From Brachybacterium kimchii (GTDB lineage: Bacteria > Actinomycetota > Actinomycetes > Actinomycetales > Dermabacteraceae): 64,000 bases of DNA. The DNA is taken from NCBI RefSeq assembly GCF_023373525.1, contig NZ_CP097218.1, forward strand, positions 1,240,001 through 1,304,000, written 5' to 3'. Every line of letters starts with the position of its first letter. The stretch's first letter is position 1. Positions 1 to 64,000 of the stretch are shown one piece after another. The position numbers and the translations under genes are program-made. Below the pieces are notes generated by a model. That model was not told the origin of the DNA and ran no database searches. It was given only the letters and a program-made list of their open reading frames with translations.

Positions 1-257
1 AGGAAGCGGGCGGTGGCCAGCGCACTCGTCCAGATCGCCTGCTCGGGGATGTCGATGCCGCTGCGCGAGAGACGTGCCCGCAGATCCCGGGGCGTGAAGA
101 TCGAGTTGTTCGTGAGCACCAGGAAGGGGCGGTCGAACTGCTGGAGGGCGGCGATGAAGTCCGCGGCGCCCGGCAGAGCCGACTGCTCGTGGACGAGGAC
201 ACCGTCCATGTCGGTGAGCCAGGTGTGGACGGGGTGGTCTTCGAGAGCGGTGGTCAT
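1..257 (-). CDS. HAD-IIA family phosphatase, 3' end cut by window edge
   Basis: The first 85 codons are visible and the gene runs off the left edge of the window. The N-terminus contains WLTDMDGVLVHE, the DxDG(V/T)L motif I of haloacid dehalogenase phosphatases, in which the first Asp is the nucleophile. It continues with LVLTNNS, the motif II Thr/Asn-Asn region characteristic of the NagD/HAD-IIA subfamily, which removes phosphate from small sugar phosphates or nucleotides in the cytoplasm. The ATG follows a purine-poor leader. It lies downstream of rpsA on the same strand but behind two terminator-like hairpins, so it is probably a separate transcript. The substrate cannot be told from this fragment. 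Confidence 0.8.
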   Translation of the reverse strand, partial: MTTALEDHPVHTWLTDMDGVLVHEQSALPGAADFIAALQQFDRPFLVLTNNSIFTPRDLRARLSRSGIDIPEQAIWTSALATARF

Positions 258-326
258 GCCCCTAGTGTGCCCTGTCCTGCGGCTCGTCCGCAGGTGCGAC
301 GTCGCCCTCCCGCTCCCCCGCATGCG

Positions 327-362
327 ACGACGGGCGCCACCCTCAGGGGTGACGCCCGTCGT
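327..362 (-). terminator. Hairpin downstream of rpsA (distal)
   Basis: Two 16-base arms (327-342 and 347-362) pair with a single mismatch around a 4-base loop, between the rpsA stop and the next gene. No T-run follows, as is common for high-GC actinobacterial terminators. Confidence 0.6.
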
Positions 363-380
363 GGGCTCCGGGATCCGAGC

Positions 381-399
381 GGCGGGGATGCTCCCCGCC
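381..399 (-). terminator. Hairpin downstream of rpsA (proximal)
   Basis: Perfect 8-bp GC stem (GGCGGGGA with TCCCCGCC) and a 3-base loop, 22 bases past the rpsA stop codon. With the longer hairpin just beyond, it probably ends the rpsA transcript. Confidence 0.55.
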
Positions 400-421
400 G
401 GCCGGGCCGGTGATCAGCCGA

Positions 422-1918
422 TCAGTTGCCGGTGAGCTTCGCGCGCAGGGCGGCCAGCGCCTCGTCGGAGGCCAGCGTGCCCTCGTCGGAGGAAGCGGAC
501 TGGTACGAGGACTGCGGGGCCGACTCCTGCGAGGACGAGCTGCTGCTCGTCGAGGCGGTGGAGGTGCTGGCCGGCTGGTTCGCGGACTCCTCGTCGGCCT
601 TGATGGCCTCGGCGACCTGGGCCTTGTGGGCGGTCCAGCGCTCGTAGGCGGCCGCGTACTGGCCCTCCCACTCCTCGCGCTGGGTCTCGTAGCCCTCGAG
701 CCACTCGTTGGTCTCCGGGTCGAAGCCCTCGGGGTACTTGTACTCGCCGTTCTCGTCGTAGTCGGCGGCCATGCCGTACAGCGCCGGGTCGAAGGTGGTG
801 TCGTCACCCTCGGGGTCGACGCCCTCGTTGGCCTGCTTGAGCGACAGCGAGATGCGGCGACGCTCGAGGTCGATGTCGATGACCTTGACGAACACGTCCT
901 GGTCGACCGACACGACCTGCTCGGGCAGGTCGACGTGGCGCTGGGCCAGCTCGGAGATGTGGACGAGGCCCTCGATGCCGTCCTCGACGCGCACGAACGC
1001 GCCGAAGGGGACGAGCTTGGTGACCTTGCCCGGCACGACCTCGCCGATGGCGTGGGTGCGGGCGAAGAGCTGCCACGGGTCCTCCTGGGTCGCCTTCAGC
1101 GACAGGGAGACGCGCTCGCGGTCCATGTCGACGTCCAGGACCTCGACCTTGACCTTCTGACCGACCTCGACGACCTCGCTCGGGTGGTCGATGTGCTTCC
1201 AGGACAGCTCGGAGACGTGCACGAGGCCGTCCACGCCGCCCAGGTCGACGAAGGCGCCGAAGTTGACGATCGAGGACACGACGCCCTCGCGGACCTGGCC
1301 CTTCTGCAGGGTCTGCAGGAAGTCCGAGCGGACCGCGGACTGGGTCTCCTCGAGGTAGGCGCGACGGGAGAGGACCACGTTGTTGCGGTTCTTGTCGAGC
1401 TCGATGATCTTCGCCTCGATCTCCTGGCCGACGTACGGCTGCAGGTCGCGCACGCGGCGCATCTCGACGAGGGAGGCCGGGAGGAAGCCGCGCAGGCCGA
1501 TGTCGACGATGAGTCCGCCCTTGACGACCTCGATGACGTGACCGGTGACGACGCCCTCGTCCTCCTTGATCTGCTCGATCGTGCCCCAGGCGCGCTCGTA
1601 CTGCGCGCGCTTCTTGGACAGGATCAGGCGACCCTCCTTGTCCTCCTTCTGGAGGACGAGCGCCTCGATCTCGTCGCCGACCTCGACGACCTCGCCGGGG
1701 TCGACGTCGTGCTTGATCGAGAGCTCGCGCGAGGGGATGACGCCCTCGGTCTTGTAGCCGATGTCGAGCAGGACCTCGTCGTGATCGACCTTCACCACGG
1801 TGCCCTCGACGATGTCGCCATCGTTGAAGTACTTGATGGTCGAGTCGATGGCGGCCATGAGCTCATCGGCATCGCCGATGTCGTTGATGGCGATCTGGGG
1901 GGTCGTGGTGTCGGTCAT
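422..1918 (-). CDS. rpsA: 30S ribosomal protein S1
   Basis: Encodes 498 residues, the usual actinobacterial S1 length. Four S1 RNA-binding (OB-fold) domains lie at roughly residues 33-105, 118-190, 205-275 and 290-360. Recurrent VxxGxVxxVxxFGAFVxL-type strands are clearest in domains 3 and 4 (NFGAFVDLGGVDGLVH; PFGAFVRVEDGIEGLVH). S1 brings mRNA to the 30S subunit, mainly for translation initiation. After domain 4 comes an acidic, Tyr/Trp-rich linker and a low-complexity Ser/Thr tail near residues 440-475, ending in a short basic helix. Actinobacterial S1 commonly has such a disordered tail. The ATG is preceded by a GGAG about 11 bases upstream. The gene follows polA on the same strand. Confidence 0.97.
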   Translation of the reverse strand: MTDTTTPQIAINDIGDADELMAAIDSTIKYFNDGDIVEGTVVKVDHDEVLLDIGYKTEGVIPSRELSIKHDVDPGEVVEVGDEIEALVLQKEDKEGRLILSKKRAQYERAWGTIEQIKEDEGVVTGHVIEVVKGGLIVDIGLRGFLPASLVEMRRVRDLQPYVGQEIEAKIIELDKNRNNVVLSRRAYLEETQSAVRSDFLQTLQKGQVREGVVSSIVNFGAFVDLGGVDGLVHVSELSWKHIDHPSEVVEVGQKVKVEVLDVDMDRERVSLSLKATQEDPWQLFARTHAIGEVVPGKVTKLVPFGAFVRVEDGIEGLVHISELAQRHVDLPEQVVSVDQDVFVKVIDIDLERRRISLSLKQANEGVDPEGDDTTFDPALYGMAADYDENGEYKYPEGFDPETNEWLEGYETQREEWEGQYAAAYERWTAHKAQVAEAIKADEESANQPASTSTASTSSSSSSQESAPQSSYQSASSDEGTLASDEALAALRAKLTGN

Positions 1919-2086
1919 GTAGGTCGGAACTCCGTAGGGACAGATATGAGTGGGTGGACGATCTGGTGCCCGGGCGCAGGTGCGCACAGACCCGTCCAGA
2001 GTACCAGCACGCGGCCTCGGGCGCGACCCGCGATCCGGGCGGGCGGGAGTGGTCTGCGCGACGCCCGGCGGGGCCGGGACGAGCCG

Positions 2087-2133
2087 GATCGGGCCCGATC
2101 GAGTCCGGTCGCGCCCGAGCGGGCCCGATCGAG
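2087..2133. repeat. 17-bp palindromic direct repeat, two copies
   Basis: GATCGGGCCCGATCGAG (2087-2103) recurs as GAGCGGGCCCGATCGAG (2117-2133), a 30-base period and 16/17 identity. The first copy contains the perfect 14-bp palindrome GATCGGGCCCGATC. It lies just past the polA stop, in the 227-base polA-rpsA spacer, so it could act as a polA terminator or be a dispersed palindrome. Confidence 0.6.
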
Positions 2134-2145
2134 CCGGGCAGCGGC

Positions 2146-4866
2146 TCAGTGCGCGGCGTCGAGCCAGGTGCGTCCGACGCCGACGCCGACCTCCAGGGGC
2201 ACCGAGATCTCGTAGGCGTCGCCCATCCCGGTGACGACGAGGTCCCGCACCTGCTCGAGCTCGCCCGGGGCGATCTCGAGGACGAGCTCGTCGTGGACCT
2301 GGAGCAGGACGCGGCTGCGCAGCCCGGCCTCCCGCAGGTCCGCCGCGACGCGCAGCATGGCGAGCTTGATGATGTCGGCCGCGCTCCCCTGGATCGGGGA
2401 GTTCAGGGCGACGCGCTCGGCGTTCTCGCGCCGCTGGCGGTTGTCGCTCGTGAGGTCGGGGAGGTAGCGGCGCCGCCCCAGGATGGTCTCGGTGTACCCG
2501 GTGCTCCTCGCCTGCTCGACGCTCTCGCGCAGGAAGTCGCGCACGCCGCCGAAGCGCTCGAAGTACCCATCGCGCAGGCCGGTGGCCTCCGACTGGGGGA
2601 TGTGCAGCTGGCGGGCGAGGCCGAAGGCGCTGAGCCCGTAGGCGAGCCCGTAGGAGACGGCCTTGGTCTTCGAGCGCATCGCCGCGCTCACGTCCTCGGG
2701 GGCGACGTCGAAGACGCGGGAGGCGACGAAGCGGTGCAGGTCCTCGCCCGAGCGGAAGGCCTCGATGAGGCCCTCGTCCTCGGAGAGGTGCGCCATGATC
2801 CGCATCTCGATCTGCGAGTAGTCGGCGGTGAGCAGCTGCTCGTACCCCTCGGAGACCACGAAGGCGCTGCGGATGCGCCGCCCCTCCTCGGTGCGCATGG
2901 GGATGTTCTGCAGGTTCGGGTTGTTCGAGGAGAGCCGGCCGGTCGCGGCGATGTTCTGGTGGAAGGTCGTGTGGATGCGGCCGTCCTCGGCGATGAACCG
3001 CCGCAGGGTCTCGATGATCTGCCGCATCTTGGTGACGTCGCGGTGGGCGAGCAGATGCGCGAGGAACGGGTGCTGGGTCTTCTCGAAGAGGTCCGTGAGG
3101 GTCTCGGCGTTGGTGCTGTACCCGGTCTTCGTGCGCCGCCCCTTGGGCATGCCCAGCTTCTCGTAGAGGACCTCCTGGAGCTGCTTGGGCGAGCCCAGGT
3201 TGATGCGCTCCCCGCCGATCTCGGAGAACGCGGCCTCGGCGACCTCGCTCTGCCGGCGCTCGTGCTCGGCGTCGAGATCCGCGAGCACCTCGTCCTCGAC
3301 CTGGATGCCCACGGCCTCCATCTCCCCGAGGACGGTCGCGAGCGGCAGCTCGAGATCGTCGTGGAGGGCGCTCGCCTCGTGCTCCTCGAGGTCCTTGCGC
3401 AGCAGCGGGACGAGCCGCCGCACGGCGTCGGCCGCGCGGGCGAGGCTCTCGTCCGCGGCGCCGTCGTCCCCCTCGAGGTCGAGGGTCTGCTGGGGCGCTG
3501 CCTGCTCGGCCTCGAGCTCCTCCTGCAGGTGCCGCATGACCAGGCCCGCGAGGTCCGTCGGCCGCTGGTCGGGCCGGCACAGGAACTCGGCGAGGGAGAG
3601 ATCCGTGCCCCAGCCCTCGACGTCGAGCCCGCGGGCGGACAGCTCGTGCACGGCGAGCTTCGCGTCGTGCGCGTCCTTGCGGATCGAGGGGTCGGAGAGC
3701 CAGGCCGCGAGGGCCTGCTCCCCGTCCGGGTCGAGCCGCTCGAGATCGATGACGGCCAGAGCGGATTCGGTGGACAGGGCAAGGCGGCGGGCCTCCCCCA
3801 GTCCGAGCTCCCAGGTGCCGTCGATCCCGAGGGCCGCACCGCCCGCGAACGGCCCGCCGAGCGCCGCCGCGAGCTCCTTCCCCTGGGGGCGGGTGATCTC
3901 GGGCAGCTCGGCCGCCTGCTCGTCGGTCGCCGGGGCGGCCCCGTCCTCGCCCTCTGGGAGGAAGACCGCGGGGAGGTCGCGGCGGATGGTCGCTCCGAAG
4001 GCGAGGTCGTCGAAGACCGCGTGGACGGCGGCGCGGTCGCCGCGGCCCAGCGTGAAGACGACCTCGTCGTCCGGAAGCTCGAGATCGGTGACGGCGGCGT
4101 TCATCACCCGGTTGCGGCGCACATCCTCGACGTGGTCGCGCAGCGACTGGCCGGCCTTGCCGGTGATCTCCTCCGCGTGCTCCAGGAGGCTCTCGAGGCC
4201 GCCGTACTTCCCGATCCACTTGGCGGCGGTCTTCGGGCCGACGCCGGGCACGCCCGGAAGGTTGTCGGCGCTCTCCCCCACGAGCGCCGCGAGGTCCGGA
4301 TAGTGCTCGGGCGTGACCTGGTACTTCTCCTCGACGGCGGCGGGGTCCATGCGCCGCATCTCGGTGACGCCCTTGACGGGCTGGAGCAGGGTGACCCCGG
4401 GGCCGACGAGCTGGATCGCGTCGCGGTCGCTGGAGACGATCAGCGCCTCCTGCGTGCGGCTGCGCATGCGGGTCGCGAGGGTCGCGATGATGTCGTCGGC
4501 CTCGAAGTCGGGGACCTCGAGCCAGGTGACGCCGAGGGCGTCGAGCGTCTTCTGGATGAGCGCGATCTGGCCGACGAACTGCGCGGGGGTCTCGTCGCGC
4601 CCGGCCTTGTACTGGTCGTAGATCCGATCGCGGAAGGTGCCGCCGGCCATGTCGAAGGCGACGGCGACATGGGTGGGCTGCTCGGAGGCGACCACGTTGA
4701 ACAGCATCCGCGCGAAGCCGTAGACGGCGTTCGTGGACTGGCCGCGTCCGTCGGTGAAGCCGTCCGCGGGCAGCGCGAAGAAGGCGCGGAACGCCATCGC
4801 GTGGCCGTCGATGAGGAGGAGGCGGACGGGGGCCTGGTCGCTGCCGGGATGCTCGCTCGAGGTCAT
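2146..4866 (-). CDS. polA: DNA polymerase I
   Basis: Encodes 906 residues, the normal size. The N-terminal 5'-3' exonuclease (about residues 12-310) has the acidic flap-nuclease signature LLIDGHAMAFRAFF. The central 3'-5' exonuclease fold (about 340-520) lacks the usual DxE metal ligands, so proofreading is probably absent, as in mycobacterial Pol I. The polymerase domain (about 540-906) is intact. Motif A is ADYSQIE with catalytic Asp682. The O-helix runs from Arg731 (RSKTKAVSYGLAYG), and a Tyr rather than Phe at 739 predicts good dideoxynucleotide acceptance. Motif C is VHDELV with His858-Asp859. It acts in gap filling, primer removal and repair. It is transcribed toward rpsA and diverges from the thioesterase gene with only 59 bases between starts. 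Confidence 0.97.
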   Translation of the reverse strand: MTSSEHPGSDQAPVRLLLIDGHAMAFRAFFALPADGFTDGRGQSTNAVYGFARMLFNVVASEQPTHVAVAFDMAGGTFRDRIYDQYKAGRDETPAQFVGQIALIQKTLDALGVTWLEVPDFEADDIIATLATRMRSRTQEALIVSSDRDAIQLVGPGVTLLQPVKGVTEMRRMDPAAVEEKYQVTPEHYPDLAALVGESADNLPGVPGVGPKTAAKWIGKYGGLESLLEHAEEITGKAGQSLRDHVEDVRRNRVMNAAVTDLELPDDEVVFTLGRGDRAAVHAVFDDLAFGATIRRDLPAVFLPEGEDGAAPATDEQAAELPEITRPQGKELAAALGGPFAGGAALGIDGTWELGLGEARRLALSTESALAVIDLERLDPDGEQALAAWLSDPSIRKDAHDAKLAVHELSARGLDVEGWGTDLSLAEFLCRPDQRPTDLAGLVMRHLQEELEAEQAAPQQTLDLEGDDGAADESLARAADAVRRLVPLLRKDLEEHEASALHDDLELPLATVLGEMEAVGIQVEDEVLADLDAEHERRQSEVAEAAFSEIGGERINLGSPKQLQEVLYEKLGMPKGRRTKTGYSTNAETLTDLFEKTQHPFLAHLLAHRDVTKMRQIIETLRRFIAEDGRIHTTFHQNIAATGRLSSNNPNLQNIPMRTEEGRRIRSAFVVSEGYEQLLTADYSQIEMRIMAHLSEDEGLIEAFRSGEDLHRFVASRVFDVAPEDVSAAMRSKTKAVSYGLAYGLSAFGLARQLHIPQSEATGLRDGYFERFGGVRDFLRESVEQARSTGYTETILGRRRYLPDLTSDNRQRRENAERVALNSPIQGSAADIIKLAMLRVAADLREAGLRSRVLLQVHDELVLEIAPGELEQVRDLVVTGMGDAYEISVPLEVGVGVGRTWLDAAH

Positions 4867-4925
4867 GGGTCAAGTCTCGCACGGGGCGCCCCCGGACGCG
4901 CGCGCCGCTGTGGCACTCTGGCCCC

Positions 4926-5381
4926 ATGACCTCCACGGATCCCCACGAGACATCCGCCGACGATCAGGCCGCCGCCGCGCTCGCCGCGGGCGCGCTGCAC
5001 GGCACCCTGAGCGAGACCATGGGCATGCGCTGCGTGCGTCTGGGGCCCGACGGCGGGGAGATGACGATGCCCGTCGAGGGCAATCTGCAGCCCGCCGGTC
5101 TCCTCCACGGCGGCGCGACGATCGCCTTGGCCGAGACCATCGGCTCGATGGCCGCCCTTCTGCAGGCCCGCGCCGTCCACGGCGACGAGGCGCTGGCGGT
5201 GGGCACCTCGATCTCCGCCACCCATCACCGCTCGGGACGCAGCGGGATCGTCACCGCGCACTGCCGGGCCCTGCACCTGGGCCGGCAGGTCGCCTCCTAC
5301 CTCGTCGAGGTCGTCGACGAGCAGGAGCGCCTGCTGTCCACGATCCAGGTCTCGACCATGCTGCTGCCGCCGCGGGGCTGA
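4926..5381 (+). CDS. PaaI-family hotdog-fold thioesterase
   Basis: A 151-residue single hotdog domain. The helix motif GLLHGGATIALAE (His61-Gly62-Gly63, Glu70) is the PaaI/EntH signature, where the HGG backbone and the acidic residue activate water to cleave acyl-CoA or aryl-CoA thioesters. The motif GTSISATHHRS follows, corresponding to the substrate-channel strand of the family. The likely role is cytoplasmic release of stalled or toxic acyl-CoA. The sequence does not reveal the substrate. It diverges from polA and converges with the downstream solute-binding-protein gene, separated by a strong hairpin. The start is the ATG opposite polA; no close alternative fits the family N-terminus better. 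Confidence 0.85.
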   Translation: MTSTDPHETSADDQAAAALAAGALHGTLSETMGMRCVRLGPDGGEMTMPVEGNLQPAGLLHGGATIALAETIGSMAALLQARAVHGDEALAVGTSISATHHRSGRSGIVTAHCRALHLGRQVASYLVEVVDEQERLLSTIQVSTMLLPPRG

Positions 5382-5384
5382 GAC

Positions 5385-5414
5385 CCGGGGCGGGGCCCAG
5401 CCCCGTCTCCCCGG
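5385..5414. terminator. Bidirectional terminator between convergent genes
   Basis: Stem of CCGGGG-CGGGGC paired with GCCCCG-(TCT bulge)-CCCCGG around a CCA loop, sitting in the 41-base gap between two convergent stop codons. Confidence 0.7.
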
Positions 5415-5422
5415 ATCCCCGC

Positions 5423-6778
5423 CTACCCGGAGAGGTCGAAGGTCGCGGGGGTGGGCGCGGAGATCGCCCCGTCCTCGGCGAAGGTGAAGGTCCGCAGCGC
5501 GCCGGAGACGGGGTCGCCCTCCTTGCCGAGGGCGAGATCACCGGTCGCGAGCGCATAGGCGATCGAGGCGGTCTCGTCGTACTGCAGGCTCGAGCGCAGC
5601 TGGTCGACGCACTCGCCGACGTCGGCGCACTCCGTCTCCCCGTCTAGCAGATCCGGGATGGCGCCGGCGATCGTCGTCCCCTCCAGGGAGAGCGCCTGCT
5701 GGGCCGCGAGGCACAGGAGCGCCACCGCGTCGTAGGCCTGCGTGGCCGCGCCCATGGCGGGCGGGCCGAGCTCGACCAGGTCCGAGTCGGCATTGAGCAT
5801 CATCAGGCGGAAGGTCTCGGACACCGCTCCCCCGGCCTGGATCGCCTGGGCCCCCTTGAGCGTCTCCTTCGGCAGGTGCTCGCCAGCGTGATCGCGAGCA
5901 CCGAGGCCCGGGAGCCGCACGGCGATGTCGAAGCGGGGCCGGCCGTCGTCGTCGGCGAGCTCGTGGTGGAGGGCGCCCAGCAGGGTCCCGGTCTCCTCGC
6001 CGCCCGTGAGCACGAGCATCGCGGGCTTCGCCTTCGCGATCCTCTTCGCACGTGCCTTCGCGTCCCCGAGCTTCCCGAAGGGGTAGGTCTCCTCGAGCAC
6101 GAGCTTCGCGCCGTGGGGCCTCCCCTGGGTGGTGAGCTGGTCGCGGAGGTTCTCCGACGCCTCGTCATCCGTGCCGAGGAAAGCGATCGTCCCCGGTGCG
6201 CCGCCCTTCTGGGGGTGGAGGCCCACGGACTCCTCCACGAGGTGGCGCGCGATCGCCTCCTGCGTCGGCGCCAGCCGGGTCAGCAGACCGGACCCGGCGG
6301 CGCCCGAGCGCACGCGCGTGGAGGTGGAGGTCGGCGAGACGAGCGCCATCCCGGTGTCGGCGATCGCCTGGAGGTGCGTGACGAGCTGGGCGTCGTCCAC
6401 CGAGAGGACGAGGGCGGAGGCCCTGTCCGCGGCGAGCTCCTCGGCGATCGCACCGAGGTCGTCGTCGGCGGATTCGACGATGCGCGGCTCGAGCAGCTCG
6501 ACCTCGCGCCCGAAGACGCCGCCGTCGTAGTTGATCTCGCGCATGGCCTGGTTGATCGCGGCGATGACCTGCGGATGCGCCTGGCCGACGGGGCCGGCGG
6601 TGGTGAGGATCGCGCCGATGCGCAGGGGCTCGTCCGGCATGGTCTCCGAGAGCTCGCCCGCGGCGGGAGTCGTCGGGTCGTCCCGCCCCAGGGGCCCGAT
6701 CCTGCAGCCCGCGAGCACGGTGGTGCCGAGGGCGCCGGCGACGAGCGAGCGCGCGAGAGCGCGCCGGGAGATGCTCAT
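5423..6778 (-). CDS. Extracellular ligand-binding lipoprotein (Peripla_BP_6 / Leu-Ile-Val-binding type)
   Basis: Encodes 451 residues. The N-terminus has a basic region, a hydrophobic stretch and a lipobox ending LAGC (Cys25), so the mature protein is a membrane-anchored lipoprotein on the cell surface. The body fits a type I periplasmic-binding fold: LRIGAILTTAGPVGQ at its start, then the hinge-like segments ALVLSVDDAQ, GTIAFLGTDDEASE and MLVLTGGEETGT. Members bind branched-chain amino acids, amides or urea. No permease or ATPase gene is adjacent, so it is either an orphan subunit or a sensor. It lies 90 bases downstream of the ANTAR response regulator on the same strand, which recalls the AmiC-AmiR pairing (inference). 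The ligand is unknown. Confidence 0.8.
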   Translation of the reverse strand: MSISRRALARSLVAGALGTTVLAGCRIGPLGRDDPTTPAAGELSETMPDEPLRIGAILTTAGPVGQAHPQVIAAINQAMREINYDGGVFGREVELLEPRIVESADDDLGAIAEELAADRASALVLSVDDAQLVTHLQAIADTGMALVSPTSTSTRVRSGAAGSGLLTRLAPTQEAIARHLVEESVGLHPQKGGAPGTIAFLGTDDEASENLRDQLTTQGRPHGAKLVLEETYPFGKLGDAKARAKRIAKAKPAMLVLTGGEETGTLLGALHHELADDDGRPRFDIAVRLPGLGARDHAGEHLPKETLKGAQAIQAGGAVSETFRLMMLNADSDLVELGPPAMGAATQAYDAVALLCLAAQQALSLEGTTIAGAIPDLLDGETECADVGECVDQLRSSLQYDETASIAYALATGDLALGKEGDPVSGALRTFTFAEDGAISAPTPATFDLSG

Positions 6779-6868
6779 GCGGCGGCCTCTCTCGCGACTC
6801 GGGCTGCGGGGTCGTGGGCGAGCGGAGGGTCCACGGTCCGCCGCGGACGGCGGGCCGTGGGGTCCTCG

Positions 6869-7528
6869 TCAGTCCTTGCCGCGCCCGCCGAGCTGATCGA
6901 CGACGGCGTCGGCCACCTCGCGCATGGTCAGACGACGGTCCATGGACGTCTTCTGGATCCAGCGGAAGGCCTCGGGCTCGCTCAGTCCCATGTTGGTCTG
7001 CAGGAGGCCCTTCGCGCGGTCCACGCGCTTGCGGGTCTCGAAGCGCTCGCCGAGGTCCTCGATCTCGTTCTCGAGCTCGACGATCTGGGCGTGGCGGGAG
7101 ATCGCGATCTCGATCGCCGGCAGCAGATCGGCCGCGGTGAAGGGCTTGACGACGTACGCCATGGCGCCCGCGTCGCGGGCCCGCTCGACGAGCTCGCCCT
7201 GAGAGAAGGCGGTGAGCATGACGACCGGCGCGAGGTTGTCCTCGCCGATCTTCTCGGCGGCGGTGACGCCGTCGGCCTTGGGCATCTTCACGTCGAGCAC
7301 GACGATGTCGGGGCGCAGCTCGCGGGTCTTCTCGACGGCGCTCACACCGTCGCCCACGGCGGCGACGACGTCGAAGCCGGCCTCGGTGAGGGTCTCGACG
7401 ATGTCCATCCGGATCAGGCTCTCGTCCTCCGCGACGACGGCGGTGCGACGGCCCTTCGCAGGGGCCTCCTCCTCGGGAGCCTTGGCATCGAGATCGAGGG
7501 GGACCTCGTCGGGGGTGACATCGTTCAT
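6869..7528 (-). CDS. pdtaR: ANTAR-domain response regulator (AmiR/NasT family, PdtaR-like)
   Basis: Encodes 219 residues. A receiver domain (about residues 28-145) has the acidic pair Glu34-Asp35, phospho-acceptor Asp79 in VVLDVKMP, Thr106 and Lys128 (VVKPF). After a coiled-coil-like helix (ELENEIEDLGERFETRK) comes an ANTAR RNA-binding domain (about 155-212) with AKGLLQTNMGLSEPEAFRWI and its conserved Ala/Trp/Ile core. ANTAR regulators bind two-hexaloop RNA hairpins and prevent transcription termination once phosphorylated. This neighbourhood (polA, rpsA, pyk, lgt, trp) is where mycobacteria carry the PdtaR gene Rv1626, whose kinase PdtaS is encoded elsewhere. I chose the ATG with AGGAAG upstream. 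A longer in-frame start exists, but it would extend into non-conserved sequence. Confidence 0.92.
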   Translation of the reverse strand: MNDVTPDEVPLDLDAKAPEEEAPAKGRRTAVVAEDESLIRMDIVETLTEAGFDVVAAVGDGVSAVEKTRELRPDIVVLDVKMPKADGVTAAEKIGEDNLAPVVMLTAFSQGELVERARDAGAMAYVVKPFTAADLLPAIEIAISRHAQIVELENEIEDLGERFETRKRVDRAKGLLQTNMGLSEPEAFRWIQKTSMDRRLTMREVADAVVDQLGGRGKD

Positions 7529-7625
7529 GGGGTACGCGCTCACTTCCTGTGGCTCGCTCCGGTGCTGGCCGGGGCGCTGATGCATGAGGTCGCGACGCCC
7601 GCTCGGCGCGCGTCGCACACGCGTT

Positions 7626-7631
7626 ATCCTA
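7626..7631 (-). promoter_or_regulatory. Candidate -10 element for the response regulator gene
   Basis: TAGGAT on the minus strand, followed by AACGCG, about 97 bases before the start codon. It fits the actinobacterial TANNNT -10. No clear -35 is visible. Confidence 0.35.
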
Positions 7632-7729
7632 GACCAGCTGTCCCGCGAGGGCCCGTCGTGAGCGATCACGCGGGTCCGCACGGCGAGCAGGGTCACGGGA
7701 GCTCCCGCGCCCCTCTCCCCCGCGGACGC

Positions 7730-7812
7730 GCCGGGTTGGCGGAATGGTAGACGCGGCGCACTCAAAATGCGCTGTCCGCAAGGGCGTGCGGGTTCGAGTC
7801 CCGCACCCGGTA
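7730..7812 (+). tRNA. tRNA-Leu (anticodon CAA)
   Basis: 83 bases fold as a class II tRNA. The acceptor stem GCCGGGT pairs with ACCCGGT, with a G-U at position 1. The D-loop region is TGGCGGAATGGTAGACG, the anticodon loop ACTCAAAAT reads CAA (codon UUG), and a long variable arm GTCCGCAAGGGC precedes the T-arm GCGGGTTCGAGTCCCGC. The long variable arm and the A discriminator identify leucine. CCA is not encoded. A strong hairpin follows within 11 bases. Confidence 0.97.
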
Positions 7813-7822
7813 CGCGAGGACG

Positions 7823-7877
7823 CACGAAGGGCCCCGTCCCGGATCCGAGCATCGGATCCGGGACGGGGCCCTTCGTG
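7823..7877. terminator. 25-bp perfect hairpin shared by tRNA-Leu and pyk
   Basis: Arms 7823-7847 and 7853-7877 are perfectly complementary over 25 bp with loop AGCAT. It lies 10 bases after the tRNA and 39 bases after the pyk stop, between convergent genes, so it probably terminates both. Confidence 0.85.
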
Positions 7878-7916
7878 GTGCGCGACGGATGCGCCTCCGG
7901 GCCTCCGGGGAGGGGC

Positions 7917-9389
7917 TCAGGACTCCTGGGTGCCGGAGGCGATGCGGTCGGCCTCGATCCGTGCGGACTCGGTGCCGTCGAGGTCTCCGATGCGGTGCAC
8001 GCGCAGGGTGTTCGTGGAGCCGTGGACCCCGGGGGGCGAGCCGGCGGCGACGATCACCAGGTCGTTCTTCTGCAGACCCTTGTGCTCGCGCAGCAGCTCG
8101 TCGACGACGAGGACCATCTCGTCCGTGTTCTTCTGCATCGGCACGAGGTGCGCCTCGATGCCCCAGGAGAGTGCGAGCTGGTGGCGCACGTGCTCGTACG
8201 GGGTGAGGGCGAGCAGGGGGATCGACGGGCGCAGGCGTGCGAGACGGCGCGCGGTGTCCCCCGACTCGGTGAAGGTGACCAGGTACTGGGCGGACAGCTG
8301 GCTGCCGATCTCCGCCGCCGCGCGGGTGATGGCGCCGCCGCGGGTGTGCGGGATGGTGCCCAGCGGGAGGATGCGGTCGGCGCCGTTCTCCTCCGTGTTG
8401 GTGACGATGCGCGCCATGGTGCGCACGGCCTCGAAGGGGTACTTGCCCACGCTGGTCTCGCCCGAGAGCATGACCGCGTCGGCCCCGTCGAGGATGGCGT
8501 TGGCGCAGTCCGAGGCCTCGGCGCGGGTGGGGCGCGGGCTCTCGATCATCGACTCGAGGACCTGTGTGGCCACGATGACGGGCTTGGCGTTGCGGCGGGC
8601 CAGCTCGATCGCGCGCTTCTGCACGAGCGGAACCTGCTCGAGCGGCAGCTCGACGCCGAGGTCGCCGCGGGCGACCATGATGCCGTCGAAGGCGCCGACG
8701 ATCGCGCGCAGCGCCCTCACGGCCTGGGGCTTCTCGATCTTGGCGATGACCGGGACCCGGCGGCCCTCCTCCTGCATGATCCGCAGGACGTCGTCCATGT
8801 CGTGCGCGTCGCGCACGAAGGACAGGGCGATCAGATCGGCGCCGAGGTTCAGGCCCCAGCGCAGGTCGTCGATGTCCTTCTCGCTCATGGCGGGGACCGA
8901 GACGGCCACGCCGGGCAGGTTGATGCCCTTGTGGTTCGAGACGGGCCCGGGGACCTCGACGACGGTGCGCACCTCGGTGTCGGACACGTCGGTCACGCGC
9001 ACCGACACTTTGCCGTCGTCGATCAGGAGGACGTCGCCGGGACGGCAGTCGCCGGGCAGGCCCTTGAAGGTCGTGGAGACGCGCTCCTTGGTGCCCTCGA
9101 CGTCCTCGGTGGTGATGGTGAACTCATCGCCCACCTCGAGGCGATGGGGGCCGTCGGCGAAGTTCCCGAGCCGGATCTTGGGTCCCTGGAGGTCGACGAG
9201 GACCGCGACGTTGCGCCCCAGGTCATCGGCTGCGCGGCGGATGTTCGCGTAGACCTTCTCGTGGTCGTCGTGGGTGCCGTGGCTCAGGTTCATCCTGGCC
9301 ACGTTCATCCCGGCGTCGATCAGCGTGCGGATCTGCTCATACGAGCTCGTCGCCGGGCCCAGTGTGCAGACGATCTTGGCTTTTCGCAT
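7917..9389 (-). CDS. pyk: Pyruvate kinase
   Basis: Encodes 490 residues. It converts phosphoenolpyruvate and ADP to pyruvate and ATP, the last step of glycolysis. The N-terminal TIM barrel begins AKIVCTLGPAT and has RMNLSHGTHDDH (phosphate and K+ site). The small B domain follows LVDLQGPKIRLG. The catalytic Lys lies in IAKIEKPQAV, and the metal and substrate ligands in MVARGDLGVELP and ATQVLESMI. The C-terminal regulatory domain is complete. The ATG is the only start matching the family N-terminus, although its upstream ribosome-binding site (GGGTTG) is weak. It is monocistronic, between the shared terminator and a 215-base spacer that separates it from gltD. Confidence 0.97.
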   Translation of the reverse strand: MRKAKIVCTLGPATSSYEQIRTLIDAGMNVARMNLSHGTHDDHEKVYANIRRAADDLGRNVAVLVDLQGPKIRLGNFADGPHRLEVGDEFTITTEDVEGTKERVSTTFKGLPGDCRPGDVLLIDDGKVSVRVTDVSDTEVRTVVEVPGPVSNHKGINLPGVAVSVPAMSEKDIDDLRWGLNLGADLIALSFVRDAHDMDDVLRIMQEEGRRVPVIAKIEKPQAVRALRAIVGAFDGIMVARGDLGVELPLEQVPLVQKRAIELARRNAKPVIVATQVLESMIESPRPTRAEASDCANAILDGADAVMLSGETSVGKYPFEAVRTMARIVTNTEENGADRILPLGTIPHTRGGAITRAAAEIGSQLSAQYLVTFTESGDTARRLARLRPSIPLLALTPYEHVRHQLALSWGIEAHLVPMQKNTDEMVLVVDELLREHKGLQKNDLVIVAAGSPPGVHGSTNTLRVHRIGDLDGTESARIEADRIASGTQES

Positions 9390-9496
9390 GTCAACCCATC
9401 TATCGGAGGTAAGTGGGGGCGCGCATCCCCGTCGCAGCGGGGTGCATCCGGGCAACGCGCTGCCACGGGTCGCACCGCTGTGATCCGTCGCCGTCC

Positions 9497-9502
9497 AGTG
9501 TA
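9497..9502 (-). promoter_or_regulatory. Candidate -10 element for pyk
   Basis: TACACT on the minus strand in the pyk-gltD spacer, giving a leader of about 100 bases. No convincing -35 lies 17 bases upstream. Confidence 0.3.
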
Positions 9503-9604
9503 CTGTCCGCGCGGCGGAGCCGGGCGGTGCGACCGGCCAGCGGTCGGAGCACGGGCGAACGATCCGGGGCAGCGCGCCCGGCGCGACCGCCGACGGCCTC
9601 CGGG

Positions 9605-11083
9605 TCAGACGGACAGGGCCCGGGCGTGGGGCTCGACGGGCTGCGGGAGGGCCGTGGATCCCATCAGGTGGGCGTCCACGGCGGCCGCGCACGAGCGGCC
9701 CTCGGCGATCGCCCAGACGATGAGGCTCTGCCCGCGTGCGCAGTCGCCCGCGGTGAACACGCCGTCGGCGCTCGTGCGCCAGGTCTCGTCGTGCACGATG
9801 CTGCCGCGGTCGTCGAGCGCGACGCCGGCCTCCTCGAGCGCTCCCTCGCGGCGCGGGCCGGTGAAGCCCATCGCGATGAGGACGAGCTGGGCGGGAAGGA
9901 CCTTCTCGGTGCCCGGCGTGGGAACGCGGCGGCCGTCCTGGACGCTCGTGCGCGCCACCCGGATGCCGGTGACCGCGCCGTCCTCGCCGACCTCGAAGCC
10001 GGTCGTGGAGGCGAGGTAGCTGCGCTCGCCTCCTTCCTCGTGGGAGCCGGTGACCTCGAAGAGCACGGGGTGCGTGGGCCAGGGGTGGGCCTCGTCGCGC
10101 TCGGTGGGCGGCTGGTAGCCGATCGCGAGCGTGGTGACGGAGCGGGCGCCCTGGCGCAGGGCGGTGCCCAGGCAGTCGGCGCCGGTGTCGCCGCCGCCGA
10201 TGACGATGACGTCCTTGCCCTCGGCGCTGATCTGGTCGGCGACCTCGTCGCCCTCGACCCGGCGGTTCGCCTGGGTGAGGTACTCCATGGCGGGGTGGAT
10301 GCCGGCGGCCTCGCGCCCGGGCACCGGGAGCTCGCGCGGGATCTGCGAACCGGTCGCGAGCACGACGGCGTCGAAGCGGCGGCGCAGCTGCTCCATGCTG
10401 ATCGCGCCCTCGTCGTCGCCGCCCACGTCCACTCCGGTGCGGAAGCGGGTGCCCTCGGCGCGCATCTGCTCGAGGCGGCGGTCCACGTGGCGCTTCTCGA
10501 GCTTGAACTCGGGGATGCCGTAGCGCAGCAGTCCGCCGATGCGGTCGTCGCGCTCGAGGACCACCACGGAGTGGCCGGCGCGCGTGAGCTGCTGCGCGGC
10601 GGCGAGGCCCGCGGGCCCGGAGCCGACGACGGCGACCGAGCGGCCGGTCTGACGCTCGGGCTCCTGGGGCGTCACCCAGCCCTCGTCGAAGGCGCGATCG
10701 ATGATCGAGACCTCGATGTTCTTGATGGTCACGGGCGGCTGGTTGATGCCGAGCACGCAGCTGGACTCGCACGGGGCGGGGCAGGCGCGTCCGGTGAACT
10801 CGGGGAAGTTGTTGGTCGCGTGCAGGCGCTCGGAGGCGTCCCGCCAGTCCTCGCGGTAGACCAGCTCGTTCCACTCGGGGATCAGATTGCCCAGCGGGCA
10901 GCCCTGGTGGCAGAAGGCGATGCCGCAGTCCATGCAGCGGCCCGCCTGGCGGGAGACGACGCCGAGCCGACCCTGCTCGCGGGACTCGTAGACCTCGCGC
11001 CAGTCCATGAGGCGCAGGGGCACGGGCCGACGCGTAGGCAGCTCGCGGTCGCGGGTCTTCAGGAAGCCGCGGGGATCAGCCAT
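9605..11083 (-). CDS. gltD: Glutamate synthase (NADPH) small subunit
   Basis: Encodes 492 residues. The N-terminal iron-sulfur domain has CMDCGIAFCHQGCPLG and CPAPCESSC, the Cys sets that bind the 4Fe-4S clusters. An FAD-binding Rossmann motif follows (VAVVGSGPAGLAAAQQL), then an NADPH-binding one (DVIVIGGGDTGADC). The subunit oxidises NADPH and passes electrons through its clusters to GltB for conversion of glutamine and 2-oxoglutarate to two glutamates. Its ATG lies 8 bases inside the end of gltB, so the pair is translationally coupled, matching 1:1 complex assembly. The C-terminus (FTAGDCARGQSLIVWAI) has the FAD-closing motif. Confidence 0.97.
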   Translation of the reverse strand: MADPRGFLKTRDRELPTRRPVPLRLMDWREVYESREQGRLGVVSRQAGRCMDCGIAFCHQGCPLGNLIPEWNELVYREDWRDASERLHATNNFPEFTGRACPAPCESSCVLGINQPPVTIKNIEVSIIDRAFDEGWVTPQEPERQTGRSVAVVGSGPAGLAAAQQLTRAGHSVVVLERDDRIGGLLRYGIPEFKLEKRHVDRRLEQMRAEGTRFRTGVDVGGDDEGAISMEQLRRRFDAVVLATGSQIPRELPVPGREAAGIHPAMEYLTQANRRVEGDEVADQISAEGKDVIVIGGGDTGADCLGTALRQGARSVTTLAIGYQPPTERDEAHPWPTHPVLFEVTGSHEEGGERSYLASTTGFEVGEDGAVTGIRVARTSVQDGRRVPTPGTEKVLPAQLVLIAMGFTGPRREGALEEAGVALDDRGSIVHDETWRTSADGVFTAGDCARGQSLIVWAIAEGRSCAAAVDAHLMGSTALPQPVEPHARALSV

Positions 11084-14000
11084 GGGAACCCTCCAGGATC
11101 TCGTTCCACACCTCGTGGGAATCGGGGTCGATGCCGGCCTCCTGGGCGCGGTCTCGGATCTCGGTGACGCGCAGGAACGCGCGGGGGGCGATCTCGACGA
11201 GGCGCGAGATCAGGTCGTCCTCGTCCGCCAGCAGCGCGTGGGCCCGGTCGGAGCCGGTGCGCCGGGCGTGCTCGCGCACGGCCTCGAGCACGAACTCGCG
11301 GTGGTCCTCGCGCACGGGCGTGATCTCGAAGGTCGCGGCGTCGGCGGGGTTGAGGTCGCTCTCGTCGAGGTCGAGGACGAACAGGGTGCCGCCGCTCATG
11401 CCGGCGCCGAGGTTCCTGCCGGTCGCGCCGAGGATGACGACGGCGCCGCCGGTCATGTACTCCGCGCCGTGGTCGCCGATGCCCTCGACGACCATCGTGG
11501 CGCCGGAGTTGCGCACGCCGAAGCGCTCCCCCGCGGCGCCGGCGAGGAACAGCTTGCCGCTGGTCGCGCCGTAGCCGCAGGTGTTGCCGGCGATGGTCGC
11601 GGAGGTCAGCGACGACGGGGTGCCCTCGCCGTGGCCGATCGCGACCACGCCGCCGGAGAGGCCCTTGGCGACGTAGTCGTTGGCGTCGCCCGTGAGCTCC
11701 ATGGTGATGCCGCGCGGCAGGAAGGCGCCGAGCGACTGGCCGCCGGTGCCCTCGAGCTCGAGGCGGATGGTGTCCTCGGGCAGCCCCTCGGCGCGGTGGC
11801 GCCGGGTGACCTCGTGGCCCAGCTGGGTGCCGACGGTGCGCTGGACGTTGCGGACGCGATCGCGGATGACGACGGCCTCCCCGCGCTCGAGCGCGGGCTC
11901 GGCGGCGGCGATCCAGGGGACGTCGGCCGCCTTCTCCAGGGAGTGGTCCTGACCGCGCATGCGGCGCACGTGGTCGCCCGCGAAGACCTCGGGGGCGGCG
12001 AGCACCGGCGCGAGGTCGAGGCCCTGCTGCTTGAAGTGGCGGCGGGCGTCCTCGACGTCGAGCAGGTCGATGCGGCCGACGGCCTCGTCGAGCGAGCGCA
12101 GTCCGAGGGAGGCGAGGTGCTCGCGGACCTGCTCGGCGATGTACTCGAAGAAGGTGACCACGAAGTCGGCCTGCCCGGTGAAGCGCGCACGCAGCTCGGG
12201 GTTCTGGGTGGCCACGCCCACGGGGCAGGTGTCCAGGTGGCACACGCGCATCATGATGCAGCCGGAGACCACGAGCGGGGCGGTCGCGAAGCCGAACTCC
12301 TCGGCGCCCAGGAGCGCGCCGATGATGACGTCGCGCCCTGTCTTCATCTGCCCGTCGACCTGCACGGTGATGCGGTCCCGCAGGCCGTTGAGCAGCAGGG
12401 TCTGCTGGGTCTCGGCGAGGCCGAGCTCCCAGGGGGTGCCCGCGTGCTTGAGGGAGTTCAGGGGGCTCGCGCCGGTTCCGCCGTCGTGCCCGGAGACCAG
12501 GACGACGTCGGCGTGGGCCTTGGAGACGCCCGCGGCGACCGTGCCCACGCCGAAGCGGGACACGAGCTTCACGTGGACGCGGGCCGCAGGGTTAGCGGAC
12601 TTCGCGTCGTGGATGAGCTGGGCGAGGTCCTCGATCGAATAGATGTCGTGGTGCGGCGGCGGCGAGATGAGGCCGATGCCGGGCGTGGAGTGCCGGGTGC
12701 GGGCGATCCACGGGTAGACCTTCTCCGGGGGCAGCTGGCCGCCCTCGCCGGGCTTCGCGCCCTGCGCCATCTTGATCTGGATGTCGCGCGCGAAGGTCAG
12801 GTACTCGCTGGTCACGCCGAAGCGGCCCGAGGCGATCTGCTTGATGGCGCTGTTGCGCTCGGCATCATGGAGGCGGTCGGGCTCCTCTCCGCCCTCCCCC
12901 GAGTTCGACATGCCGCCCAGGCGGTTCATGGCGATCGCGAGGGTCTCGTGGGCCTCGCGGGAGATCGAGCCGTAGCTCATCGCTCCGGTCATGAACCGCT
13001 TCACGATCGAGGAGACCGGCTCGACCTCCTCCAGCGGCACCGGGGAGGCCTCGTCCGTGCGCAGGCGCATGAGGCCCCGCAGGGTCATCAGCTGCGTGGA
13101 CTGGTCGTCGACGAGCTCGGTGTAGCGGCGGAACTCCTCGTACTGCCGCGAGCGCGTGGAGTGCTGGAGGCGGAACACCGTCTCAGGCGTGAACAGGTGC
13201 GGCGGACCCTCGCGGCGCCACTGGTACTCCCCGCCGACGTCGAGGCGGCGGTGGGCGTTGCGCAGGCCGTCTCGCGGATAGGCGAGGGCGTGGCGGGAGG
13301 CGTTCTCCTCGGCGATGACGTCGAGCCCGATGCCGTCGATGCGGCTGGTGGTGCCCGGGAAGAACCGCTCGACGAGCTCGCGCGAGAGGCCCACGGCCTC
13401 GAAGAGCTGGCTGCCGCGGTAGGAGGCGACCGTCGAGATGCCCATCTTCGACATGATCTTCAGGACGCCCTTGGCGAGGGCCTGCAGGAGGTTCGCGACC
13501 GCCTGCTCGCCGCTGATGTCGCCGACGACCCCTCGACCGACGAGGTCCTCGGCGCTCTCCATGGCGAGATAGGGGTTCACGGCGCTCGCGCCGTAGGCGA
13601 TGAGCAGCGCGACGTGGTGGACCTCGCGCACGTCGCCCGCCTCGACCAGGAGGGCGGCGCGGGTGCGCCGGCCGGTGCGGATGAGGTGGTGCTGCACGGC
13701 GCTCGTGAGCAGCAGCGAGGGGATCGGGGCGAGCTCGGCGTTGGAGTCGCGGTCGGAGAGCACGAGGAAGGTCGCGCCGTCGTCGATCGCGCGCACCGCC
13801 TCCTCGCAGATCTCCTGGATGCGCTCCTCGAGGGCGGAGGCTCCCCCGCTCACGCGGTACAGGCCGCGCAGGCGGGTGGTGTGGAAGTCCGCGGTCCCGG
13901 GATCGGAGTCGATGGTGAGGATCCGGGCGAGCTGCTCGTTGTCGATGACGGGCGCGGGCAGGGACAGCTGGCGCGCGTGCAGCGCGGTCGCGTCCAGCAG

Positions 14001-15644
14001 GTTGCGCGACTCGCCGATCGCGACTCCCAGACTGGTGACCACGGCTTCGCGGATCGAGTCGAGCGGCGGATTCGTGACCTGGGCGAACTGCTGGGTGAAG
14101 TAGTCGAAGAGCAGGCGCGGGCGGTCCGAGAGGACGGCCGTGGGGGTGTCGGTGCCCATCGCCCCGATGGGCTCGGCGCCCTTGGCCGCCATCGGACCGA
14201 GCAGGATGCGCAGCTCCTCCTCGGAGTACCCGAAGGTCTGCTGGCGGCGCACCACGGAGGAGCGCGAGTGCCAGATGGGCTCGCGCTGCGGGAGATCGGC
14301 GATGTCGACCTTCTGCTCGGAGAGCCAGCGCCGCCAGGGGCGGCTCGCGACGACCTCGTCCTTGACCTCGTGGGAGGTGAGCACGCGACCGCCGACCAGG
14401 TCGACGGCGAACATCTCGCCGGGGGCGACACGACCCTTGCGTGCGACGTGCTCGGGCTCCATCTCGATCATGCCGGCCTCGGAGCCGAGGACCACCAGGC
14501 CCTCGTCGCTCACCCAGTAGCGCAGCGGCCGCAGGCCGTTGCGGTCGAGCTTCGCGCCCACCATGTCGCCGTCGGTGAAGACGAGCGCGGCGGGGCCGTC
14601 CCAGGGCTCCTGGATCATCGCGTGGAACTCGTAGAACGCCCGCAGGTCGGGGTCCATCGAGGTGTCGTTCTCCCAGGGCTCCGGGACCAGCATCATCATC
14701 GCGTGGGGAACGGAGCGGCCCGCGAGGTTCAGCAGCTCGAGGGCCTCGTCGAGGCTCGCGGAGTCCGAGGCGCCGGCCGAGTTCACGGGCAGCAGGCGGC
14801 CCAGGTCCTCGCCGAACAGTGGCGAGGCCAGGCGCCCCTCCGCCGCGCGCAGGCGGTTGCGGTTACCGACCACGGTGTTGATCTCGCCGTTGTGGGCGAG
14901 CATCCGGAAGGGGTGCGCGAGCGGCCAGGCGGGGAAGGTGTTGGTCGAGAAGCGCGAGTGGACGATCGCGACGGTCGACTCGAGGCGCGGATCGCGCAGG
15001 TCGGGGTAGAACTCGCCGAGCTGCGTGGTGGTGAGCATGCCCTTGTAGACGAGCGTGCGCGTGGACAGGCTCGCGAAATAGGCGCCCGTGGAGTGCTCGA
15101 CGCGGCGGCGCACGGCGAAGGCGGCGCGCTCGAGATCGAGTCCCGTGCGCTCGTGCGCGGCGTCCTCGAGGATCACCTGCGCGAAGTGCGGCTGCGCGGC
15201 GCGGGCGCTGGGGCCGACGAGGCCGTCGACCACGGGCACGTCGCGCCACATGATCGCGCGCAGGCCCTCGTCCTCGGCGATGCGCTCGACGCGCTCCACC
15301 TCGAGGGCGCGCGCATCGGGGTCCTGGGCGAGGAAGGCCTGGCCGACGGCGTAGGCGCCCGGCGCGGGGAGCTCGGCCCCGGCCTCGGCCGCCGCGTCGG
15401 AGAGGAAGCGGTGGGGCACCTGCAGGAGGATCCCGGCGCCGTCGCCGGTGGTCTCCTCGGCGCCGACGGCACCGCGGTGGTCGAGGTTCTCGAGCGCCGT
15501 GAGCGCGTGCTCGATGATGACGTGCCCGGGGGTGCGGCGCGTAGTGGCGATCATGGCGACGCCGCAGGCGTCGTGCTCGTCCTCGGGGCTGTACAGGCCG
15601 GTGGCCGGGGGCTGCGCGGAGAACCGCGAACGCAGGGGGATCAT
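11076..15644 (-). CDS. gltB: Glutamate synthase (NADPH) large subunit
   Basis: Encodes 1522 residues, full length. The start gives a 26-residue propeptide before DACGVAM, so Cys27 becomes the N-terminal nucleophile of the type II glutaminase domain after cleavage. The central domain and FMN-binding synthase domain follow, with GEGGEEPDRL, MAQGAKPGEGGQLP and the 3Fe-4S Cys set in MMRVCHLDTCPVGVATQ. The C-terminal GXGXG beta-helix has repeats such as GEGTPSSLT, GNTCGYGATSGKLF and GDHGAEYMTGG. Glutamine is hydrolysed in the glutaminase site, and ammonia tunnels to the FMN site. AAGGA lies 6 bases before the ATG; longer upstream starts lack family similarity. It heads the gltBD operon. Confidence 0.97.
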   Translation of the reverse strand: MIPLRSRFSAQPPATGLYSPEDEHDACGVAMIATTRRTPGHVIIEHALTALENLDHRGAVGAEETTGDGAGILLQVPHRFLSDAAAEAGAELPAPGAYAVGQAFLAQDPDARALEVERVERIAEDEGLRAIMWRDVPVVDGLVGPSARAAQPHFAQVILEDAAHERTGLDLERAAFAVRRRVEHSTGAYFASLSTRTLVYKGMLTTTQLGEFYPDLRDPRLESTVAIVHSRFSTNTFPAWPLAHPFRMLAHNGEINTVVGNRNRLRAAEGRLASPLFGEDLGRLLPVNSAGASDSASLDEALELLNLAGRSVPHAMMMLVPEPWENDTSMDPDLRAFYEFHAMIQEPWDGPAALVFTDGDMVGAKLDRNGLRPLRYWVSDEGLVVLGSEAGMIEMEPEHVARKGRVAPGEMFAVDLVGGRVLTSHEVKDEVVASRPWRRWLSEQKVDIADLPQREPIWHSRSSVVRRQQTFGYSEEELRILLGPMAAKGAEPIGAMGTDTPTAVLSDRPRLLFDYFTQQFAQVTNPPLDSIREAVVTSLGVAIGESRNLLDATALHARQLSLPAPVIDNEQLARILTIDSDPGTADFHTTRLRGLYRVSGGASALEERIQEICEEAVRAIDDGATFLVLSDRDSNAELAPIPSLLLTSAVQHHLIRTGRRTRAALLVEAGDVREVHHVALLIAYGASAVNPYLAMESAEDLVGRGVVGDISGEQAVANLLQALAKGVLKIMSKMGISTVASYRGSQLFEAVGLSRELVERFFPGTTSRIDGIGLDVIAEENASRHALAYPRDGLRNAHRRLDVGGEYQWRREGPPHLFTPETVFRLQHSTRSRQYEEFRRYTELVDDQSTQLMTLRGLMRLRTDEASPVPLEEVEPVSSIVKRFMTGAMSYGSISREAHETLAIAMNRLGGMSNSGEGGEEPDRLHDAERNSAIKQIASGRFGVTSEYLTFARDIQIKMAQGAKPGEGGQLPPEKVYPWIARTRHSTPGIGLISPPPHHDIYSIEDLAQLIHDAKSANPAARVHVKLVSRFGVGTVAAGVSKAHADVVLVSGHDGGTGASPLNSLKHAGTPWELGLAETQQTLLLNGLRDRITVQVDGQMKTGRDVIIGALLGAEEFGFATAPLVVSGCIMMRVCHLDTCPVGVATQNPELRARFTGQADFVVTFFEYIAEQVREHLASLGLRSLDEAVGRIDLLDVEDARRHFKQQGLDLAPVLAAPEVFAGDHVRRMRGQDHSLEKAADVPWIAAAEPALERGEAVVIRDRVRNVQRTVGTQLGHEVTRRHRAEGLPEDTIRLELEGTGGQSLGAFLPRGITMELTGDANDYVAKGLSGGVVAIGHGEGTPSSLTSATIAGNTCGYGATSGKLFLAGAAGERFGVRNSGATMVVEGIGDHGAEYMTGGAVVILGATGRNLGAGMSGGTLFVLDLDESDLNPADAATFEITPVREDHREFVLEAVREHARRTGSDRAHALLADEDDLISRLVEIAPRAFLRVTEIRDRAQEAGIDPDSHEVWNEILEGSHG

Positions 15645-15750
15645 GGGCGTTCCTTCCGGGGCCGGTGCTGTGGACCGTGGCCCGCAGAGGGGCCGCGACG
15701 CGGGTCCCGGAGGGCAGGGGGCCGCCCGGGGCCCCGATTGCCGTCGGGAC

Positions 15751-15756
15751 AGCGTA
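15751..15756 (-). promoter_or_regulatory. Candidate promoter of gltBD
   Basis: TACGCT as -10 with TTCCGC 17 bases upstream as a poor -35, on the minus strand about 107 bases before the gltB start. The 195-base lgt-gltB spacer holds this and the lgt terminator, and nothing else that I recognise. Confidence 0.3.
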
Positions 15757-15800
15757 CTGCCTGCGTCCGTCGTGCGGAATCTCAGCAGTCGCATCGTGAG

Positions 15801-15835
15801 ACGCCCGTCCGCCGGGCGTGCGCCCCGCGGGGCGC
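15801..15835 (-). terminator. Paired hairpins after lgt
   Basis: ACGCCCG/CGGGCGT with a 5-base loop, followed directly by the 16-base palindrome GCGCCCCGCGGGGCGC, 4 bases past the lgt stop. It probably ends the long trp-lgt transcript. Confidence 0.55.
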
Positions 15836-15839
15836 CGGG

Positions 15840-16826
15840 TCAGTCGCGGCGCCTGCGCCGCCCGCGGCGCGCATCGGGGGCGACGGTCCGCTCGACACCG
15901 TCGGCACCGTCAGCGGCCGACGGGTCCGCGGGGGCCGACCCCTCCGCGGAGGCCGACGGGCCCGCCGGCGACGCGACGGGCAGGGTCCACGAGCCGTCGG
16001 CCGCGAGGACCTCTCCCCCGCGCCGCCGCCTGCGCCGGGTGAGCACCACGAGCACGACGATCGCGACCACGAGGACGACGAGGGCCAGCACGGTGTGGAT
16101 GCGCAGCGGGCCGATCATCGCCACGGGCTCGGTGCGCATGGCGTCGATCCAGGCGCGGCCGGCCGAGTAGATCGCGGCGTAGAGCCAGAACACGCGGCCC
16201 CCGCCCAGCTGCAGTCGCTTCGCGATCGCGAGCAGCACGACCACGCCGATGAGGTTCCACAGCAGCTCGTAGAGGAACGTCGGATGGTAGGTGCCGGGCA
16301 CGCAGCCGGGGATGGTGCCGCCGTTCTGGACGCAGGAGATGTCCAGTCCCCACGGCAGAGTCGTCGGCGGGCCGAACAGCTCCTGGTTGAACCAGTTGCC
16401 CAGACGGCCGATCGCCTGGGCGACCATGAGGGTCGGTGCGATCGTGTCCGCGAGCGCCACGAAGGAGATGCCCTTGCGGCGGGCCATGAACCACACGGCC
16501 ACGGCCCCGCCGGCGACGGCGCCGTAGATCGCGAGGCCGCCCTGCCAGATCTTGAGCACGTCCAGGAGGTTCCCGTCGGCCCCGAAGTAGGGGGCGGGAG
16601 AGGAGAGCACGTGCCAGATGCGCGCGCCGATGATGCCGGCGACGACGGCGGCGAAGACGATGTCGAACATGTCCTCGCCCTTGCCCCCGCGAGACTCCCA
16701 GCGCTTGGTGGCCCACCAGAGGGCGACGCCGATGCCGGCGAGGATGCACAGGGCGTAGAAGTGGATCTCCAGGGGGCCCAGGTGGATCGCGGAGATCGTG
16801 GGGCTGGGGATGTCGGCGAGGATCAT
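15840..16826 (-). CDS. lgt: Prolipoprotein diacylglyceryl transferase
   Basis: Encodes 328 residues. It transfers diacylglycerol from phosphatidylglycerol to the lipobox Cys of prolipoproteins, the first step of lipoprotein maturation in the membrane. About seven transmembrane segments are visible. The Lgt signature GRLGNWFNQELFG contains the essential Arg/Asn/Glu, and HPTFLYE and RIWHV are also conserved. After the last membrane segment there is a poly-Arg patch and a roughly 60-residue Ala/Pro/Ser-rich cytoplasmic tail, an actinobacterial style of extension. Its ATG overlaps the trpA stop by 4 bases (ATGA), so it is the last gene of the trp chain. Actinobacteria often place lgt after trpA. 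Confidence 0.95.
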   Translation of the reverse strand: MILADIPSPTISAIHLGPLEIHFYALCILAGIGVALWWATKRWESRGGKGEDMFDIVFAAVVAGIIGARIWHVLSSPAPYFGADGNLLDVLKIWQGGLAIYGAVAGGAVAVWFMARRKGISFVALADTIAPTLMVAQAIGRLGNWFNQELFGPPTTLPWGLDISCVQNGGTIPGCVPGTYHPTFLYELLWNLIGVVVLLAIAKRLQLGGGRVFWLYAAIYSAGRAWIDAMRTEPVAMIGPLRIHTVLALVVLVVAIVVLVVLTRRRRRRGGEVLAADGSWTLPVASPAGPSASAEGSAPADPSAADGADGVERTVAPDARRGRRRRRD

Positions 16827-17701
16827 GCGCGCACTCCGCTCCGGGCGCTCTCGACGCCCTCGCGCAGCTCCCGCGCCTTCGCCGCGAGGCGTGGCATGGG
16901 CACAGCGGCATCGAGGGAGGCCTCCGCCCCGGGGTCCGCCCCGTCGGCTCCCGCCGCGGCGAGGTCCTCCATGAGCGCCTTGACGAAGGCCGATCCGACG
17001 ATGACGCCGTCGGCGTAGGCGCCGACCTCCGCCGCCTGGGTCCCGGTGGAGACGCCGAGGCCGACGCAGACGTTGCGGGCGCCCGCGGCGCGGGTGCGCT
17101 CGACGAGCCCCCGGGTGGCCTCGCCGACGGAGTCGCGGGTGCCGGTCACGCCCATGGTCGAGGCGGCGTACACGAAGCCGGACGCGTGGGAGACGACGTG
17201 CGAGAGTCGCTCGCGCGGGGAGCTGGGGGCCACGAGGAACACGCGGTCCAGCCCCTCCTCCTCGCTCGCGGCGAGCCAGTCCCCTGCCTCGTCGGGGATG
17301 AGGTCGGGGGTGATGAGCCCGGCGCCGCCCGCGGCGGCGAGGCGCTGCGCGAAGGAGGCGACGCCCTGCGCGAGGACGGGGTTCCAGTAGGTCATCACGA
17401 GGACGGCCGCGCCGCTCCCCCGCAGCGCCTCGACGGCCTCGAGGACGTGGTGGGTGCGGGTGCCGCCGGCCAGCGCCGCGGTCGCGGCCTGCTGGATGAC
17501 GGGCCCGTCCATCACGGGGTCGGAGTAGGGCAGCCCCAGCTCGAGCACGTCGACGCCGTTGTCCACCAGGGTGCGCGCCGCCTGGATGCAGCGCTCCTGA
17601 TCGGGGAAGCCGACGGGCAGGTAGCCGACGAGCGCGGGGCGGCCCTCCTCGCGCGTGCGCTCGAGGACGTCTCCGGCCCGCAGCCGCGCAGTGGTGCTCA
17701 T
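16823..17701 (-). CDS. trpA: Tryptophan synthase alpha subunit
   Basis: Encodes 292 residues. It cleaves indole-3-glycerol phosphate to indole and glyceraldehyde 3-phosphate. The TIM barrel shows the signature [15 protein letters not shown], with catalytic Glu54 and Asp65 (equivalent to Glu49 and Asp60 of Salmonella), the phosphate-binding loop GLGVSTG, and VIVGSAFV. The C-terminus is about 25 residues longer than the enteric enzyme and rich in Ala/Asp. Start and stop overlap trpB and lgt by 4 bases each, giving strict co-translation with its beta partner. Confidence 0.97.
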
Positions 17702-19107
17702 CGGTTCTCCTCCTCGGTGAGGGGCGTTGCGGGATCGGCCGCGGCGGTGGCCGTCGGTGCGGCGGCGCGGTCGGTGGGCAGGGTGCTGCGGGCGAGGTCG
17801 CGCAGGGCGGCCAGGTCGCCGCGAGGAGCGGCGGCGCCGTCGGACCCGTCGGACCCTTCGGACCCGTCGGACCCGTCGGACGGATCGTCCAGGAGTCCGA
17901 ACCAGCGGGAGGCGGCGTCCACGTCCTTGTCGCCTCGTCCCGAGAGGCTCACCAGGAGGGTGGAGCCCTCGCCGAGCTCGCGGCCCAGCGCGAGCGCCCC
18001 GGCGAGGGCGTGCGCGGACTCGAGCGCGGGCATGATGCCCTCGGTCATGGAGAGCAGGGCGAAGGCGTCCATGGCCGCGTCGTCGTCGATCGCGCGGTAC
18101 TCGGCGCGGCCGATCTCGGCGAGCCAGGCGTGCTCGGGGCCGACGCTCGGGTAGTCCAGGCCCGCGCTCACCGAATGGGAGGGGATGGTCTGGCCGTCGT
18201 CGTCCTGCATGACGAAGCTCCGGGCGCCGTGGAGGACGCCCGGGCTGCCGCCGCCGATGGTCGCGCTGTGGCGGCCGGTGGTGACGCCGTCCCCGCCGGC
18301 CTCGCAGCCGATCAGCCGGACGTCGGCGTCGTCGAGGAAGGCGTGGAAGATGCCCATCGCGTTGGAGCCGCCGCCCACGCAGGCGACGACGGCGTCGGGC
18401 AGGGCGCCCGTGCGCTCGAGGACCTGCTCGCGGGCCTCCTCGCCGATCACCCGGTGGAAGTCGCGGACCATCACGGGGAACGGGTGGGGGCCGGCCACGG
18501 TGCCCAGCAGGTAGTGGGTGGTCTCGACGTTCGTGACCCAGTCGCGGAAGGCCTCGTTGATCGCGTCCTTGAGGGTGCGCGAGCCGTGGGTCACGGGGAC
18601 GACCTCGGCGCCCAGCAGGCGCATGCGGGCCACGTTCAGCGCCTGGCGCTCGGTGTCCTCCTCGCCCATGTAGATCGTGCAGTCCAGGCCGAACAGGGCC
18701 GCCGCCGTGGCGGTCGCGACGCCGTGCTGGCCTGCGCCGGTCTCGGCGATCACACGGGTCTTGCCCATGCGCTGGGTGAGCAGGGCCTGGCCCAGCACGT
18801 TGTTGATCTTGTGGCTGCCGGTGTGGTTGAGGTCCTCGCGCTTGAGCAGCACGCGGGCGCCGCCGGCGAGGGCGGAGAACCGCGGCGCCTCGCTGAGCAG
18901 GGACGGGCGGCCCGTGTACTCGCGGGAGAGGCGCTGGAGCTCGGCGATGAAGTCGGGGTCGACGATCGCCTTCTCGTAGGCCTCGCGGATCTCGTCGAGC
19001 GCGGGCACGAGCGCCTCGGGCAGGAAGCGCCCGCCGAAGTCGCCGAAGTAGGGGCCGGCCTCGCTGCGCAGCGGGGTGTCCGGGCGCGGGAACAGGCTCT
19101 GGCTCAT
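17698..19107 (-). CDS. trpB: Tryptophan synthase beta subunit, with repeat-rich C-terminal tail
   Basis: Encodes 469 residues against about 400 for the family. It condenses indole with serine to give tryptophan using PLP. The PLP lysine is Lys100 in HTGSHKINN. Other signatures are GRPSLL, TGAGQHG, the phosphate-binding GGGSNAMG, and SGRGDKD near the end of the normal fold. Beyond that lies an extra tail of about 60 residues, opening with an acidic Asp/Gly/Ser repeat ([15 protein letters not shown]) and then an Ala-rich basic segment. The repeat is encoded by a 9-bp tandem repeat at 17838-17882. Start and stop overlap trpC and trpA by 4 bases. Confidence 0.96.
17838..17882. repeat. 9-bp tandem repeat inside trpB
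   Basis: Five near-identical 9-base units (consensus CGTCGGACC on the plus strand), encoding Gly-Ser-Asp steps in the trpB tail. Changes in copy number would keep the reading frame. Confidence 0.85.
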
Positions 19108-19973
19108 GCGTCGCCTCCGGGGGTCGTGGTGCTGGTGCCGGCCGCGTTCGGGCTCGAGCCGACGGCGCGGCCGTGGCGGCGGACGGATCGGAACTCCTCG
19201 ACGCTGCGGCGGGGGTCGGGCCCCGTCACGAGGGCCTCGCCCACGAGCACGGCGTCGGCCCCGGCGCGGGCGTAGGACTCGACGTCGGCGACCGAGGCGA
19301 CCGCGGACTCCCCGATCGCGAGGATCCCCGAGGGGATGTCGCCGAGCAGCGCGGTCGCCCGGTCCAGGTGCACGTCGAGGGTGGTGAGGTCGCGCGCGTT
19401 CACGCCCACGATGGCGGGGTCCAGGGCGAGGGCGCGCTCGAGCTCCGCGGCGGTGTGGGTCTCCACGAGCGCCTGCATGCCGAGCTCGCGGGTGAGGTCG
19501 TGCAGGTCCTTCAGGAGGGCGTCGTCGAGGGCCGCGACGATGAGCAGCACGAGGTCCGCCCCGTGGGCGCGGGCCTCGAGCACCTGGTAGTCCTCGACGG
19601 TGAAGTCCTTGCGCAGCACGGGGACGTCGACGGATTCGCGGACCGCGTCGAGGTCGGCGAGGCTGCCGCCGAAGCGGCGCTGCTCGGTGAGGACGCTGAT
19701 CGCGCTCGCGCCGGCGCCCGCGTAGATGCGGGCGAGCGCGGCGGGATCGGCGATCTCGGCGAGGTCGCCCTTCGAGGGGCTGCGTCGCTTGACCTCGGCG
19801 ATCAGGCCCAGCGTGCTGCCGTCGCCCTCCAGGCTCGCGCGGGCGTCGCGGGCGGGGGCGGTCTGCGCGGCGAGGCGCTCGAGGGCGGGGCGCGGGAGCT
19901 GCGCGCGGCGCGTCTCGAGGTCCTCGCGGACCCCCTCGATGATGCTGTCGAGGACGGTGCCTGTCGCTGTCAC
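19104..19973 (-). CDS. trpC: Indole-3-glycerol phosphate synthase
   Basis: Encodes 289 residues from a GTG start. It closes the indole ring: carboxyphenylaminodeoxyribulose phosphate to indole-glycerol phosphate. The TIM barrel has [12 protein letters not shown] (catalytic Lys, phosphate site), [18 protein letters not shown] (general acid Lys), [15 protein letters not shown] and IGESAV. The last 30 residues are a Ser/Thr/Gly-rich tail past the core fold. The gene is monofunctional, with no TrpF fused. It is coupled by 4 bases to trpB. Upstream, 112 bases separate it from the DUF2752 gene, the largest gap in this part of the operon. Confidence 0.97.
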
Positions 19974-20085
19974 GGACCCTCCTGGTCCCGGCTCGTGGAG
20001 CCTGGTCTGCGCGGACGATGCGGATGCGGCGCCGACGGGCCGCGTGCCCGTTCGGCGCCGGTGCTGCGTGCCGGCCTCGCGGGGC

Positions 20086-20514
20086 TCAGGCCCCGGGGAC
20101 CAGCGAGGGCGCGGAGAGGAACTCCAGGCCCGGGAGGTTGCGGGCGATCGTGAAGACGGCCACCAGGGCGCCCAGCCCGAGGAGCATGCCCTTGGGCGGA
20201 TCGATGATGCGACCGCGCCCGCGGACGCGGTCGACGATCCAGCGCACGTAGAGGGCGAGCACGACGGGCATGGCCAGCACGATCAGCGCGTTGCTGTGCA
20301 GGGCCAGCAGCGGATCGCCCGCGAGCAGCGCGTGCACGGCGCGGGTGGCGCCGCAGCCCGGGCAGTCCAGGCCGGTGAGCGCGTGCAGGGGGCACAGCGG
20401 CACGTCCTGGGTGAAGGGGTCGAAGACCGCCTGCACCCCGATCGCCGCTGCGGCCGCGGCCGCCGCCAGGGCGAGCGGCAGCACCGCTCCCCGGGCGCCG
20501 GCCCGCCGGGTCAC
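20086..20514 (-). CDS. DUF2752 membrane protein
   Basis: Encodes 142 residues from a GTG that overlaps the upstream stop (GTGA). It has the DUF2752 signature CPLHALTGLDCPGCGATRA, with Cys residues next to a transmembrane region, and LLAGDPLLALHSNAL. Three hydrophobic segments are visible: about residues 9-27, 65-85 and 105-125. The family is widespread in Actinobacteria and Bacteroidetes and its function is unknown. The conserved Cys cluster at the membrane surface could bind metal (inference). Its position between the Trp-associated membrane gene and trpC is common in Actinobacteria. Confidence 0.85.
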   Translation of the reverse strand: MTRRAGARGAVLPLALAAAAAAAAIGVQAVFDPFTQDVPLCPLHALTGLDCPGCGATRAVHALLAGDPLLALHSNALIVLAMPVVLALYVRWIVDRVRGRGRIIDPPKGMLLGLGALVAVFTIARNLPGLEFLSAPSLVPGA

Positions 20515-20750
20515 TGCGCCGAGGCCCGGGTGCGCTTCTGGCCGAAGCCCGCGAGGCGCAGGACGAAGCTCACGATCATCGTGATCACCACGACGGCCGC
20601 GCCGCCGATGATGATCGGCATGTCGCCGAGCACGATGCCGAGCGCCGCGACGATCGCCCCGAGGACGCAGCCGACGGTGTTCACCCAAGCGGCGACGGTG
20701 CTGCCCTCGTTGTGCGGGGGCGGCGGCGGGACGGCGTACGTGCGGGGCAT
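20511..20750 (-). CDS. HGxxPAAW-family small membrane protein
   Basis: Encodes 79 residues with a Pro-rich N-terminus (VPPPPPHNEGSTVAAWV) followed by two hydrophobic helices (about residues 22-42 and 45-66) and a short basic tail. HNEGSTVAAWV is a divergent form of the HGxxPAAWT motif that names this actinobacterial family, which sits in trp operons. Function unknown. It overlaps the DUF2752 gene by 4 bases and lies 33 bases after the Trp-associated membrane protein gene. Confidence 0.75.
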   Translation of the reverse strand: MPRTYAVPPPPPHNEGSTVAAWVNTVGCVLGAIVAALGIVLGDMPIIIGGAAVVVITMIVSFVLRLAGFGQKRTRASAQ

Positions 20751-20783
20751 GGGTGACCTCTCGTGTGCAGGGGGCGGATGGCC

Positions 20784-21509
20784 CTATTCTGCCACGCGCC
20801 CGGAGTCGCCCGGCGGCTCGGTCCGTGTGTCGTCGGACGGGTGCTCGGCCGTATCGTCGGCCGGTTCGTCGGACGGGTCGTGGACCCCACCGCCGGCAGC
20901 ATCGGCGGAGGGCTCCTCGACCGCCGCATCGGACGGATCCTCGCCGCGGCTCAGCGCGTCCCAGGCCGCCGCCGGGTCGTCGGAGGGGTCGAGCTCGGCG
21001 GGCGCGACCTCGCGGGAGGCGTCGCGCTGGTAGCGGGAGCGGCGCCGGGGCCAGCGCCCCCCGACGGCCAGCACGAGCACGCCGACGACCACGAGCAGCG
21101 CGGCGGGAATGAGGGCCACGAGCGGCCAGATGCTCGCCTCGGCGTCGACCGAGCCGCCGACCACGCCCGTGGCCTCGGCGACCGCGGAGGTCGAGGCGCT
21201 CACGGCATCGGCGCGCACGCTGATCGAGGAGACAGCGGCGCCGATGCCCACGAGGATCAGCACGGGCCCGGTGATGAAGCGCACCCAGCGCGAGGCGAGG
21301 GTCGTCGCGACCGCGGCGGCGCCGCCCACGAGGGCGAGGGCGAGCACCGCGGGGGCGGCGTCCTGCCCGGTGACGTCGACGCTCTGCTTCGCGCCCGTGA
21401 AGCCGGCGGCCAGGGCGGTCGTCCAGGTCGCGCGGGTCATCCCCGCGAGCGCGAGGGACATGACGAGGGCGGCGAGCACGAGGCTGCGCCGGGTCAGCAG
21501 CGCCCTCAT
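20784..21509 (-). CDS. Trp biosynthesis-associated membrane protein (TIGR02234/PF09534)
   Basis: Encodes 241 residues with four hydrophobic segments: about residues 8-28, 52-75, 82-100 and 135-158. The loop ending GRWPRRRSRYQ and the gene's place directly after trpE are typical of the actinobacterial Trp_oprn_chp family, whose role is unknown. The last 80 residues are an acidic, Pro/Asp/Glu-rich cytoplasmic tail. The ATG overlaps the trpE stop by 4 bases, so translation is coupled to anthranilate synthase. Confidence 0.85.
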   Translation of the reverse strand: MRALLTRRSLVLAALVMSLALAGMTRATWTTALAAGFTGAKQSVDVTGQDAAPAVLALALVGGAAAVATTLASRWVRFITGPVLILVGIGAAVSSISVRADAVSASTSAVAEATGVVGGSVDAEASIWPLVALIPAALLVVVGVLVLAVGGRWPRRRSRYQRDASREVAPAELDPSDDPAAAWDALSRGEDPSDAAVEEPSADAAGGGVHDPSDEPADDTAEHPSDDTRTEPPGDSGRVAE

Positions 21510-23173
21510 GCGTCGCGCACCGTCTGCGCGGAGGCGACCGCGCGGAGGGCGGCGGCGGCCTTGGTCTGGGACTCGCGGTGCTCGGTCACGGGATCGGAGT
21601 CGGCGACGATCCCGCCCCCGGACTGCACGTGCGCGGTGCCGTCCTTGATGACGGCGGTGCGGATCGCGATGGCCATGTCCATGTCCCCGGCGAAGTCGAT
21701 GTACCCCACGGTGCCTCCGTAGACCCCGCGGCGCACCGGCTCGAGCCGGTCGATGATCTGCATCGCTCGCGGCTTCGGCGCCCCGGAGAGCGTGCCGGCG
21801 GGGAACGTCGCGCGCAGGGCGTCGCATGCGCTCGCGTCGGCGCGCAGGGTGCCGGTGACGTCGCTCGAGATGTGCTGGATGTGGCTGAAGCGCTCGATGT
21901 GCATGAGGTCGCGCACGGTGACGCTGCCGGGCTCGCAGACCTTCTGCAGGTCGTTGCGCGCGAGGTCGACGAGCATCAGGTGCTCGCTGCGCTCCTTGGG
22001 GTCGGCCAGCAGCTCCTCCGCGAGGCGCGAGTCCTCCTCGGGGGTCGCCCCGCGCGGCCGCGAGCCGGCGATCGGGTGCGTGCCGGCGGTGCGTCCGCGC
22101 ACGGTGACGAGCGCCTCGGGGCTCGCGCCCACCACGTCGATCGGCGCGCCGTCGCCGTCCACGGTCCGCAGCAGGTACATGTACGGGCTGGGGTTCATGC
22201 GCCGCAGCACCCGGTAGACGTCCAGCGGATCCGCGGCGGTGGGCAGAGAGAAGCGCTGCGAGGGCACGACCTGGAAGATCTCGCCGTCGACGATGTCGCG
22301 GACGGCTTCGCGCACGGACTCCTGGTACTCCAGCTCGGCCGTGCGGGGCTTGGGCTCGACCTCCCGGACCGTGTCGTAGACGGCGGGGCGGGCGGGCAGC
22401 GGACGGTGCAGCGCGCCGCGCAGGGCGTCCAACCGCGCGAGGGCGTCGTCGTAGGCCTCGTCGACGCGCTCGTCGGTGCCGTCGAGGTTCAGGGCGTTGG
22501 CGACCAGCAGCACGGTGCCGTCGTGCGCATCGTGCACGGCGACGTCCTGGGCGAGCATCATCGAGAGGTCGGGGACGCCGATCTCGTCGGGCGGTGCGTC
22601 GGGCAGCTTCTCCCAGTGGCGCACGGCGTCGTAGGCGACGACGCCGACCAGTCCGCCGGTGAAGGGCGGCAGCTGCGGGAGGCGCGCGGAGCGGAACGCG
22701 TCGGCGACGGAGGCGAGGGCCTGCATCGGGTCGCCGTCCTCGGGGACGCCCGCGGGCACGTCGCCGATCCAGTGGGCCTGGCCGTCCTTCTCGGTGAGGA
22801 CGGCGCGGGCGCGGGCGCCGATGATCGACCAGCGGGAGGCCTCGCCCTCCCCCGCGCTCTCGAGCAGGAAGGTGCCGCGGGGGTCCTCCTGGTCGACGAT
22901 GCGGCGGTAGAGCGTGAGCGGGGTGTCCTCGTCGGCGAGCACGCGGAGGGTCACGGGGACGATCCGCTGCTGGGCGGCCAGCGCCCGGAAGGTCTCGCGA
23001 TCGGGCTGGATCACCCCGAGGGCATCGCCCTCGATCCCGCCGACGAGCTCCGGGTAGGACGCTCCTGCGCCGGTGCCCTCGGAGGCCGCTGCGGACCCCT
23101 CGGGGACCGCTGCCGGCCCCCCGGGGGCAGATGGACGAGTGCGATCCGGGAGCGGCTGATCGGTCGTGGTCAT
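21506..23173 (-). CDS. trpE: Anthranilate synthase component I
   Basis: Encodes 555 residues. It makes anthranilate from chorismate with ammonia supplied by TrpG, which is not in this window. The N-terminal domain has [17 protein letters not shown], the allosteric Trp-binding LLES motif. The chorismate domain has [48 protein letters not shown] and [14 protein letters not shown]. The N-terminal 40 residues are a low-complexity extension. Its ATG overlaps the hisI stop by 4 bases. I see no tryptophan leader peptide or attenuator upstream; control would have to act on the whole coaBC-metK-hisI-trp unit or on internal promoters. Confidence 0.96.
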
Positions 23174-23640
23174 CCCTCGGTGTCCTCCTCGGGGCGGTGC
23201 GCGGTGGCGGTCGCGGTGGCGGTCGCGGCGGTGGCCGTGGTGGGCCCGGCGGCGTCTGCGGCCGGTGTGCGCTCGGCCTCCGCGAGCACGCGGACGCCGA
23301 GCTCGCCGCCGACGAAGCAGGTGTCGGTGCCGCGGTGGCAGGCCGGTCCGATCTGATCGACCTGGACGAGCAGCGTGTCGCCGTCGCAGTCGAGGGCGGC
23401 CGAGCGCACGTACTGCACGTTCCCGCTGGTGTCGCCCTTGCGCCAGTACTCCTGGCGCGAGCGGGACCAGAACGTCACGCGGCCCTCGGTCAGGGTGCGG
23501 CGCAGGGCCTCGTCGTCCATCCAGCCGACCATGAGGACGCGGCCGTCCTCGTGGTCCTGGATGACGGCGGGCACGAGGCCCGCGGCGTCGTGGGCGAGGC
23601 GCTGCGCGATCGCCGGGTCGAGTGCCGGGGCGTCGTTCAC
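23170..23640 (-). CDS. hisI: Phosphoribosyl-AMP cyclohydrolase
   Basis: Encodes 156 residues from a GTG overlapping the metK stop (GTGA). It opens the purine ring of PR-AMP in histidine synthesis. Signatures are [34 protein letters not shown] and the metal-site region [19 protein letters not shown], with Cys101 and Cys108 as zinc ligands. It is monofunctional, with no HisE part. After about residue 120 there is a low-complexity Ala-Thr tail (ATATATATA) encoded by a 12-bp repeat at 23201-23236. Other his genes are absent from the window; actinobacteria often place hisI next to trpE. Confidence 0.96.
23201..23236. repeat. 12-bp tandem repeat inside hisI
   Basis: Two exact units of GCGGTGGCGGTC and a third degenerate one encode the Ala-Thr tail of HisI. 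Frame-neutral if copy number changes. Confidence 0.7.
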
Positions 23641-24845
23641 AGCGCCCTCGCGAGCTCGTCGGCACGGTCCGTGCGCTCCCAGGTGAACTCGGGCAGCTCG
23701 CGGCCGAAGTGGCCGTGGGCCGAGGTCAGCGTGAAGATGGGGCGCAGCAGGTCCAGGGCGTCGATGATCGCGGCCGGACGCAGATCGAAGACCTTCTCGA
23801 TGGCGCGGGCGATCTGGTGGTCGGGCACGGTGCCGGTGCCGAAGGTCTCGACGTACAGGCCCACGGGCGCGGCCACGCCGATCGCATAGGCGACCTGGAC
23901 CTCGCAGCGCTTCGCGAGCCCCGCGGCGACGACGTTCTTGGCGACCCAGCGCATGGCGTAGGCGCCCGAGCGGTCGACCTTGCTGGGGTCCTTGCCGCTG
24001 AACGCGCCGCCGCCGTGGCGGGCCATCCCGCCGTAGGTGTCGACGATGATCTTGCGGCCCGTGAGGCCGGCGTCGCCCTTGGGGCCGCCGACGACGAAGC
24101 GACCGGAGGGGTTGATGTGGAAGCGCACCTCGGAGGTGTCCAGGCCGATGCCCTCGAGCTCCTCCAGGACGGGGGCGATGACGACCTGACGGATCCCGGG
24201 GTCGAGCTGCGCGGCGATGTCGACGTCCTCGTCGTGCTGGGTGGAGACCACGACCGCCTCGACGCTGCGGGCGACGTCGTGCTCGTCGTAGCCGATGGTG
24301 ACCTGGGTCTTCCCGTCGGGTCGCAGGTAGGGCAGGACTCCGCTGCGGCGCGCCTCGGAGAGGTTCGAGGAGAGGCGGTGGGCGGCGTGGATCGGCAGCG
24401 GCATGAGGGTCGGCGTGTCCGAGCACGCGTAGCCGAACATGAGCCCCTGGTCGCCCGCGCCGAGGTCGCCGAAGCGCTCGGCGGAGCCGCCGTCGCGCCG
24501 CTCCCAGGAGGTGTCGACGCCCGCGGCGATGTCGGGGCTCTGCGAGCCGATGGAGACCTCGATGCCGCAGCTGTCGGCGTCGAAGCCCTTCGCGGAGGAG
24601 TCGTAGCCGATCTCGCGGATGACGTCGCGGACGATCCGCTGCACGTCGGTGTACCCCGACGTGCGCACCTCCCCGGCGACGTGGACGAGCCCCGTGGTCA
24701 CCATGGTCTCGACGGCGACGCGCGCGCCGGTGTCCTGGCCGAGCATGTCGTCGAGGATGGCGTCGGAGATCTGATCGCAGATCTTGTCGGGGTGCCCCTC
24801 GGTGACCGACTCGGAGGTGAAGCTGCGCAGGTCGTGCGATGTCAT
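23637..24845 (-). CDS. metK: S-adenosylmethionine synthetase
   Basis: Encodes 402 residues. It makes S-adenosylmethionine from ATP and methionine in the cytoplasm. Signatures are [16 protein letters not shown] (ATP and Mg site), the gating-loop region, [10 protein letters not shown], and the P-loop-like [16 protein letters not shown] with catalytic Lys and Arg. The C-terminus ends with [15 protein letters not shown]. The ATG overlaps the coaBC stop by 4 bases, and its own stop overlaps hisI. A metK-coaBC pair is frequent in Actinobacteria. Confidence 0.98.
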
Positions 24846-26146
24846 GGGGTCCAGCGTACGTTGCCCAGCCTGCTCGCGACCTGCGTGAGCACAGCGTGGG
24901 CGACGGCCGTCTTGGACCCCTCGGCGCGGTCCACGTCCGCGCCCTCGGCGTCCAGGATCTCGATCGCCGTGTCCTCCGCGCCGAAGACCCCGCGGCTGAC
25001 GTCGTTGAACACCAGCAGATCGGCCTGCTTGCGGCGCGCCTTCTCGCGCGCGAGCTCGAGGGAGGTGCGCCCCTCTCCCCCGGTCTCCGCGGCGAACCCG
25101 ACGATGACATGCGGGTTCACGCGGGTTCCCGCGGGAGCTCCGGCCTCGCCGCGACGCTGCCGGCGGTCCGTCACGCTCGCGGCGAGCACGTCCTCGGTGC
25201 GGCGCAGCGCGAGGACGGGGACGTCGTCCTCACCGGTCTTCTTGATCTTCTCCTCGGCCCTCTCGGCGGGGGTGAAATCGGCCACCGCGGCGGCCATCAC
25301 GAGCGCGTCGGCGTCCTCGCGCTCGGCGGCGACGGCCTCCGCGAGCTCGGCGGCGCTCAAGACCTCCACGCGGCGGGCGCCGGGCGGCGTCTCGAGGTCG
25401 ACGTTCGCAGCGATCAGGGTGACCTCCGCGCCGCGCGCGAGGGCCGCGTGCGCGAGGGCGAAGCCCTGCTTGCCGGAGGAGTGGTTGGCGAGGAAGCGGA
25501 CGGGGTCGATCTCCTCGCGGGTGCCGCCGGCGCTGATCAGCACGCGCGCTCCCCCGAGATCCTGCACGACGGCGCCGTGCTCGTCGCGCGGGGCGGTGAG
25601 CTGCGCGCGGGCGGCGTCGAGGATCGCTTCCGGCTCGGGAAGGCGGCCGGGTCCGCTGTCGGGGCCGGTGAGCCGGCCGACGGCGGGCTCGAGGACCCGC
25701 ACGCCGCGCTCGCGCAGCACCGCCACGTTCTCGCGGGTCGCCGGGTTCTCCCACATCTCGGTGTGCATGGCGGGCGCGAGGAGGGCCCGCGGGCCGGCCA
25801 TGAGCAGGGTCGCGCTCAGCAGGTCGTCGGCCCGTCCGCCGCGGACCCGGGCCAGCAGGTCGGCCGTCGCGGGGACGACGAGGACGAGGTCGGCCTCTTG
25901 CCCGAGCCGCACGTGGGCGACCTCGTCGACGTCCTCGAAGACGCTCGTGGTGACCGGGTGGTGGCTGAGGGCCTCCCAGGTCGCGGCGCCCACGAACTCG
26001 AGGGAGGAGGCGGTGGGGACCACGCGGACGTCGGCCCCGGACGCGACAAGGCCGCGCACCACGTGCGCGGCCTTGTAGGCGGCGATGCCGCCGCTCACGC
26101 CCAGCAGGACGCGGGCTCCGCGGATCCCATCGGCGATCTGGGTCAT
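24842..26146 (-). CDS. coaBC: Bifunctional phosphopantothenoylcysteine synthetase/decarboxylase
   Basis: Encodes 434 residues. The N-terminal CoaC flavoprotein domain (about residues 8-190) has [15 protein letters not shown] and the substrate clamp variant [13 protein letters not shown]. The C-terminal CoaB synthetase domain (about 205-430) has [27 protein letters not shown] and [12 protein letters not shown]. Together they turn 4'-phosphopantothenate plus cysteine into 4'-phosphopantetheine for coenzyme A. The domain order matches the usual fusion. The gene is 56 bases downstream of rpoZ and opens the coupled chain that ends at lgt. Confidence 0.97.
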
Positions 26147-26177
26147 CTCAGCAGGATCCTCGCGATGCTCGGCGGAT

Positions 26178-26197
26178 CTCGAGGGGACTCCCCCGAG
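26178..26197 (-). terminator. Weak hairpin between rpoZ and coaBC
   Basis: CTCGaGGGG pairs with CCCCCGAG around ACT, with one bulge, 5 bases after the rpoZ stop. It could be an attenuating terminator, because coaBC follows only 31 bases on. Confidence 0.4.
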
Positions 26198-26202
26198 TGT
26201 GC

Positions 26203-26568
26203 TCAGAAGGAGAAGTCGGTGGACGGCGGCTCGGGCGCGTCCTCGCCGAGCTGCAGAGGAGCCAGCGAGGACTCCGACTCGGCCTGCTTCTTGGCCTCGA
26301 GCTCGGCCTCGTCGATCTCACGGGCGACCAGCAGGCCCTCGTCGATCTCGCGCAGGGCGATGGAGAGCGGCTTCTCCTGGTTCTCGACGTCCACGAGGGG
26401 GCCGACGTACTCGAGCAGGCCCTCGGAGAGCTGCGAGTAGTAGGCGTTGATCTGGCGGGCGCGCTGCGAGGAGTAGAGCACGAGCGCGTACTTCGAGTCG
26501 ACGTCCTCGAGGAGGCGGTCGATCGGCGGGTTCGTGATGCCCTCGGGCTGGGCGACGGTTCCGAACAC
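26203..26568 (-). CDS. rpoZ: DNA-directed RNA polymerase omega subunit
   Basis: Encodes 121 residues from a GTG with AAGGGA six bases upstream. It has the omega signature: [28 protein letters not shown], in which the Arg/Gln-Ile-Asn helix clamps the beta-prime C-terminus. The C-terminal half is an acidic extension of about 50 residues, typical of actinobacteria. Omega aids assembly of RNA polymerase. gmk upstream and coaBC-metK downstream is the standard actinobacterial arrangement. A 209-base spacer to gmk holds a candidate promoter. Confidence 0.95.
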
Positions 26569-26654
26569 GGAAGGTCCCTTCGATTGACGATGTGCACGGC
26601 GCTGCCGGTCCGGCAGTGAGCTGAGCTCGCGGAGCGCGCCGCATGCGACCACCC

Positions 26655-26660
26655 AGGATA
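26655..26660 (-). promoter_or_regulatory. Candidate -10 for rpoZ
   Basis: TATCCT on the minus strand predicts an 80-base leader. The leader contains a small hairpin (CTGCCG/CGGCAG, 26602-26616). No good -35. Confidence 0.35.
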
Positions 26661-26777
26661 CGCCCCGATCCGCGCGCTGGCGAGCGGGGGGCGGGCGGGT
26701 TGCGTCACGCCCCGTCCGGAGGAGTCGCTCCCCGGCCTGCGCGGAGCGCGTGCAGCGGGGTGCTCCCGGCCGAATGC

Positions 26778-27380
26778 TCAGACGTGCTGCGGGGCGACGC
26801 CGATGAGAGCGGCCAGACGATCTGTGGCGTCGGCGACCGTGTCGTTGACGATGGTGACGTCGAACTCGCTCTCGGCGGCGAGCTCGACGCGCGCGGTGGC
26901 CAGGCGCCTCTCGCGCTCCTCGGCGTCCTCGGTGCCGCGGCCCACGAGCCGCTCGACGAGCGTCTCCCAGTCCGGCGGGGCGAGGAACACGAAGAGCGCC
27001 TCGGGCATGGTCTCGCGGACCTGCCGCGCTCCGGCGAGGTCGATCTCCAGGAGCACGGGGCGGCCGTCGGCGACGCGCTGCTCCACCGCGCCGCGGGGCG
27101 TTCCGTAGCGGTTGCGCCCGTGGACGATCGCCCACTCGAGCATCTGCCCGGTCTCGACCAGGCGGGTGAACTCCTCGTCGCTGACGAAGGAGTAGTGCAC
27201 GCCGTCGACCTCACCGGGCCGCGGAGCGCGCGTGGTCGCCGAGACGGACAGCCACACGTCGGGATAGCGCTCGCGCATCGCCGCCGAGACCGTGCCCTTG
27301 CCGACGGCCGTCGGGCCGGCGAGCACCGTGACAGGGACGCGGCCGGAGCGCGGGGCTCCGGCCGCGACGCTCTCCGTCAC
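26778..27380 (-). CDS. gmk: Guanylate kinase
   Basis: Encodes 200 residues from a GTG overlapping the mihF stop. It phosphorylates GMP to GDP. Walker A is GPTAVGKGT. The GMP-binding region has [22 protein letters not shown] and GNRYGTP-like [10 protein letters not shown], and the lid region is [19 protein letters not shown]. Length is normal. Its start is tied to mihF by 4 bases, so the nucleoid protein and kinase are made from one message. Confidence 0.96.
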
Positions 27381-27703
27381 TCGGAGAAATGGGCGATGAG
27401 CTTCTCCGCCTGGTGGGAGCCGAGGCCCCGCACCTTGCGCGAGGGCGAGATGCCGATCTCCTCCATGATCTGCTGCGCCTTGACCTTGCCGACGCCCGGG
27501 AGGGCCTCGAGGAGAGCGGCGACGCGGAGACGACCGATCACCTCGTTGTCCTCGGCCTCCTTGAGTACCTTGGCGATCTCCTCGCCGCGGCGGCCGGTGG
27601 ACTCCTTCAGGCGGGACTTGATGGCTGCGCGCTCACGTCGGGCCTCGGCGGCCTTCTTGAGGGCTTCGGCGCGCTGTTCCGGGGAGAGAGGAGGGAGAGC
27701 CAC
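27377..27703 (-). CDS. mihF: Actinobacterial integration host factor (mIHF)
   Basis: Encodes 108 residues from a GTG. The charged N-terminal helix ([25 protein letters not shown], in parts) is followed by the helix-two-turn-helix DNA-binding core. This carries [19 protein letters not shown], whose GVGK hairpin contacts the DNA backbone. mIHF is a nucleoid-associated protein of Actinobacteria, essential in mycobacteria and unrelated to enterobacterial IHF. It sits between pyrF and gmk, its conserved position. The 293-base spacer upstream, between its start and the pyrF stop, suggests its own promoter. Confidence 0.95.
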
Positions 27704-27849
27704 TGTCGTACCTCAGTTCTTGGTTCGGTGACGGGTGTCCTGATGCCAGGGTCCCGGGGACCGGGTCCCACCGCGCCCTCCGACCATCCGGGTCCTGATC
27801 ACCAGGGATCCTCGCGGACCTGCACGTCTCGGGCGGGTGCGGTGGCACG

Positions 27850-27855
27850 ACTGTA
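27850..27855 (-). promoter_or_regulatory. Candidate -10 for mihF
   Basis: TACAGT on the minus strand, about 147 bases before the mihF start, in the 293-base pyrF-mihF spacer. The rest of that spacer shows only a long-range imperfect pairing (CGGCTTTTCG with CGAAAGCCG) that might end the pyr transcript. I see no gene in it. Confidence 0.3.
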
Positions 27856-27996
27856 ACCCGATGATCGGCGGATTTCGCCCCTTCTCGGCGCGTCGCTCCA
27901 GTTCGGACGGCTTTCGGCCCCTTGTTCTGACGCGAGCACCAGCAAGTGTGGCGAAAAGCCGGGCCCGTGCCGCGCGCTCGAGACGGAGCCGCGGGA

Positions 27997-28949
27997 TCAG
28001 AGCGCGTACGCGGCGGCGAGCTCCTCGGCCCTGGTCGAGAGGGCCTGCGGATCGGGCCCGGCGGAGAGCACTCCGCGCGAGAGCGAGACGAGGACCCGAT
28101 CGGCGGCGGCCCCGAAGACCGCGGCACGGTCCTCGGGTCCGGCGCCCTGGGCGCCGTAGCCGGGGGCGAGCACCGGGGCGCGGGTCGCTGCGACAACGAT
28201 GCCGAGCTCGCGCAGGGCCTCGCCCACGGTCGCGCCGATGACGAGCCCGGTGCTCCCCCACGCCTGCGCGGGGTCGAGTCCCGCCTGGGCGATCTCCGCC
28301 AGGTTCGCCGCGCGGGCGTGGTCGGCCATCGTGCGGGCGACGGACGATGCATCTGTCCCGCCGCTCCCCGCGGGAGAGCCCTTGGCGGGCGCGGCGTCAG
28401 CCGCAGGGACGTGCGCTCTCGCTGCGTGCTGGACCTCGGGCCCGTCGGGGTTCGAGGTCAGGGCCAGCACGAACACGCCCTTGCCGTGCTGTGCGGCGAG
28501 CTCGAGCGCCGGGGCGAGCGAGCCGAAGCCCAGGTACGGGCTCACGGTGACGGCGTCGGCCTCGAGCGGGGCGCCCGGACGCAGGTAGGCGTCCGCGTAC
28601 CCGCCCATGGTCGAGCCGATGTCCCCGCGCTTGACGTCGAGGATCGTGAGCACGCCGCGCTCGCGGGCGGCGCCCAGCAGCTCCTCGAGCACCGTGATGC
28701 CTCGGGAGCCGTGGCGCTCGAAGAAGGCGGACTGGGGCTTGAGCGCGCACGCGTGCGCCGCGCAGGCGTCGAGCACGGTGCGGGCGAAGGCCCGCAGACC
28801 GTCCGCGTCGTCCGCGAGGCCCCACTGCGCGAGCAGGGAGGCGTGCGGGTCGACGCCCACGACGAGGGGGCCGCGCTCCGCGACGGCCGCGCGCAGCCGC
28901 TCGCCGAAGGTCCGGGCCGTGCCCGGCACGGGGCTCGCCCCTCCCCCGC

Positions 28950-28953
<4 letters not shown>
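27997..28953 (-). CDS. pyrF: Orotidine 5'-phosphate decarboxylase (type 2)
   Basis: Encodes 318 residues from a GTG overlapping the carB stop (GTGA). It converts OMP to UMP. The catalytic Asp/Lys motif is [16 protein letters not shown], typical of the longer type 2 family seen in Actinobacteria. [36 protein letters not shown] and [10 protein letters not shown] complete the barrel. A Gly/Ala/Ser-rich insert of about 25 residues follows VQHAARAHV, which makes it longer than the usual 270-290 residues. It is the last gene of the pyrR-led operon. Confidence 0.95.
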
Positions 28954-32305
<3,352 letters not shown>

Positions 32306-32306
<1 letters not shown>

Positions 32307-33535
32307 CAGGAGTCCTTCTTCTCGGAGGCGGCGGGGGTCTGGTCGGCCGTGCCGGTGCGGTGCACGCGCACGAGGTCGACGAGGCGGTCGAACAGGTAGG
32401 AGGCCTCGTGCGGGCCCGACGCGGCCTCGGGGTGGTACTGCACGGAGTAGGCGGGCAGGTCGAGGCAGCGGATGCCCTCGACCACGTCGTCGTTCAGGCC
32501 CACGTGGGAGACGACGACCCGGCCGTAGCGGCCGCCGTCGTGCGGAGCGGTGTGCTCGCCCTCGAGCGGGACGTCGACGGCGAAGCCGTGGTTCTGGGCG
32601 GTGATCTCGACCTTGCCGGTCTCGCGGTCCAGCACCGGCTGGTTGATCCCGCGGTGGCCGTACTTGAGCTTGTACGTGCCGAAGCCGAGCGCGCGGCCCA
32701 GCAGCTGGTTGCCGAAGCAGATCCCGAAGAAGGGCAGGCCCTGGTCCAGGACGCCGCGCAGCAGCTCGACCTGGGCCTCGGCGCTCGCGGGGTCGCCGGG
32801 GCCGTTCGAGAAGAACACCGCGTCCGGCTCGGTCGCCAGCAGCTCCTCGAGGGAGGTCGTCGCGGGCAGCAGGTGCACGCGCAGGCCGCGGGCGACCATG
32901 TTGCGCGGCGTCGCGCCCTTGATGCCGAGGTCGACGGCGGCGACCGTGCCGATCGCCTCGCCCTCGGGCTCGAGGACCACGGGCTGCGGGATGGTCACCT
33001 CCTCGACGAAGCTCGCGCCCTCCATGGCGGGCTCGGCCTGGATGCGCTCGAGCAGCTGCTGCTCGCTCGCGTCCTCCAGCGCGCTGCCGGAGAAGATGCC
33101 CCCGCGCATGGACCCGTGCTCGCGCAGGATGCGCGTGAGCATGCGGGTGTCGATCCCGGAGATGCCGACGACCTCGCTGCCCACCAGCAGGTCGTCGAGG
33201 CTCTGCTCGCTGCGCCAGTTCGAGGCGACGCGGCTGGCCTCGCGCACGGCGTAGCCGCGCACCCAGACCGTCCGGGACTCCATGTCCTCGGCGTTGGCGC
33301 CGGTGTTGCCGATGTGCGGCGCCGTCTGCACGACGATCTGGCCCGCGTAGGAGGGGTCGGTGAGGGTCTCCTGGTAGCCGGTCATGCCGGTCGCGAAGAC
33401 GACCTCGCCCAGACGCGCACCGCGCGCGCCGTAGGCCTCGCCGCGCAGCACGGTGCCGTCCTCGAGGACGAGGAGGGCGGGGTCGGGGGTGCGGCGCGCG
33501 CGGCCGACGCGGGCGTCGGGGGCGGTGGTGGTCAT
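32306..33535 (-). CDS. carA: Carbamoyl-phosphate synthase small subunit
   Basis: Encodes 409 residues. It hydrolyses glutamine and channels ammonia to CarB. The N-terminal domain has [21 protein letters not shown]. The class I glutamine amidotransferase domain has the nucleophile Cys in [12 protein letters not shown] and the His-Glu pair in [21 protein letters not shown] and FFSNGPGDP are also conserved. The ATG overlaps the stop of the upstream PH-like membrane gene by 4 bases (ATGA). The start was chosen because upstream sequence lacks family similarity. Confidence 0.97.
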
Positions 33536-34146
33536 GGGAGCTCCTTCCGGGGCTGCGGGTCGGTGGACGGGAGTGCGGGGTCCGACGGGGGCGGGCCCGA
33601 CGGGTCGGCGGACGGGCGCTGGTCGGCGGGCAGGCGCCGGGCGGCGAGGGCGAGGAAGCGGTCCTGGTCGGCGCGCTCGTCGAGGCGGAAGCCGGTGTCG
33701 AGCTCGGTCGAGCCCAGCTGCCAGCGGACGACGAGGAGGCCGTCGCCGCCGATCCACTTGCCGACCATGCCGGAGGCGGTGTGGACGGAGCGGACGTCGG
33801 CCCAGGGGACGAGGAAGCTCGCGGCGCCCTGGCGCTCCACGTGCAGGACGGGCCGTCCGCCGTCGTCCGCGTCGGAGACCGACGCCCGGCTGCGAGGGCC
33901 GAGGCCGCGCGCGGTGACGCGCTCGAGCGGGCGGCCGGCGAGCGTGGTGGCGACGTAGACGCCCTCCGCGGAGCCGGGCTCGCTCCCCCAGCTCAGCGCC
34001 TTGCCGCCGGCGACGGGCTGCGGGAGCTCGGGCAGATCGCCCTGGCGGGCGGCGCGTCGCCGCCAGCCCCACCAGGCCAGCAGCACGCACAGCGCGAGCA
34101 CGACGACCAGGGCGAGGACGGGCGGGAGGTAGCGGGTGAGGTCCAT
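33532..34146 (-). CDS. PH-like domain membrane protein of the pyr operon
   Basis: Encodes 204 residues. One N-terminal transmembrane helix (about residues 8-29, ending [11 protein letters not shown]) is followed by a beta-rich domain of about 130 residues. Its segments [38 protein letters not shown] and GDGLLVVRW resemble the bacterial PH-like domain found in this operon position across Actinobacteria. The C-terminus is Pro/Ser-rich. Function is unknown; its constant place between pyrC and carA suggests a membrane-linked role with the pathway (inference). It overlaps carA by 4 bases and lies 10 bases after pyrC. Confidence 0.8.
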
Positions 34147-34156
34147 GCTCGCCCGC

Positions 34157-35503
34157 TCAGTGCTCCGCGAGGCGGGAGTCCCGCACCGTGGGGCGGCCCG
34201 CGAGCAGGGTGAGCCGGTTGCGTCCGGGCAGGGTGCGGCCCGCCACGGGCGAGTTCCGTCCGCGGGAGGCGTGCTCCTCGGGGTCGACCTCGGCGGCCGG
34301 CCGCGGATCCCACACCAGCACGTGGGCGACCTCGCCGGCCGCGAGAGGGCGACCCTGGTCGACGTCACGGGCGATCCGGGCGGGGGTCTCCGAGAGCACC
34401 CGCGCCACATCCCGCCAGCTCAGGACCCCGGTGTCGACCATCGTCTGCTGGACGATCCCGAGCGCGGTCTCCAGGCCCGTCATGCCGAACGCGGCGGTGT
34501 CCCACTCGCGGTCCTTGGCATCGGCCGGGTGCGGGGCGTGGTCCGTCGCGACGATGTCGATCGTGCCGTCGGCCAGTCCCTCGCGCACGGCCTCGACGTC
34601 GGCCTGCGTGCGAAGCGGCGGGTTCACCTTGTACACCGCGTCGTAGCCGCGCGCCTCCTCGTCGGTGAGCAGCAGGTGGTGCGGGGTGACCTCTGCGGTC
34701 ACGTCCACGCCGCGCTGCTTGGCCCAGCGGACGATCTCGACGCTGCCGGCGGTCGAGAGGTGGCAGACGTGCAGGCGCGAGCCGACGTGCTCGGCCAGCA
34801 GCACGTCGCGGGCGATGATCGACTCCTCGGCGACGCTGGGCCAGCCGGTGAGGCCGATCTCGGCGGAGACGCGGCCCTCGTGCATCTGCGCGCCCTCGGT
34901 CAGTCGCGGGTCCTGCGCGTGCTGGGCGATGACGCCGTCGAAGGTCTTCACGTACTCCAGGGCGCGGCGCATGAGCACCGGGTCGGAGACGCACTTGCCG
35001 TCGTCGCTGAACACGCGCACCCGGGCGCGGGAGCCCGCCATCGCGTCGAGCTCGGCGAGGCGCTCCCCTCCCAGCCCCACGGTGACGGCGCCGATCGGGT
35101 GGACGGCGCACCAGGCGGCGTCCTCCCCGCGCTGGAGGACCTGCTCGACGACGCCCGCGGTGTCCGCGACGGGCGTCGTGTTGGCCATCGCGTGCACGGC
35201 GGTGAAGCCGCCGCGGGCCGCGGCGCGGGTGCCGGTCTCGACGGTCTCGGCCTCCTCGCCGCCGGGCTCGCGCAGATGCGTGTGCAGGTCGACGAGGCCG
35301 GGCAGGACGATGCAGCCCTCGGCGTCGACGACCTCGACGCCCTCGGGGGCGGAGAGGTCGGGGCCGACGGCGGTGATCGTCCCGTCCTCGACCAGGACGT
35401 CGGCGACGTCCTCGCCGTAGGGGCGGCCGCCGCGAATCAGCAGTGCGGCTGCGGCGGCGGCGGTGGTCGCGGCATCGGCGGCGGAAGCGGTGGTGGGGGT
35501 CAT
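34157..35503 (-). CDS. pyrC: Dihydroorotase
   Basis: Encodes 448 residues. It cyclises carbamoyl aspartate to dihydroorotate. It is a zinc amidohydrolase with [15 protein letters not shown] (HxH ligands), an Asp/His-rich barrel ([29 protein letters not shown]) and ATDHAPH carrying the catalytic Asp. This is the long class I form. An Ala-rich N-terminus of about 20 residues precedes the conserved [10 protein letters not shown]. The start overlaps the pyrB stop by 4 bases. Confidence 0.97.
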
Positions 35504-36480
35504 GATTCCTCCCTCGCGTTGGAGGCCAGCAGGTGGAAGAGCACGGCCATGCGGACGCTCACGCCCGCCGCGACCTGCTCGACGATCACGCTGCGGGGAC
35601 CGTCGGCCACTCCCCCGGCGATCTCGAAGCCGCGGTTCATCGGGCCGGGGTGCATGACGATCGCGTGATCGGGCAGGCGGTCGGCACGCTCCTGCGTGAG
35701 CTGCAGGCGCCGGGTGTACTCGGCAGCGCTCGGGAAGTAGCCGCCGCCGAGCATGCGCTCGCGCTGGACGCGCAGCATCATCACGGCATCGGGGGCCAGG
35801 GCGATCGCCTCGTCGAGGTCGTAGAGAACGTCGCAGGGCCAGACGTCGGCCCCCACGGGGACCAGCGAGGGCGGCGCGACGAGCGTGACACGCGCGCCGA
35901 GCAGCGTCATCAGCTGCACGTTCGAGCGCGCGACGCGCGAATGCATGATGTCGCCGACGATCACCACGTGCAGGCCGTCCAGGCCCTTCCCATCGACGCT
36001 GCCCGAGCGCTCCCCGGCCCTCTGCTCCCCGCCCAGATGGCGGCGCAGGGTGAAGGAGTCCAGGAGCGCCTGGGTGGGGTGCTGGTGCGTGCCGTCGCCG
36101 GCGTTGACGATCGGGACGTCGATCCAGCCGGAGTGCGCGAGCTTGTGCGCCGCGCCCGAAGCGGGAGCGCGCACCACCACGGCGTCGGCCCCCATCGCGC
36201 GCAGGGTCAGCGCGGTGTCCTTGAGCGACTCCCCCTTGGAGATGCTCGATCCCTTGGCGGAGAAGTTGATGACGTCGGCCGAGAGGCGCTTCGCGGCGGC
36301 CTCGAAGCTGATGCGGGTGCGGGTGGAGTCCTCCATGAAGAGGTTCACCACGGTGGTGCCGACGAGGGTGGGCAGCTTGCGCATCTGCCGCTCCTGGGTG
36401 GCGACCATGCGGGTCGAGGTGTCCAGCAGCTCGATCGCGGAGGCGCGGTCCAGGTCGCCGATGCCGGTCAGGTGCTTCAT
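35500..36480 (-). CDS. pyrB: Aspartate carbamoyltransferase catalytic subunit
   Basis: Encodes 326 residues. It joins carbamoyl phosphate and aspartate. The signature [17 protein letters not shown] binds carbamoyl phosphate. [19 protein letters not shown] is the second active-site region, and [11 protein letters not shown] the third. No pyrI regulatory subunit is present, as expected outside enterics. It overlaps pyrR and pyrC by 4 bases at each end. Confidence 0.98.
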
Positions 36481-37085
36481 CGCCGCGCCCCCTCGTCCTC
36501 GGGGGACGCGGGGTGGGAGATCCTCACCGCGTCCTCGCCGTCGGTCTCCGTGAGCAGCACGCCCACGCGCTCGCTGCGGGAGGTGGGGAGGTTCTTGCCG
36601 ACGTGGTCGGCGCGGATCGGCAGCTCGCGGTGGCCGCGGTCCACGAGGACCGCGAGGCGCACGACGGCGGGCCGGCCGATCGCGGAGAGAGCGTCGAGGG
36701 CGGCGCGCACGGTGCGCCCGGAGTAGAGGACGTCGTCGACGAGGACGACGACCTTCCCGTCGATCCCGCCGGAGGGGATGTGCGTGGGGTGCGGCAGCCG
36801 CGCGGGGCTGCGGCGCAGGTCGTCCCGGTACAGGGTGATGTCCAGGGCGCCGGCCAGGGAGTCCGGGTCGCGTCCCGCGCCCTCGGCCTCGGCGATGATG
36901 GCGGCGATGCGCCGCGCGAGGGGGACGCCGCGATGCGGGATGCCCAGCAGCACGAGGTCGTCGGCCCCGTGGCCGGTCTCGATGATCTCGTGGGCGATGC
37001 GCGTGAGGGAGCGGGAGATGTCGTCCTGATCCAGGACGGTCTTCTCGCTCCCGGGCGCAGTGGGGCCCGGTCGATCTGCGGTCAT
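36477..37085 (-). CDS. pyrR: PyrR: pyrimidine operon RNA-binding regulator / uracil phosphoribosyltransferase
   Basis: Encodes 202 residues. It is a type I phosphoribosyltransferase fold with the PRPP loop [28 protein letters not shown] near the N-terminus, and basic [11 protein letters not shown] on the RNA-binding face. With UMP bound, PyrR binds a hairpin in the leader and represses the operon. I chose the ATG six bases after AAGGGAG. A GTG 24 bases upstream is in frame but would lie inside the proposed PyrR-binding hairpin. It leads the operon pyrR-pyrB-pyrC-PH-carA-carB-pyrF, all coupled. Confidence 0.95.
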
Positions 37086-37093
37086 GATCTTCT

Positions 37094-37128
37094 CCCTTCC
37101 GCGTCTCACGGGACGCGAGGTTAAAGGG
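37094..37128 (-). promoter_or_regulatory. PyrR-binding leader hairpin sequestering the pyrR ribosome-binding site
   Basis: In the minus-strand leader, CGCGTC-CCGTGA-GACGCG (37100-37117) forms a 6-bp stem. Its top reads UCCCGUGAG, matching the PyrR consensus UCCNGNGAG. Just outside, CCCTT (37124-37128) can pair with AAGGG (37094-37098), the pyrR ribosome-binding site. This suggests UMP-PyrR stabilises the hairpin and blocks translation, as proposed for mycobacteria. Confidence 0.65.
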
Positions 37129-37153
37129 TGGTGGATCGGTGCGATCGCTGTTG

Positions 37154-37159
37154 ATCGTA
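37154..37159 (-). promoter_or_regulatory. Candidate -10 of the pyr operon
   Basis: TACGAT on the minus strand about 69 bases before pyrR. It would start the transcript just ahead of the PyrR hairpin. The -35 is not clear. Confidence 0.45.
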
Positions 37160-37160
37160 G

Positions 37161-37185
37161 CGCGCGGGGCGCACGCTCCCGCGCG
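37161..37185 (-). terminator. Hairpin after efp-nusB
   Basis: Perfect 8-bp CGCGCGGG/CCCGCGCG stem with a 9-base loop, 64 bases past the nusB stop and just before the pyr promoter. It probably separates the two transcripts. Confidence 0.5.
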
Positions 37186-37248
37186 TCGTCTCAGGTGGTG
37201 GCGGGAGCTGTTGCGGACGTCTCAGAGGAGCGGGTCGACGGGCGGTGC

Positions 37249-37752
37249 TCAGCCCAGCAGGTCACGCATCTCGCCGATGCGCTGCAGGAGGCCGTTGACG
37301 AAGCGCGGGGAGTCCTCGGTGGACAGCTCGCGCGCGATCGTCGCGTACTCGCCGATCACGGGGCCGACGCCGTCGGCCGGAGTGTCGTGGAGGATCTCCG
37401 CGGCACCGGTGCGCAGGATCGCGCGGTCCACGGCGGGCATGCGGTGCAGGGGCCAGTCGCGGCTGTGGGTCGAGAGCTGCTCGTCGATCTCCTCGCGGTG
37501 CGCGGCGACGAGCTCGACCAGGTGCGCGGAGCGCTCGGGAAGGGCGGTCTGGGCCGCCGTGCGCAGCCGCCGCTCGGCGAGCACATCGCCCAGGTCGCGC
37601 TCGCGGGCGTCGGCCTCGAAGACGACGTCGATCGCCCGCACCCGCTCGCGGGAGCGGGAGGTCAGGCGCTTGGGGTTAGCGGGATGCGTCTCCAGCAGCT
37701 CGACCTCCTCGCCCTCGCGACCGGGCAGGGGAAGACTCAGCGGATCCTGCAC
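37249..37752 (-). CDS. nusB: Transcription antitermination factor NusB
   Basis: Encodes 167 residues from a GTG one base after the efp stop. The all-helical NusB fold starts at SRSRERVRAIDVVFEAD. It continues with DWPLHRMPAVDRAILRTGAAEIL and ends VIGEYATIARELSTEDSPRFVNGLL, the standard C-terminal signature. NusB, with NusE (S10), binds boxA RNA to prevent premature termination of rRNA transcripts. About 20 extra residues precede the core. The pairing with efp is conserved in Actinobacteria. Confidence 0.95.
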   Translation of the reverse strand: MQDPLSLPLPGREGEEVELLETHPANPKRLTSRSRERVRAIDVVFEADARERDLGDVLAERRLRTAAQTALPERSAHLVELVAAHREEIDEQLSTHSRDWPLHRMPAVDRAILRTGAAEILHDTPADGVGPVIGEYATIARELSTEDSPRFVNGLLQRIGEMRDLLG

Positions 37753-37753
37753 G

Positions 37754-38311
37754 TCAGGCGCGCCCGAGGTAGTCGCCGGAGCGGGTGTCGACCTTGACCT
37801 TGGTGCCCTGCTCGAGGAACAGCGGCACCTGGATCTCGCGGCCGGTCTCGAGGGTGGCCGGCTTGGTCCCGCCGGAGGAGCGGTCGCCCTGCAGGCCGGG
37901 CTCGGTGTGCGTGATCTCCAGCACGACGCTCGCGGGCAGCTCGACGTAGAGCACCTTCTCGTCGTGGAAGGCGACCACGACGTCGGCGCCCTCGAGCAGG
38001 AAGTCCTTGGCATCGCCGACGACGTCGCCGGGGACGTTGGTCTGCTCCCAGGTGGAGGTGTCCATGAAGACGTAGAGGTCGCCGTCGAGGTACGAGTACT
38101 GCATGTCGCGCTTGTCGACCGTCGCGGTCTCCACCTTCACGCCGGCGTTGAAGGTCTTGTCGACCGTCTTGCCCGACAGCACGTTCTTGATCTTGGTGCG
38201 CACGAAGGCGGGGCCCTTGCCCGGCTTCACGTGCTGGAACTCGACGACCTGCCAGAGCTGGTTATCCAGGTTCAGCACGATGCCGTTCTTGAGGTCGTTG
38301 GTCGTCGCCAT
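37754..38311 (-). CDS. efp: Elongation factor P
   Basis: Encodes 185 residues in three beta-barrel domains. The N-terminal KOW-like domain carries [14 protein letters not shown], whose loop Lys enters the peptidyl-transferase centre. The middle OB domain ([21 protein letters not shown]) and C-terminal domain ([12 protein letters not shown]) are standard. It rescues ribosomes stalled at polyproline. The actinobacterial loop PGKGPA functions without the usual lysine modification in related species (established for Actinobacteria). AGGAG precedes the ATG. aroB/aroQ and pepQ, the usual upstream neighbours, are absent. Confidence 0.97.
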
Positions 38312-38410
38312 GGGTCTCCTCGGGAGTCGACGGGCGTCTCGCCCGGTGTGCGCTCTCGCGCCTTGCGGTGCGCGTGCGGCGCGATCGAGGTCACGCCGCA
38401 GGCTCATTCA

Positions 38411-38416
38411 CTTTAC
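38411..38416 (-). promoter_or_regulatory. Candidate -10 of efp-nusB
   Basis: TAAAGT on the minus strand, 99 bases before the efp ATG, in a 194-base spacer that otherwise shows no gene. Confidence 0.4.
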
Positions 38417-38505
38417 CGCCTGGACCCGCATCCTCCGCTCCCCCGGGCCGCTCGCGGACGCCCCGACGTAGCGAAGCTCGCATCGCTCGACCCCGCGCCG
38501 CCCCG

Positions 38506-38955
38506 TCAGGCGACCGTGCGGAGCAGGGCGAGACCGATCGCGCCGATCGCGACCGCCCACAGCAGGGAGGCGAAGGTGCCCACGAGGAACCGCTCGGAGG
38601 CGCCCTCGTGGGAGCGCAGCTCGGGATACCGACCGAGGCCCTTGAGCGCGACGACGACAGCGATCATCTCGGGGTGATCGGCGAGCACGCAGGCGGTCAC
38701 GGCGACCCTCTCGAGCAGTCCGATCCAGAGTCCTCCGCGCAGCAGCTCCGGGGTGCTCCACTCCTTCGCCGGATGCGCGGGCGCCTCGAGGACAGGGACC
38801 TCGCCCGGTCGGCGCGCGGCCGGGCGTGCGCGCCGGGGCGAGCGCGAGAGACGCAGCACGAACGAGGACAGCGGCCAGCCGCCGAGCGAGGCGAGCAGCA
38901 GGGCGAGCACGATCACCGCGAGCTCGGGCAGGTGGGTGAGCATGTCCTGGATCAT
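38506..38955 (-). CDS. Small membrane protein paired with SatD-like gene
   Basis: Encodes 149 residues with an N-terminal hydrophobic helix (about residues 10-32), a basic loop rich in Arg/Pro, and two or three further hydrophobic segments (about 73-92, 95-105 and 125-146) around YPELRSHEGASERFLVGTFASLLWA. I do not recognise the family with certainty. The motif E(R)FLVGTxxSxxWA resembles membrane proteins that sit beside SatD-type genes. It overlaps the upstream regulator-like gene by 4 bases, so the two are probably one functional unit. Confidence 0.6.
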   Translation of the reverse strand: MIQDMLTHLPELAVIVLALLLASLGGWPLSSFVLRLSRSPRRARPAARRPGEVPVLEAPAHPAKEWSTPELLRGGLWIGLLERVAVTACVLADHPEMIAVVVALKGLGRYPELRSHEGASERFLVGTFASLLWAVAIGAIGLALLRTVA

Positions 38956-39590
38956 GGCAGATGGCCCGGACGGTCCATCGAGCGGTCCGACGTGAGGTCG
39001 AGCATCGCGAGCAGGCGCCGCACCAGCGGGTGCACGGCCTGCTCCTCGCGCCAGCCGCTCGTGGTGAAGGCCCGGGAGACGGTCTGCTGGGTCACCTCGA
39101 GGCGCTCCGCGATCTGCGCCTGCGTGGCCGACGGGTCCTCGCGCATCGCGTGGACCACGCGCCACTGCCCGGGCTTGCGGGAGGTGACCTCGCGTCCGAC
39201 CAGACGCAGCAGCGCCTGAAGCTCCTCGGTCTGCTCCCGCTGACGGGGATCGGCGGTGCGCACGCTCACGGGGATCGAGCTGGTGCGCCGCGCGCTCTCC
39301 ACCGCCCGGCGCGCGGCGATGAAGGCGTCTCCGCGCCCTTCGCGCACGGAGGCCGGCAGCGGGAGCTCGACGGGTCCGATGCCCACTCCCACGCTCCAGC
39401 CGCCGAGCTCGAGCATGCGCAGCACGCAGGCGAGCACCGGGTCGGCCGAGTCGGCGAGCATCTGCACCTCGTCGCCCGCCGTCCGCTCGGGACGCAGACG
39501 GAGGGGCACGTCGTGCAGGGCAGCGATCAGCTCGGGCACGCGATCGGTGGTGCGCCGGCTGTCGTGCTGGTCGACGGTGAGGACGAACAT
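38952..39590 (-). CDS. SatD-like protein with C-terminal helix-turn-helix
   Basis: Encodes 212 residues. The N-terminus (FVLTVDQHDSRRTTDRVPEL) and AGDEVQML match the pattern of SatD proteins, which have a GDE(F/V)Q core. GVGIGPVELPLP and AFIAARRAVESA follow. A winged-helix-like segment (about residues 150-185) reads SATQAQIAERLEVTQQTVSRAFTTSGW and should bind DNA. SatD was linked to acid tolerance in streptococci, but its biochemistry is unclear. Start ATG was chosen at FVLTVDQ; an in-frame start a few codons earlier is possible. Coupled to the membrane gene by a 4-base overlap. Confidence 0.6.
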   Translation of the reverse strand: MFVLTVDQHDSRRTTDRVPELIAALHDVPLRLRPERTAGDEVQMLADSADPVLACVLRMLELGGWSVGVGIGPVELPLPASVREGRGDAFIAARRAVESARRTSSIPVSVRTADPRQREQTEELQALLRLVGREVTSRKPGQWRVVHAMREDPSATQAQIAERLEVTQQTVSRAFTTSGWREEQAVHPLVRRLLAMLDLTSDRSMDRPGHLP

Positions 39591-39656
39591 GACCGCGAGT
39601 CTAGCCGCACCACGCATGAAAGACTCGATGACGCGGCATACAGCCGTGTTCTGCTG

Positions 39657-41261
39657 TCAGGCGAGCTCGATGAGCTCCTCGTAGCTCTGGTTCCACAGGT
39701 CCTCGACCGCGTCGGGCATCACCAGCACGCGCTCGGGCGAGAGCGCGCGGACGGCGCCCGGGTCGTGGGAGACCAGGATGACGGCGCCCTCGAAGGCCGC
39801 GAGCGCGCCGAGGATCTCCTCGCGGCTCGCGGGGTCGAGGTTGTTCGTCGGCTCGTCCAGGAGCAGCACGTTCGCGCTCGACACCACGAGCGTGGCCAGG
39901 GCGAGCCTGGTCTTCTCCCCGCCCGAGAGCACGCCCGCTGGCTTGTGCACGTCGTCCCCGCTGAACAGGAACGAGCCGAGGATCTTGCGGGCCTCGACCT
40001 CGGGCAGCTCGATGGCGGCCGTCATCATGTTCTCGAGCACCGTGCGGTCCGGGTCGAGCGTCTCGTGCTCCTGCGCGTAGTAGCCGACGCGCAGGCCGTG
40101 GCCCGGGATGATGCGGCCGGTGTCGGACTCGTCGACGCCGGCGAGCACCCGCAGCAGCGTGGTCTTGCCCGCGCCGTTCAGCCCCAGGACGACGACGCGG
40201 CTGCCGCGGTCGATCGCGAGATCGACCCCGGTGAAGATCTCCAGGCTCCCGTAGGACTTGGAGAGGTCCTCCGCCATCAGCGGGGTCTTCCCGCAGGAGG
40301 CCGGCTTCGGGAAGCGCAGCGAGGCGACGCGGTCCTGCTGACGCTCCCCCTCGACGCCGTCGAGCATGCGCTCGGCGCGCCGCAGCATGTTCTGGGCGGC
40401 GACGGCCTTGGTGGCCTTCGCGCGCATCTTCTCCGCCTGCGCGGTGAGCTGGGTGGCCTTCTTCTCCGCGTTCTGCCGCTCGCGCCGGCGCCGCTTCTCG
40501 TCGTCCTCGCGCTGACGCAGGTAGAGCTTCCAGCCCATGTTGTAGATGTCGATCGCGCCGCGGTTCGCGTCGAGGTAGAAGACCTTGTTCACGACCTGCT
40601 CGACGAGCTGCACGTCGTGGCTGATGACGATCAGCCCGCCCTTGTAGGTCATGAGGTAGTCGCGCAGCCAGATGATCGAGTCGGCGTCGAGGTGGTTCGT
40701 CGGCTCGTCGAGGATCATCGTGTCCGCCTGGGAGAACAGGATCCTCGCGAGCTCGACGCGACGGCGCTGGCCGCCCGAGAGCGTGCCGAGGCCCTGCTCG
40801 AGCAGGCGGTCCGGGAGGCCCAGGTTCGCCGCCATCCGGCGGGCCTCGGACTCCGCGGCGTAACCGCCGCGCGAGGTGAGCTCGGCGTCGATCCGCACGT
40901 AGCGATCCATGGCCTTCTCGCGCTTGGCGTCGGAGATGGTCATGTCGGCCATGTCGAGCTCGGCCCGGTGGAGGCGCTGCATGATGTCGTCGAGGCCGCG
41001 GGCGGAGAGGATGCGGGCGATCACCAGCTGATCGGGATCGCCGGTGTGGGTGTCCTGCGGCAGGTAGCCGAGCTCCCCGCTCACCTCGACGCGCCCCTCG
41101 GTGGGCTGCATGGTGCCGGAGAGGACCTTGGTGAGGGTGGTCTTGCCGGCGCCGTTGCGGCCGACGAGACCGATGCGGTCGCCCGCGGTCACCTGGAAGG
41201 ACACTCCGCTCATGAGCAGCCGCGCTCCCATGCGGATCTCGAGGTCGGAGACGGTGATCAC
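39657..41261 (-). CDS. ABC-F family ATPase (ribosome-associated)
   Basis: Encodes 534 residues from a GTG. Two ABC domains in one chain have Walker A GRNGAGKTT and GLNGAGKTT, signatures LSGGQRRRVELARILF and LSGGEKTRLALATLV, and Walker B MILDEPTNHLD and LLLDEPTNNLD. A charged linker between them (about residues 240-310, LYLRQREDDEKRRRRERQ region) is the P-site tRNA interaction motif. There are no membrane segments. ABC-F proteins bind the ribosomal E site and relieve stalling; some protect against antibiotics. The family resembles the general Uup/EttA-type housekeeping branch rather than a known resistance factor (inference). It diverges from ald. Confidence 0.93.
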   Translation of the reverse strand: MITVSDLEIRMGARLLMSGVSFQVTAGDRIGLVGRNGAGKTTLTKVLSGTMQPTEGRVEVSGELGYLPQDTHTGDPDQLVIARILSARGLDDIMQRLHRAELDMADMTISDAKREKAMDRYVRIDAELTSRGGYAAESEARRMAANLGLPDRLLEQGLGTLSGGQRRRVELARILFSQADTMILDEPTNHLDADSIIWLRDYLMTYKGGLIVISHDVQLVEQVVNKVFYLDANRGAIDIYNMGWKLYLRQREDDEKRRRRERQNAEKKATQLTAQAEKMRAKATKAVAAQNMLRRAERMLDGVEGERQQDRVASLRFPKPASCGKTPLMAEDLSKSYGSLEIFTGVDLAIDRGSRVVVLGLNGAGKTTLLRVLAGVDESDTGRIIPGHGLRVGYYAQEHETLDPDRTVLENMMTAAIELPEVEARKILGSFLFSGDDVHKPAGVLSGGEKTRLALATLVVSSANVLLLDEPTNNLDPASREEILGALAAFEGAVILVSHDPGAVRALSPERVLVMPDAVEDLWNQSYEELIELA

Positions 41262-41310
41262 GGAAGGGCTCCTCGCGCAGTGGACGGGACCCCGCTCCGG
41301 GGCCCGGTCC

Positions 41311-41316
41311 ACCCTA
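41311..41316 (-). promoter_or_regulatory. Candidate -10 for the ABC-F gene
   Basis: TAGGGT on the minus strand, about 50 bases before the GTG start, in the 187-base divergent spacer with ald. I did not find a convincing promoter for ald. Confidence 0.35.
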
Positions 41317-41448
41317 GATCCTCACCTGCCGAGGACGCCCCCGAACACCGCTCCCGTGTGCTGTGATGTGGTGAGGAGGACATCGAGGTCCTCCGGTCCG
41401 CGGGGCGCGCCGCCGGGGGCCGCAGATCGCGTCGTCGAAGGAGCGAGC

Positions 41449-42564
41449 ATGATCATCGGGGTCCCCCGCGAGATCAAGAACAACGAGTACCGGGTGGGGC
41501 TGACCGCCGCCGGCGTCCACGAGCTCACCCACGCCGGGCACGAGGTGCTCGTGGAGGCCTCCGCGGGCCTCGGCGCCGGCGTGCGCGACGAGGACTTCGC
41601 GGAGGCCGGCGCGAGGATCGTGCCCGACGCCGCCGACGTGTGGGGCGGGGCCGAGATGGTCGTGAAGGTCAAGGAGCCCCTGCCGAGCGAGCAGGCGCTG
41701 CTGCGCGCGGGGCAGATCCTGTTCACCTACCTCCACCTCGCCGCCGACGAGTCCCTCACCCGCGCGGTCCTCGACTCCGGGACCACGGCCATCGCCTACG
41801 AGACGGTGCAGAGGGCCGACCGCTCGCTGCCGCTGCTCGCGCCGATGAGCGCGATCGCCGGGCGGCTCGCGACCCAGGTCGCGGCCTACCACCTCATAAA
41901 GCCGCTGGGCGGTTCGGGGGTGCTGATGGGCGGCGTGCCCGGCACGAGCGAGGCGAAGGTCCTCGTGATCGGCGGCGGCGTCGTGGGCGAGCAGGCCGCG
42001 GTGATGGCGAACGGCCTCCATGCCGACGTCACCGTGATGGACGTGAACCTCGCGCGGCTCCAGGAGATCGCGACCGTCCACTCCGGCGCCATCCTCACCC
42101 GCTACTCCACGCGCCTGGACCTCTCCGAGATGATCCGGCAGGCCGACGTGGTGATCGGCTCCGTCCTGATCCCGGGCAGGCGCGCCCCCAAGCTCGTGAC
42201 CGACGAGATGGTGAGCACGATGAAGCCCGGCTCGGTGCTCGTGGACGTCGCGATCGACCAGGGCGGCTGCTTCGAGGGCTCCCACGCCACCACGCACGAC
42301 GCACCCACGTTCCGCGTGCACGACACGAACTTCTACTGCGTGGCGAACATGCCCGGCAGCGTTCCGGTCACGGCGACCGCGGCGCTCACGCACGCGACGC
42401 TCCCCTACGTGATGCGCATCGCCGGCTCCGGATGGCGCGACGCGCTGCGCGCGGACGCCGCGCTCGCCAAGGGGCTCAACGCCCACGCCGGGACGCTCAC
42501 CAACACCGGGGTCGGCGAGGCCCACGGGATCGACGCGGTCGAGCCGGCCGTCGTGCTGGGCTGA
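41449..42564 (+). CDS. ald: Alanine dehydrogenase
   Basis: Encodes 371 residues, the family length. It interconverts L-alanine and pyruvate plus ammonia with NAD. The N-terminus MIIGVPREIKNNEYRVGLTP-like region (here MIIGVPREIKNNEYRVGL), the catalytic Lys in EMVVKVKEP and the His in FTYLHLAAD are present. The nucleotide-binding motif is VLVIGGGVVGEQAA, and VDVAIDQGGCFE and NMPGSVP follow. It is used in alanine catabolism and hypoxic redox balance in mycobacteria. GGAG lies 8 bases upstream of the ATG. It is monocistronic, and a very strong hairpin lies 114 bases downstream. Confidence 0.97.
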   Translation: MIIGVPREIKNNEYRVGLTAAGVHELTHAGHEVLVEASAGLGAGVRDEDFAEAGARIVPDAADVWGGAEMVVKVKEPLPSEQALLRAGQILFTYLHLAADESLTRAVLDSGTTAIAYETVQRADRSLPLLAPMSAIAGRLATQVAAYHLIKPLGGSGVLMGGVPGTSEAKVLVIGGGVVGEQAAVMANGLHADVTVMDVNLARLQEIATVHSGAILTRYSTRLDLSEMIRQADVVIGSVLIPGRRAPKLVTDEMVSTMKPGSVLVDVAIDQGGCFEGSHATTHDAPTFRVHDTNFYCVANMPGSVPVTATAALTHATLPYVMRIAGSGWRDALRADAALAKGLNAHAGTLTNTGVGEAHGIDAVEPAVVLG

Positions 42565-42678
42565 GGGCGGGGCGACCGCGCGGCGTTCGCGCACGCGGTC
42601 ACGGGGCGGCGCGATGTCGACGTGCTCCGAGACGTACGTGCCAGACCGGTCGCCGCCCGCTCACCGACCCCCGAACCA

Positions 42679-42740
42679 CGAACAGTGCTGCGCAATGGTC
42701 GTTATGAGGCTCCATAACGACGATTGCGCAGCACTGTTCG
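42679..42740. repeat. 28-bp inverted repeat with 6-base loop
   Basis: Arms 42679-42706 and 42713-42740 match in 27 of 28 positions, beginning CGAACAGTGCTGCGCAAT and meeting at TTATG-AGGCTC-CATAA. The arms are about 54% GC in a region near 73%, so it may be of foreign origin. It lies in the 312-base gap between ald and sufT stops (convergent) and could be a bidirectional terminator or a mobile palindromic repeat. No other feature is visible in that gap. Confidence 0.9.
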
Positions 42741-42876
42741 GTGCATGGCCCTCACCGGCACCGCTCACGTGCGGTCGCGCGAGTGGTCTCAGCGAGAGCC
42801 TGGCCGGGAGTGGGCGCCTGGCACGGGATGCCGGAGGGCCCGCCGCGGAACGGGGCGGACGCCCGAAGCCCGGCCG

Positions 42877-43335
42877 TCAGAGGTTGAAGCCGATGGCCCT
42901 CAGCTGCTCGCGACCGTCCTCGGTGATCATCTCCATGCCCCACGGCGGCATCCACACCCAGTTGATGCGGTGCGTCTCGCAGATGGGGTCGAGCGCCGCG
43001 AACGTCTGCTCCTCGAGCACGTCGGTGAGCGGGCACGCGGCGGAGGTCAGCGTCATGTCGACCACGGCGTTGCCCTGGTCCACGGTGATGCCGTAGACGA
43101 GGCCGAGGTCCACGACGTTGATCCCGAGCTCGGGGTCGATGACGTCCTTGAGGGACTCGCGCACCTCCTCCTCGCTCACGAAGGTCGAGGGCTCGCCCTC
43201 CGTCACGGCGGCGCCGTCCGATGCGGGCGCCCCATCGGCCGGGGCTGCGCCGTCGGCCGGAGCTGCGCCGTCGGCCGGGACCGCGCCCTCGGCCGGGACC
43301 TGGGCGTCCGCTCCGTCGTTCGCCGGGGCGGTCAC
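42877..43335 (-). CDS. sufT: SufT-like metal-sulfur cluster assembly factor (DUF59/MIP18)
   Basis: Encodes 152 residues from a GTG overlapping the sufC stop (GTGA). The C-terminal DUF59 domain (about residues 52-152) has VIDPELGINVVDLGLVYGI, the conserved Cys in LTSAACPLTD, and WVWMPPWGMEMI. Such proteins help mature iron-sulfur enzymes. The first 48 residues are a low-complexity acidic Ala/Pro/Asp/Gly repeat (PADGAAPADGAAPADGA) encoded by an 18-bp tandem repeat. It is the last gene of the suf operon. In related operons sufS and sufU stand between sufC and this gene; here they are missing. Confidence 0.9.
   Translation of the reverse strand: MTAPANDGADAQVPAEGAVPADGAAPADGAAPADGAPASDGAAVTEGEPSTFVSEEEVRESLKDVIDPELGINVVDLGLVYGITVDQGNAVVDMTLTSAACPLTDVLEEQTFAALDPICETHRINWVWMPPWGMEMITEDGREQLRAIGFNL
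43238..43306. repeat. 18-bp tandem repeat in sufT 5' region
   Basis: Three full and one partial 18-base unit (first unit GCCGGGGCTGCGCCGTCG on the plus strand), encoding the Ala-Pro-Asp-Gly repeat. Confidence 0.75.
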
Positions 43336-44090
43336 TTGGCACCCGTGAGGAAGCGCTCGTAGCCCTCGGCCTCGAGGCGCTCGGCGAGCTCGGGGCCGCC
43401 CTGCTCGGCGACCTGGCCGTTGACGAACACGTGCACGAAGTCGGGCTTGATGTAGTTGAGGATGCGCGTGTAGTGGGTGATCAGCATGACGCCCACGTCG
43501 GTGGTGTCCTTGGCGCGGTTCACGCCCTCGGAGACCACGCGCAGCGCGTCGACGTCGAGGCCGGAGTCGGTCTCGTCGAGGATCGCCATGGACGGCTTCA
43601 GCAGCTCCATCTGGAGGATCTCGTGGCGCTTCTTCTCGCCGCCGGAGAAGCCCTCGTTGACGTTGCGCTCGGCGAAGACGGGATCCATCTTCAGGTTGTC
43701 CATCGCGCCGCGCACGTCCTTGACCCAGGTGCGCAGGGCCGGGGCCTCGCCGTCGATCGCGGTCTTGGCGGTGCGCAGGAAGTTCGAGACGGTGACGCCG
43801 GGGACCTCGACCGGGTACTGCATGGCCAGGAACAGGCCGGCGCGGGCGCGCTCGTCGACGCTCATCGCGAGGACGTCCTCGCCGTCGAGCGTCACGGTGC
43901 CCGAGGTGATCTCGTACTTGGGGTGGCCGGCGATCGAGTAGGCGAGCGTGGACTTGCCGGAGCCGTTGGGGCCCATGATCGCGTGGGTCTCGCCGCTGCG
44001 GATGGTGAGGTCGACGCCCTTGAGGATCTCCTTGGTGCCCTCAGGGGTCTCGACGGTGGCGTGCAGATCGCGGATCTCGAGGATCGACAT
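43332..44090 (-). CDS. sufC: Fe-S cluster assembly ATPase SufC
   Basis: Encodes 252 residues. It is a soluble ABC ATPase: Walker A GPNGSGKSTLAY, signature FSGGEKKRHEILQM, Walker B and downstream ILDETDSGLDVDAL, with the SufC-specific ETDSGLD in place of EPT. With SufB and SufD it forms the SufBC2D scaffold on which Fe-S clusters are built. The stop overlaps sufT. A 57-base gap separates it from the Rieske gene, with AAGGAG-like bases before the ATG. Confidence 0.97.
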   Translation of the reverse strand: MSILEIRDLHATVETPEGTKEILKGVDLTIRSGETHAIMGPNGSGKSTLAYSIAGHPKYEITSGTVTLDGEDVLAMSVDERARAGLFLAMQYPVEVPGVTVSNFLRTAKTAIDGEAPALRTWVKDVRGAMDNLKMDPVFAERNVNEGFSGGEKKRHEILQMELLKPSMAILDETDSGLDVDALRVVSEGVNRAKDTTDVGVMLITHYTRILNYIKPDFVHVFVNGQVAEQGGPELAERLEAEGYERFLTGAK

Positions 44091-44147
44091 GGTGGGTGGT
44101 CTCCTTCGGAAGTGACAGGACGTTCGGTGCGTCGGGAGGACGGCCGC

Positions 44148-44492
44148 TCAGCCCGCGGACCCGGTGAGCGCGTGCTCGGGGTCGACGGCGATCTGGCCGT
44201 CCGCGTCGACGCGGACGGGATAGACGGGGACGGGACGGACGGCGGGCAGCTGGAGGGGGCGTCCGGTCACCAGGTCGAACTGGCTCCCGTGCTTCCAGCA
44301 CTCCAGCGTGCATCCCTCGACGTCGCCGTCGGACAGCGCGACGTCGTCGTGGGAGCAGATGTCCGCGAGGGCGTGCACTCCCCCGTCCTCGTCGCGCACC
44401 AGGGCGATCTCGAGGCCGGAGACCTCGAGGCCCAGGGCTTCGCCGGGGGCGAGGTCCGTGAGGCGCGCGACGGGGACGAAGGAGTCGCTCAT
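44148..44492 (-). CDS. Rieske [2Fe-2S] ferredoxin of the suf operon
   Basis: Encodes 114 residues. The Rieske motif is Cys46-x-His48 (ICSHDD) and Cys65-x2-His68 (CWKHGS), which bind one 2Fe-2S cluster through two Cys and two His. GLEIALVRDEDGGVHALAD opens the fold. It resembles the small bedroom-type ferredoxin subunits of aromatic dioxygenases, but it stands alone inside the suf operon, as in many Actinobacteria, where it may supply electrons for cluster assembly (inference). The ATG shares one base with the sufD stop. Confidence 0.92.
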   Translation of the reverse strand: MSDSFVPVARLTDLAPGEALGLEVSGLEIALVRDEDGGVHALADICSHDDVALSDGDVEGCTLECWKHGSQFDLVTGRPLQLPAVRPVPVYPVRVDADGQIAVDPEHALTGSAG

Positions 44493-45831
44493 CAGTTCAT
44501 GCTCCGCTGCAGCTCCGCCTCGATCGAGTCGGTGAGGGCCTCGCGGATCTCGGGGACGTCGATCTGCTGGATCAGCTCGGCGAAGAAGCCGCGGACGACG
44601 AGCCTGCGGGCCTCAAGCTCGGGGATGCCGCGGGCGCGCAGGTAGAACAGCTGCTCGTCGTCGAAGCGACCGGTGGCGGCGGCGTGGCCGGCGCCCTCGA
44701 TCTCCCCGGTCTCGATCTCGAGGTTCGGCACCGAGTCGGCGCGGGCGCCCTCGGTGAGCACGAGGTTGCGGTTGAGCTCGTAGGTGCTGGTGCCCTCGGC
44801 CTCCTTGCGGATGAGCACGTCGCCCACCCAGACCGAGCGCGCGCCCTTGCCCTGCAGCGCGCCCTTGTAGGCCGAGTTCGAGGTGCACTTCGGGGCCGCG
44901 TGGTCCACGAAGATGCGGTGCTCGAGGAACTGGCCCTCGTCGGAGAAGTACAGGCCCAGCTTCTCGAGCTCCGAGCCGGGGGCGCTGAACTCGCCGATCG
45001 CGTTGATGCGCACCGCCCGGCCGCCGAGGGTCACCACGATGTGCTTCAGACGCGCATCGCGTCCCAGGCGCGAGTGGTGGGCCGAGATGTGCAGCGCGTC
45101 GTCGTCCCAGTTCTGCAGGGAGATCACGGTCATCTGCGAGTTGTCGCCGACGATCATCTCGACGTTCTCGGCGAACCGCGCGCTGCCCGTGTGGTCCAGC
45201 ACGAAGGTCGCGACGGACGACTCCTCGGTCTCCAGCACCACGTGGGCGTTGCCGCGGCGCTCGGCGCCGCGTCCGGCGATCGCCACGCGGAACGGGTCGG
45301 AGAGCTCGGCGCCGCGGGGAGCGCGCAGGTGCAGCGCCTGCTCGGTGCGGGCCGAGGCCACCGCGGAGACGATGTCCTCGGGCACGAGCGCGGTGCCGCG
45401 CGGGCTCTGGCCCGGGGCGAGAGTCGAGGCCTCGGGCGCACCCTCGGGGACGCCGACCTCGTAGGCGACGGCCGGATCGCCCTCGAGGTCCTCGGTGGGC
45501 AGGTCCTCGAACAGCGGGGAGAGCACACGCAGCGGCGTGAAGCGCCACTCCTCGTCCTTGGACGTCGGCCGGGAGAAGTCCGCGACCTCGAAGGAGCGCA
45601 CCCGGTTCGCGCGGGTGGCGTGCGAATCCTCTCCGGAGGCCGGGGAGCCGGGCAGTGCGATGCCCTCGTCCTCGAGCTCCGCCCGGACGGTGCGCCCGGC
45701 CTCGCCGCGGTCCTCGTCCTCGACGAGCACGTCCTGAGCGGCGACAGGCGCGGCGCCCGCGGCGCCGCCGACCGCCTCGTTGGCCTGCTCGTCCCCCGAG
45801 CTCTCGGGACCCTTCACATCGGTCGTCGTCA

Positions 45832-45832
<1 letters not shown>
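44492..45832 (-). CDS. sufD: Fe-S cluster assembly protein SufD
   Basis: Encodes 446 residues. The C-terminal beta-helix core and helical end have TSNSAYKGALQGKGARSVWVGDVLIRKEAEGTSTYELNRNL (in parts), GHAAATGRFDDEQLFYLRARGI and ARRLVVRGFFAELIQ. SufD partners SufB and SufC in the scaffold. The N-terminal 70 residues are Ala/Glu/Gly-rich and poorly conserved. Start codon shares one base with the sufB stop; its stop shares one base with the Rieske gene. Confidence 0.95.
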
Positions 45833-47258
<1,426 letters not shown>

Positions 47259-47262
<4 letters not shown>

Positions 47263-48104
47263 CGTGGTGTGTTTCCCTCCGTGAGCGGAATGTGGGTCGT
47301 GCAGGCGTGGGCGCCGCCTGCCAGTGTCGCGAGTCTCTGGACGGGCGCTCCCGCCATCCGGCCGATGGCCGTGGTCTCCGCCTCGCACAGCTCGGGGTGG
47401 CGAGCGGCGACGTCCTGGATCGGGCAGTGGCCCTGGACCAGCTGGGCGGTCTCCACCGTACGCGGCCTGCCGGACGTGCCGGAGGCCGGGATGGTCACGG
47501 TCACGGGGCGCACCGTGGCGGCGTAGCCGCGCTCGGTGAGGATGTCGGCGAGGATCTCGACGCGGCGCGCGCGGGAGACCTCCTCGCCCGCCTCCTCGAG
47601 CTCGTCGACGCGGGCGGAGAGGTCCTCCTCCCAGGGGGCGACGCGTGCGCAGGCGAGATGCGTGAGCGCCTCTCCCCCGCCGCGGCGGGCGAGCTCGTCG
47701 AGCGCGAGCATCGCCAGATCGTCGTACTCGCTCCCGAGGTCCTCGTGCGCGGAGGCCGAGAGCACGAAGCTCTTGGAGGGGCGTCCGCGCCCGCGCTGGT
47801 GCACGGGGACGTCGTGCTCCTCGATCACGCCGTCGGCCTCGAGGGCGGAGAGATGCCGACGAACGGCTGCGCTGGTGAGGCCGAACATCTCGGCGAGGGC
47901 TCGGGCCGAGATCGGGCCGTGGGCGGAGATCGCATCGATGAGCCGCTCGCGGGTGTCCCGGTGCTCGGCCCGATCGTGCTGCTCGGTGTCGTCCGGGTGA
48001 CCGGTCCGGTCCTGGTGCTCGGCCTGGTCCTGGTGGTCGGGCTGTTCTCGAGTTCCGTGCGGCGCGGCGGAGTCGCGCTGCTGCGCCGCTGCGTGCGCTG
48101 CCAT
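47259..48104 (-). CDS. sufR: SufR: iron-sulfur-sensing repressor of the suf operon
   Basis: Encodes 281 residues. A winged helix-turn-helix (about residues 55-110: [39 protein letters not shown]) follows a His/Gln-rich N-terminus. The C-terminal sensor has three cysteines in HCPIQ, ELCEAE and HACTTH with spacing Cys-x12-Cys-x27-Cys, the same as in mycobacterial SufR (Rv1460: Cys203, Cys216, Cys244), which ligate a 4Fe-4S cluster. Holo-SufR represses suf; loss of the cluster under iron limitation or oxidative stress derepresses it. I chose the ATG near GGAAGGGAGGG upstream; an earlier in-frame ATG would extend into the promoter. Confidence 0.93.
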
Positions 48105-48156
48105 CGGATGCCCTCCTTCCCTTGCGGGGTCGACGCGGGCGACGCCGACATGCCCG

Positions 48157-48176
48157 ATTTTACAACCCGAACGTTG
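48157..48176 (-). promoter_or_regulatory. suf promoter with overlapping dyad
   Basis: TAAAAT (48157-48162) is a good minus-strand -10. Directly upstream, CAAC-N6-GTTG (48163-48176) lies in the -10/-35 spacer, where a repressor such as SufR could block polymerase. The dyad is short, so the operator call is tentative. Confidence 0.4.
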
Positions 48177-48221
48177 CGAAAAGGCAGGGGGCATCGAAGG
48201 GCCGACGTGCGTCTGCCCACG

Positions 48222-48240
48222 TTAGGGAAGGCTCACCGCA
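48222..48240 (+). promoter_or_regulatory. Iron-box-like site (DtxR/IdeR)
   Basis: TTAGGGAAGGCTCACCGCA agrees with the 19-base DtxR/IdeR consensus TTAGGTTAGGCTAACCTAA in 14 of 19 positions. It sits about 118 bases upstream of the sufR start and 178 bases upstream of the divergent reductase gene. Confidence 0.5.
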
Positions 48241-48349
48241 GGTCGGCGGCGCGGCAGCGCATCGAGGCGCACCGGCGATCCGACCCGACGATCGGCGCCG
48301 CAACCCTTGTCGCATCGCCCCTGCGCCCCGCGCCCCGCACCCCGTGCAC

Positions 48350-48369
48350 ATAGTTCATCCTTCAACTAT
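48350..48369 (+). promoter_or_regulatory. MarR-type dyad before the ECM4-like reductase
   Basis: ATAGTT-N8-AACTAT is a perfect 6-bp dyad, 48 bases before the ATG. Its shape and A/T-rich arms match typical MarR-family operators. No MarR gene is in the window. Confidence 0.5.
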
Positions 48370-48417
48370 CATGGTCGGTGTCCGGGAGACGCCCCGGACC
48401 GTCACGGAGGAGGAGAC

Positions 48418-49473
48418 ATGGAGATGGAGAAGGACCCCCACGACCAGACCGGCTCGTACGTCCACGCGGGCGAGGCCTTCGATCGCGACATGAACTACAT
48501 CCCCGACCGCATCACGTCCGACGGGTCGAGCCCGTGGCCCGTCGAGGCGGGCCGCTACCGCCTCGCCGTCTCGCGCGCCTGCCCCTGGGCCAACCGCACG
48601 ATCATCTCGCGCCGCCTGCTGGGCCTCGAGGACGCGATCTCGATGGCGATCGCCGGCCCCACGCACGACAAGCGCTCGTGGACCTTCGACCTCGACCCGG
48701 GCGGCAAGGATCCGGTGCTGGGCATCGAGCGCCTCCAGCAGGCCTACTTCGCCCGGTACCCCGACTACCCGCGCGGCATCACCGTGCCCGCGATGGTGGA
48801 CGTCCCCACCGGCGGCGTGGTCACCAACGACTTCAACCGGATCACCCTGGACTTCGCGACCCAGTGGACGGACTTCCACCGCGAGGGCGCGCCCGACCTC
48901 TACCCCGAGGGGCAGCGCGGGGAGATCGACGAGCTCAACCACTGGGTGCTGCACCACGTGAACAACGGCGTGTACAAGACCGGGTTCGCCGGCTCGCAGG
49001 AGACCTACGAGAAGGCGTACACGGACCTCTGGGAGAGCCTCGACGCGCTCGAGGACCGGCTCTCCCGCTCGCGCTATCTCATGGGCCCCGCGATCACCGA
49101 GGCCGACGTGCGCCTGTTCCCGACCCTGGTGCGCTTCGATCCCGTCTACCACTCGCACTTCAAGGCGAACCGTCAGCCGCTCGCGAGCATGCCCAACCTC
49201 TGGAACTACACGAAGGACCTGTTCCAGACGCCGGGCTTCGGCGACACCGTCGACTTCCAGCACATCAAGGAGCACTACTACGTGGTGCAGACCGATCTGA
49301 ACCCCACGCAGATCGTGCCGCTGGGACCGGACACCTCGATCTTCCTCGAGCCCCACGACCGCGACCGCTTCGACACCGACACCTGGGGCCCCGGCGGCAC
49401 GGCGCCGCTGCCTCCGAAGGCCGACGAGGTCGTCGATCCCGCGCACACTCCCCTGCATCCGACGGGTCGCTGA
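48418..49473 (+). CDS. Glutathionyl-hydroquinone reductase-like (ECM4/YqjG family, Xi-class GST)
   Basis: Encodes 351 residues. The N-terminal thioredoxin-fold domain has RACPWANR with catalytic Cys55, and DPVLGIERLQQAYFARYPDYPRGITVPAMVD. The C-terminal helical domain has ELNHWVLHHVNNGVYKTGFAGSQETYE and FPTLVRFDPVYHSHFKANR, the conserved quinone-site region of Xi-class transferases. The family reduces glutathionyl-hydroquinones. Actinobacteria make mycothiol rather than glutathione, so the natural thiol is probably mycothiol (inference). GGAGGAGGAG lies just before the ATG. It diverges from sufR with a 313-base regulatory region between them. Confidence 0.9.
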   Translation: MEMEKDPHDQTGSYVHAGEAFDRDMNYIPDRITSDGSSPWPVEAGRYRLAVSRACPWANRTIISRRLLGLEDAISMAIAGPTHDKRSWTFDLDPGGKDPVLGIERLQQAYFARYPDYPRGITVPAMVDVPTGGVVTNDFNRITLDFATQWTDFHREGAPDLYPEGQRGEIDELNHWVLHHVNNGVYKTGFAGSQETYEKAYTDLWESLDALEDRLSRSRYLMGPAITEADVRLFPTLVRFDPVYHSHFKANRQPLASMPNLWNYTKDLFQTPGFGDTVDFQHIKEHYYVVQTDLNPTQIVPLGPDTSIFLEPHDRDRFDTDTWGPGGTAPLPPKADEVVDPAHTPLHPTGR

Positions 49474-49505
49474 GGCTCCCCGACGTCCCGGGGGCCGAGA
49501 GGTCC

Positions 49506-49581
49506 GGCCCGTGGGATGAGGTCGGGCCCGTTGGATGAGGTCGGGCCCGTCGGATGAGGCCGGGCCCAATGGATGGAGCCG
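49506..49581. repeat. 19-bp tandem repeat, four copies
   Basis: Four consecutive 19-base units (first: GGCCCGTGGGATGAGGTCG), copies 1-3 nearly identical and copy 4 degenerate, in the 160-base spacer before the ABC transporter. Each unit carries a GGGCCC palindrome across its junction. No gene overlaps. Confidence 0.85.
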
Positions 49582-49633
49582 GGTCACAGGTGCAGGGACC
49601 TCCCGGGAGCGGGGGCCTAGCATGGTCGGCGTC

Positions 49634-50509
49634 ATGAACGACCACTCCCCCGCTCTCGAGGCCCAGGGCCTCACGCGCAGCTTCGGCTCCGTGCGCGCCC
49701 TGGACGGCGTCGAGTTCTGCGCGCGCCACGGCGAGGTCACCGCACTGCTCGGTCCCAACGGCGCCGGCAAGACCACCACCATCGGCTGCGCGACCGGTCT
49801 GCTGCATCCCGACGCCGGCACCGTGCGCGTGCTCGGCGAGGACCCGTGGCGCGCGGGCGCCGAGCTGCGGGCGCGGGTGGGCGTGATGATCCAGGACGGC
49901 GGGCTCGCCTCCGGCGCGACCGCCCTGCAGCTGCTGCGCTACGGCGCGGAGCTCTACGCCGACCCGCTCGCGGTCGACGAGGTCGCCGAGCACCTGGGCA
50001 TCACCGAGTTCGGCGGCACGCTCGTGCGGCGTCTCTCCGGCGGGCAGCGCCAGCGCCTCGCCCTGGCGCTCGCGATCATCGGCCGCCCCGAGCTGGTGTT
50101 CCTCGACGAGCCGACGGCCGGCATGGACCCGGCGATCCGCCGCACCGTGCGCGACCTGATCAGGGCGCTCGCCCGCACCGGCACCGCGGTCCTCCTCACC
50201 ACGCACCTCATGGACGACGTCGAGGGGCTCGCCGACCAGGTCGTCGTCATCTCCGACGGACGCACCGTCGCCGCCGGGACCGTCGACGAGGTGATCGCCG
50301 CCCACCGCGCCCCCGACGCGACGCTCACGCTCAGCGCCCGCGCCCGCGGCATCGACCCCTCGATGGCCGACGTCCTCGCGAAGGATCTGCGCGAGACGGC
50401 CGCCCGACACGGCGCCGAGCTCGAGATCACGACCGGCGGCGCCGCCGACCTCGAGAGCGTCCTGCTGGATCTCATCGACGAGCGAGAAGCGCAGGAGCAC
50501 GCCCGATGA
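49634..50509 (+). CDS. ABC-2 exporter ATP-binding protein
   Basis: Encodes 291 residues. One ABC domain has Walker A GPNGAGKTTT, signature RRLSGGQRQRLALALA, Walker B LVFLDEPTAGMD and the switch His in TTHLMDD. The C-terminal 70 residues are the variable accessory part of DRA-type transporters. It pairs with the next gene, whose ATG overlaps its stop (ATGA). An earlier in-frame ATG exists 4 codons upstream. I prefer the later one because TAGCAT would give a nearly leaderless transcript there, but this is uncertain. Actinobacteria commonly carry such a pair beside ctaA. Confidence 0.93.
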   Translation: MNDHSPALEAQGLTRSFGSVRALDGVEFCARHGEVTALLGPNGAGKTTTIGCATGLLHPDAGTVRVLGEDPWRAGAELRARVGVMIQDGGLASGATALQLLRYGAELYADPLAVDEVAEHLGITEFGGTLVRRLSGGQRQRLALALAIIGRPELVFLDEPTAGMDPAIRRTVRDLIRALARTGTAVLLTTHLMDDVEGLADQVVVISDGRTVAAGTVDEVIAAHRAPDATLTLSARARGIDPSMADVLAKDLRETAARHGAELEITTGGAADLESVLLDLIDEREAQEHAR

Positions 50510-51282
50510 CCACGGTCCCCGCCACCGAGCACCGCGCGGCGCCCGCGCCGAGAACTCGCCGCATCCTCGCCCACGCCGGGCTCGAGGCCCGCATCCTGCT
50601 GACCAACGGCGAGCAGCTCATGGTCGCGATCCTCATGCCCGCGCTCGTGCTGCTCGCACTGCGCTTCGTGCCCGTCGGCCGCGTCGACGGCCTCGCCTCG
50701 ATCGACACCGCGGTCGCCGCCACCGCCGCGACCGCCCTGATCTCCACCTCCTTCACCTCGCAGGCCATCCAGACCGGCTTCGACCGCCGCGGCGGGGTGC
50801 TGCGCTGGATCGCGACCACGCCGCTGGGCCGTGACGGCTACCTCGCCGGCAAGATCCTCGCGACGCTCTGCGTGCACGTGCTGCAGGTCGTGGTGCTGGG
50901 CGTGATCGCGCTGATCCTGGGGTGGAGGCCCCATCCGGTCGGGCTGCTCGAGGCCGTCCCGATCTGGCTCGTGGGCACCATCGCCTTCGGGGCCCTCGGC
51001 CTGCTGGTCGCCGGCACGCTGCGCACCGAGGCCGTCCTCGCCGTCTCCAACGTCCTGTTCGTGCTGTTCGTGGCCGTGGGCGGTGTCGCGATCCCCTCGG
51101 CCGCCTACCCGCGCATGCTCGGCGGCCTCGTCGACCTGCTGCCCTCCGGGGCGCTCGGCGAGCTGCTGCGCGCCGTCCTGGCGGGCGGGCATTTCCCCGT
51201 CGGCTCGCTCGTGGTGCTCGTGCTCTGGGCGGTCGCGGCGTCCCTCGCCGTGGCCCGCTGGTTCCGCTGGACCTCCGCGTGA
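50506..51282 (+). CDS. ABC-2 type exporter permease
   Basis: Encodes 258 residues with six hydrophobic segments (about residues 40-58, 65-85, 120-145, 148-170, 178-200 and 230-252), the ABC-2 membrane fold. SFTSQAIQTGFDRRGGVLRWIATTPLGRDGYLAGKIL (in parts) is the typical cytosolic loop. The substrate is unknown; the neighbouring haem A synthase suggests a link with cytochrome oxidase biogenesis (inference). Coupled to its ATPase by a 4-base overlap. Confidence 0.9.
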   Translation: MTTVPATEHRAAPAPRTRRILAHAGLEARILLTNGEQLMVAILMPALVLLALRFVPVGRVDGLASIDTAVAATAATALISTSFTSQAIQTGFDRRGGVLRWIATTPLGRDGYLAGKILATLCVHVLQVVVLGVIALILGWRPHPVGLLEAVPIWLVGTIAFGALGLLVAGTLRTEAVLAVSNVLFVLFVAVGGVAIPSAAYPRMLGGLVDLLPSGALGELLRAVLAGGHFPVGSLVVLVLWAVAASLAVARWFRWTSA

Positions 51283-51383
51283 GCACCCGAGTGAGCAGCC
51301 CCGACCAGGTGCCGATCGCGCCTGCGATCACCGCCCCCTCATCGCCCCGTCGTCCCTTCCCACTCGCGAGGACCGCCCCATGA
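51279..51383 (+). CDS. Possible 34-codon coupling mini-ORF
   Basis: A GTG overlaps the permease stop (GTGA), and its own TGA overlaps the ctaA ATG (ATGA). The 34 residues (VSTRVSSPDQVPIAPAI...) are Pro/Ala/Arg-rich and match no family I know. The exact 4-base overlaps on both sides suggest that ribosomes may pass through it to ctaA, but it may be chance in GC-rich sequence. Confidence 0.35.
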   Translation: MSTRVSSPDQVPIAPAITAPSSPRRPFPLARTAP

Positions 51384-52420
51384 CCACCGCCCCCGTCGCG
51401 TCCGGCTCCGCCCGCCCCGGCACCGTCTCCGCCTCCCTCGCCGCGCTCGCGCCGTGGAAGCGCCGACTCGTGCAGGTGGTCTTCTGGGGGAACCTCATCT
51501 GCCAGATGGGCATCATCGTCACCGGCGGCGTGGTGCGGCTGACGAAGTCCGGACTGGGGTGCACCACGTGGCCCAGCTGCGAGCCCGGCCAGTTCACGCC
51601 CCGCTACTCGCCGGACATGGGCATCCGCCCGTTCATCGAGTTCGGCAACCGCACGCTCACCGGGGTGCTCGGCATCTTCGCGATCGCGCTGCTCGTGGTC
51701 GCGCTGCTGTGGCTGCGCCGGAAGGGCACCTCCTTCATCGTGCTCTCGATCCTCCCGCTCGTCGGCACCGCGGCGCAGGCGATCGTCGGGATGGCGGTCG
51801 TGAAGCTCGACCTGCACCCGATCGCCGTCGCCCCGCACTTCCTCATCTCGATCGCCCTGGTGGTGGTCTCGGCGATCCTCGTGGTCCGGGTCCACGACGG
51901 CGACGGGCGGCTGCGCCGCGTGGTGCCGACCCCGCTCGTCGCGCTGTCCGCGGTGATGGCCGTCGTCGCCGCCGCCGTGCTGTTCCTGGGGACCCTCACC
52001 ACGAACTCCGGGCCGCACTCGGGCGACATCGGCGCCACGCTGCGGCTGGGCCTGGACCCGCGCACCGTCTCCTGGCTGCACGCGGACTCGGTGATGCTGT
52101 TCTGCGGCCTGCTCGTCGGCCTGGTGCTGTGCCTGCACCTCATGAAGGCCCCGCGCCGCCCCCGTCGCACCGCCTGGCTCGTCGTCGCGGTCACCCTGCT
52201 GCAGGCCGTCATCGGCTACACGCAGTACTTCACCGGACTGCCCGAGGTACTCGTCGGCCTCCACATGACCGGTGCCGCGCTGTTCACCGCGGCCGTCACC
52301 GCGATCGTCTCGACCTGCTTCTCGTGGACCGACCTCGCCCCGTCCGCCGCCGACGTGCACGTGGTCGCCGGCGCGACGAGCCCGGCGACGTCGGCCGACG
52401 AGGAGGCGCGTCGCCGATGA
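51380..52420 (+). CDS. ctaA: Haem A synthase (CtaA/COX15)
   Basis: Encodes 346 residues with eight predicted transmembrane segments. It oxidises haem O to haem A for cytochrome aa3 oxidase. Conserved regions are GGVVRLTKSGLGCTTWPSC (first pair of Cys/helix I end), EFGNRTLTGVLG, the haem-ligand histidines in LHPIAVAPHF and in WLHADS and GLHMTGA, and QAVIGYTQYFTGLPEVLV. The C-terminal 30 residues are acidic and probably cytoplasmic. The ATG overlaps the mini-ORF stop and its stop overlaps map. Confidence 0.96.
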   Translation: MTTAPVASGSARPGTVSASLAALAPWKRRLVQVVFWGNLICQMGIIVTGGVVRLTKSGLGCTTWPSCEPGQFTPRYSPDMGIRPFIEFGNRTLTGVLGIFAIALLVVALLWLRRKGTSFIVLSILPLVGTAAQAIVGMAVVKLDLHPIAVAPHFLISIALVVVSAILVVRVHDGDGRLRRVVPTPLVALSAVMAVVAAAVLFLGTLTTNSGPHSGDIGATLRLGLDPRTVSWLHADSVMLFCGLLVGLVLCLHLMKAPRRPRRTAWLVVAVTLLQAVIGYTQYFTGLPEVLVGLHMTGAALFTAAVTAIVSTCFSWTDLAPSAADVHVVAGATSPATSADEEARRR

Positions 52421-53253
52421 TCCTGCGTCGTCGCCGCCAGCGCCCCGCACCGGAGCGGCCCACGACCGCCGAGGCCGCCCCCGCCGGGCGGTTCGTCGCC
52501 GACGTCCTCTCGCACCTGCGCGAGACCGTGGCCGCCGGCGACTCCCTGCTGGACATCGACGCCGAGGCGCATCGGATGATCCGAGAGGCGGGCGCGACCA
52601 GCTGCTACCTCGACTACCATCCTCGGTTCGGGGCCTACCCCTTCGGCCGCGTCATGTGCACCTCGGTCAACGACACCGTGCTGCACGGCAGGCCGTACGA
52701 GCGCGTGCTCGAGGCCGGTGATCTGCTCTCCCTGGACTTCGCGGTGGAGCTCGAGGGCTGGGTCGCGGATTCGGCGCTGTCCTTCGTGGTCGGACCGCGG
52801 AGCGCCGCCGACCCGGCGGACCTCGCCCTCATCCCCGACGTCGAGACGACCATGTGGGCGGGTATCGCGGAGGTCCGCGCGGGCGCGCACGTGGGCGACA
52901 TCGGCCGTGCCGTCGAGGACGCCGCGCAGCGCCTGGGCCACGTGATCAACCACGAGTTCGGCGGGCACGGCGTGGGACGCACGATGCACGAGGCGCCCTT
53001 CGTCCCGAACCACGGCACGGCCGGGACGGGACCGGTGCTCGAGGCGGGCATGCTGCTCACGGTCGAGCCGTTCCTCATGCACTCGACCGACGCCGTGCAC
53101 ATCACGGACCGGGACGGGTGGTCGGTCATGTCCGACGACGGCTCGCGAGGCGCGCACGCCGAGCACACCCTGCAGGTCACCGACGGCGAGCCGATCGTGC
53201 TCACCGCTCGTGAGGGCGAGGACCTTCCCGTGGGGGTCGCGCCGCCGCGGTGA
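52417..53253 (+). CDS. map: Methionine aminopeptidase
   Basis: Encodes 278 residues with the pita-bread fold. All metal ligands are present: Asp107 (SLDFAV), Asp118 (VADSAL), His184 (GGHGVGR), Glu217 (TVEPF) and Glu249 (HAEHT). His90 (TVLHG) forms part of the active site. It removes initiator Met from new proteins. About 25 extra residues precede the core, including RRRRQRP. The start overlaps the ctaA stop by 4 bases. A housekeeping map gene usually lies in the secY-adk region, so this may be a second copy (inference). Confidence 0.93.
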   Translation: MILRRRRQRPAPERPTTAEAAPAGRFVADVLSHLRETVAAGDSLLDIDAEAHRMIREAGATSCYLDYHPRFGAYPFGRVMCTSVNDTVLHGRPYERVLEAGDLLSLDFAVELEGWVADSALSFVVGPRSAADPADLALIPDVETTMWAGIAEVRAGAHVGDIGRAVEDAAQRLGHVINHEFGGHGVGRTMHEAPFVPNHGTAGTGPVLEAGMLLTVEPFLMHSTDAVHITDRDGWSVMSDDGSRGAHAEHTLQVTDGEPIVLTAREGEDLPVGVAPPR

Positions 53254-53323
53254 CGTCCGCGCGCGCGGCACGTCCGCGCATGCGGTGAGCGGGGATCGTC
53301 CCGCCCGACACCCGGCGTCCCGC

Positions 53324-54298
53324 TCAGACCCGGAGCGGGCGTGCCACCTCAAGCTCGCCGTGCTCGATCAACCAGCGCACGGACTCGAGGATCGCCTGCT
53401 CGGGCTCGTAGGCAGAGGCATAGCCGAGCACGGACTTCGGCTTGTCGATGCTGAGGTAGTGGCTGCGGTGGAGGTGGTCCCAGCTGTGCTGGGCGAAGGC
53501 CTCGGTGGTCTCGCTGCGGTACTGCTCCCAGGTGATCGGCTCGATCTCGCCCGGCCGACCGAACCAGCCGCCGGCGATCCCGGTGTAGCCGCGGACGGTC
53601 AGCGCGGACGGGGCCACGGCGTGGAAGTCCTCGCCGGCCGCCGCCTCGCGGTTCTCCACCGCGAGCTGGAACAGCTGCGCGACGTCGTCGGCGTGGACGT
53701 GGTGCATCGTGTCGCCGCCCTGGCTGGGCACCCGCAGCGGCGTGCCGGAGGAGATGCGGTGCCACGCGCTCACGTCGGTGTTGCCGAGGGGGTTGATGGG
53801 CAGCCAGCCCGGGCCCACGATGTGCCCCGGATGGATCGACGTGGTCGTGAGGCCACCCGGCGAGGCGGACTCGGCGATGAGCATCCGGGCGATGGCGTCC
53901 TTCTGGCGGCCGTACTCGTCGATCGCCTCGGTCCCGCCGCCCTCGTGGATGGGGTACTTGACCGTCGGGCCGTAGCGGAAGAGCGAGCCGCAGTGGAGGA
54001 GATGACCGACCTCGCCCCGCAGCGCGTCCACGAGCGCGGTGGCGGACTCGATGGTGAAGCAGAGCAGGTCGATGACGACGTCCGGGCGCTGCGCCAGGAC
54101 GGTCCGTCCGAAGGTCCCGTCAGTGTCCTGCTCCTCGCGGTCGACGGCGACGTGCGTGACCTCCTCCCACTCGGGGGACGCCGCGTACCGCGTGCGCCCG
54201 GACCGGGTCATGCTGACGACGTCGTGGCCGGCGCGCACGAGGCGCGGGACCAGGAACGTGCCGATGTGCCCGGATCCGCCGATGACGACGATCTTCAT
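53324..54298 (-). CDS. NAD(P)-dependent epimerase/dehydratase family protein
   Basis: Encodes 324 residues. The Rossmann N-terminus has VIGGSGHIGTFLVPRLVRAGHDV (Gly-x-x-Gly-x-x-Gly). Then come MTRSGRTRYAASPEWEEVTHVAVDRE, LLHCGSLFRYG, and EYGRQKDAIARML, in which Tyr and Lys (YxxxK) fit the SDR catalytic pair. The segment HVHADDVAQLFQLAVE matches extended SDRs of the sugar-nucleotide epimerase type. The substrate is unknown. It is downstream of the first MmyB-type regulator on the same strand (73-base gap), so it is probably its target. Confidence 0.82.
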   Translation of the reverse strand: MKIVVIGGSGHIGTFLVPRLVRAGHDVVSMTRSGRTRYAASPEWEEVTHVAVDREEQDTDGTFGRTVLAQRPDVVIDLLCFTIESATALVDALRGEVGHLLHCGSLFRYGPTVKYPIHEGGGTEAIDEYGRQKDAIARMLIAESASPGGLTTTSIHPGHIVGPGWLPINPLGNTDVSAWHRISSGTPLRVPSQGGDTMHHVHADDVAQLFQLAVENREAAAGEDFHAVAPSALTVRGYTGIAGGWFGRPGEIEPITWEQYRSETTEAFAQHSWDHLHRSHYLSIDKPKSVLGYASAYEPEQAILESVRWLIEHGELEVARPLRV

Positions 54299-54371
54299 GT
54301 GCTCTCTCCTTGTTCAGGGTCGGGCGCGGCCGGTTGGCCGAGGAGCGCCCGGATGGTTCCGGTCAGGGGGA

Positions 54372-55214
54372 TCAGGGGCGGCGCTCGGCGGCGAGACTGC
54401 CGAGGATCGCGAGCTTCTCGTCGGCCTCGGTGCCGGGCTCGGCGCTGTAGGTGACGAGCCGATGCGTTGAGTCGCCGGGCGTTTCCAGCACCTCGAAGGC
54501 CAGGTCGAGACGACCGACGTCCGGATGGACGAACCGCTTCGTGCCGGTGCGGTGCTCGTGCACGTCGAGCCGGGCCCAGTCCTCGCGGAACAGCGGGCTG
54601 AGCGTCGTCAGCTCCCCGATGAACTCGGTCAGACCCTTGTCCCGCGGGTCCCTGCCCGCTTCCCGGCGCAGGATCGCCGCCCCTGTGCGCCGCGCCAGCG
54701 GCCAGTCGACGTAGAAGTCCCGGGCGCGCGGGTCGAGGTAGTTGAACCGCGCGAAGTTCGGCTCCTGCGCCTCGAAGACGGGCGAGAACAGTGCACGGGC
54801 CAGGTCGTTGGCCGCGACCAGGTCAAGACGCGGTGTCTGGACGATCGCCGGGACGCCCATGCTCTCGACGAGGCGGCGCAGGGACGCCCGGACCTCGGCG
54901 GTCCCGTGCACTTCGGACCGCGACGGGGACGTCGAGGCCTGCCGTGCGAGGTCGAGAAGATGCTCGCGCTCGATGTTCGTGAGGCGAAGGGCCCTCGCGA
55001 CCGCGTCGAGGACGCTCTCCGATGCGCCGCCGAGCTCGCCGCGCTCGAGCCGCTTGTAATACCCGACACTGACGCCGGCCAGCTCTGCGACCTCCTCGCG
55101 CCGCAGCCCTGGGACCCGCCGCTCGTCTCCGTGGTCGTGCACGCCGGCTTCGGCGGGCGTGATCTGGGCGCGGCGGGAGACTAGGAACGCTCGCGCTTCG
55201 TCCTTCGAGGTCAT
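54372..55214 (-). CDS. MmyB-type XRE transcriptional regulator (first copy)
   Basis: Encodes 280 residues. The N-terminal XRE helix-turn-helix (about residues 25-85) reads RRVPGLRREEVAELAGVSVGYYKRLERG. The C-terminal ligand-binding domain (about 105-265) has PRLDLVAANDLARALFSP and the MmyB-like FYVDWPLARRTGAAILRREAG and RFVHPDVGRLDLAFEVLETPGD. The family often sits beside SDR or aldo/keto reductase genes and represses them. It is 45% or so similar by eye to the second copy at 56739. ATG chosen at MTSKDEARAFL; the upstream dyad CCTGACAGG ends 40 bases before it. Confidence 0.9.
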   Translation of the reverse strand: MTSKDEARAFLVSRRAQITPAEAGVHDHGDERRVPGLRREEVAELAGVSVGYYKRLERGELGGASESVLDAVARALRLTNIEREHLLDLARQASTSPSRSEVHGTAEVRASLRRLVESMGVPAIVQTPRLDLVAANDLARALFSPVFEAQEPNFARFNYLDPRARDFYVDWPLARRTGAAILRREAGRDPRDKGLTEFIGELTTLSPLFREDWARLDVHEHRTGTKRFVHPDVGRLDLAFEVLETPGDSTHRLVTYSAEPGTEADEKLAILGSLAAERRP

Positions 55215-55253
55215 GCCACAACGGTAAGCGGGCGTCAGCGCCCTGCGGGAGTC

Positions 55254-55262
55254 CCTGTCAGG
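55254..55262. promoter_or_regulatory. CCTGACAGG dyad, site 1
   Basis: On the gene strand CCTGACAGG, within a 22-base block (55251-55272) that matches site 2 (57703-57724) in 20 positions. It ends 40 bases before the first MmyB-type regulator gene and includes the stop of the aldo/keto reductase remnant. Confidence 0.55.
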
Positions 55263-55356
55263 TGCACCCGGCATCGAACCCTGTCGGGTCGGTCATCGGG
55301 CCGAACCTCGTCGCCGGGATCTCGACGCCGTTGTTCAGCGTGAAGTGGTCGGTCAT
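55258..55356 (-). pseudogene. Aldo/keto reductase N-terminal remnant
   Basis: A 32-codon reading frame beginning MTDHFTLNNGVEIPATRFG, closely like the start of the intact reductase at 58969 (MQSITLNNGVEMPQLGLG), then stopping soon after. A GAGGAGGGA ribosome-binding site is still present. No catalytic residue remains. It stands between the MDR gene and the first MmyB-type regulator, and indicates that a third reductase once stood here. Confidence 0.75.
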
Positions 55357-55390
55357 GGAGCGTCTCGTCCCTCCTCGACGCGTGCGTGGG

Positions 55391-56353
55391 TCAGAGCTGG
55401 GGCGTGGTGAGCAGGACGACCTTGCCGGTGCTGTGACCTGACTCCACGGCCCGGTGGGCATCGGCGACGTCGGCGAGCGCGAACGTCTCGGAGACCGTCG
55501 GCACCAGCTCGCCGTCGGCGGCCAGGCGGACGACGCCTTCGAGCCACTCGCGCTGGGTGTGGACGTGGGTGGCGGCGAACCGGACGCCGGCGCGCTCCGC
55601 GTCCGCCTCGAGGTCCCCGGCTCCCCCGCCGAGAGCGACGAGCGTCCCTCCGGGGCGCACGGCCCGCAGCGCCGCCTCGCGTGAGCCGGCGGCGAGGCTC
55701 AGCGCGACATCCACGCTTCCCGCCAGGGCCCCGACGGCCTCGGGATCGCGGTAGTCGACCGTCTCGTCCGCGCCGAGACCTCGCAGCCAGTCGTGCTTGC
55801 CCTCGCTGGCGATCGCGACGACGTGCGCGCCGAGGAGGTGGGCGATCTGGACGGCGAGGTGGCCGACCCCTCCACCGGCCCCGGTGATGAGCACGCGCTG
55901 CCCGGGCCCGACCGAGGTCGTGTCGGCGAAGGCCTGCCAGGCCGTCATCGCCGCCATCGGCAGCGCCCCGGCCTGCTCATCGGTCAGGCTCTCCGGCGTC
56001 AGAGCGAGGTCATCGGCGGGGACGACCGCGTGCTCGGCGTACGCGCTGCCTTCGCGCGGGAACCGGGCCAGCCCGAGAACACGCTGGCAGACCTCGAGGC
56101 CGGTGACGTCAGCGCCGACTGCCTCGACGGTGCCGGCGACGTCCCAGCCGGGGGTGAACGGCAGCGTGACGACCCCGGCCGCCGCCATGCCTCCGCCCTC
56201 GCGGGTCATGACGTCGATCGTGTTGACGCCCGCCGCGGTGACGGCGACGAGAACGTCGCCCGGGCCGAGATCGGCGGCGGTCGGTGCTGGCGCATCGATG
56301 ATCTCGAGGACCTCGGGGCCTCCGAAGGCGTGCTGGAGAATCTTTGTGCTCAT
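55391..56353 (-). CDS. NADP-dependent quinone-oxidoreductase-like MDR protein
   Basis: Encodes 320 residues. It is a zinc-free medium-chain dehydrogenase of the quinone oxidoreductase type: N-terminal GroES-like domain with VAVTAAGVNTIDVMTREGG and GWDVAGTVEAVG, and Rossmann domain VLITGAGGGVGHLAVQIA, then VALGGGAGDLEA. No catalytic zinc Cys/His set. Such enzymes reduce quinones or enones. It is downstream of the second MmyB-type regulator and of the truncated F420-type reductase, whose stop overlaps its ATG by 4 bases. Confidence 0.88.
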   Translation of the reverse strand: MSTKILQHAFGGPEVLEIIDAPAPTAADLGPGDVLVAVTAAGVNTIDVMTREGGGMAAAGVVTLPFTPGWDVAGTVEAVGADVTGLEVCQRVLGLARFPREGSAYAEHAVVPADDLALTPESLTDEQAGALPMAAMTAWQAFADTTSVGPGQRVLITGAGGGVGHLAVQIAHLLGAHVVAIASEGKHDWLRGLGADETVDYRDPEAVGALAGSVDVALSLAAGSREAALRAVRPGGTLVALGGGAGDLEADAERAGVRFAATHVHTQREWLEGVVRLAADGELVPTVSETFALADVADAHRAVESGHSTGKVVLLTTPQL

Positions 56354-56740
56354 GCTTCTGCTCCTGCTCGGTGAATGACGGCGATGTTGAACTCGAAGGT
56401 GCCCAACGCCCCGAACAGGGCGAAGGACAGGCCGGCGTACATCTCGGCCCCGCGTGCGGCGGTGATGCTGCCGAGGTCGATGATCTCCGCCGCGGGCCAG
56501 CCGGAGGCTTCCAGCAGGCCCCGGACCGTGGCCTTGGCGTCAGTGTCGTCGCCGGCGACGAAGATGCTGTGGGGTCCGGGCAGACGGGATGGTTCCACCA
56601 TCAGGTCGGCCAGGACGGTGCTGAGGGACGTGACGACGCGGGCGTCGGGGAATGCGCGCTGGATCCGCTCGCCGAGGCTGTCGGTGTCCGCCACCGTCAG
56701 GGCGGGCGGCATGCCCTGCGAGGGGTCGAGGGAGAGGGTC
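56350..56740 (-). pseudogene. Truncated F420/NADPH oxidoreductase-like gene (C-terminal half)
   Basis: This frame carries LSLDPSQGMPPALTVADTDS and onward to the C-terminus, closely matching residues from LDLSQGMPP onward of the intact gene at 58207. The first half, including the Rossmann nucleotide-binding motif, is missing, and the homology begins where the second MmyB-type gene ends (56739). An internal ATG could express a 120-residue fragment, but without cofactor-binding residues. It sits between that regulator and the MDR gene. Confidence 0.8.
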
Positions 56741-57656
56741 AGCCGTGGTGCGCGCTCCCCTGCTCCTGCTCGCGCGAGTCGGGGCCGGCCTCCGCGCGGC
56801 CCTGCTCCTCCTGCTGCGTCCGCGCCCAGGCTCCCAGCAGCTCGAGCGCGTCCGCGCTGGGACTGTCCGGGGCCGCTGTGTACGTCGTCATGGAGATCGT
56901 GGGATCCCCCGGCAGCGCGAGGTCGGTGTAGACGAGTTCGAGCGTCCCCACACCGGGGTGGTGGAAGGTCTTGCGGCCCTGGGTGTGGCGGTGCACGTTG
57001 TGCTTGCCCCACCGGGCCGAGAAGTCCTGGCTGCGGGCGGCGAGCTCGCCGATCAGGTTGCTGAGCTCGGTGTCCAGCGGGTCCCGTCCCGCCGCGGCGC
57101 GCAGCAAGGAGACGGTGAAGTTCTTCGCCCCCTCGAAGTCGGCGTAGAAGTCGGCGGCCCGGGAGTCCAGGAACGCGAAGCGGGCGAAGTTCGCCTGACC
57201 AGCCATGCTGAACGGCCCCGGGTAGAGCGCGCGGCCGAGGTCATTGGCAGCGACCAGGTCCATCCGCGTGTTCATCACCACCGCGGGCACGCTCATCGAG
57301 TCGAGCACCTGCTGCACCGCATCGGTGACCGCCGGTTCCCGCCCGGGCCTCTCCCGCGTCCGGGACGGCGCTCCGACGCTGCGGGCCAAGTCGTGGAGAT
57401 GCGCTCGCTCGTCGTCGTCGAGCTGCAGCACCCACACGAGCGCCTCGAGCACGCTCTCCGACGCGCCGCCGAGGGCGCCGCGCTCCATCCGCGTGTAGTA
57501 CTCGACGCTCACGCCCGCGAGCATCGCGACCTCCTCGCGACGCAGCCCCGGAACGCGCCGGTCGCCGCCCCCGGCGTAGGGCAGCCCGGCCATCTGCGGC
57601 GTGACCCGGGCGCGTCGGCTCATCAGGAAGTCCCTGACCTCTCGCTTGATCTCCAT
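56739..57656 (-). CDS. MmyB-type XRE transcriptional regulator (second copy)
   Basis: Encodes 305 residues. The N-terminal helix-turn-helix (RRVPGLRREEVAMLAGVSVEYYTRMERG, in parts about residues 33-85) is nearly the same as in the first copy. The C-terminal MmyB domain has TRMDLVAANDLGRALYPGP, FYADFEGAKNFTVSLLRAAAGRDP and TFHHPGVGTLELVYTDLALPGDP. Its stop abuts the truncated F420-type reductase, which might have removed original downstream sequence. It diverges from DUF2255 with a 141-base spacer containing the CCTGACAGG dyad 49 bases before its ATG. Confidence 0.9.
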   Translation of the reverse strand: MEIKREVRDFLMSRRARVTPQMAGLPYAGGGDRRVPGLRREEVAMLAGVSVEYYTRMERGALGGASESVLEALVWVLQLDDDERAHLHDLARSVGAPSRTRERPGREPAVTDAVQQVLDSMSVPAVVMNTRMDLVAANDLGRALYPGPFSMAGQANFARFAFLDSRAADFYADFEGAKNFTVSLLRAAAGRDPLDTELSNLIGELAARSQDFSARWGKHNVHRHTQGRKTFHHPGVGTLELVYTDLALPGDPTISMTTYTAAPDSPSADALELLGAWARTQQEEQGRAEAGPDSREQEQGSAHHG

Positions 57657-57705
57657 GCGTTCCAGGCTACGGCCGCTGTTCCGCCCCTGGGGGTCCCCGA
57701 CAGTG

Positions 57706-57714
57706 CCTGTCAGG
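57706..57714. promoter_or_regulatory. CCTGACAGG dyad, site 2
   Basis: Lies in the divergent spacer between the second MmyB-type regulator and DUF2255. The neighbouring GACAG-TGC-CTGTC (57699-57711) adds a second overlapping dyad. Confidence 0.55.
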
Positions 57715-57797
57715 CGCACCCGGCCCGTCCCACGATGGATGAGGACGACGCGGCGCAGCATGCGCGCGAGGCGTCGCAATCGACGAAGGAGGACCCC

Positions 57798-58172
57798 ATG
57801 CCCGCATGGCCGACGGACGTCATCGAGAAGATCGCATCCACCGACGACCTGCACATCTATCCCTTCCGTGAGGACGGGAGGACCTACGGCACCCCGACGT
57901 GGATCTGGTCGGTGGTCGTCGAGGGACGGCTGTTCGTCCGTGCCTACCACGGCACCGACGGCCGCTGGCACCGCTCGGCGATCGCCCAGCGCGCCGGCCG
58001 CATCGACGCCGCGGGCGCCACCCACGACGTCGCCTTCGCCCCCGCCGACCCCGCCCTCGACGACCGGATCGACCAGGCCTACGAGGAGAAGTACGCCGGC
58101 AGCCCGTACCTCCCGCCCATGGTCTCCTCCCGCGCCCGCGCCGCCACGGTCGACGTCGCGCCCGCAGTCTGA
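57798..58172 (+). CDS. DUF2255 family protein
   Basis: Encodes 124 residues after AAGGAGGA. The DUF2255 pattern is visible: TDDLHIYPFREDGRTYGTPTWIWSVVVEGRLFVRAY, HGTDGRWHRSAIAQRAGRI and YEEKYAGSPYLPPMVSSRAR (in parts). This is the flavin-dependent-like split-barrel type, resembling deazaflavin-dependent nitroreductase relatives. It probably binds F420 or flavin (inference). It is the first gene of the plus-strand redox run and divergent from the second MmyB-type regulator. Confidence 0.85.
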   Translation: MPAWPTDVIEKIASTDDLHIYPFREDGRTYGTPTWIWSVVVEGRLFVRAYHGTDGRWHRSAIAQRAGRIDAAGATHDVAFAPADPALDDRIDQAYEEKYAGSPYLPPMVSSRARAATVDVAPAV

Positions 58173-58206
58173 ACCACCCCACGAAGAACGGAATGAGTAT
58201 CCACCC

Positions 58207-58896
58207 ATGAAGATCGCAGTCATCGGCACCGGCGGCGTCGGCCGCACCCTCGCCGCGGCCCTCGCCACCCTCGGCCACGAGGTCGCCGTCGGCACCCGCA
58301 GCGTCGAGAACACGCTCGCCCGCACCGAGCCGGACGTGTTCGGCAATCCGCCCTACTCCCAGTGGCAGCAGGAGCACACCGACATCCAGCTGCTCCCGTT
58401 CGCCGAGGCCGGCGCATTCGGCGAGATCGTCCTCAACGCGACCAACGGCGCGAATTCCCTCACGGCCCTCGAGGCCGTCGGCGCGGAGAATCTGGACGGC
58501 AAGGTCCTGCTGGACGTCGCGCTGCCCCTGGACCTGTCGCAGGGCATGCCGCCCACGCTGACAGTGGCGAACACCGACAGCCTCGCCGAGCAGATCCAGC
58601 GCACCTACCCCGAGGCGAAGGTCGTCAAGTCCCTGAACTCGGTCGCCTTCCCCGTCATGGTGGATCCGTCCCGGGTGCCGGGCGAGCACAGCGTCTTCGT
58701 CGCCGGGGACCACGAGGACGCGAAGGCCGCCGTGCGCAGCCTGCTCGAGGGTTTCGGCTGGCCCACCGGCGCGATCATCGATCTCGGCGGCATCACCGGT
58801 GCCCGAGGCGCGGAGATGTACTCGCGTCTCTACTTCACCCTCGCCGGAGTCCTGGACACCTTCGACTTCAACATCAAGGTCGTCCGCGGGGCGTGA
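58207..58896 (+). CDS. F420/NADPH oxidoreductase-like reductase
   Basis: Encodes 229 residues. The N-terminal Rossmann motif is MKIAVIGTGGVGRTLAAALATLGHEVAVGTRS. LDVALPLDLSQGMPPTLTVANTDS, VKSLNSVAFPVMVDPSRVPG and FVAGDHEDAKAAVRSLLEGFGW follow the NADP oxidoreductase coenzyme F420-dependent pattern. It may reduce F420 with NADPH or be a simpler NADPH reductase; both are possible. It lies 34 bases after the DUF2255 gene, which suits a partner role in deazaflavin chemistry (inference). Intact, in contrast to its remnant at 56350. Confidence 0.88.
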   Translation: MKIAVIGTGGVGRTLAAALATLGHEVAVGTRSVENTLARTEPDVFGNPPYSQWQQEHTDIQLLPFAEAGAFGEIVLNATNGANSLTALEAVGAENLDGKVLLDVALPLDLSQGMPPTLTVANTDSLAEQIQRTYPEAKVVKSLNSVAFPVMVDPSRVPGEHSVFVAGDHEDAKAAVRSLLEGFGWPTGAIIDLGGITGARGAEMYSRLYFTLAGVLDTFDFNIKVVRGA

Positions 58897-58968
58897 ACCG
58901 CGCACTGGGAGCAGCACGGCCGTGCCCTCCCCTCCCGACCCCATGACGAGACAGAGAGCAGGAAGCAG

Positions 58969-59811
58969 ATGCAGTCCATCACCCTGAACAACGGCGTCGA
59001 GATGCCCCAGCTCGGCCTCGGCGTCTTCCAGATGAACGACGAGCAGGTCCTCGAGACCGTGCCGAAGGCCCTCGATGCCGGCTACCGGCTCATCGACACC
59101 GCCTCCCGCTACTACAACGAGGAAGCCGTTGGCCGCGCGATCGCAGAATCGGGGGTGCCGCGCGAGGAGCTGTTCGTGACCACCAAGCTGTGGTTCAAGG
59201 ACCACGGCTACCAGCAGACCAAGGACGCCCTCCGGGTCTCCCTGGACGAGCTGGGCCTCGACCGCCTCGATCTGTGGCTGATCCACCAGCCCTTCGGCGA
59301 CTACTACGGCGCATGGCGGGCGATGGAGGACCTCCTCGACGAGGGCCTCGTCCGCGCGATCGGCGTGTCCAACTTCTATCCCGACCGCTACGCCGACCTC
59401 GTCGCCCACAACCGGATCGTTCCGGCGGTCGACCAGCGCGAGACGCACGTGTTCAACCAGCAGAAGGACATGCTCGACCTCGCCCGCCGGCATGGCACCG
59501 TGCTCCAGGCGTGGGCGCCTCTCGTCCAGGGAGACCCTGAGGCGCACGGCGACCCGGCCCTGGCGGAGATCGCCGCGGCGCATGGCAGGACGGTCGCGCA
59601 GGTGATGCTGCGCTGGCTGATCCAGCGCGACATCGCCGTGGTCGCCAAGTCGACGCATGAGGATCGGCTGCGGGAGAACCTCGACGTCTTCGACTTCTCG
59701 CTCAGCGGCGACGAGATGGAACGCATCGCCGACCTCGATCGTCAGCAGCCGATCGCCGGCTTCACCCACCGTGACCCGCGGATGCTCGAGATGCTCCGCG
59801 GACTCGAATGA
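58969..59811 (+). CDS. Aldo/keto reductase (first)
   Basis: Encodes 280 residues, normal for the family. It has the tetrad Asp43, Tyr48, Lys73 and His106 (LIHQP), then GVSNFYPDRYADLVAHNRIVPAVDQ and AKSTHEDRLRENLDVFDFSLS, which binds the NADPH phosphate (family knowledge). It reduces carbonyls such as 2-oxoaldehydes with NADPH. Start MQSITLNNGVEMP closely resembles the remnant at 55258. It follows the F420-type reductase with a 72-base gap. Confidence 0.95.
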   Translation: MQSITLNNGVEMPQLGLGVFQMNDEQVLETVPKALDAGYRLIDTASRYYNEEAVGRAIAESGVPREELFVTTKLWFKDHGYQQTKDALRVSLDELGLDRLDLWLIHQPFGDYYGAWRAMEDLLDEGLVRAIGVSNFYPDRYADLVAHNRIVPAVDQRETHVFNQQKDMLDLARRHGTVLQAWAPLVQGDPEAHGDPALAEIAAAHGRTVAQVMLRWLIQRDIAVVAKSTHEDRLRENLDVFDFSLSGDEMERIADLDRQQPIAGFTHRDPRMLEMLRGLE

Positions 59812-59836
59812 GCACAACTGCGAAGGAGACACCCTC

Positions 59837-60730
59837 ATGACCACCGTTCCATCCGTGACCACGAACAACGGCGTGACGATGCCCGCTCTTGGCTTCGGCG
59901 TCTTCCAGTCCCCGCCGGAGGAGACGGCGACGGCGGTCGAGACCGCCCTGGCCACCGGATACCGGCACATCGACACCGCCGCCGCCTACGGCAACGAGCG
60001 CGAGGTCGGCGAGGGCATCCGCCGCTCCGGACTCGGCCGGGACGAGGTCTTCGTCGAGACCAAGGTCTGGGCCACCGACTACGGCTACGAGGCGACCCGG
60101 CATGCGTTCGACAAGGCCGCCGGCAAGCTCGGCGTCGAGATGATCGATCTGCTGATCCTTCACCAGCCCGTCCCGCTGCGCTTCGAGCGCACGATCGACG
60201 CCTACAAGGGCCTGGAATCGCTCCTGGCGGAAGGCAGGGTGCGCGCGATCGGGGTCAGTAACTTCATGCCCGAGCACCTGGAGCGGCTCCTCGCCGCCGC
60301 CGACGTGGTGCCCGCGGTCAACCAGATCGAGATCCACCCCTACTTCCGGCAGACCGCCGCCCAGCAGGCGAACCAGGAGCACGGAATCGTGTCGCAGGCG
60401 TGGTCGCCGATCGGCGGGATCACCTTCTACCCCGGCTTCGGGGACGATCGCAGGAGCACCCTGGACGACACGACGATCCAGGAGATCGCGCGCTCGCACG
60501 GCAAGACTCCGGCGCAGACGATGCTGCGCTGGCACCTGGACCAGGGCCGGTCCGCGATCCCGAAGTCCACCGACCCCGGACGCATCGCGGAGAACTTCGA
60601 CGTCTTCGACTTCGAGCTCACCACGGTCGAGCTCGACGCCATCGATGCACTCGACACCGGCCATCGCGGCGGACCCGACCCGGAGACCTTGGACCCCGAT
60701 GAGTCGCCGATGGTGATCCCCGAGGCATGA
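59837..60730 (+). CDS. Aldo/keto reductase (second)
   Basis: Encodes 297 residues after GAAGGAGAC. The tetrad is Asp46, Tyr51, Lys76 and His109 (LHQP). GVSNFMPEHLERLLAAADVVPAVNQIE and IPKSTDPGRIAENFDVFDFEL are standard. It is only moderately similar to the first reductase and has an insert near GITFYPGFGDDRRSTLDD, so the pair is likely specialised rather than a recent tandem duplication. Its stop overlaps the MFS gene start by 4 bases. Confidence 0.94.
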   Translation: MTTVPSVTTNNGVTMPALGFGVFQSPPEETATAVETALATGYRHIDTAAAYGNEREVGEGIRRSGLGRDEVFVETKVWATDYGYEATRHAFDKAAGKLGVEMIDLLILHQPVPLRFERTIDAYKGLESLLAEGRVRAIGVSNFMPEHLERLLAAADVVPAVNQIEIHPYFRQTAAQQANQEHGIVSQAWSPIGGITFYPGFGDDRRSTLDDTTIQEIARSHGKTPAQTMLRWHLDQGRSAIPKSTDPGRIAENFDVFDFELTTVELDAIDALDTGHRGGPDPETLDPDESPMVIPEA

Positions 60731-61971
60731 GGGCCGCTGTGGAGCATCGCTCGGCCGGACCACGACCGGCTGCGGGGACACGCAGACCGCTCGTCGTAGC
60801 GGTCGTGCTCGGCCTGCTGGCCGTGTTCGGACCGTTCTCGATGAACCTGTACCTCCCGGTGCTTCCGGGGCTCACCCACGACCTGGAGACGACGACGGCG
60901 CTGGCCCAGCTGACGATCACGGGCTGCCTGATCGGCCTGGCCGCTGGTCAGCTCGTCGCCGGTCCCCTGTCGGATCGGTACGGACGTCGGTTGCCTTTGC
61001 TGGTCGGCGTCGTCGCCTACGTGGTGACGTCGCTCCTGTGCGCGGCCGCCCCATCGATCGAGGTGCTGCTGGTCGGCCGACTGCTGCAGGGCGTGGCCGC
61101 GTCCACCGGCGTGGTCATCGCCCTGGCGGCCGGCCGCGACGTCTACTCGGGCGACCGGCTGGTCGCCTACTACGGACGGTTCACCGTCCTGTCGGGCCTC
61201 GCAGGCGCGATCAGCCCGGTCTTCGGCGGGCTGCTCGCCCTGTTCACCGACTGGCGCGGTACCTTTCTCGCCCTGACGATCCTCGGCGCGGTCGTTCTGC
61301 TGGCCGTGGTGCTCGGCCTGCCCGAGACGCTGCGACCGGAGCGGAGGAGACTCGGAGGAGGCAGGGACGTCTCGGTGCTCGGTCTGCTGGCAGATCGCAG
61401 GTTCCTCGGCATCGTGCTCGTGATGGGCCTCGTCAACGGAGGGCTCTTCGCCTACCTGTCCGGATCGACGTTCATCCTCCAATCCACGTACGGCGTCGGC
61501 CCGCAGGCCTACTCGGTGCTGATCGGGATCATCTCCGGCGTCTACATGCTCTTCGGCTGGCTGGCCGGCCGGGTCGGCACGATCTGGTCCACCGGGAGGT
61601 CGCTCCTGCTCAGCGTGGTCGTCGGCCTGGCCGGGTCTGCTGGTGTCCTCGCCACGGCCCTGCTCCACCTGCCGCTCGCGGCGATGATGGCCGCGCTGCT
61701 GGTGATGGTGTCCGGTATCGCCGCGGCCACGACGGCGGCCACCTCCCTGGGCATGGCGGCCAACCCGGATGCCGCCGGGTCCGCGTCCTCGCTGCTCGGC
61801 CTCGCCCGGTACGCCTTCGGCGCTGCTGCCGCCCCGGTCGTCGGCCTCTTCGGCGACGCCCGCATCGGCACCACCCTCGGGGTGCTCAGCATCGCGGTCA
61901 TGACGGCGTCCTTGGCAGCCCTCTCCCTCGTCCGCACGCGGGATGCGCCGCCGGCTCGGGAGGCACGCTGA
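60727..61971 (+). CDS. MFS multidrug efflux transporter (Bcr/CflA family)
   Basis: Encodes 414 residues with 12 predicted membrane segments. Motif A GPLSDRYGRRLPLL lies in loop 2-3. MNLYLPVLPGLTHDLETT in helix 1, GRLLQGVAAS in helix 4 and ALFTDWRGTFLAL belong to the Bcr/CflA drug/H+ antiporters. It exports drugs or toxic organic products. The start overlaps AKR2 by 4 bases, so export is coupled to carbonyl reduction. This implies handling of a reactive carbonyl or quinone compound (inference). Confidence 0.92.
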   Translation: MRAAVEHRSAGPRPAAGTRRPLVVAVVLGLLAVFGPFSMNLYLPVLPGLTHDLETTTALAQLTITGCLIGLAAGQLVAGPLSDRYGRRLPLLVGVVAYVVTSLLCAAAPSIEVLLVGRLLQGVAASTGVVIALAAGRDVYSGDRLVAYYGRFTVLSGLAGAISPVFGGLLALFTDWRGTFLALTILGAVVLLAVVLGLPETLRPERRRLGGGRDVSVLGLLADRRFLGIVLVMGLVNGGLFAYLSGSTFILQSTYGVGPQAYSVLIGIISGVYMLFGWLAGRVGTIWSTGRSLLLSVVVGLAGSAGVLATALLHLPLAAMMAALLVMVSGIAAATTAATSLGMAANPDAAGSASSLLGLARYAFGAAAAPVVGLFGDARIGTTLGVLSIAVMTASLAALSLVRTRDAPPAREAR

Positions 61972-62026
61972 GATCGCGGCGGACGAGCAGGCGACGATCC
62001 GACGAGCGCGACTCCGGGACGGGGGC

Positions 62027-62035
62027 CCTGACAGG
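62027..62035. promoter_or_regulatory. CCTGACAGG dyad, site 3
   Basis: CCTGACAGGGACTCCC (62027-62042) is identical over 16 bases to the gene-strand sequence at site 1 (55247-55262, reversed). It is 71 bases before the alcohol dehydrogenase start and has the same orientation to its downstream gene as sites 1 and 2. Confidence 0.55.
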
Positions 62036-62106
62036 GACTCCCATCCCGGTCCCGGAGGTGGTGTCGTAGACGGGTCGAATGATCGAGAACCTGAGGAGTC
62101 AAGCTC

Positions 62107-63129
62107 ATGCGCGCAGTCGTCATGCACGCCCCCGGAGACGTCCGCACCGATGAGGTCGCCAAGGCCGCCGTCGTCGAACCCACCGACGCGGTCATCCGCG
62201 TCACCGCCGCCTGCATCTGCGGCTCCGACCTGTGGCCCTACCGCGGCATCGAGAACGTGGACCGGCCCTCCCCGATGGGCCACGAGTACATCGGCGTCGT
62301 CGAGGAGATCGGGGACGAGGTGAAGGACATCGCGGTCGGCGACCTCGTCGTCGGCTCGTTCGTCGCCTCCGACAACACCTGCGAGATCTGCCAGGCGGGC
62401 TTCCAGTCCCGCTGCGTCCACCAGGTCATGATGGGCGCGATCGGCACCCAGGCCGACTATGCCCGCATCCCGCTGGCCGACGGCACCCTGGTGAAGGTCC
62501 CCGGCACACCGACGGCGGCCCAGACGAAGAGCCTGCTGGCCGCCTCCGACGTCCTCGGCACCGGCTGGTTCGCCGCCGTGGCCGCCGAGGCCGGCCCCGG
62601 CAAGACCGTCGCCGTCGTCGGCGACGGAGCCGTCGGCCTCCTCGGCATCCTCGCTGCCAAGCGCCTCGGCGCGGAGCGGATCATCGCGATGTCCCGCCAC
62701 ACCGACCGCCAGGACCTCGCCACGCAATTCGGCGCGACCGACATCGTCGAGGAGCGCGGCGAGGAGGGAATCGCCAGGATCAAGGAGCTCACGGGCGGCT
62801 ACGGAGCGCACTCCACCATCGAGGCCGTCGGCACCCAGGAGTCCATGGCGCAGGCCATCGGCGCGACCCGCCCCGGCGGCCACGTCGGCTACGTCGGCGT
62901 CTCCCACGGCGTCGAGCTCCAGGGACAGGACCTGTTCTTCGCCACCGTGAGCCTGCTCGGCGGCCCCGCTCCGGTGCGACGGTTCCTGCCCGAGCTGATC
63001 GACCTGATCATGACCGACCAGATCGACCCCGGCGTCGTCTTCGACCTCGAGCTGCCCATCGAACGGGCTGCCGAGGGCTACAAGGCGATGGACGAGCGCC
63101 GCGCCACCAAGGTTCTGCTCACTCTCTGA
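62107..63129 (+). CDS. Zinc-dependent alcohol dehydrogenase
   Basis: Encodes 340 residues. It is a medium-chain dehydrogenase with catalytic zinc ligands Cys38 (CICGSD) and His59-Glu60 (GHEYIG), and a structural-zinc lobe NTCEICQAGFQSRC with three Cys where four are usual. The Rossmann motif VAVVGDGAVGLLGILAAKRLGAE and TIEAVGTQESMAQAIGATRPGG follow. It oxidises or reduces alcohols or aldehydes with NAD(P). No stop overlap with the MFS gene; a 135-base spacer holds its own CCTGACAGG site, so it may be separately controlled. Confidence 0.92.
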   Translation: MRAVVMHAPGDVRTDEVAKAAVVEPTDAVIRVTAACICGSDLWPYRGIENVDRPSPMGHEYIGVVEEIGDEVKDIAVGDLVVGSFVASDNTCEICQAGFQSRCVHQVMMGAIGTQADYARIPLADGTLVKVPGTPTAAQTKSLLAASDVLGTGWFAAVAAEAGPGKTVAVVGDGAVGLLGILAAKRLGAERIIAMSRHTDRQDLATQFGATDIVEERGEEGIARIKELTGGYGAHSTIEAVGTQESMAQAIGATRPGGHVGYVGVSHGVELQGQDLFFATVSLLGGPAPVRRFLPELIDLIMTDQIDPGVVFDLELPIERAAEGYKAMDERRATKVLLTL

Positions 63130-63213
63130 ACTGCTCGCGGATGTGTCCGGAACGGTGGCCTGGCCCGCCCTTTGATTTCCGCACGGAGTCGGGCCCGGAT
63201 CCGAACACAAAGT

Positions 63214-64000
63214 TCAGGTCGACGCAGTGCCGACGGCGGAGGACTCCTCCTCCTGTGGCAGCCGCGTCCTGCCGATCAGCATCAGGCACGACGCGCCAGC
63301 GAGGAGCACCGCTCCAGTGGTGACGAGCCCGAGCGGAAGAATGCTCAGGGAGCCGGCGAGGCCGACGAGCGGGGCTGCGACGCCGCCGAAGCCGAAGCGG
63401 ACGGTGCCGAGCACCGATCCCGCGGTACCGGCCATCTGCGGGTACTCGGCCAGGGCGAGGGTCGTGGCGGGCGGGCCGGAGACCAGCACGCCGAACGCCA
63501 GGAAGAACAGTGCAGCGATGACCACGCCGACAGGCACGTGGACGAGCCCGGCGACGAGGAGACCGAGCGCTCCCAGTCCGCCGACGACGATGCCGATCAC
63601 GAGGGCACCGACGACGCTCCAGCGCTCGGAGAGGCGTCCGCCGAGCCAGCCCGCGATCACCCCGCCGACGTTGTTGAGCGCGAAGCACGCCGCGTACCGC
63701 TGCGGGGAGAGCCCGTAGATGTCCTGCAGCACGAACGTGGAGCCCGCCAGGTAAGCGAACACGGCGGCGTACATGAAGCCCTGGTTCAGCACCGCGCCGA
63801 CGAACACCCGGTCGCCGAACAGCGTCCGGTAGTCCCGCGCCGTCTGGGCGAAGCCGCCGCTGGTGCGCCGCTCGACGGGCAACGTCTCGCGGAACATCAC
63901 GAGCACCGCGACCAGGATCAGCGCGCCGAGGACGGCCAGGAACACGAACAGCCCCCGCCAGTCGACGACCGAGGTGAGCAGGCCGCCAAGCATGGGGCCG
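63214..64000 (-). CDS. MFS multidrug efflux transporter (Bcr/CflA family), 5' end outside window
   Basis: The last 262 residues of a 12-helix transporter, reading from GPMLGGLLTSVVDWRGLFVF (helix 5/6 loop) to the C-terminus TRLPQEEESS. Homologous in pattern to the plus-strand MFS gene at 60727 but divergent. The start and the motif A region lie past position 64000. It converges with the alcohol dehydrogenase gene, with an 84-base gap. Confidence 0.88.
   Translation of the reverse strand, partial: GPMLGGLLTSVVDWRGLFVFLAVLGALILVAVLVMFRETLPVERRTSGGFAQTARDYRTLFGDRVFVGAVLNQGFMYAAVFAYLAGSTFVLQDIYGLSPQRYAACFALNNVGGVIAGWLGGRLSERWSVVGALVIGIVVGGLGALGLLVAGLVHVPVGVVIAALFFLAFGVLVSGPPATTLALAEYPQMAGTAGSVLGTVRFGFGGVAAPLVGLAGSLSILPLGLVTTGAVLLAGASCLMLIGRTRLPQEEESSAVGTAST

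Follow-up and report, generated by a model that had tools for sequence, protein, structure and literature searches.

Regulators of the MltR/MmyB family (PF17765), to which the Caur_2278 structure (3pxp) belongs, share a helix-turn-helix and a PAS-like domain with reg1 and reg2, the two regulators of the locus analysed here (PMC3406030, available parts). According to the same parts of that report, MmyB-like regulators are numerous in actinomycetes and adjoin oxidoreductase and antibiotic genes; among the 16 MltR/MmyB paralogues of S. coelicolor, 15 are divergent from a putative target, often an SDR/MDR or antibiotic-related gene. A site of two-fold symmetry was predicted for the family, and MmyB, a named family member, was described as an activator. 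The 'B-boxes' of MmyB are mentioned there without sequence, and the operator sequence is absent from the parts covered. No operator sequence for any MmyB-like regulator was found in the literature searched.

Autoregulation through a palindrome upstream of the own gene, the same logic as proposed here, is described in the available parts of a survey of XRE palindromic motifs (PMC12565409). Its main text, as far as available, names MltR once, as an example of a dimer, and the present motif may be among its 223 motif clusters. MsrR of Corynebacterium glutamicum, an XRE regulator, uses a single intergenic site to control both its own gene and a divergent MFS gene and is described as a thiol-based repressor (PMC7532634, available parts). 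Rv0023 of M. tuberculosis was set aside as another XRE protein with an AT-rich site (PMC7020754, available parts).

Within the window, the whole 64-kb stretch of DNA that was analysed, the locus contains the following features.

54372..55214, minus strand: reg1, MltR/MmyB-like regulator (HTH_31 + MLTR_LBD; PF17765 E 4.7e-52, PF13560 E 1.2e-8)
55221..55226, minus strand: TACCGT, putative reg1 -10 hexamer, 6 nt upstream of the ATG, CAG-to-hexamer distance 31
55247..55269, minus strand: candidate operator 1, GGGTGCACCTGACAGGGACTCCC, axis 55258, at -44 of reg1, from comparison of orthologous promoters
55267..55356, minus strand: N-terminal aldo/keto reductase remnant, matching AKR1 at 44% across 34 aa (E 0.002)
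55391..56353, minus strand: zinc-binding dehydrogenase (Pfam ADH_N, ADH_zinc_N, ADH_zinc_N_2), perhaps quinone-oxidoreductase-like
56374..56742, minus strand: C-terminal fragment of an F420-type oxidoreductase paralogue, with 64% identity across 123 aa when aligned with residues 104-226 of the 58207 gene product and with no match of its own in a Pfam search
56739..57656, minus strand: reg2, MltR/MmyB-like regulator (PF17765 E 2.1e-51, PF13560 E 5.7e-10)
57664..57669, minus strand: TAGCCT, putative reg2 -10 hexamer, 7 nt upstream of the ATG, 30 from the operator 2a arm
57689..57711, plus strand: candidate operator 2a, dyad axis 57700, at -44 of reg2, on the plus strand facing the DUF2255 operon
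57699..57721, minus strand: candidate operator 2b (site 2 below), axis 57710, at -54 of reg2, 10 bp from 2a
57731..57736, plus strand: CACGAT, possibly a weak -10 for the DUF2255 operon, assigned by eye, 30 nt past the operator 2a CAG
57798..58172, plus strand: DUF2255 protein, gene 1 of the divergent operon (PF10012 E 3.3e-38)
58207..58896, plus strand: F420-type NADP oxidoreductase (PF03807 E 5.4e-8)
58969..59811, plus strand: aldo/keto reductase AKR1 (PF00248 E 2.1e-53)
59837..60730, plus strand: aldo/keto reductase AKR2 (PF00248 E 6.1e-46)
60727..61971, plus strand: MFS transporter (PF07690 E 6.6e-40)
62020..62042, plus strand: candidate operator 3, upstream of ADH, axis 62031, arm and spacing similar in ADH orthologues
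62062..62067, plus strand: putative -10 hexamer TGTCGT of ADH, 30 nt past the operator 3 CAG
62107..63129, plus strand: zinc-dependent alcohol dehydrogenase ADH (PF00107 E 1.3e-22, PF08240 E 2.6e-20)

Both regulators are MltR/MmyB-like by domain content, with MLTR_LBD at 176.9 (reg1) and 174.7 bits (reg2) against a cut-off of 26.3 and HTH_31 above its cut-off; a single-sequence search of the PDB gave only weak helix-turn-helix matches (E 0.003-0.008) and none across the ligand domain. The divergent-neighbour arrangement is present at reg2, which faces the DUF2255 operon, and absent at reg1, where the genes upstream run in the same direction. Among 80 members of the clade, 27-28 carry a window-type oxidoreductase (ADH, AKR2) or DUF2255 relative divergently within 1.4 kb; in 22 members the divergent ADH, AKR2 or DUF2255 relative is no more than 350 nt away.

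A sequence-only reading of this DNA had reported one symmetric core at three sites, and this was confirmed as CCTGTCAGG at 55254-55262 (site 1) and 57706-57714 (site 2) and CCTGACAGG at 62027-62035 (site 3), with no further exact CCTGWCAGG in the 64-kb window by exact string count. The identities given there, 20 of 22 bases between sites 1 and 2 and 16 consecutive bases between sites 1 and 3, were reproduced, as was the common orientation, the side CAGGSACT... facing the gene each time when read towards it. Gaps measured to the start codons at 55214 (reg1), 57656 (reg2) and 62107 (ADH) are 39, 49 and 71, in agreement with the claimed 40-71 bases. The arms of the dyad are CAGGGACTCCC and GGTGCACC.

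The 9-mer alone is marginal by shuffling (0.61 copies expected in the window; at least three copies in 2 of 100 shuffles), and remnants of an AKR and an F420 reductase lie in the locus, both of which would suit three copies that arose by chance or as a side effect of recent duplication where the locus has been rearranged. The 23-bp cores, however, are pairwise identical at 19, 19 and 16 of 23 bases (19/23 for operator 2b and operator 1), while their 45-base flanks agree at 7-18 of 45; since the cores are alike and the unrelated flanks are not, more than a simple recent duplication of a longer stretch is indicated. With the places recovered by a matrix from other species and the sites retained in orthologues, as described below, such an origin is highly improbable.

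Upstream of homologous regulators, the motif GgGTACcGnCAGggCCTCCC was found in 61 of 70 non-redundant cases, mostly at one fixed place (call above 8 bits, with the matrix fitted on the same 70 promoters), and at the same 8-bit threshold in 0/70 control stretches from -400 to -290. These 70 were left from 76 clade promoters after removal of near-identical ones. In the 82 homologue rows used, the alignment begins no later than residue 10 of the query; matches that were truncated, split or at a contig edge (e.g. L084, G331:C474) were discarded together with the weakest rows, and 33 of 37 non-genus rows were used, L193, L194, L207 and L209 lying too near contig ends. In other families of the order, the motif was present at 32 of 33 loci from 11 families, with ten of the eleven represented, and homologues from other orders, outside the fitting, carried it in four of six cases at 24-29 bits. 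It was absent before nine of the 70 homologues and two of the six from other orders. The motif model scored 494 against 62-70 in five shuffles; a refit on the -400..-290 stretches still scored 294, which probably stems from coding sequence common to related genes. Symmetry scoring gave a positive value at one axis only, which coincides with the middle of the originally described dyad.

When the matrix was built without the own genome and two reg1 orthologues, operator 3 ranked first in the window (18.5 bits, 62023-62043) and the reg2 intergenic region (operator 2a) second (14.5 bits, 57692-57712), both strands being ranked. Operator 1 fits the matrix only if one extra spacer base is allowed, a step taken after the site had been seen; all three locations then rank first to third. 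Operator 2b was not among the top matrix matches listed; the better-placed dyad at reg2 lies 10 bp from it and also faces the DUF2255 operon. The proposal that the dyad is a candidate operator for MmyB-type regulators is thus supported by the cross-species comparison: a matching site at the same promoter distance before related genes in many species makes docking sites the most likely interpretation, and the three dyads are very probably operators of MltR/MmyB-type regulators of the clade of reg1 and reg2.

The exact 9-mer did not hold up as the conserved unit. At that place the sequence is CCCACCAGG and CCTCGCAGG in the two nearest reg1 orthologues; TGA within the 9-mer is not conserved, the conserved parts being CAGGGnCTCCC and GGTRYACC. 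CCTGWCAGG occurs genome-wide in 10 copies against 27 of the reversed control, and a profile from nine family members detected no regulator homologue in the 3-kb loci of the 7 copies outside the window. The longer CCTGACAGGSACT has 3 copies in the own genome, all in the window (reversed controls, 0), and was found at 15 places in 295 other genomes of the class; none of these 15 has a regulator homologue in its 3-kb locus by the nine-member profile, indicating that the exact string is too narrow. In the own genome the half-site CAGGGNCTCCC does not rise above background, with 35 copies and 49 of the reversed control. This frequency, the change of the strict 9-mer in orthologues and the lack of such regulators beside the longer string elsewhere count against the operator reading, as do the homologues without the motif, the refit score and the matrix results for operators 1 and 2b.

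A search of 47 family genomes for CCNNNCAGGGACTCCC, disregarding genes, gave 21 places, of which 15 scored below 10 bits and were rejected because they look like chance. The six scoring at least 10 bits are the own sites 1 and 3, two reg1 orthologues and two other oxidoreductase promoters, those of an aldo/keto reductase (12.5 bits) and of a RibD_C protein (20.7 bits, with TACGGT at +30). Both of these extra promoters lie away from any close reg1 relative. This would suit a motif that is a general element of promoters, or one bound by some different regulator with MltR genes among its targets; the very regular position beside the -10 would fit the same explanation. Against it, reg1 and ADH alone, among 30 of the 35 own-genome CAGGGNCTCCC half-sites, combine at least 11 bits with T[AG]NNNT at 28-32 (the 11-bit cut being chosen post hoc and the matrix including the own sites), members of other MltR clades pass 8 bits in only 5 of 41 cases, and the motif tracks the genes of this clade across families. 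We consider this explanation improbable. With operators of the reg1/reg2 clade as the preferred reading, targets can be predicted from sequence through a motif whose promoter geometry is fixed; the two extra oxidoreductase promoters are an example.

The site before ADH was explained by comparison of orthologues. Each of the eight full-length ADH orthologues (70-72%) has an MltR gene as its divergent neighbour, and the motif lies in between (in one of them, L162, the script picked another arm), and a T....T hexamer at +30 is present in 7 of the 8; a ninth relative at 72% (G012, residues 55-340 only), located beside an MltR C-terminal fragment, was excluded from the eight. Close full-length orthologues thus have a divergent promoter region, motif included, in common with such a regulator. 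The ADH of the window would stand apart from its usual divergent regulator, with the site kept.

The distance from the motif CAG to TANNNT was 29-31 nt in 60 of 69 promoters (redundancy left in), 41 in seven and 45 in two, with no other value. The jump of 10-12 nt occurs among orthologues sharing the ADH neighbour, which speaks for helix-face dependence. The dyad axis is located near -43/-44 of the predicted start, with no conserved -35 between the site and the -10. A second, outward-facing arm 16 nt away gave a mean of 5.6 of 11 matches, against 2.3-4.3 at other spacings. A three-half-site switch was dropped because the central GTAC is not symmetric between the two axes. At the level of sequence comparison, motif, axis, fixed spacing and the link of regulator and oxidoreductase are established across species.

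We propose that reg1 and reg2, each an XRE helix-turn-helix with a PAS-like ligand domain, bind the dyad of about 23 bp as dimers around -43/-44 of a leaderless promoter, immediately before the -35 position and partly over it, and that each would control its own gene plus oxidoreductase units. Transcription of reg1 and reg2 would start at the ATG, the shared reg2 region would control the DUF2255-F420 reductase-AKR-AKR-MFS unit, and the switch may be a small compound, lipophilic or carbonyl, bound in the PAS-like domain. A dimer of lambda CI activates its own promoter PRM from about -42 by touching sigma; class II activators of this kind combine a dyad near -42 with a fixed helical phase to the -10 and a weak -35. 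The likeness of this autoactivating helix-turn-helix dimer to the dyad here is one of geometry only, lambda CI differing from MltR in ligand domain and operator. The geometry suggests activation via sigma contact rather than repression, and, given that the dyad is an operator, we lean somewhat towards activation.

The operators could also be real and the regulators repressors, the dimer covering the -35 and blocking RNA polymerase until ligand release, with autorepression and oxidoreductase induction as the outcome. By its spacing the right arm would extend to the -35 position, and this overlap suits a repressor equally; XRE regulators commonly autoregulate via an upstream palindrome (PMC12565409, available parts), and MsrR represses itself and the divergent MFS gene (PMC7532634, available parts). 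A repressor roadblock, however, does not require a spacing that is constant save for shifts by roughly one helical turn, the information string gives no conserved -35 element between site and -10, and MmyB is described as an activator in the available parts of PMC3406030. Repression is a plausible mode, to which we give rather less than an even chance. The fixed geometry makes the question of activation directly testable.

It is conceivable, though doubtful, that the whole MltR/MmyB family follows one architecture, in which a subfamily-specific operator with its dyad at -43 and a lambda-CI-like sigma contact would switch the own gene and a divergent oxidoreductase. Of 31 non-redundant members from the other clades within the genus, only 5 have TANNNT at the leaderless place, or 11 if a looser hexamer is accepted, and only some have a clear dyad at the 43-nt axis; both observations speak against a family-wide architecture. 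Most of these members are without the motif of the studied clade. In favour of the idea, odd palindromes in these members are strongest about an axis exactly 43 nt ahead of the start, which is also the axis of the studied clade (an exploratory result, with an uncorrected single-axis p of 0.0009).

Some smaller features of the locus were also observed. The 3' end of the aldo/keto reductase remnant at 55267..55356 extends into operator 1. Two further points had been missed by the sequence-only reading: site 2 is also upstream of the divergent DUF2255 operon, and a one-mismatch copy, CCCGACAGG, is located 26 bp farther from reg1 than site 1.

Judged by their sequence and gene context, three copies of the dyad CCTGWCAGG are very probably operators, still candidate ones, of the MltR/MmyB-type regulators reg1 and reg2. 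The sequence-only reading had placed them at 55254-55262 (site 1), 57706-57714 (site 2) and 62027-62035 (site 3, before the zinc-dependent alcohol dehydrogenase gene, ADH); these positions are exact, and no fourth copy is present in the 64-kb window. The 9-mer by itself is marginal, with 0.61 copies expected in the window by chance and at least three found in 2 of 100 shuffles, and the weight of the case rests on the likeness beyond it. The 23-base cores share 19 bases between sites 1 and 2, 19 between sites 1 and 3 and 16 between sites 2 and 3, and the 45-base flanks are identical at 7 to 18 positions. A one-mismatch copy, CCCGACAGG, lies at 55280-55288 (minus strand), 26 bp beyond site 1 as counted from reg1. 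In the genome-wide scan (4.35 Mb), proposed as a check, the total of 10 copies was below that of the reversed control (27); 3 of the 10 fall inside the 6.8 kb spanned by the three sites. No MltR-type regulator was found in the 3-kb loci of the seven copies outside the window.

Regulator genes and the gene remnants between them
54372-55214, minus strand: reg1, HTH_31 plus MLTR_LBD, MmyB-like family
55267-55356: remnant of an aldo/keto reductase N-terminus, between reg1 and reg2
56374-56742: remnant of an F420 reductase C-terminus, between reg1 and reg2
56739-57656, minus strand: reg2, HTH_31 plus MLTR_LBD, MmyB-like family

The MmyB-like family has seven matches in this genome. Divergent from reg2 are the genes for DUF2255, an F420-type oxidoreductase, two aldo/keto reductases and an MFS transporter, and ADH stands after this run with a dyad of its own (site 3). 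The interval between reg2 and reg1 holds a zinc-binding dehydrogenase gene together with an F420 reductase paralogue and an aldo/keto reductase that survive as remnants, indicating that the locus has been rearranged; the two remnants may stem from a decayed second copy of the divergent operon. A third clade member (L218; 56% to reg1) lies just beyond the right end of the window, about 90 nt after a same-strand aldo/keto reductase-like gene and near part of a second MFS gene that resembles the one at 60727.

Promoters of reg1 homologues were taken from 38 genomes of the genus (82 rows used, 41 of these at 46% identity or above, plus reg1 and reg2 themselves) and those of reg2 homologues from 79 genomes of the order (33 used). 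Motif search with 43 genus sequences and then with 70 non-redundant ones, all of the clade that includes reg1 and reg2, yielded GgGTACcGnCAGggCCTCCC. In this form the motif stands before the orthologous regulators, where the sequence-only reading had proposed to look for it, exceeding 8 bits in 61 and 12 bits in 53 of the same 70 promoters to which it was fitted, versus 0 of 70 above 8 bits in control stretches 290-400 nt upstream. The model score was 494, against 62-70 in five mononucleotide shuffles; refitting on the far-upstream stretches still gave 294, so kinship of the sequences inflates these scores. Among six homologues from other orders, outside the fitting, four scored 24-29 bits and two below zero. 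As for the nine motif-less promoters, two sit 26-35 nt after a same-strand aldo/keto reductase gene and three others seem, by eye, to come after a gene end; these may have no operator of their own. In other MltR clades 36 of 41 promoters scored 8 bits or less.

The self-complementarity score of the motif was positive at one axis only, the n of GnCAG (7.7; next axis −2.6), which is the centre of the 9-mer, and the symmetry axis proposed earlier is therefore right. The reg1 orthologues at 72-73% carry GGGGTACC-CAC-CAGGGACTCCC and GGTGCACC-TCG-CAGGGACTCCC, and reg1 itself GGTGCACC-TGA-CAGGGACTCCC; the arms are kept but the central TGA is not, so the conserved unit is the two arms about the axis, with the perfect 9-mer dyad as one local form of it. 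A putative −10 hexamer, TANNNT, ends 5-8 nt ahead of the start codon in 69 of 70 clade promoters, and within a six-position window at that place it occurs in 60 of 61 motif-bearing promoters versus 0 of 305 control windows. Because it lies so near the start codon, the transcripts are predicted to be leaderless. The distance to the hexamer, counted from the C of the CAG arm, is 29-31 nt in 60 of 69 promoters, 41 in seven and 45 in two, with no other values; inspected by eye, outside the scripted count, both 45-nt promoters also hold a stretch at 30 that resembles an arm. Regulators divergent from an ADH orthologue include 41-nt cases (e.g. L076, L079, L099) and 29-31-nt cases (L018, L085, L096), so that orthologues differ in this spacing by about one helical turn.

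Both strands of the window were scanned with a matrix of 55 sites, from which this genome and the two reg1 orthologues were excluded, the site positions having been placed earlier by the full matrix. Site 3 ranked first (62023-62043, 18.5 bits). The second match, 57692-57712 (plus strand, 14.5 bits), overlaps site 2 and faces the DUF2255 operon; its axis, 57700, is 10 bp off the 57710 of the sequence-only reading. Axis 57700 corresponds to −44 of reg2, the usual place, and 57710 to −54; either or both may be in use. Site 1 was absent from the top 15 of this ungapped scan of the window; with one extra spacer base permitted, at a 2-bit penalty set once site 1 had been seen, all three took ranks 1-3.

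Eight full-length ADH relatives at 70-72% in the genus are all, by their coordinates, divergent from an MltR gene, and all eight shared regions contain a site of 13.5-25.3 bits facing that gene. Towards ADH, seven of the eight regions have an arm such as CAGGGACTCCC and, exactly 30 nt beyond it, a T....T hexamer (TGGAAT, TGTGAT etc.); the ADH of the window has TGTCGT, likewise at 30, and has kept site 3 with no regulator adjoining. Within 1.4 kb on the divergent strand, 19 of 80 clade members have a relative of ADH, 5 one of AKR2 (an aldo/keto reductase of the DUF2255 operon) and 3 one of DUF2255; in 22 of the 27 cases it lies no more than 350 nt away.

A search blind to genes, made in 47 family genomes, gave 21 occurrences of CCNNNCAGGGACTCCC; six of these reach at least 10 bits: sites 1 and 3, two reg1 orthologues, and the loci L144 and L145, where no reg1 or ADH relative was found within 1.5 kb. 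The L144 site (12.5 bits) precedes an aldo/keto reductase gene and lacks T[AG]NNNT at 29-31. The L145 site (genome G019, minus strand; 20.7 bits), before the gene for a RibD_C protein, has TACGGT at 30 and a start codon 7 nt on, and is the strongest pattern-found operator candidate outside this genome, in a related species and with a leaderless-type promoter. The reductase-type genes behind both sites would fit a regulon controlled in trans. On the other side of L145 is a gene resembling, by eye, a universal stress protein. The half-site CAGGGNCTCCC was at background in this genome (35 versus 49 reversed); among 30 such loci examined, only reg1 and ADH have both a score of at least 11 bits, by a matrix including their own sites, and a correctly spaced hexamer.

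A regulator bound to a dyad near −43, with one arm reaching −35, may activate as a class II activator. Lambda CI at PRM is a class II activator of such geometry, and the clade promoters would resemble it in the dyad near −43, the arm to −35, the lack of a conserved −35 element and the helical phase kept. The main rival is repression, in which the regulator sits over the −35 region. MmyB is described as an activator (PMC3406030), and this description together with the dyad geometry favours activation, whose chance, given the operator reading, we put at slightly better than even.

In PMC3406030 SDR/MDR genes are reported as divergent neighbours and the site is predicted to be symmetric, and the sections consulted contain no operator sequence; PMC12565409 is a large-scale study in which palindromes were found upstream of XRE genes. 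A search by title or abstract opening, mainly of openly accessible literature, found no publication on this operator. An exploratory look at other MltR clades of the genus (31 non-redundant genes) again put the best odd palindrome axis 43 nt ahead of the start (mean 0.38 paired versus 0.29, single-axis p 0.0009), though TANNNT is at the leaderless place in only 5 of the 31. A conserved CACTACTAGTGGTGGAACTGATAGTTTTC, a different dyad, precedes the regulator in another MltR clade (L015, L091, L092, L131) and is perhaps the own operator of that clade. A further clade (L107, L110, L113, L114, L115, L118, L121) has a conserved dyad of the ATCCGGGGAGAG-CCGTCCCTGGAT type closely before the start. Before an MltR gene of this genome (L011), a perfect 17-base inverted repeat, GGGGGCACCGGCAGGGT...ACCCTGCCGGTGCCCCC, ends one base ahead of a TAGTCT hexamer. 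Two contigs of genome G024 (C1 and C2; 3.14 and 1.73 Mb) carry four equal-scoring MltR genes 3-8 kb from both ends in mirrored orientation, an arrangement suggestive of linear replicons that share terminal inverted repeats, or else of a repeat produced in assembly.
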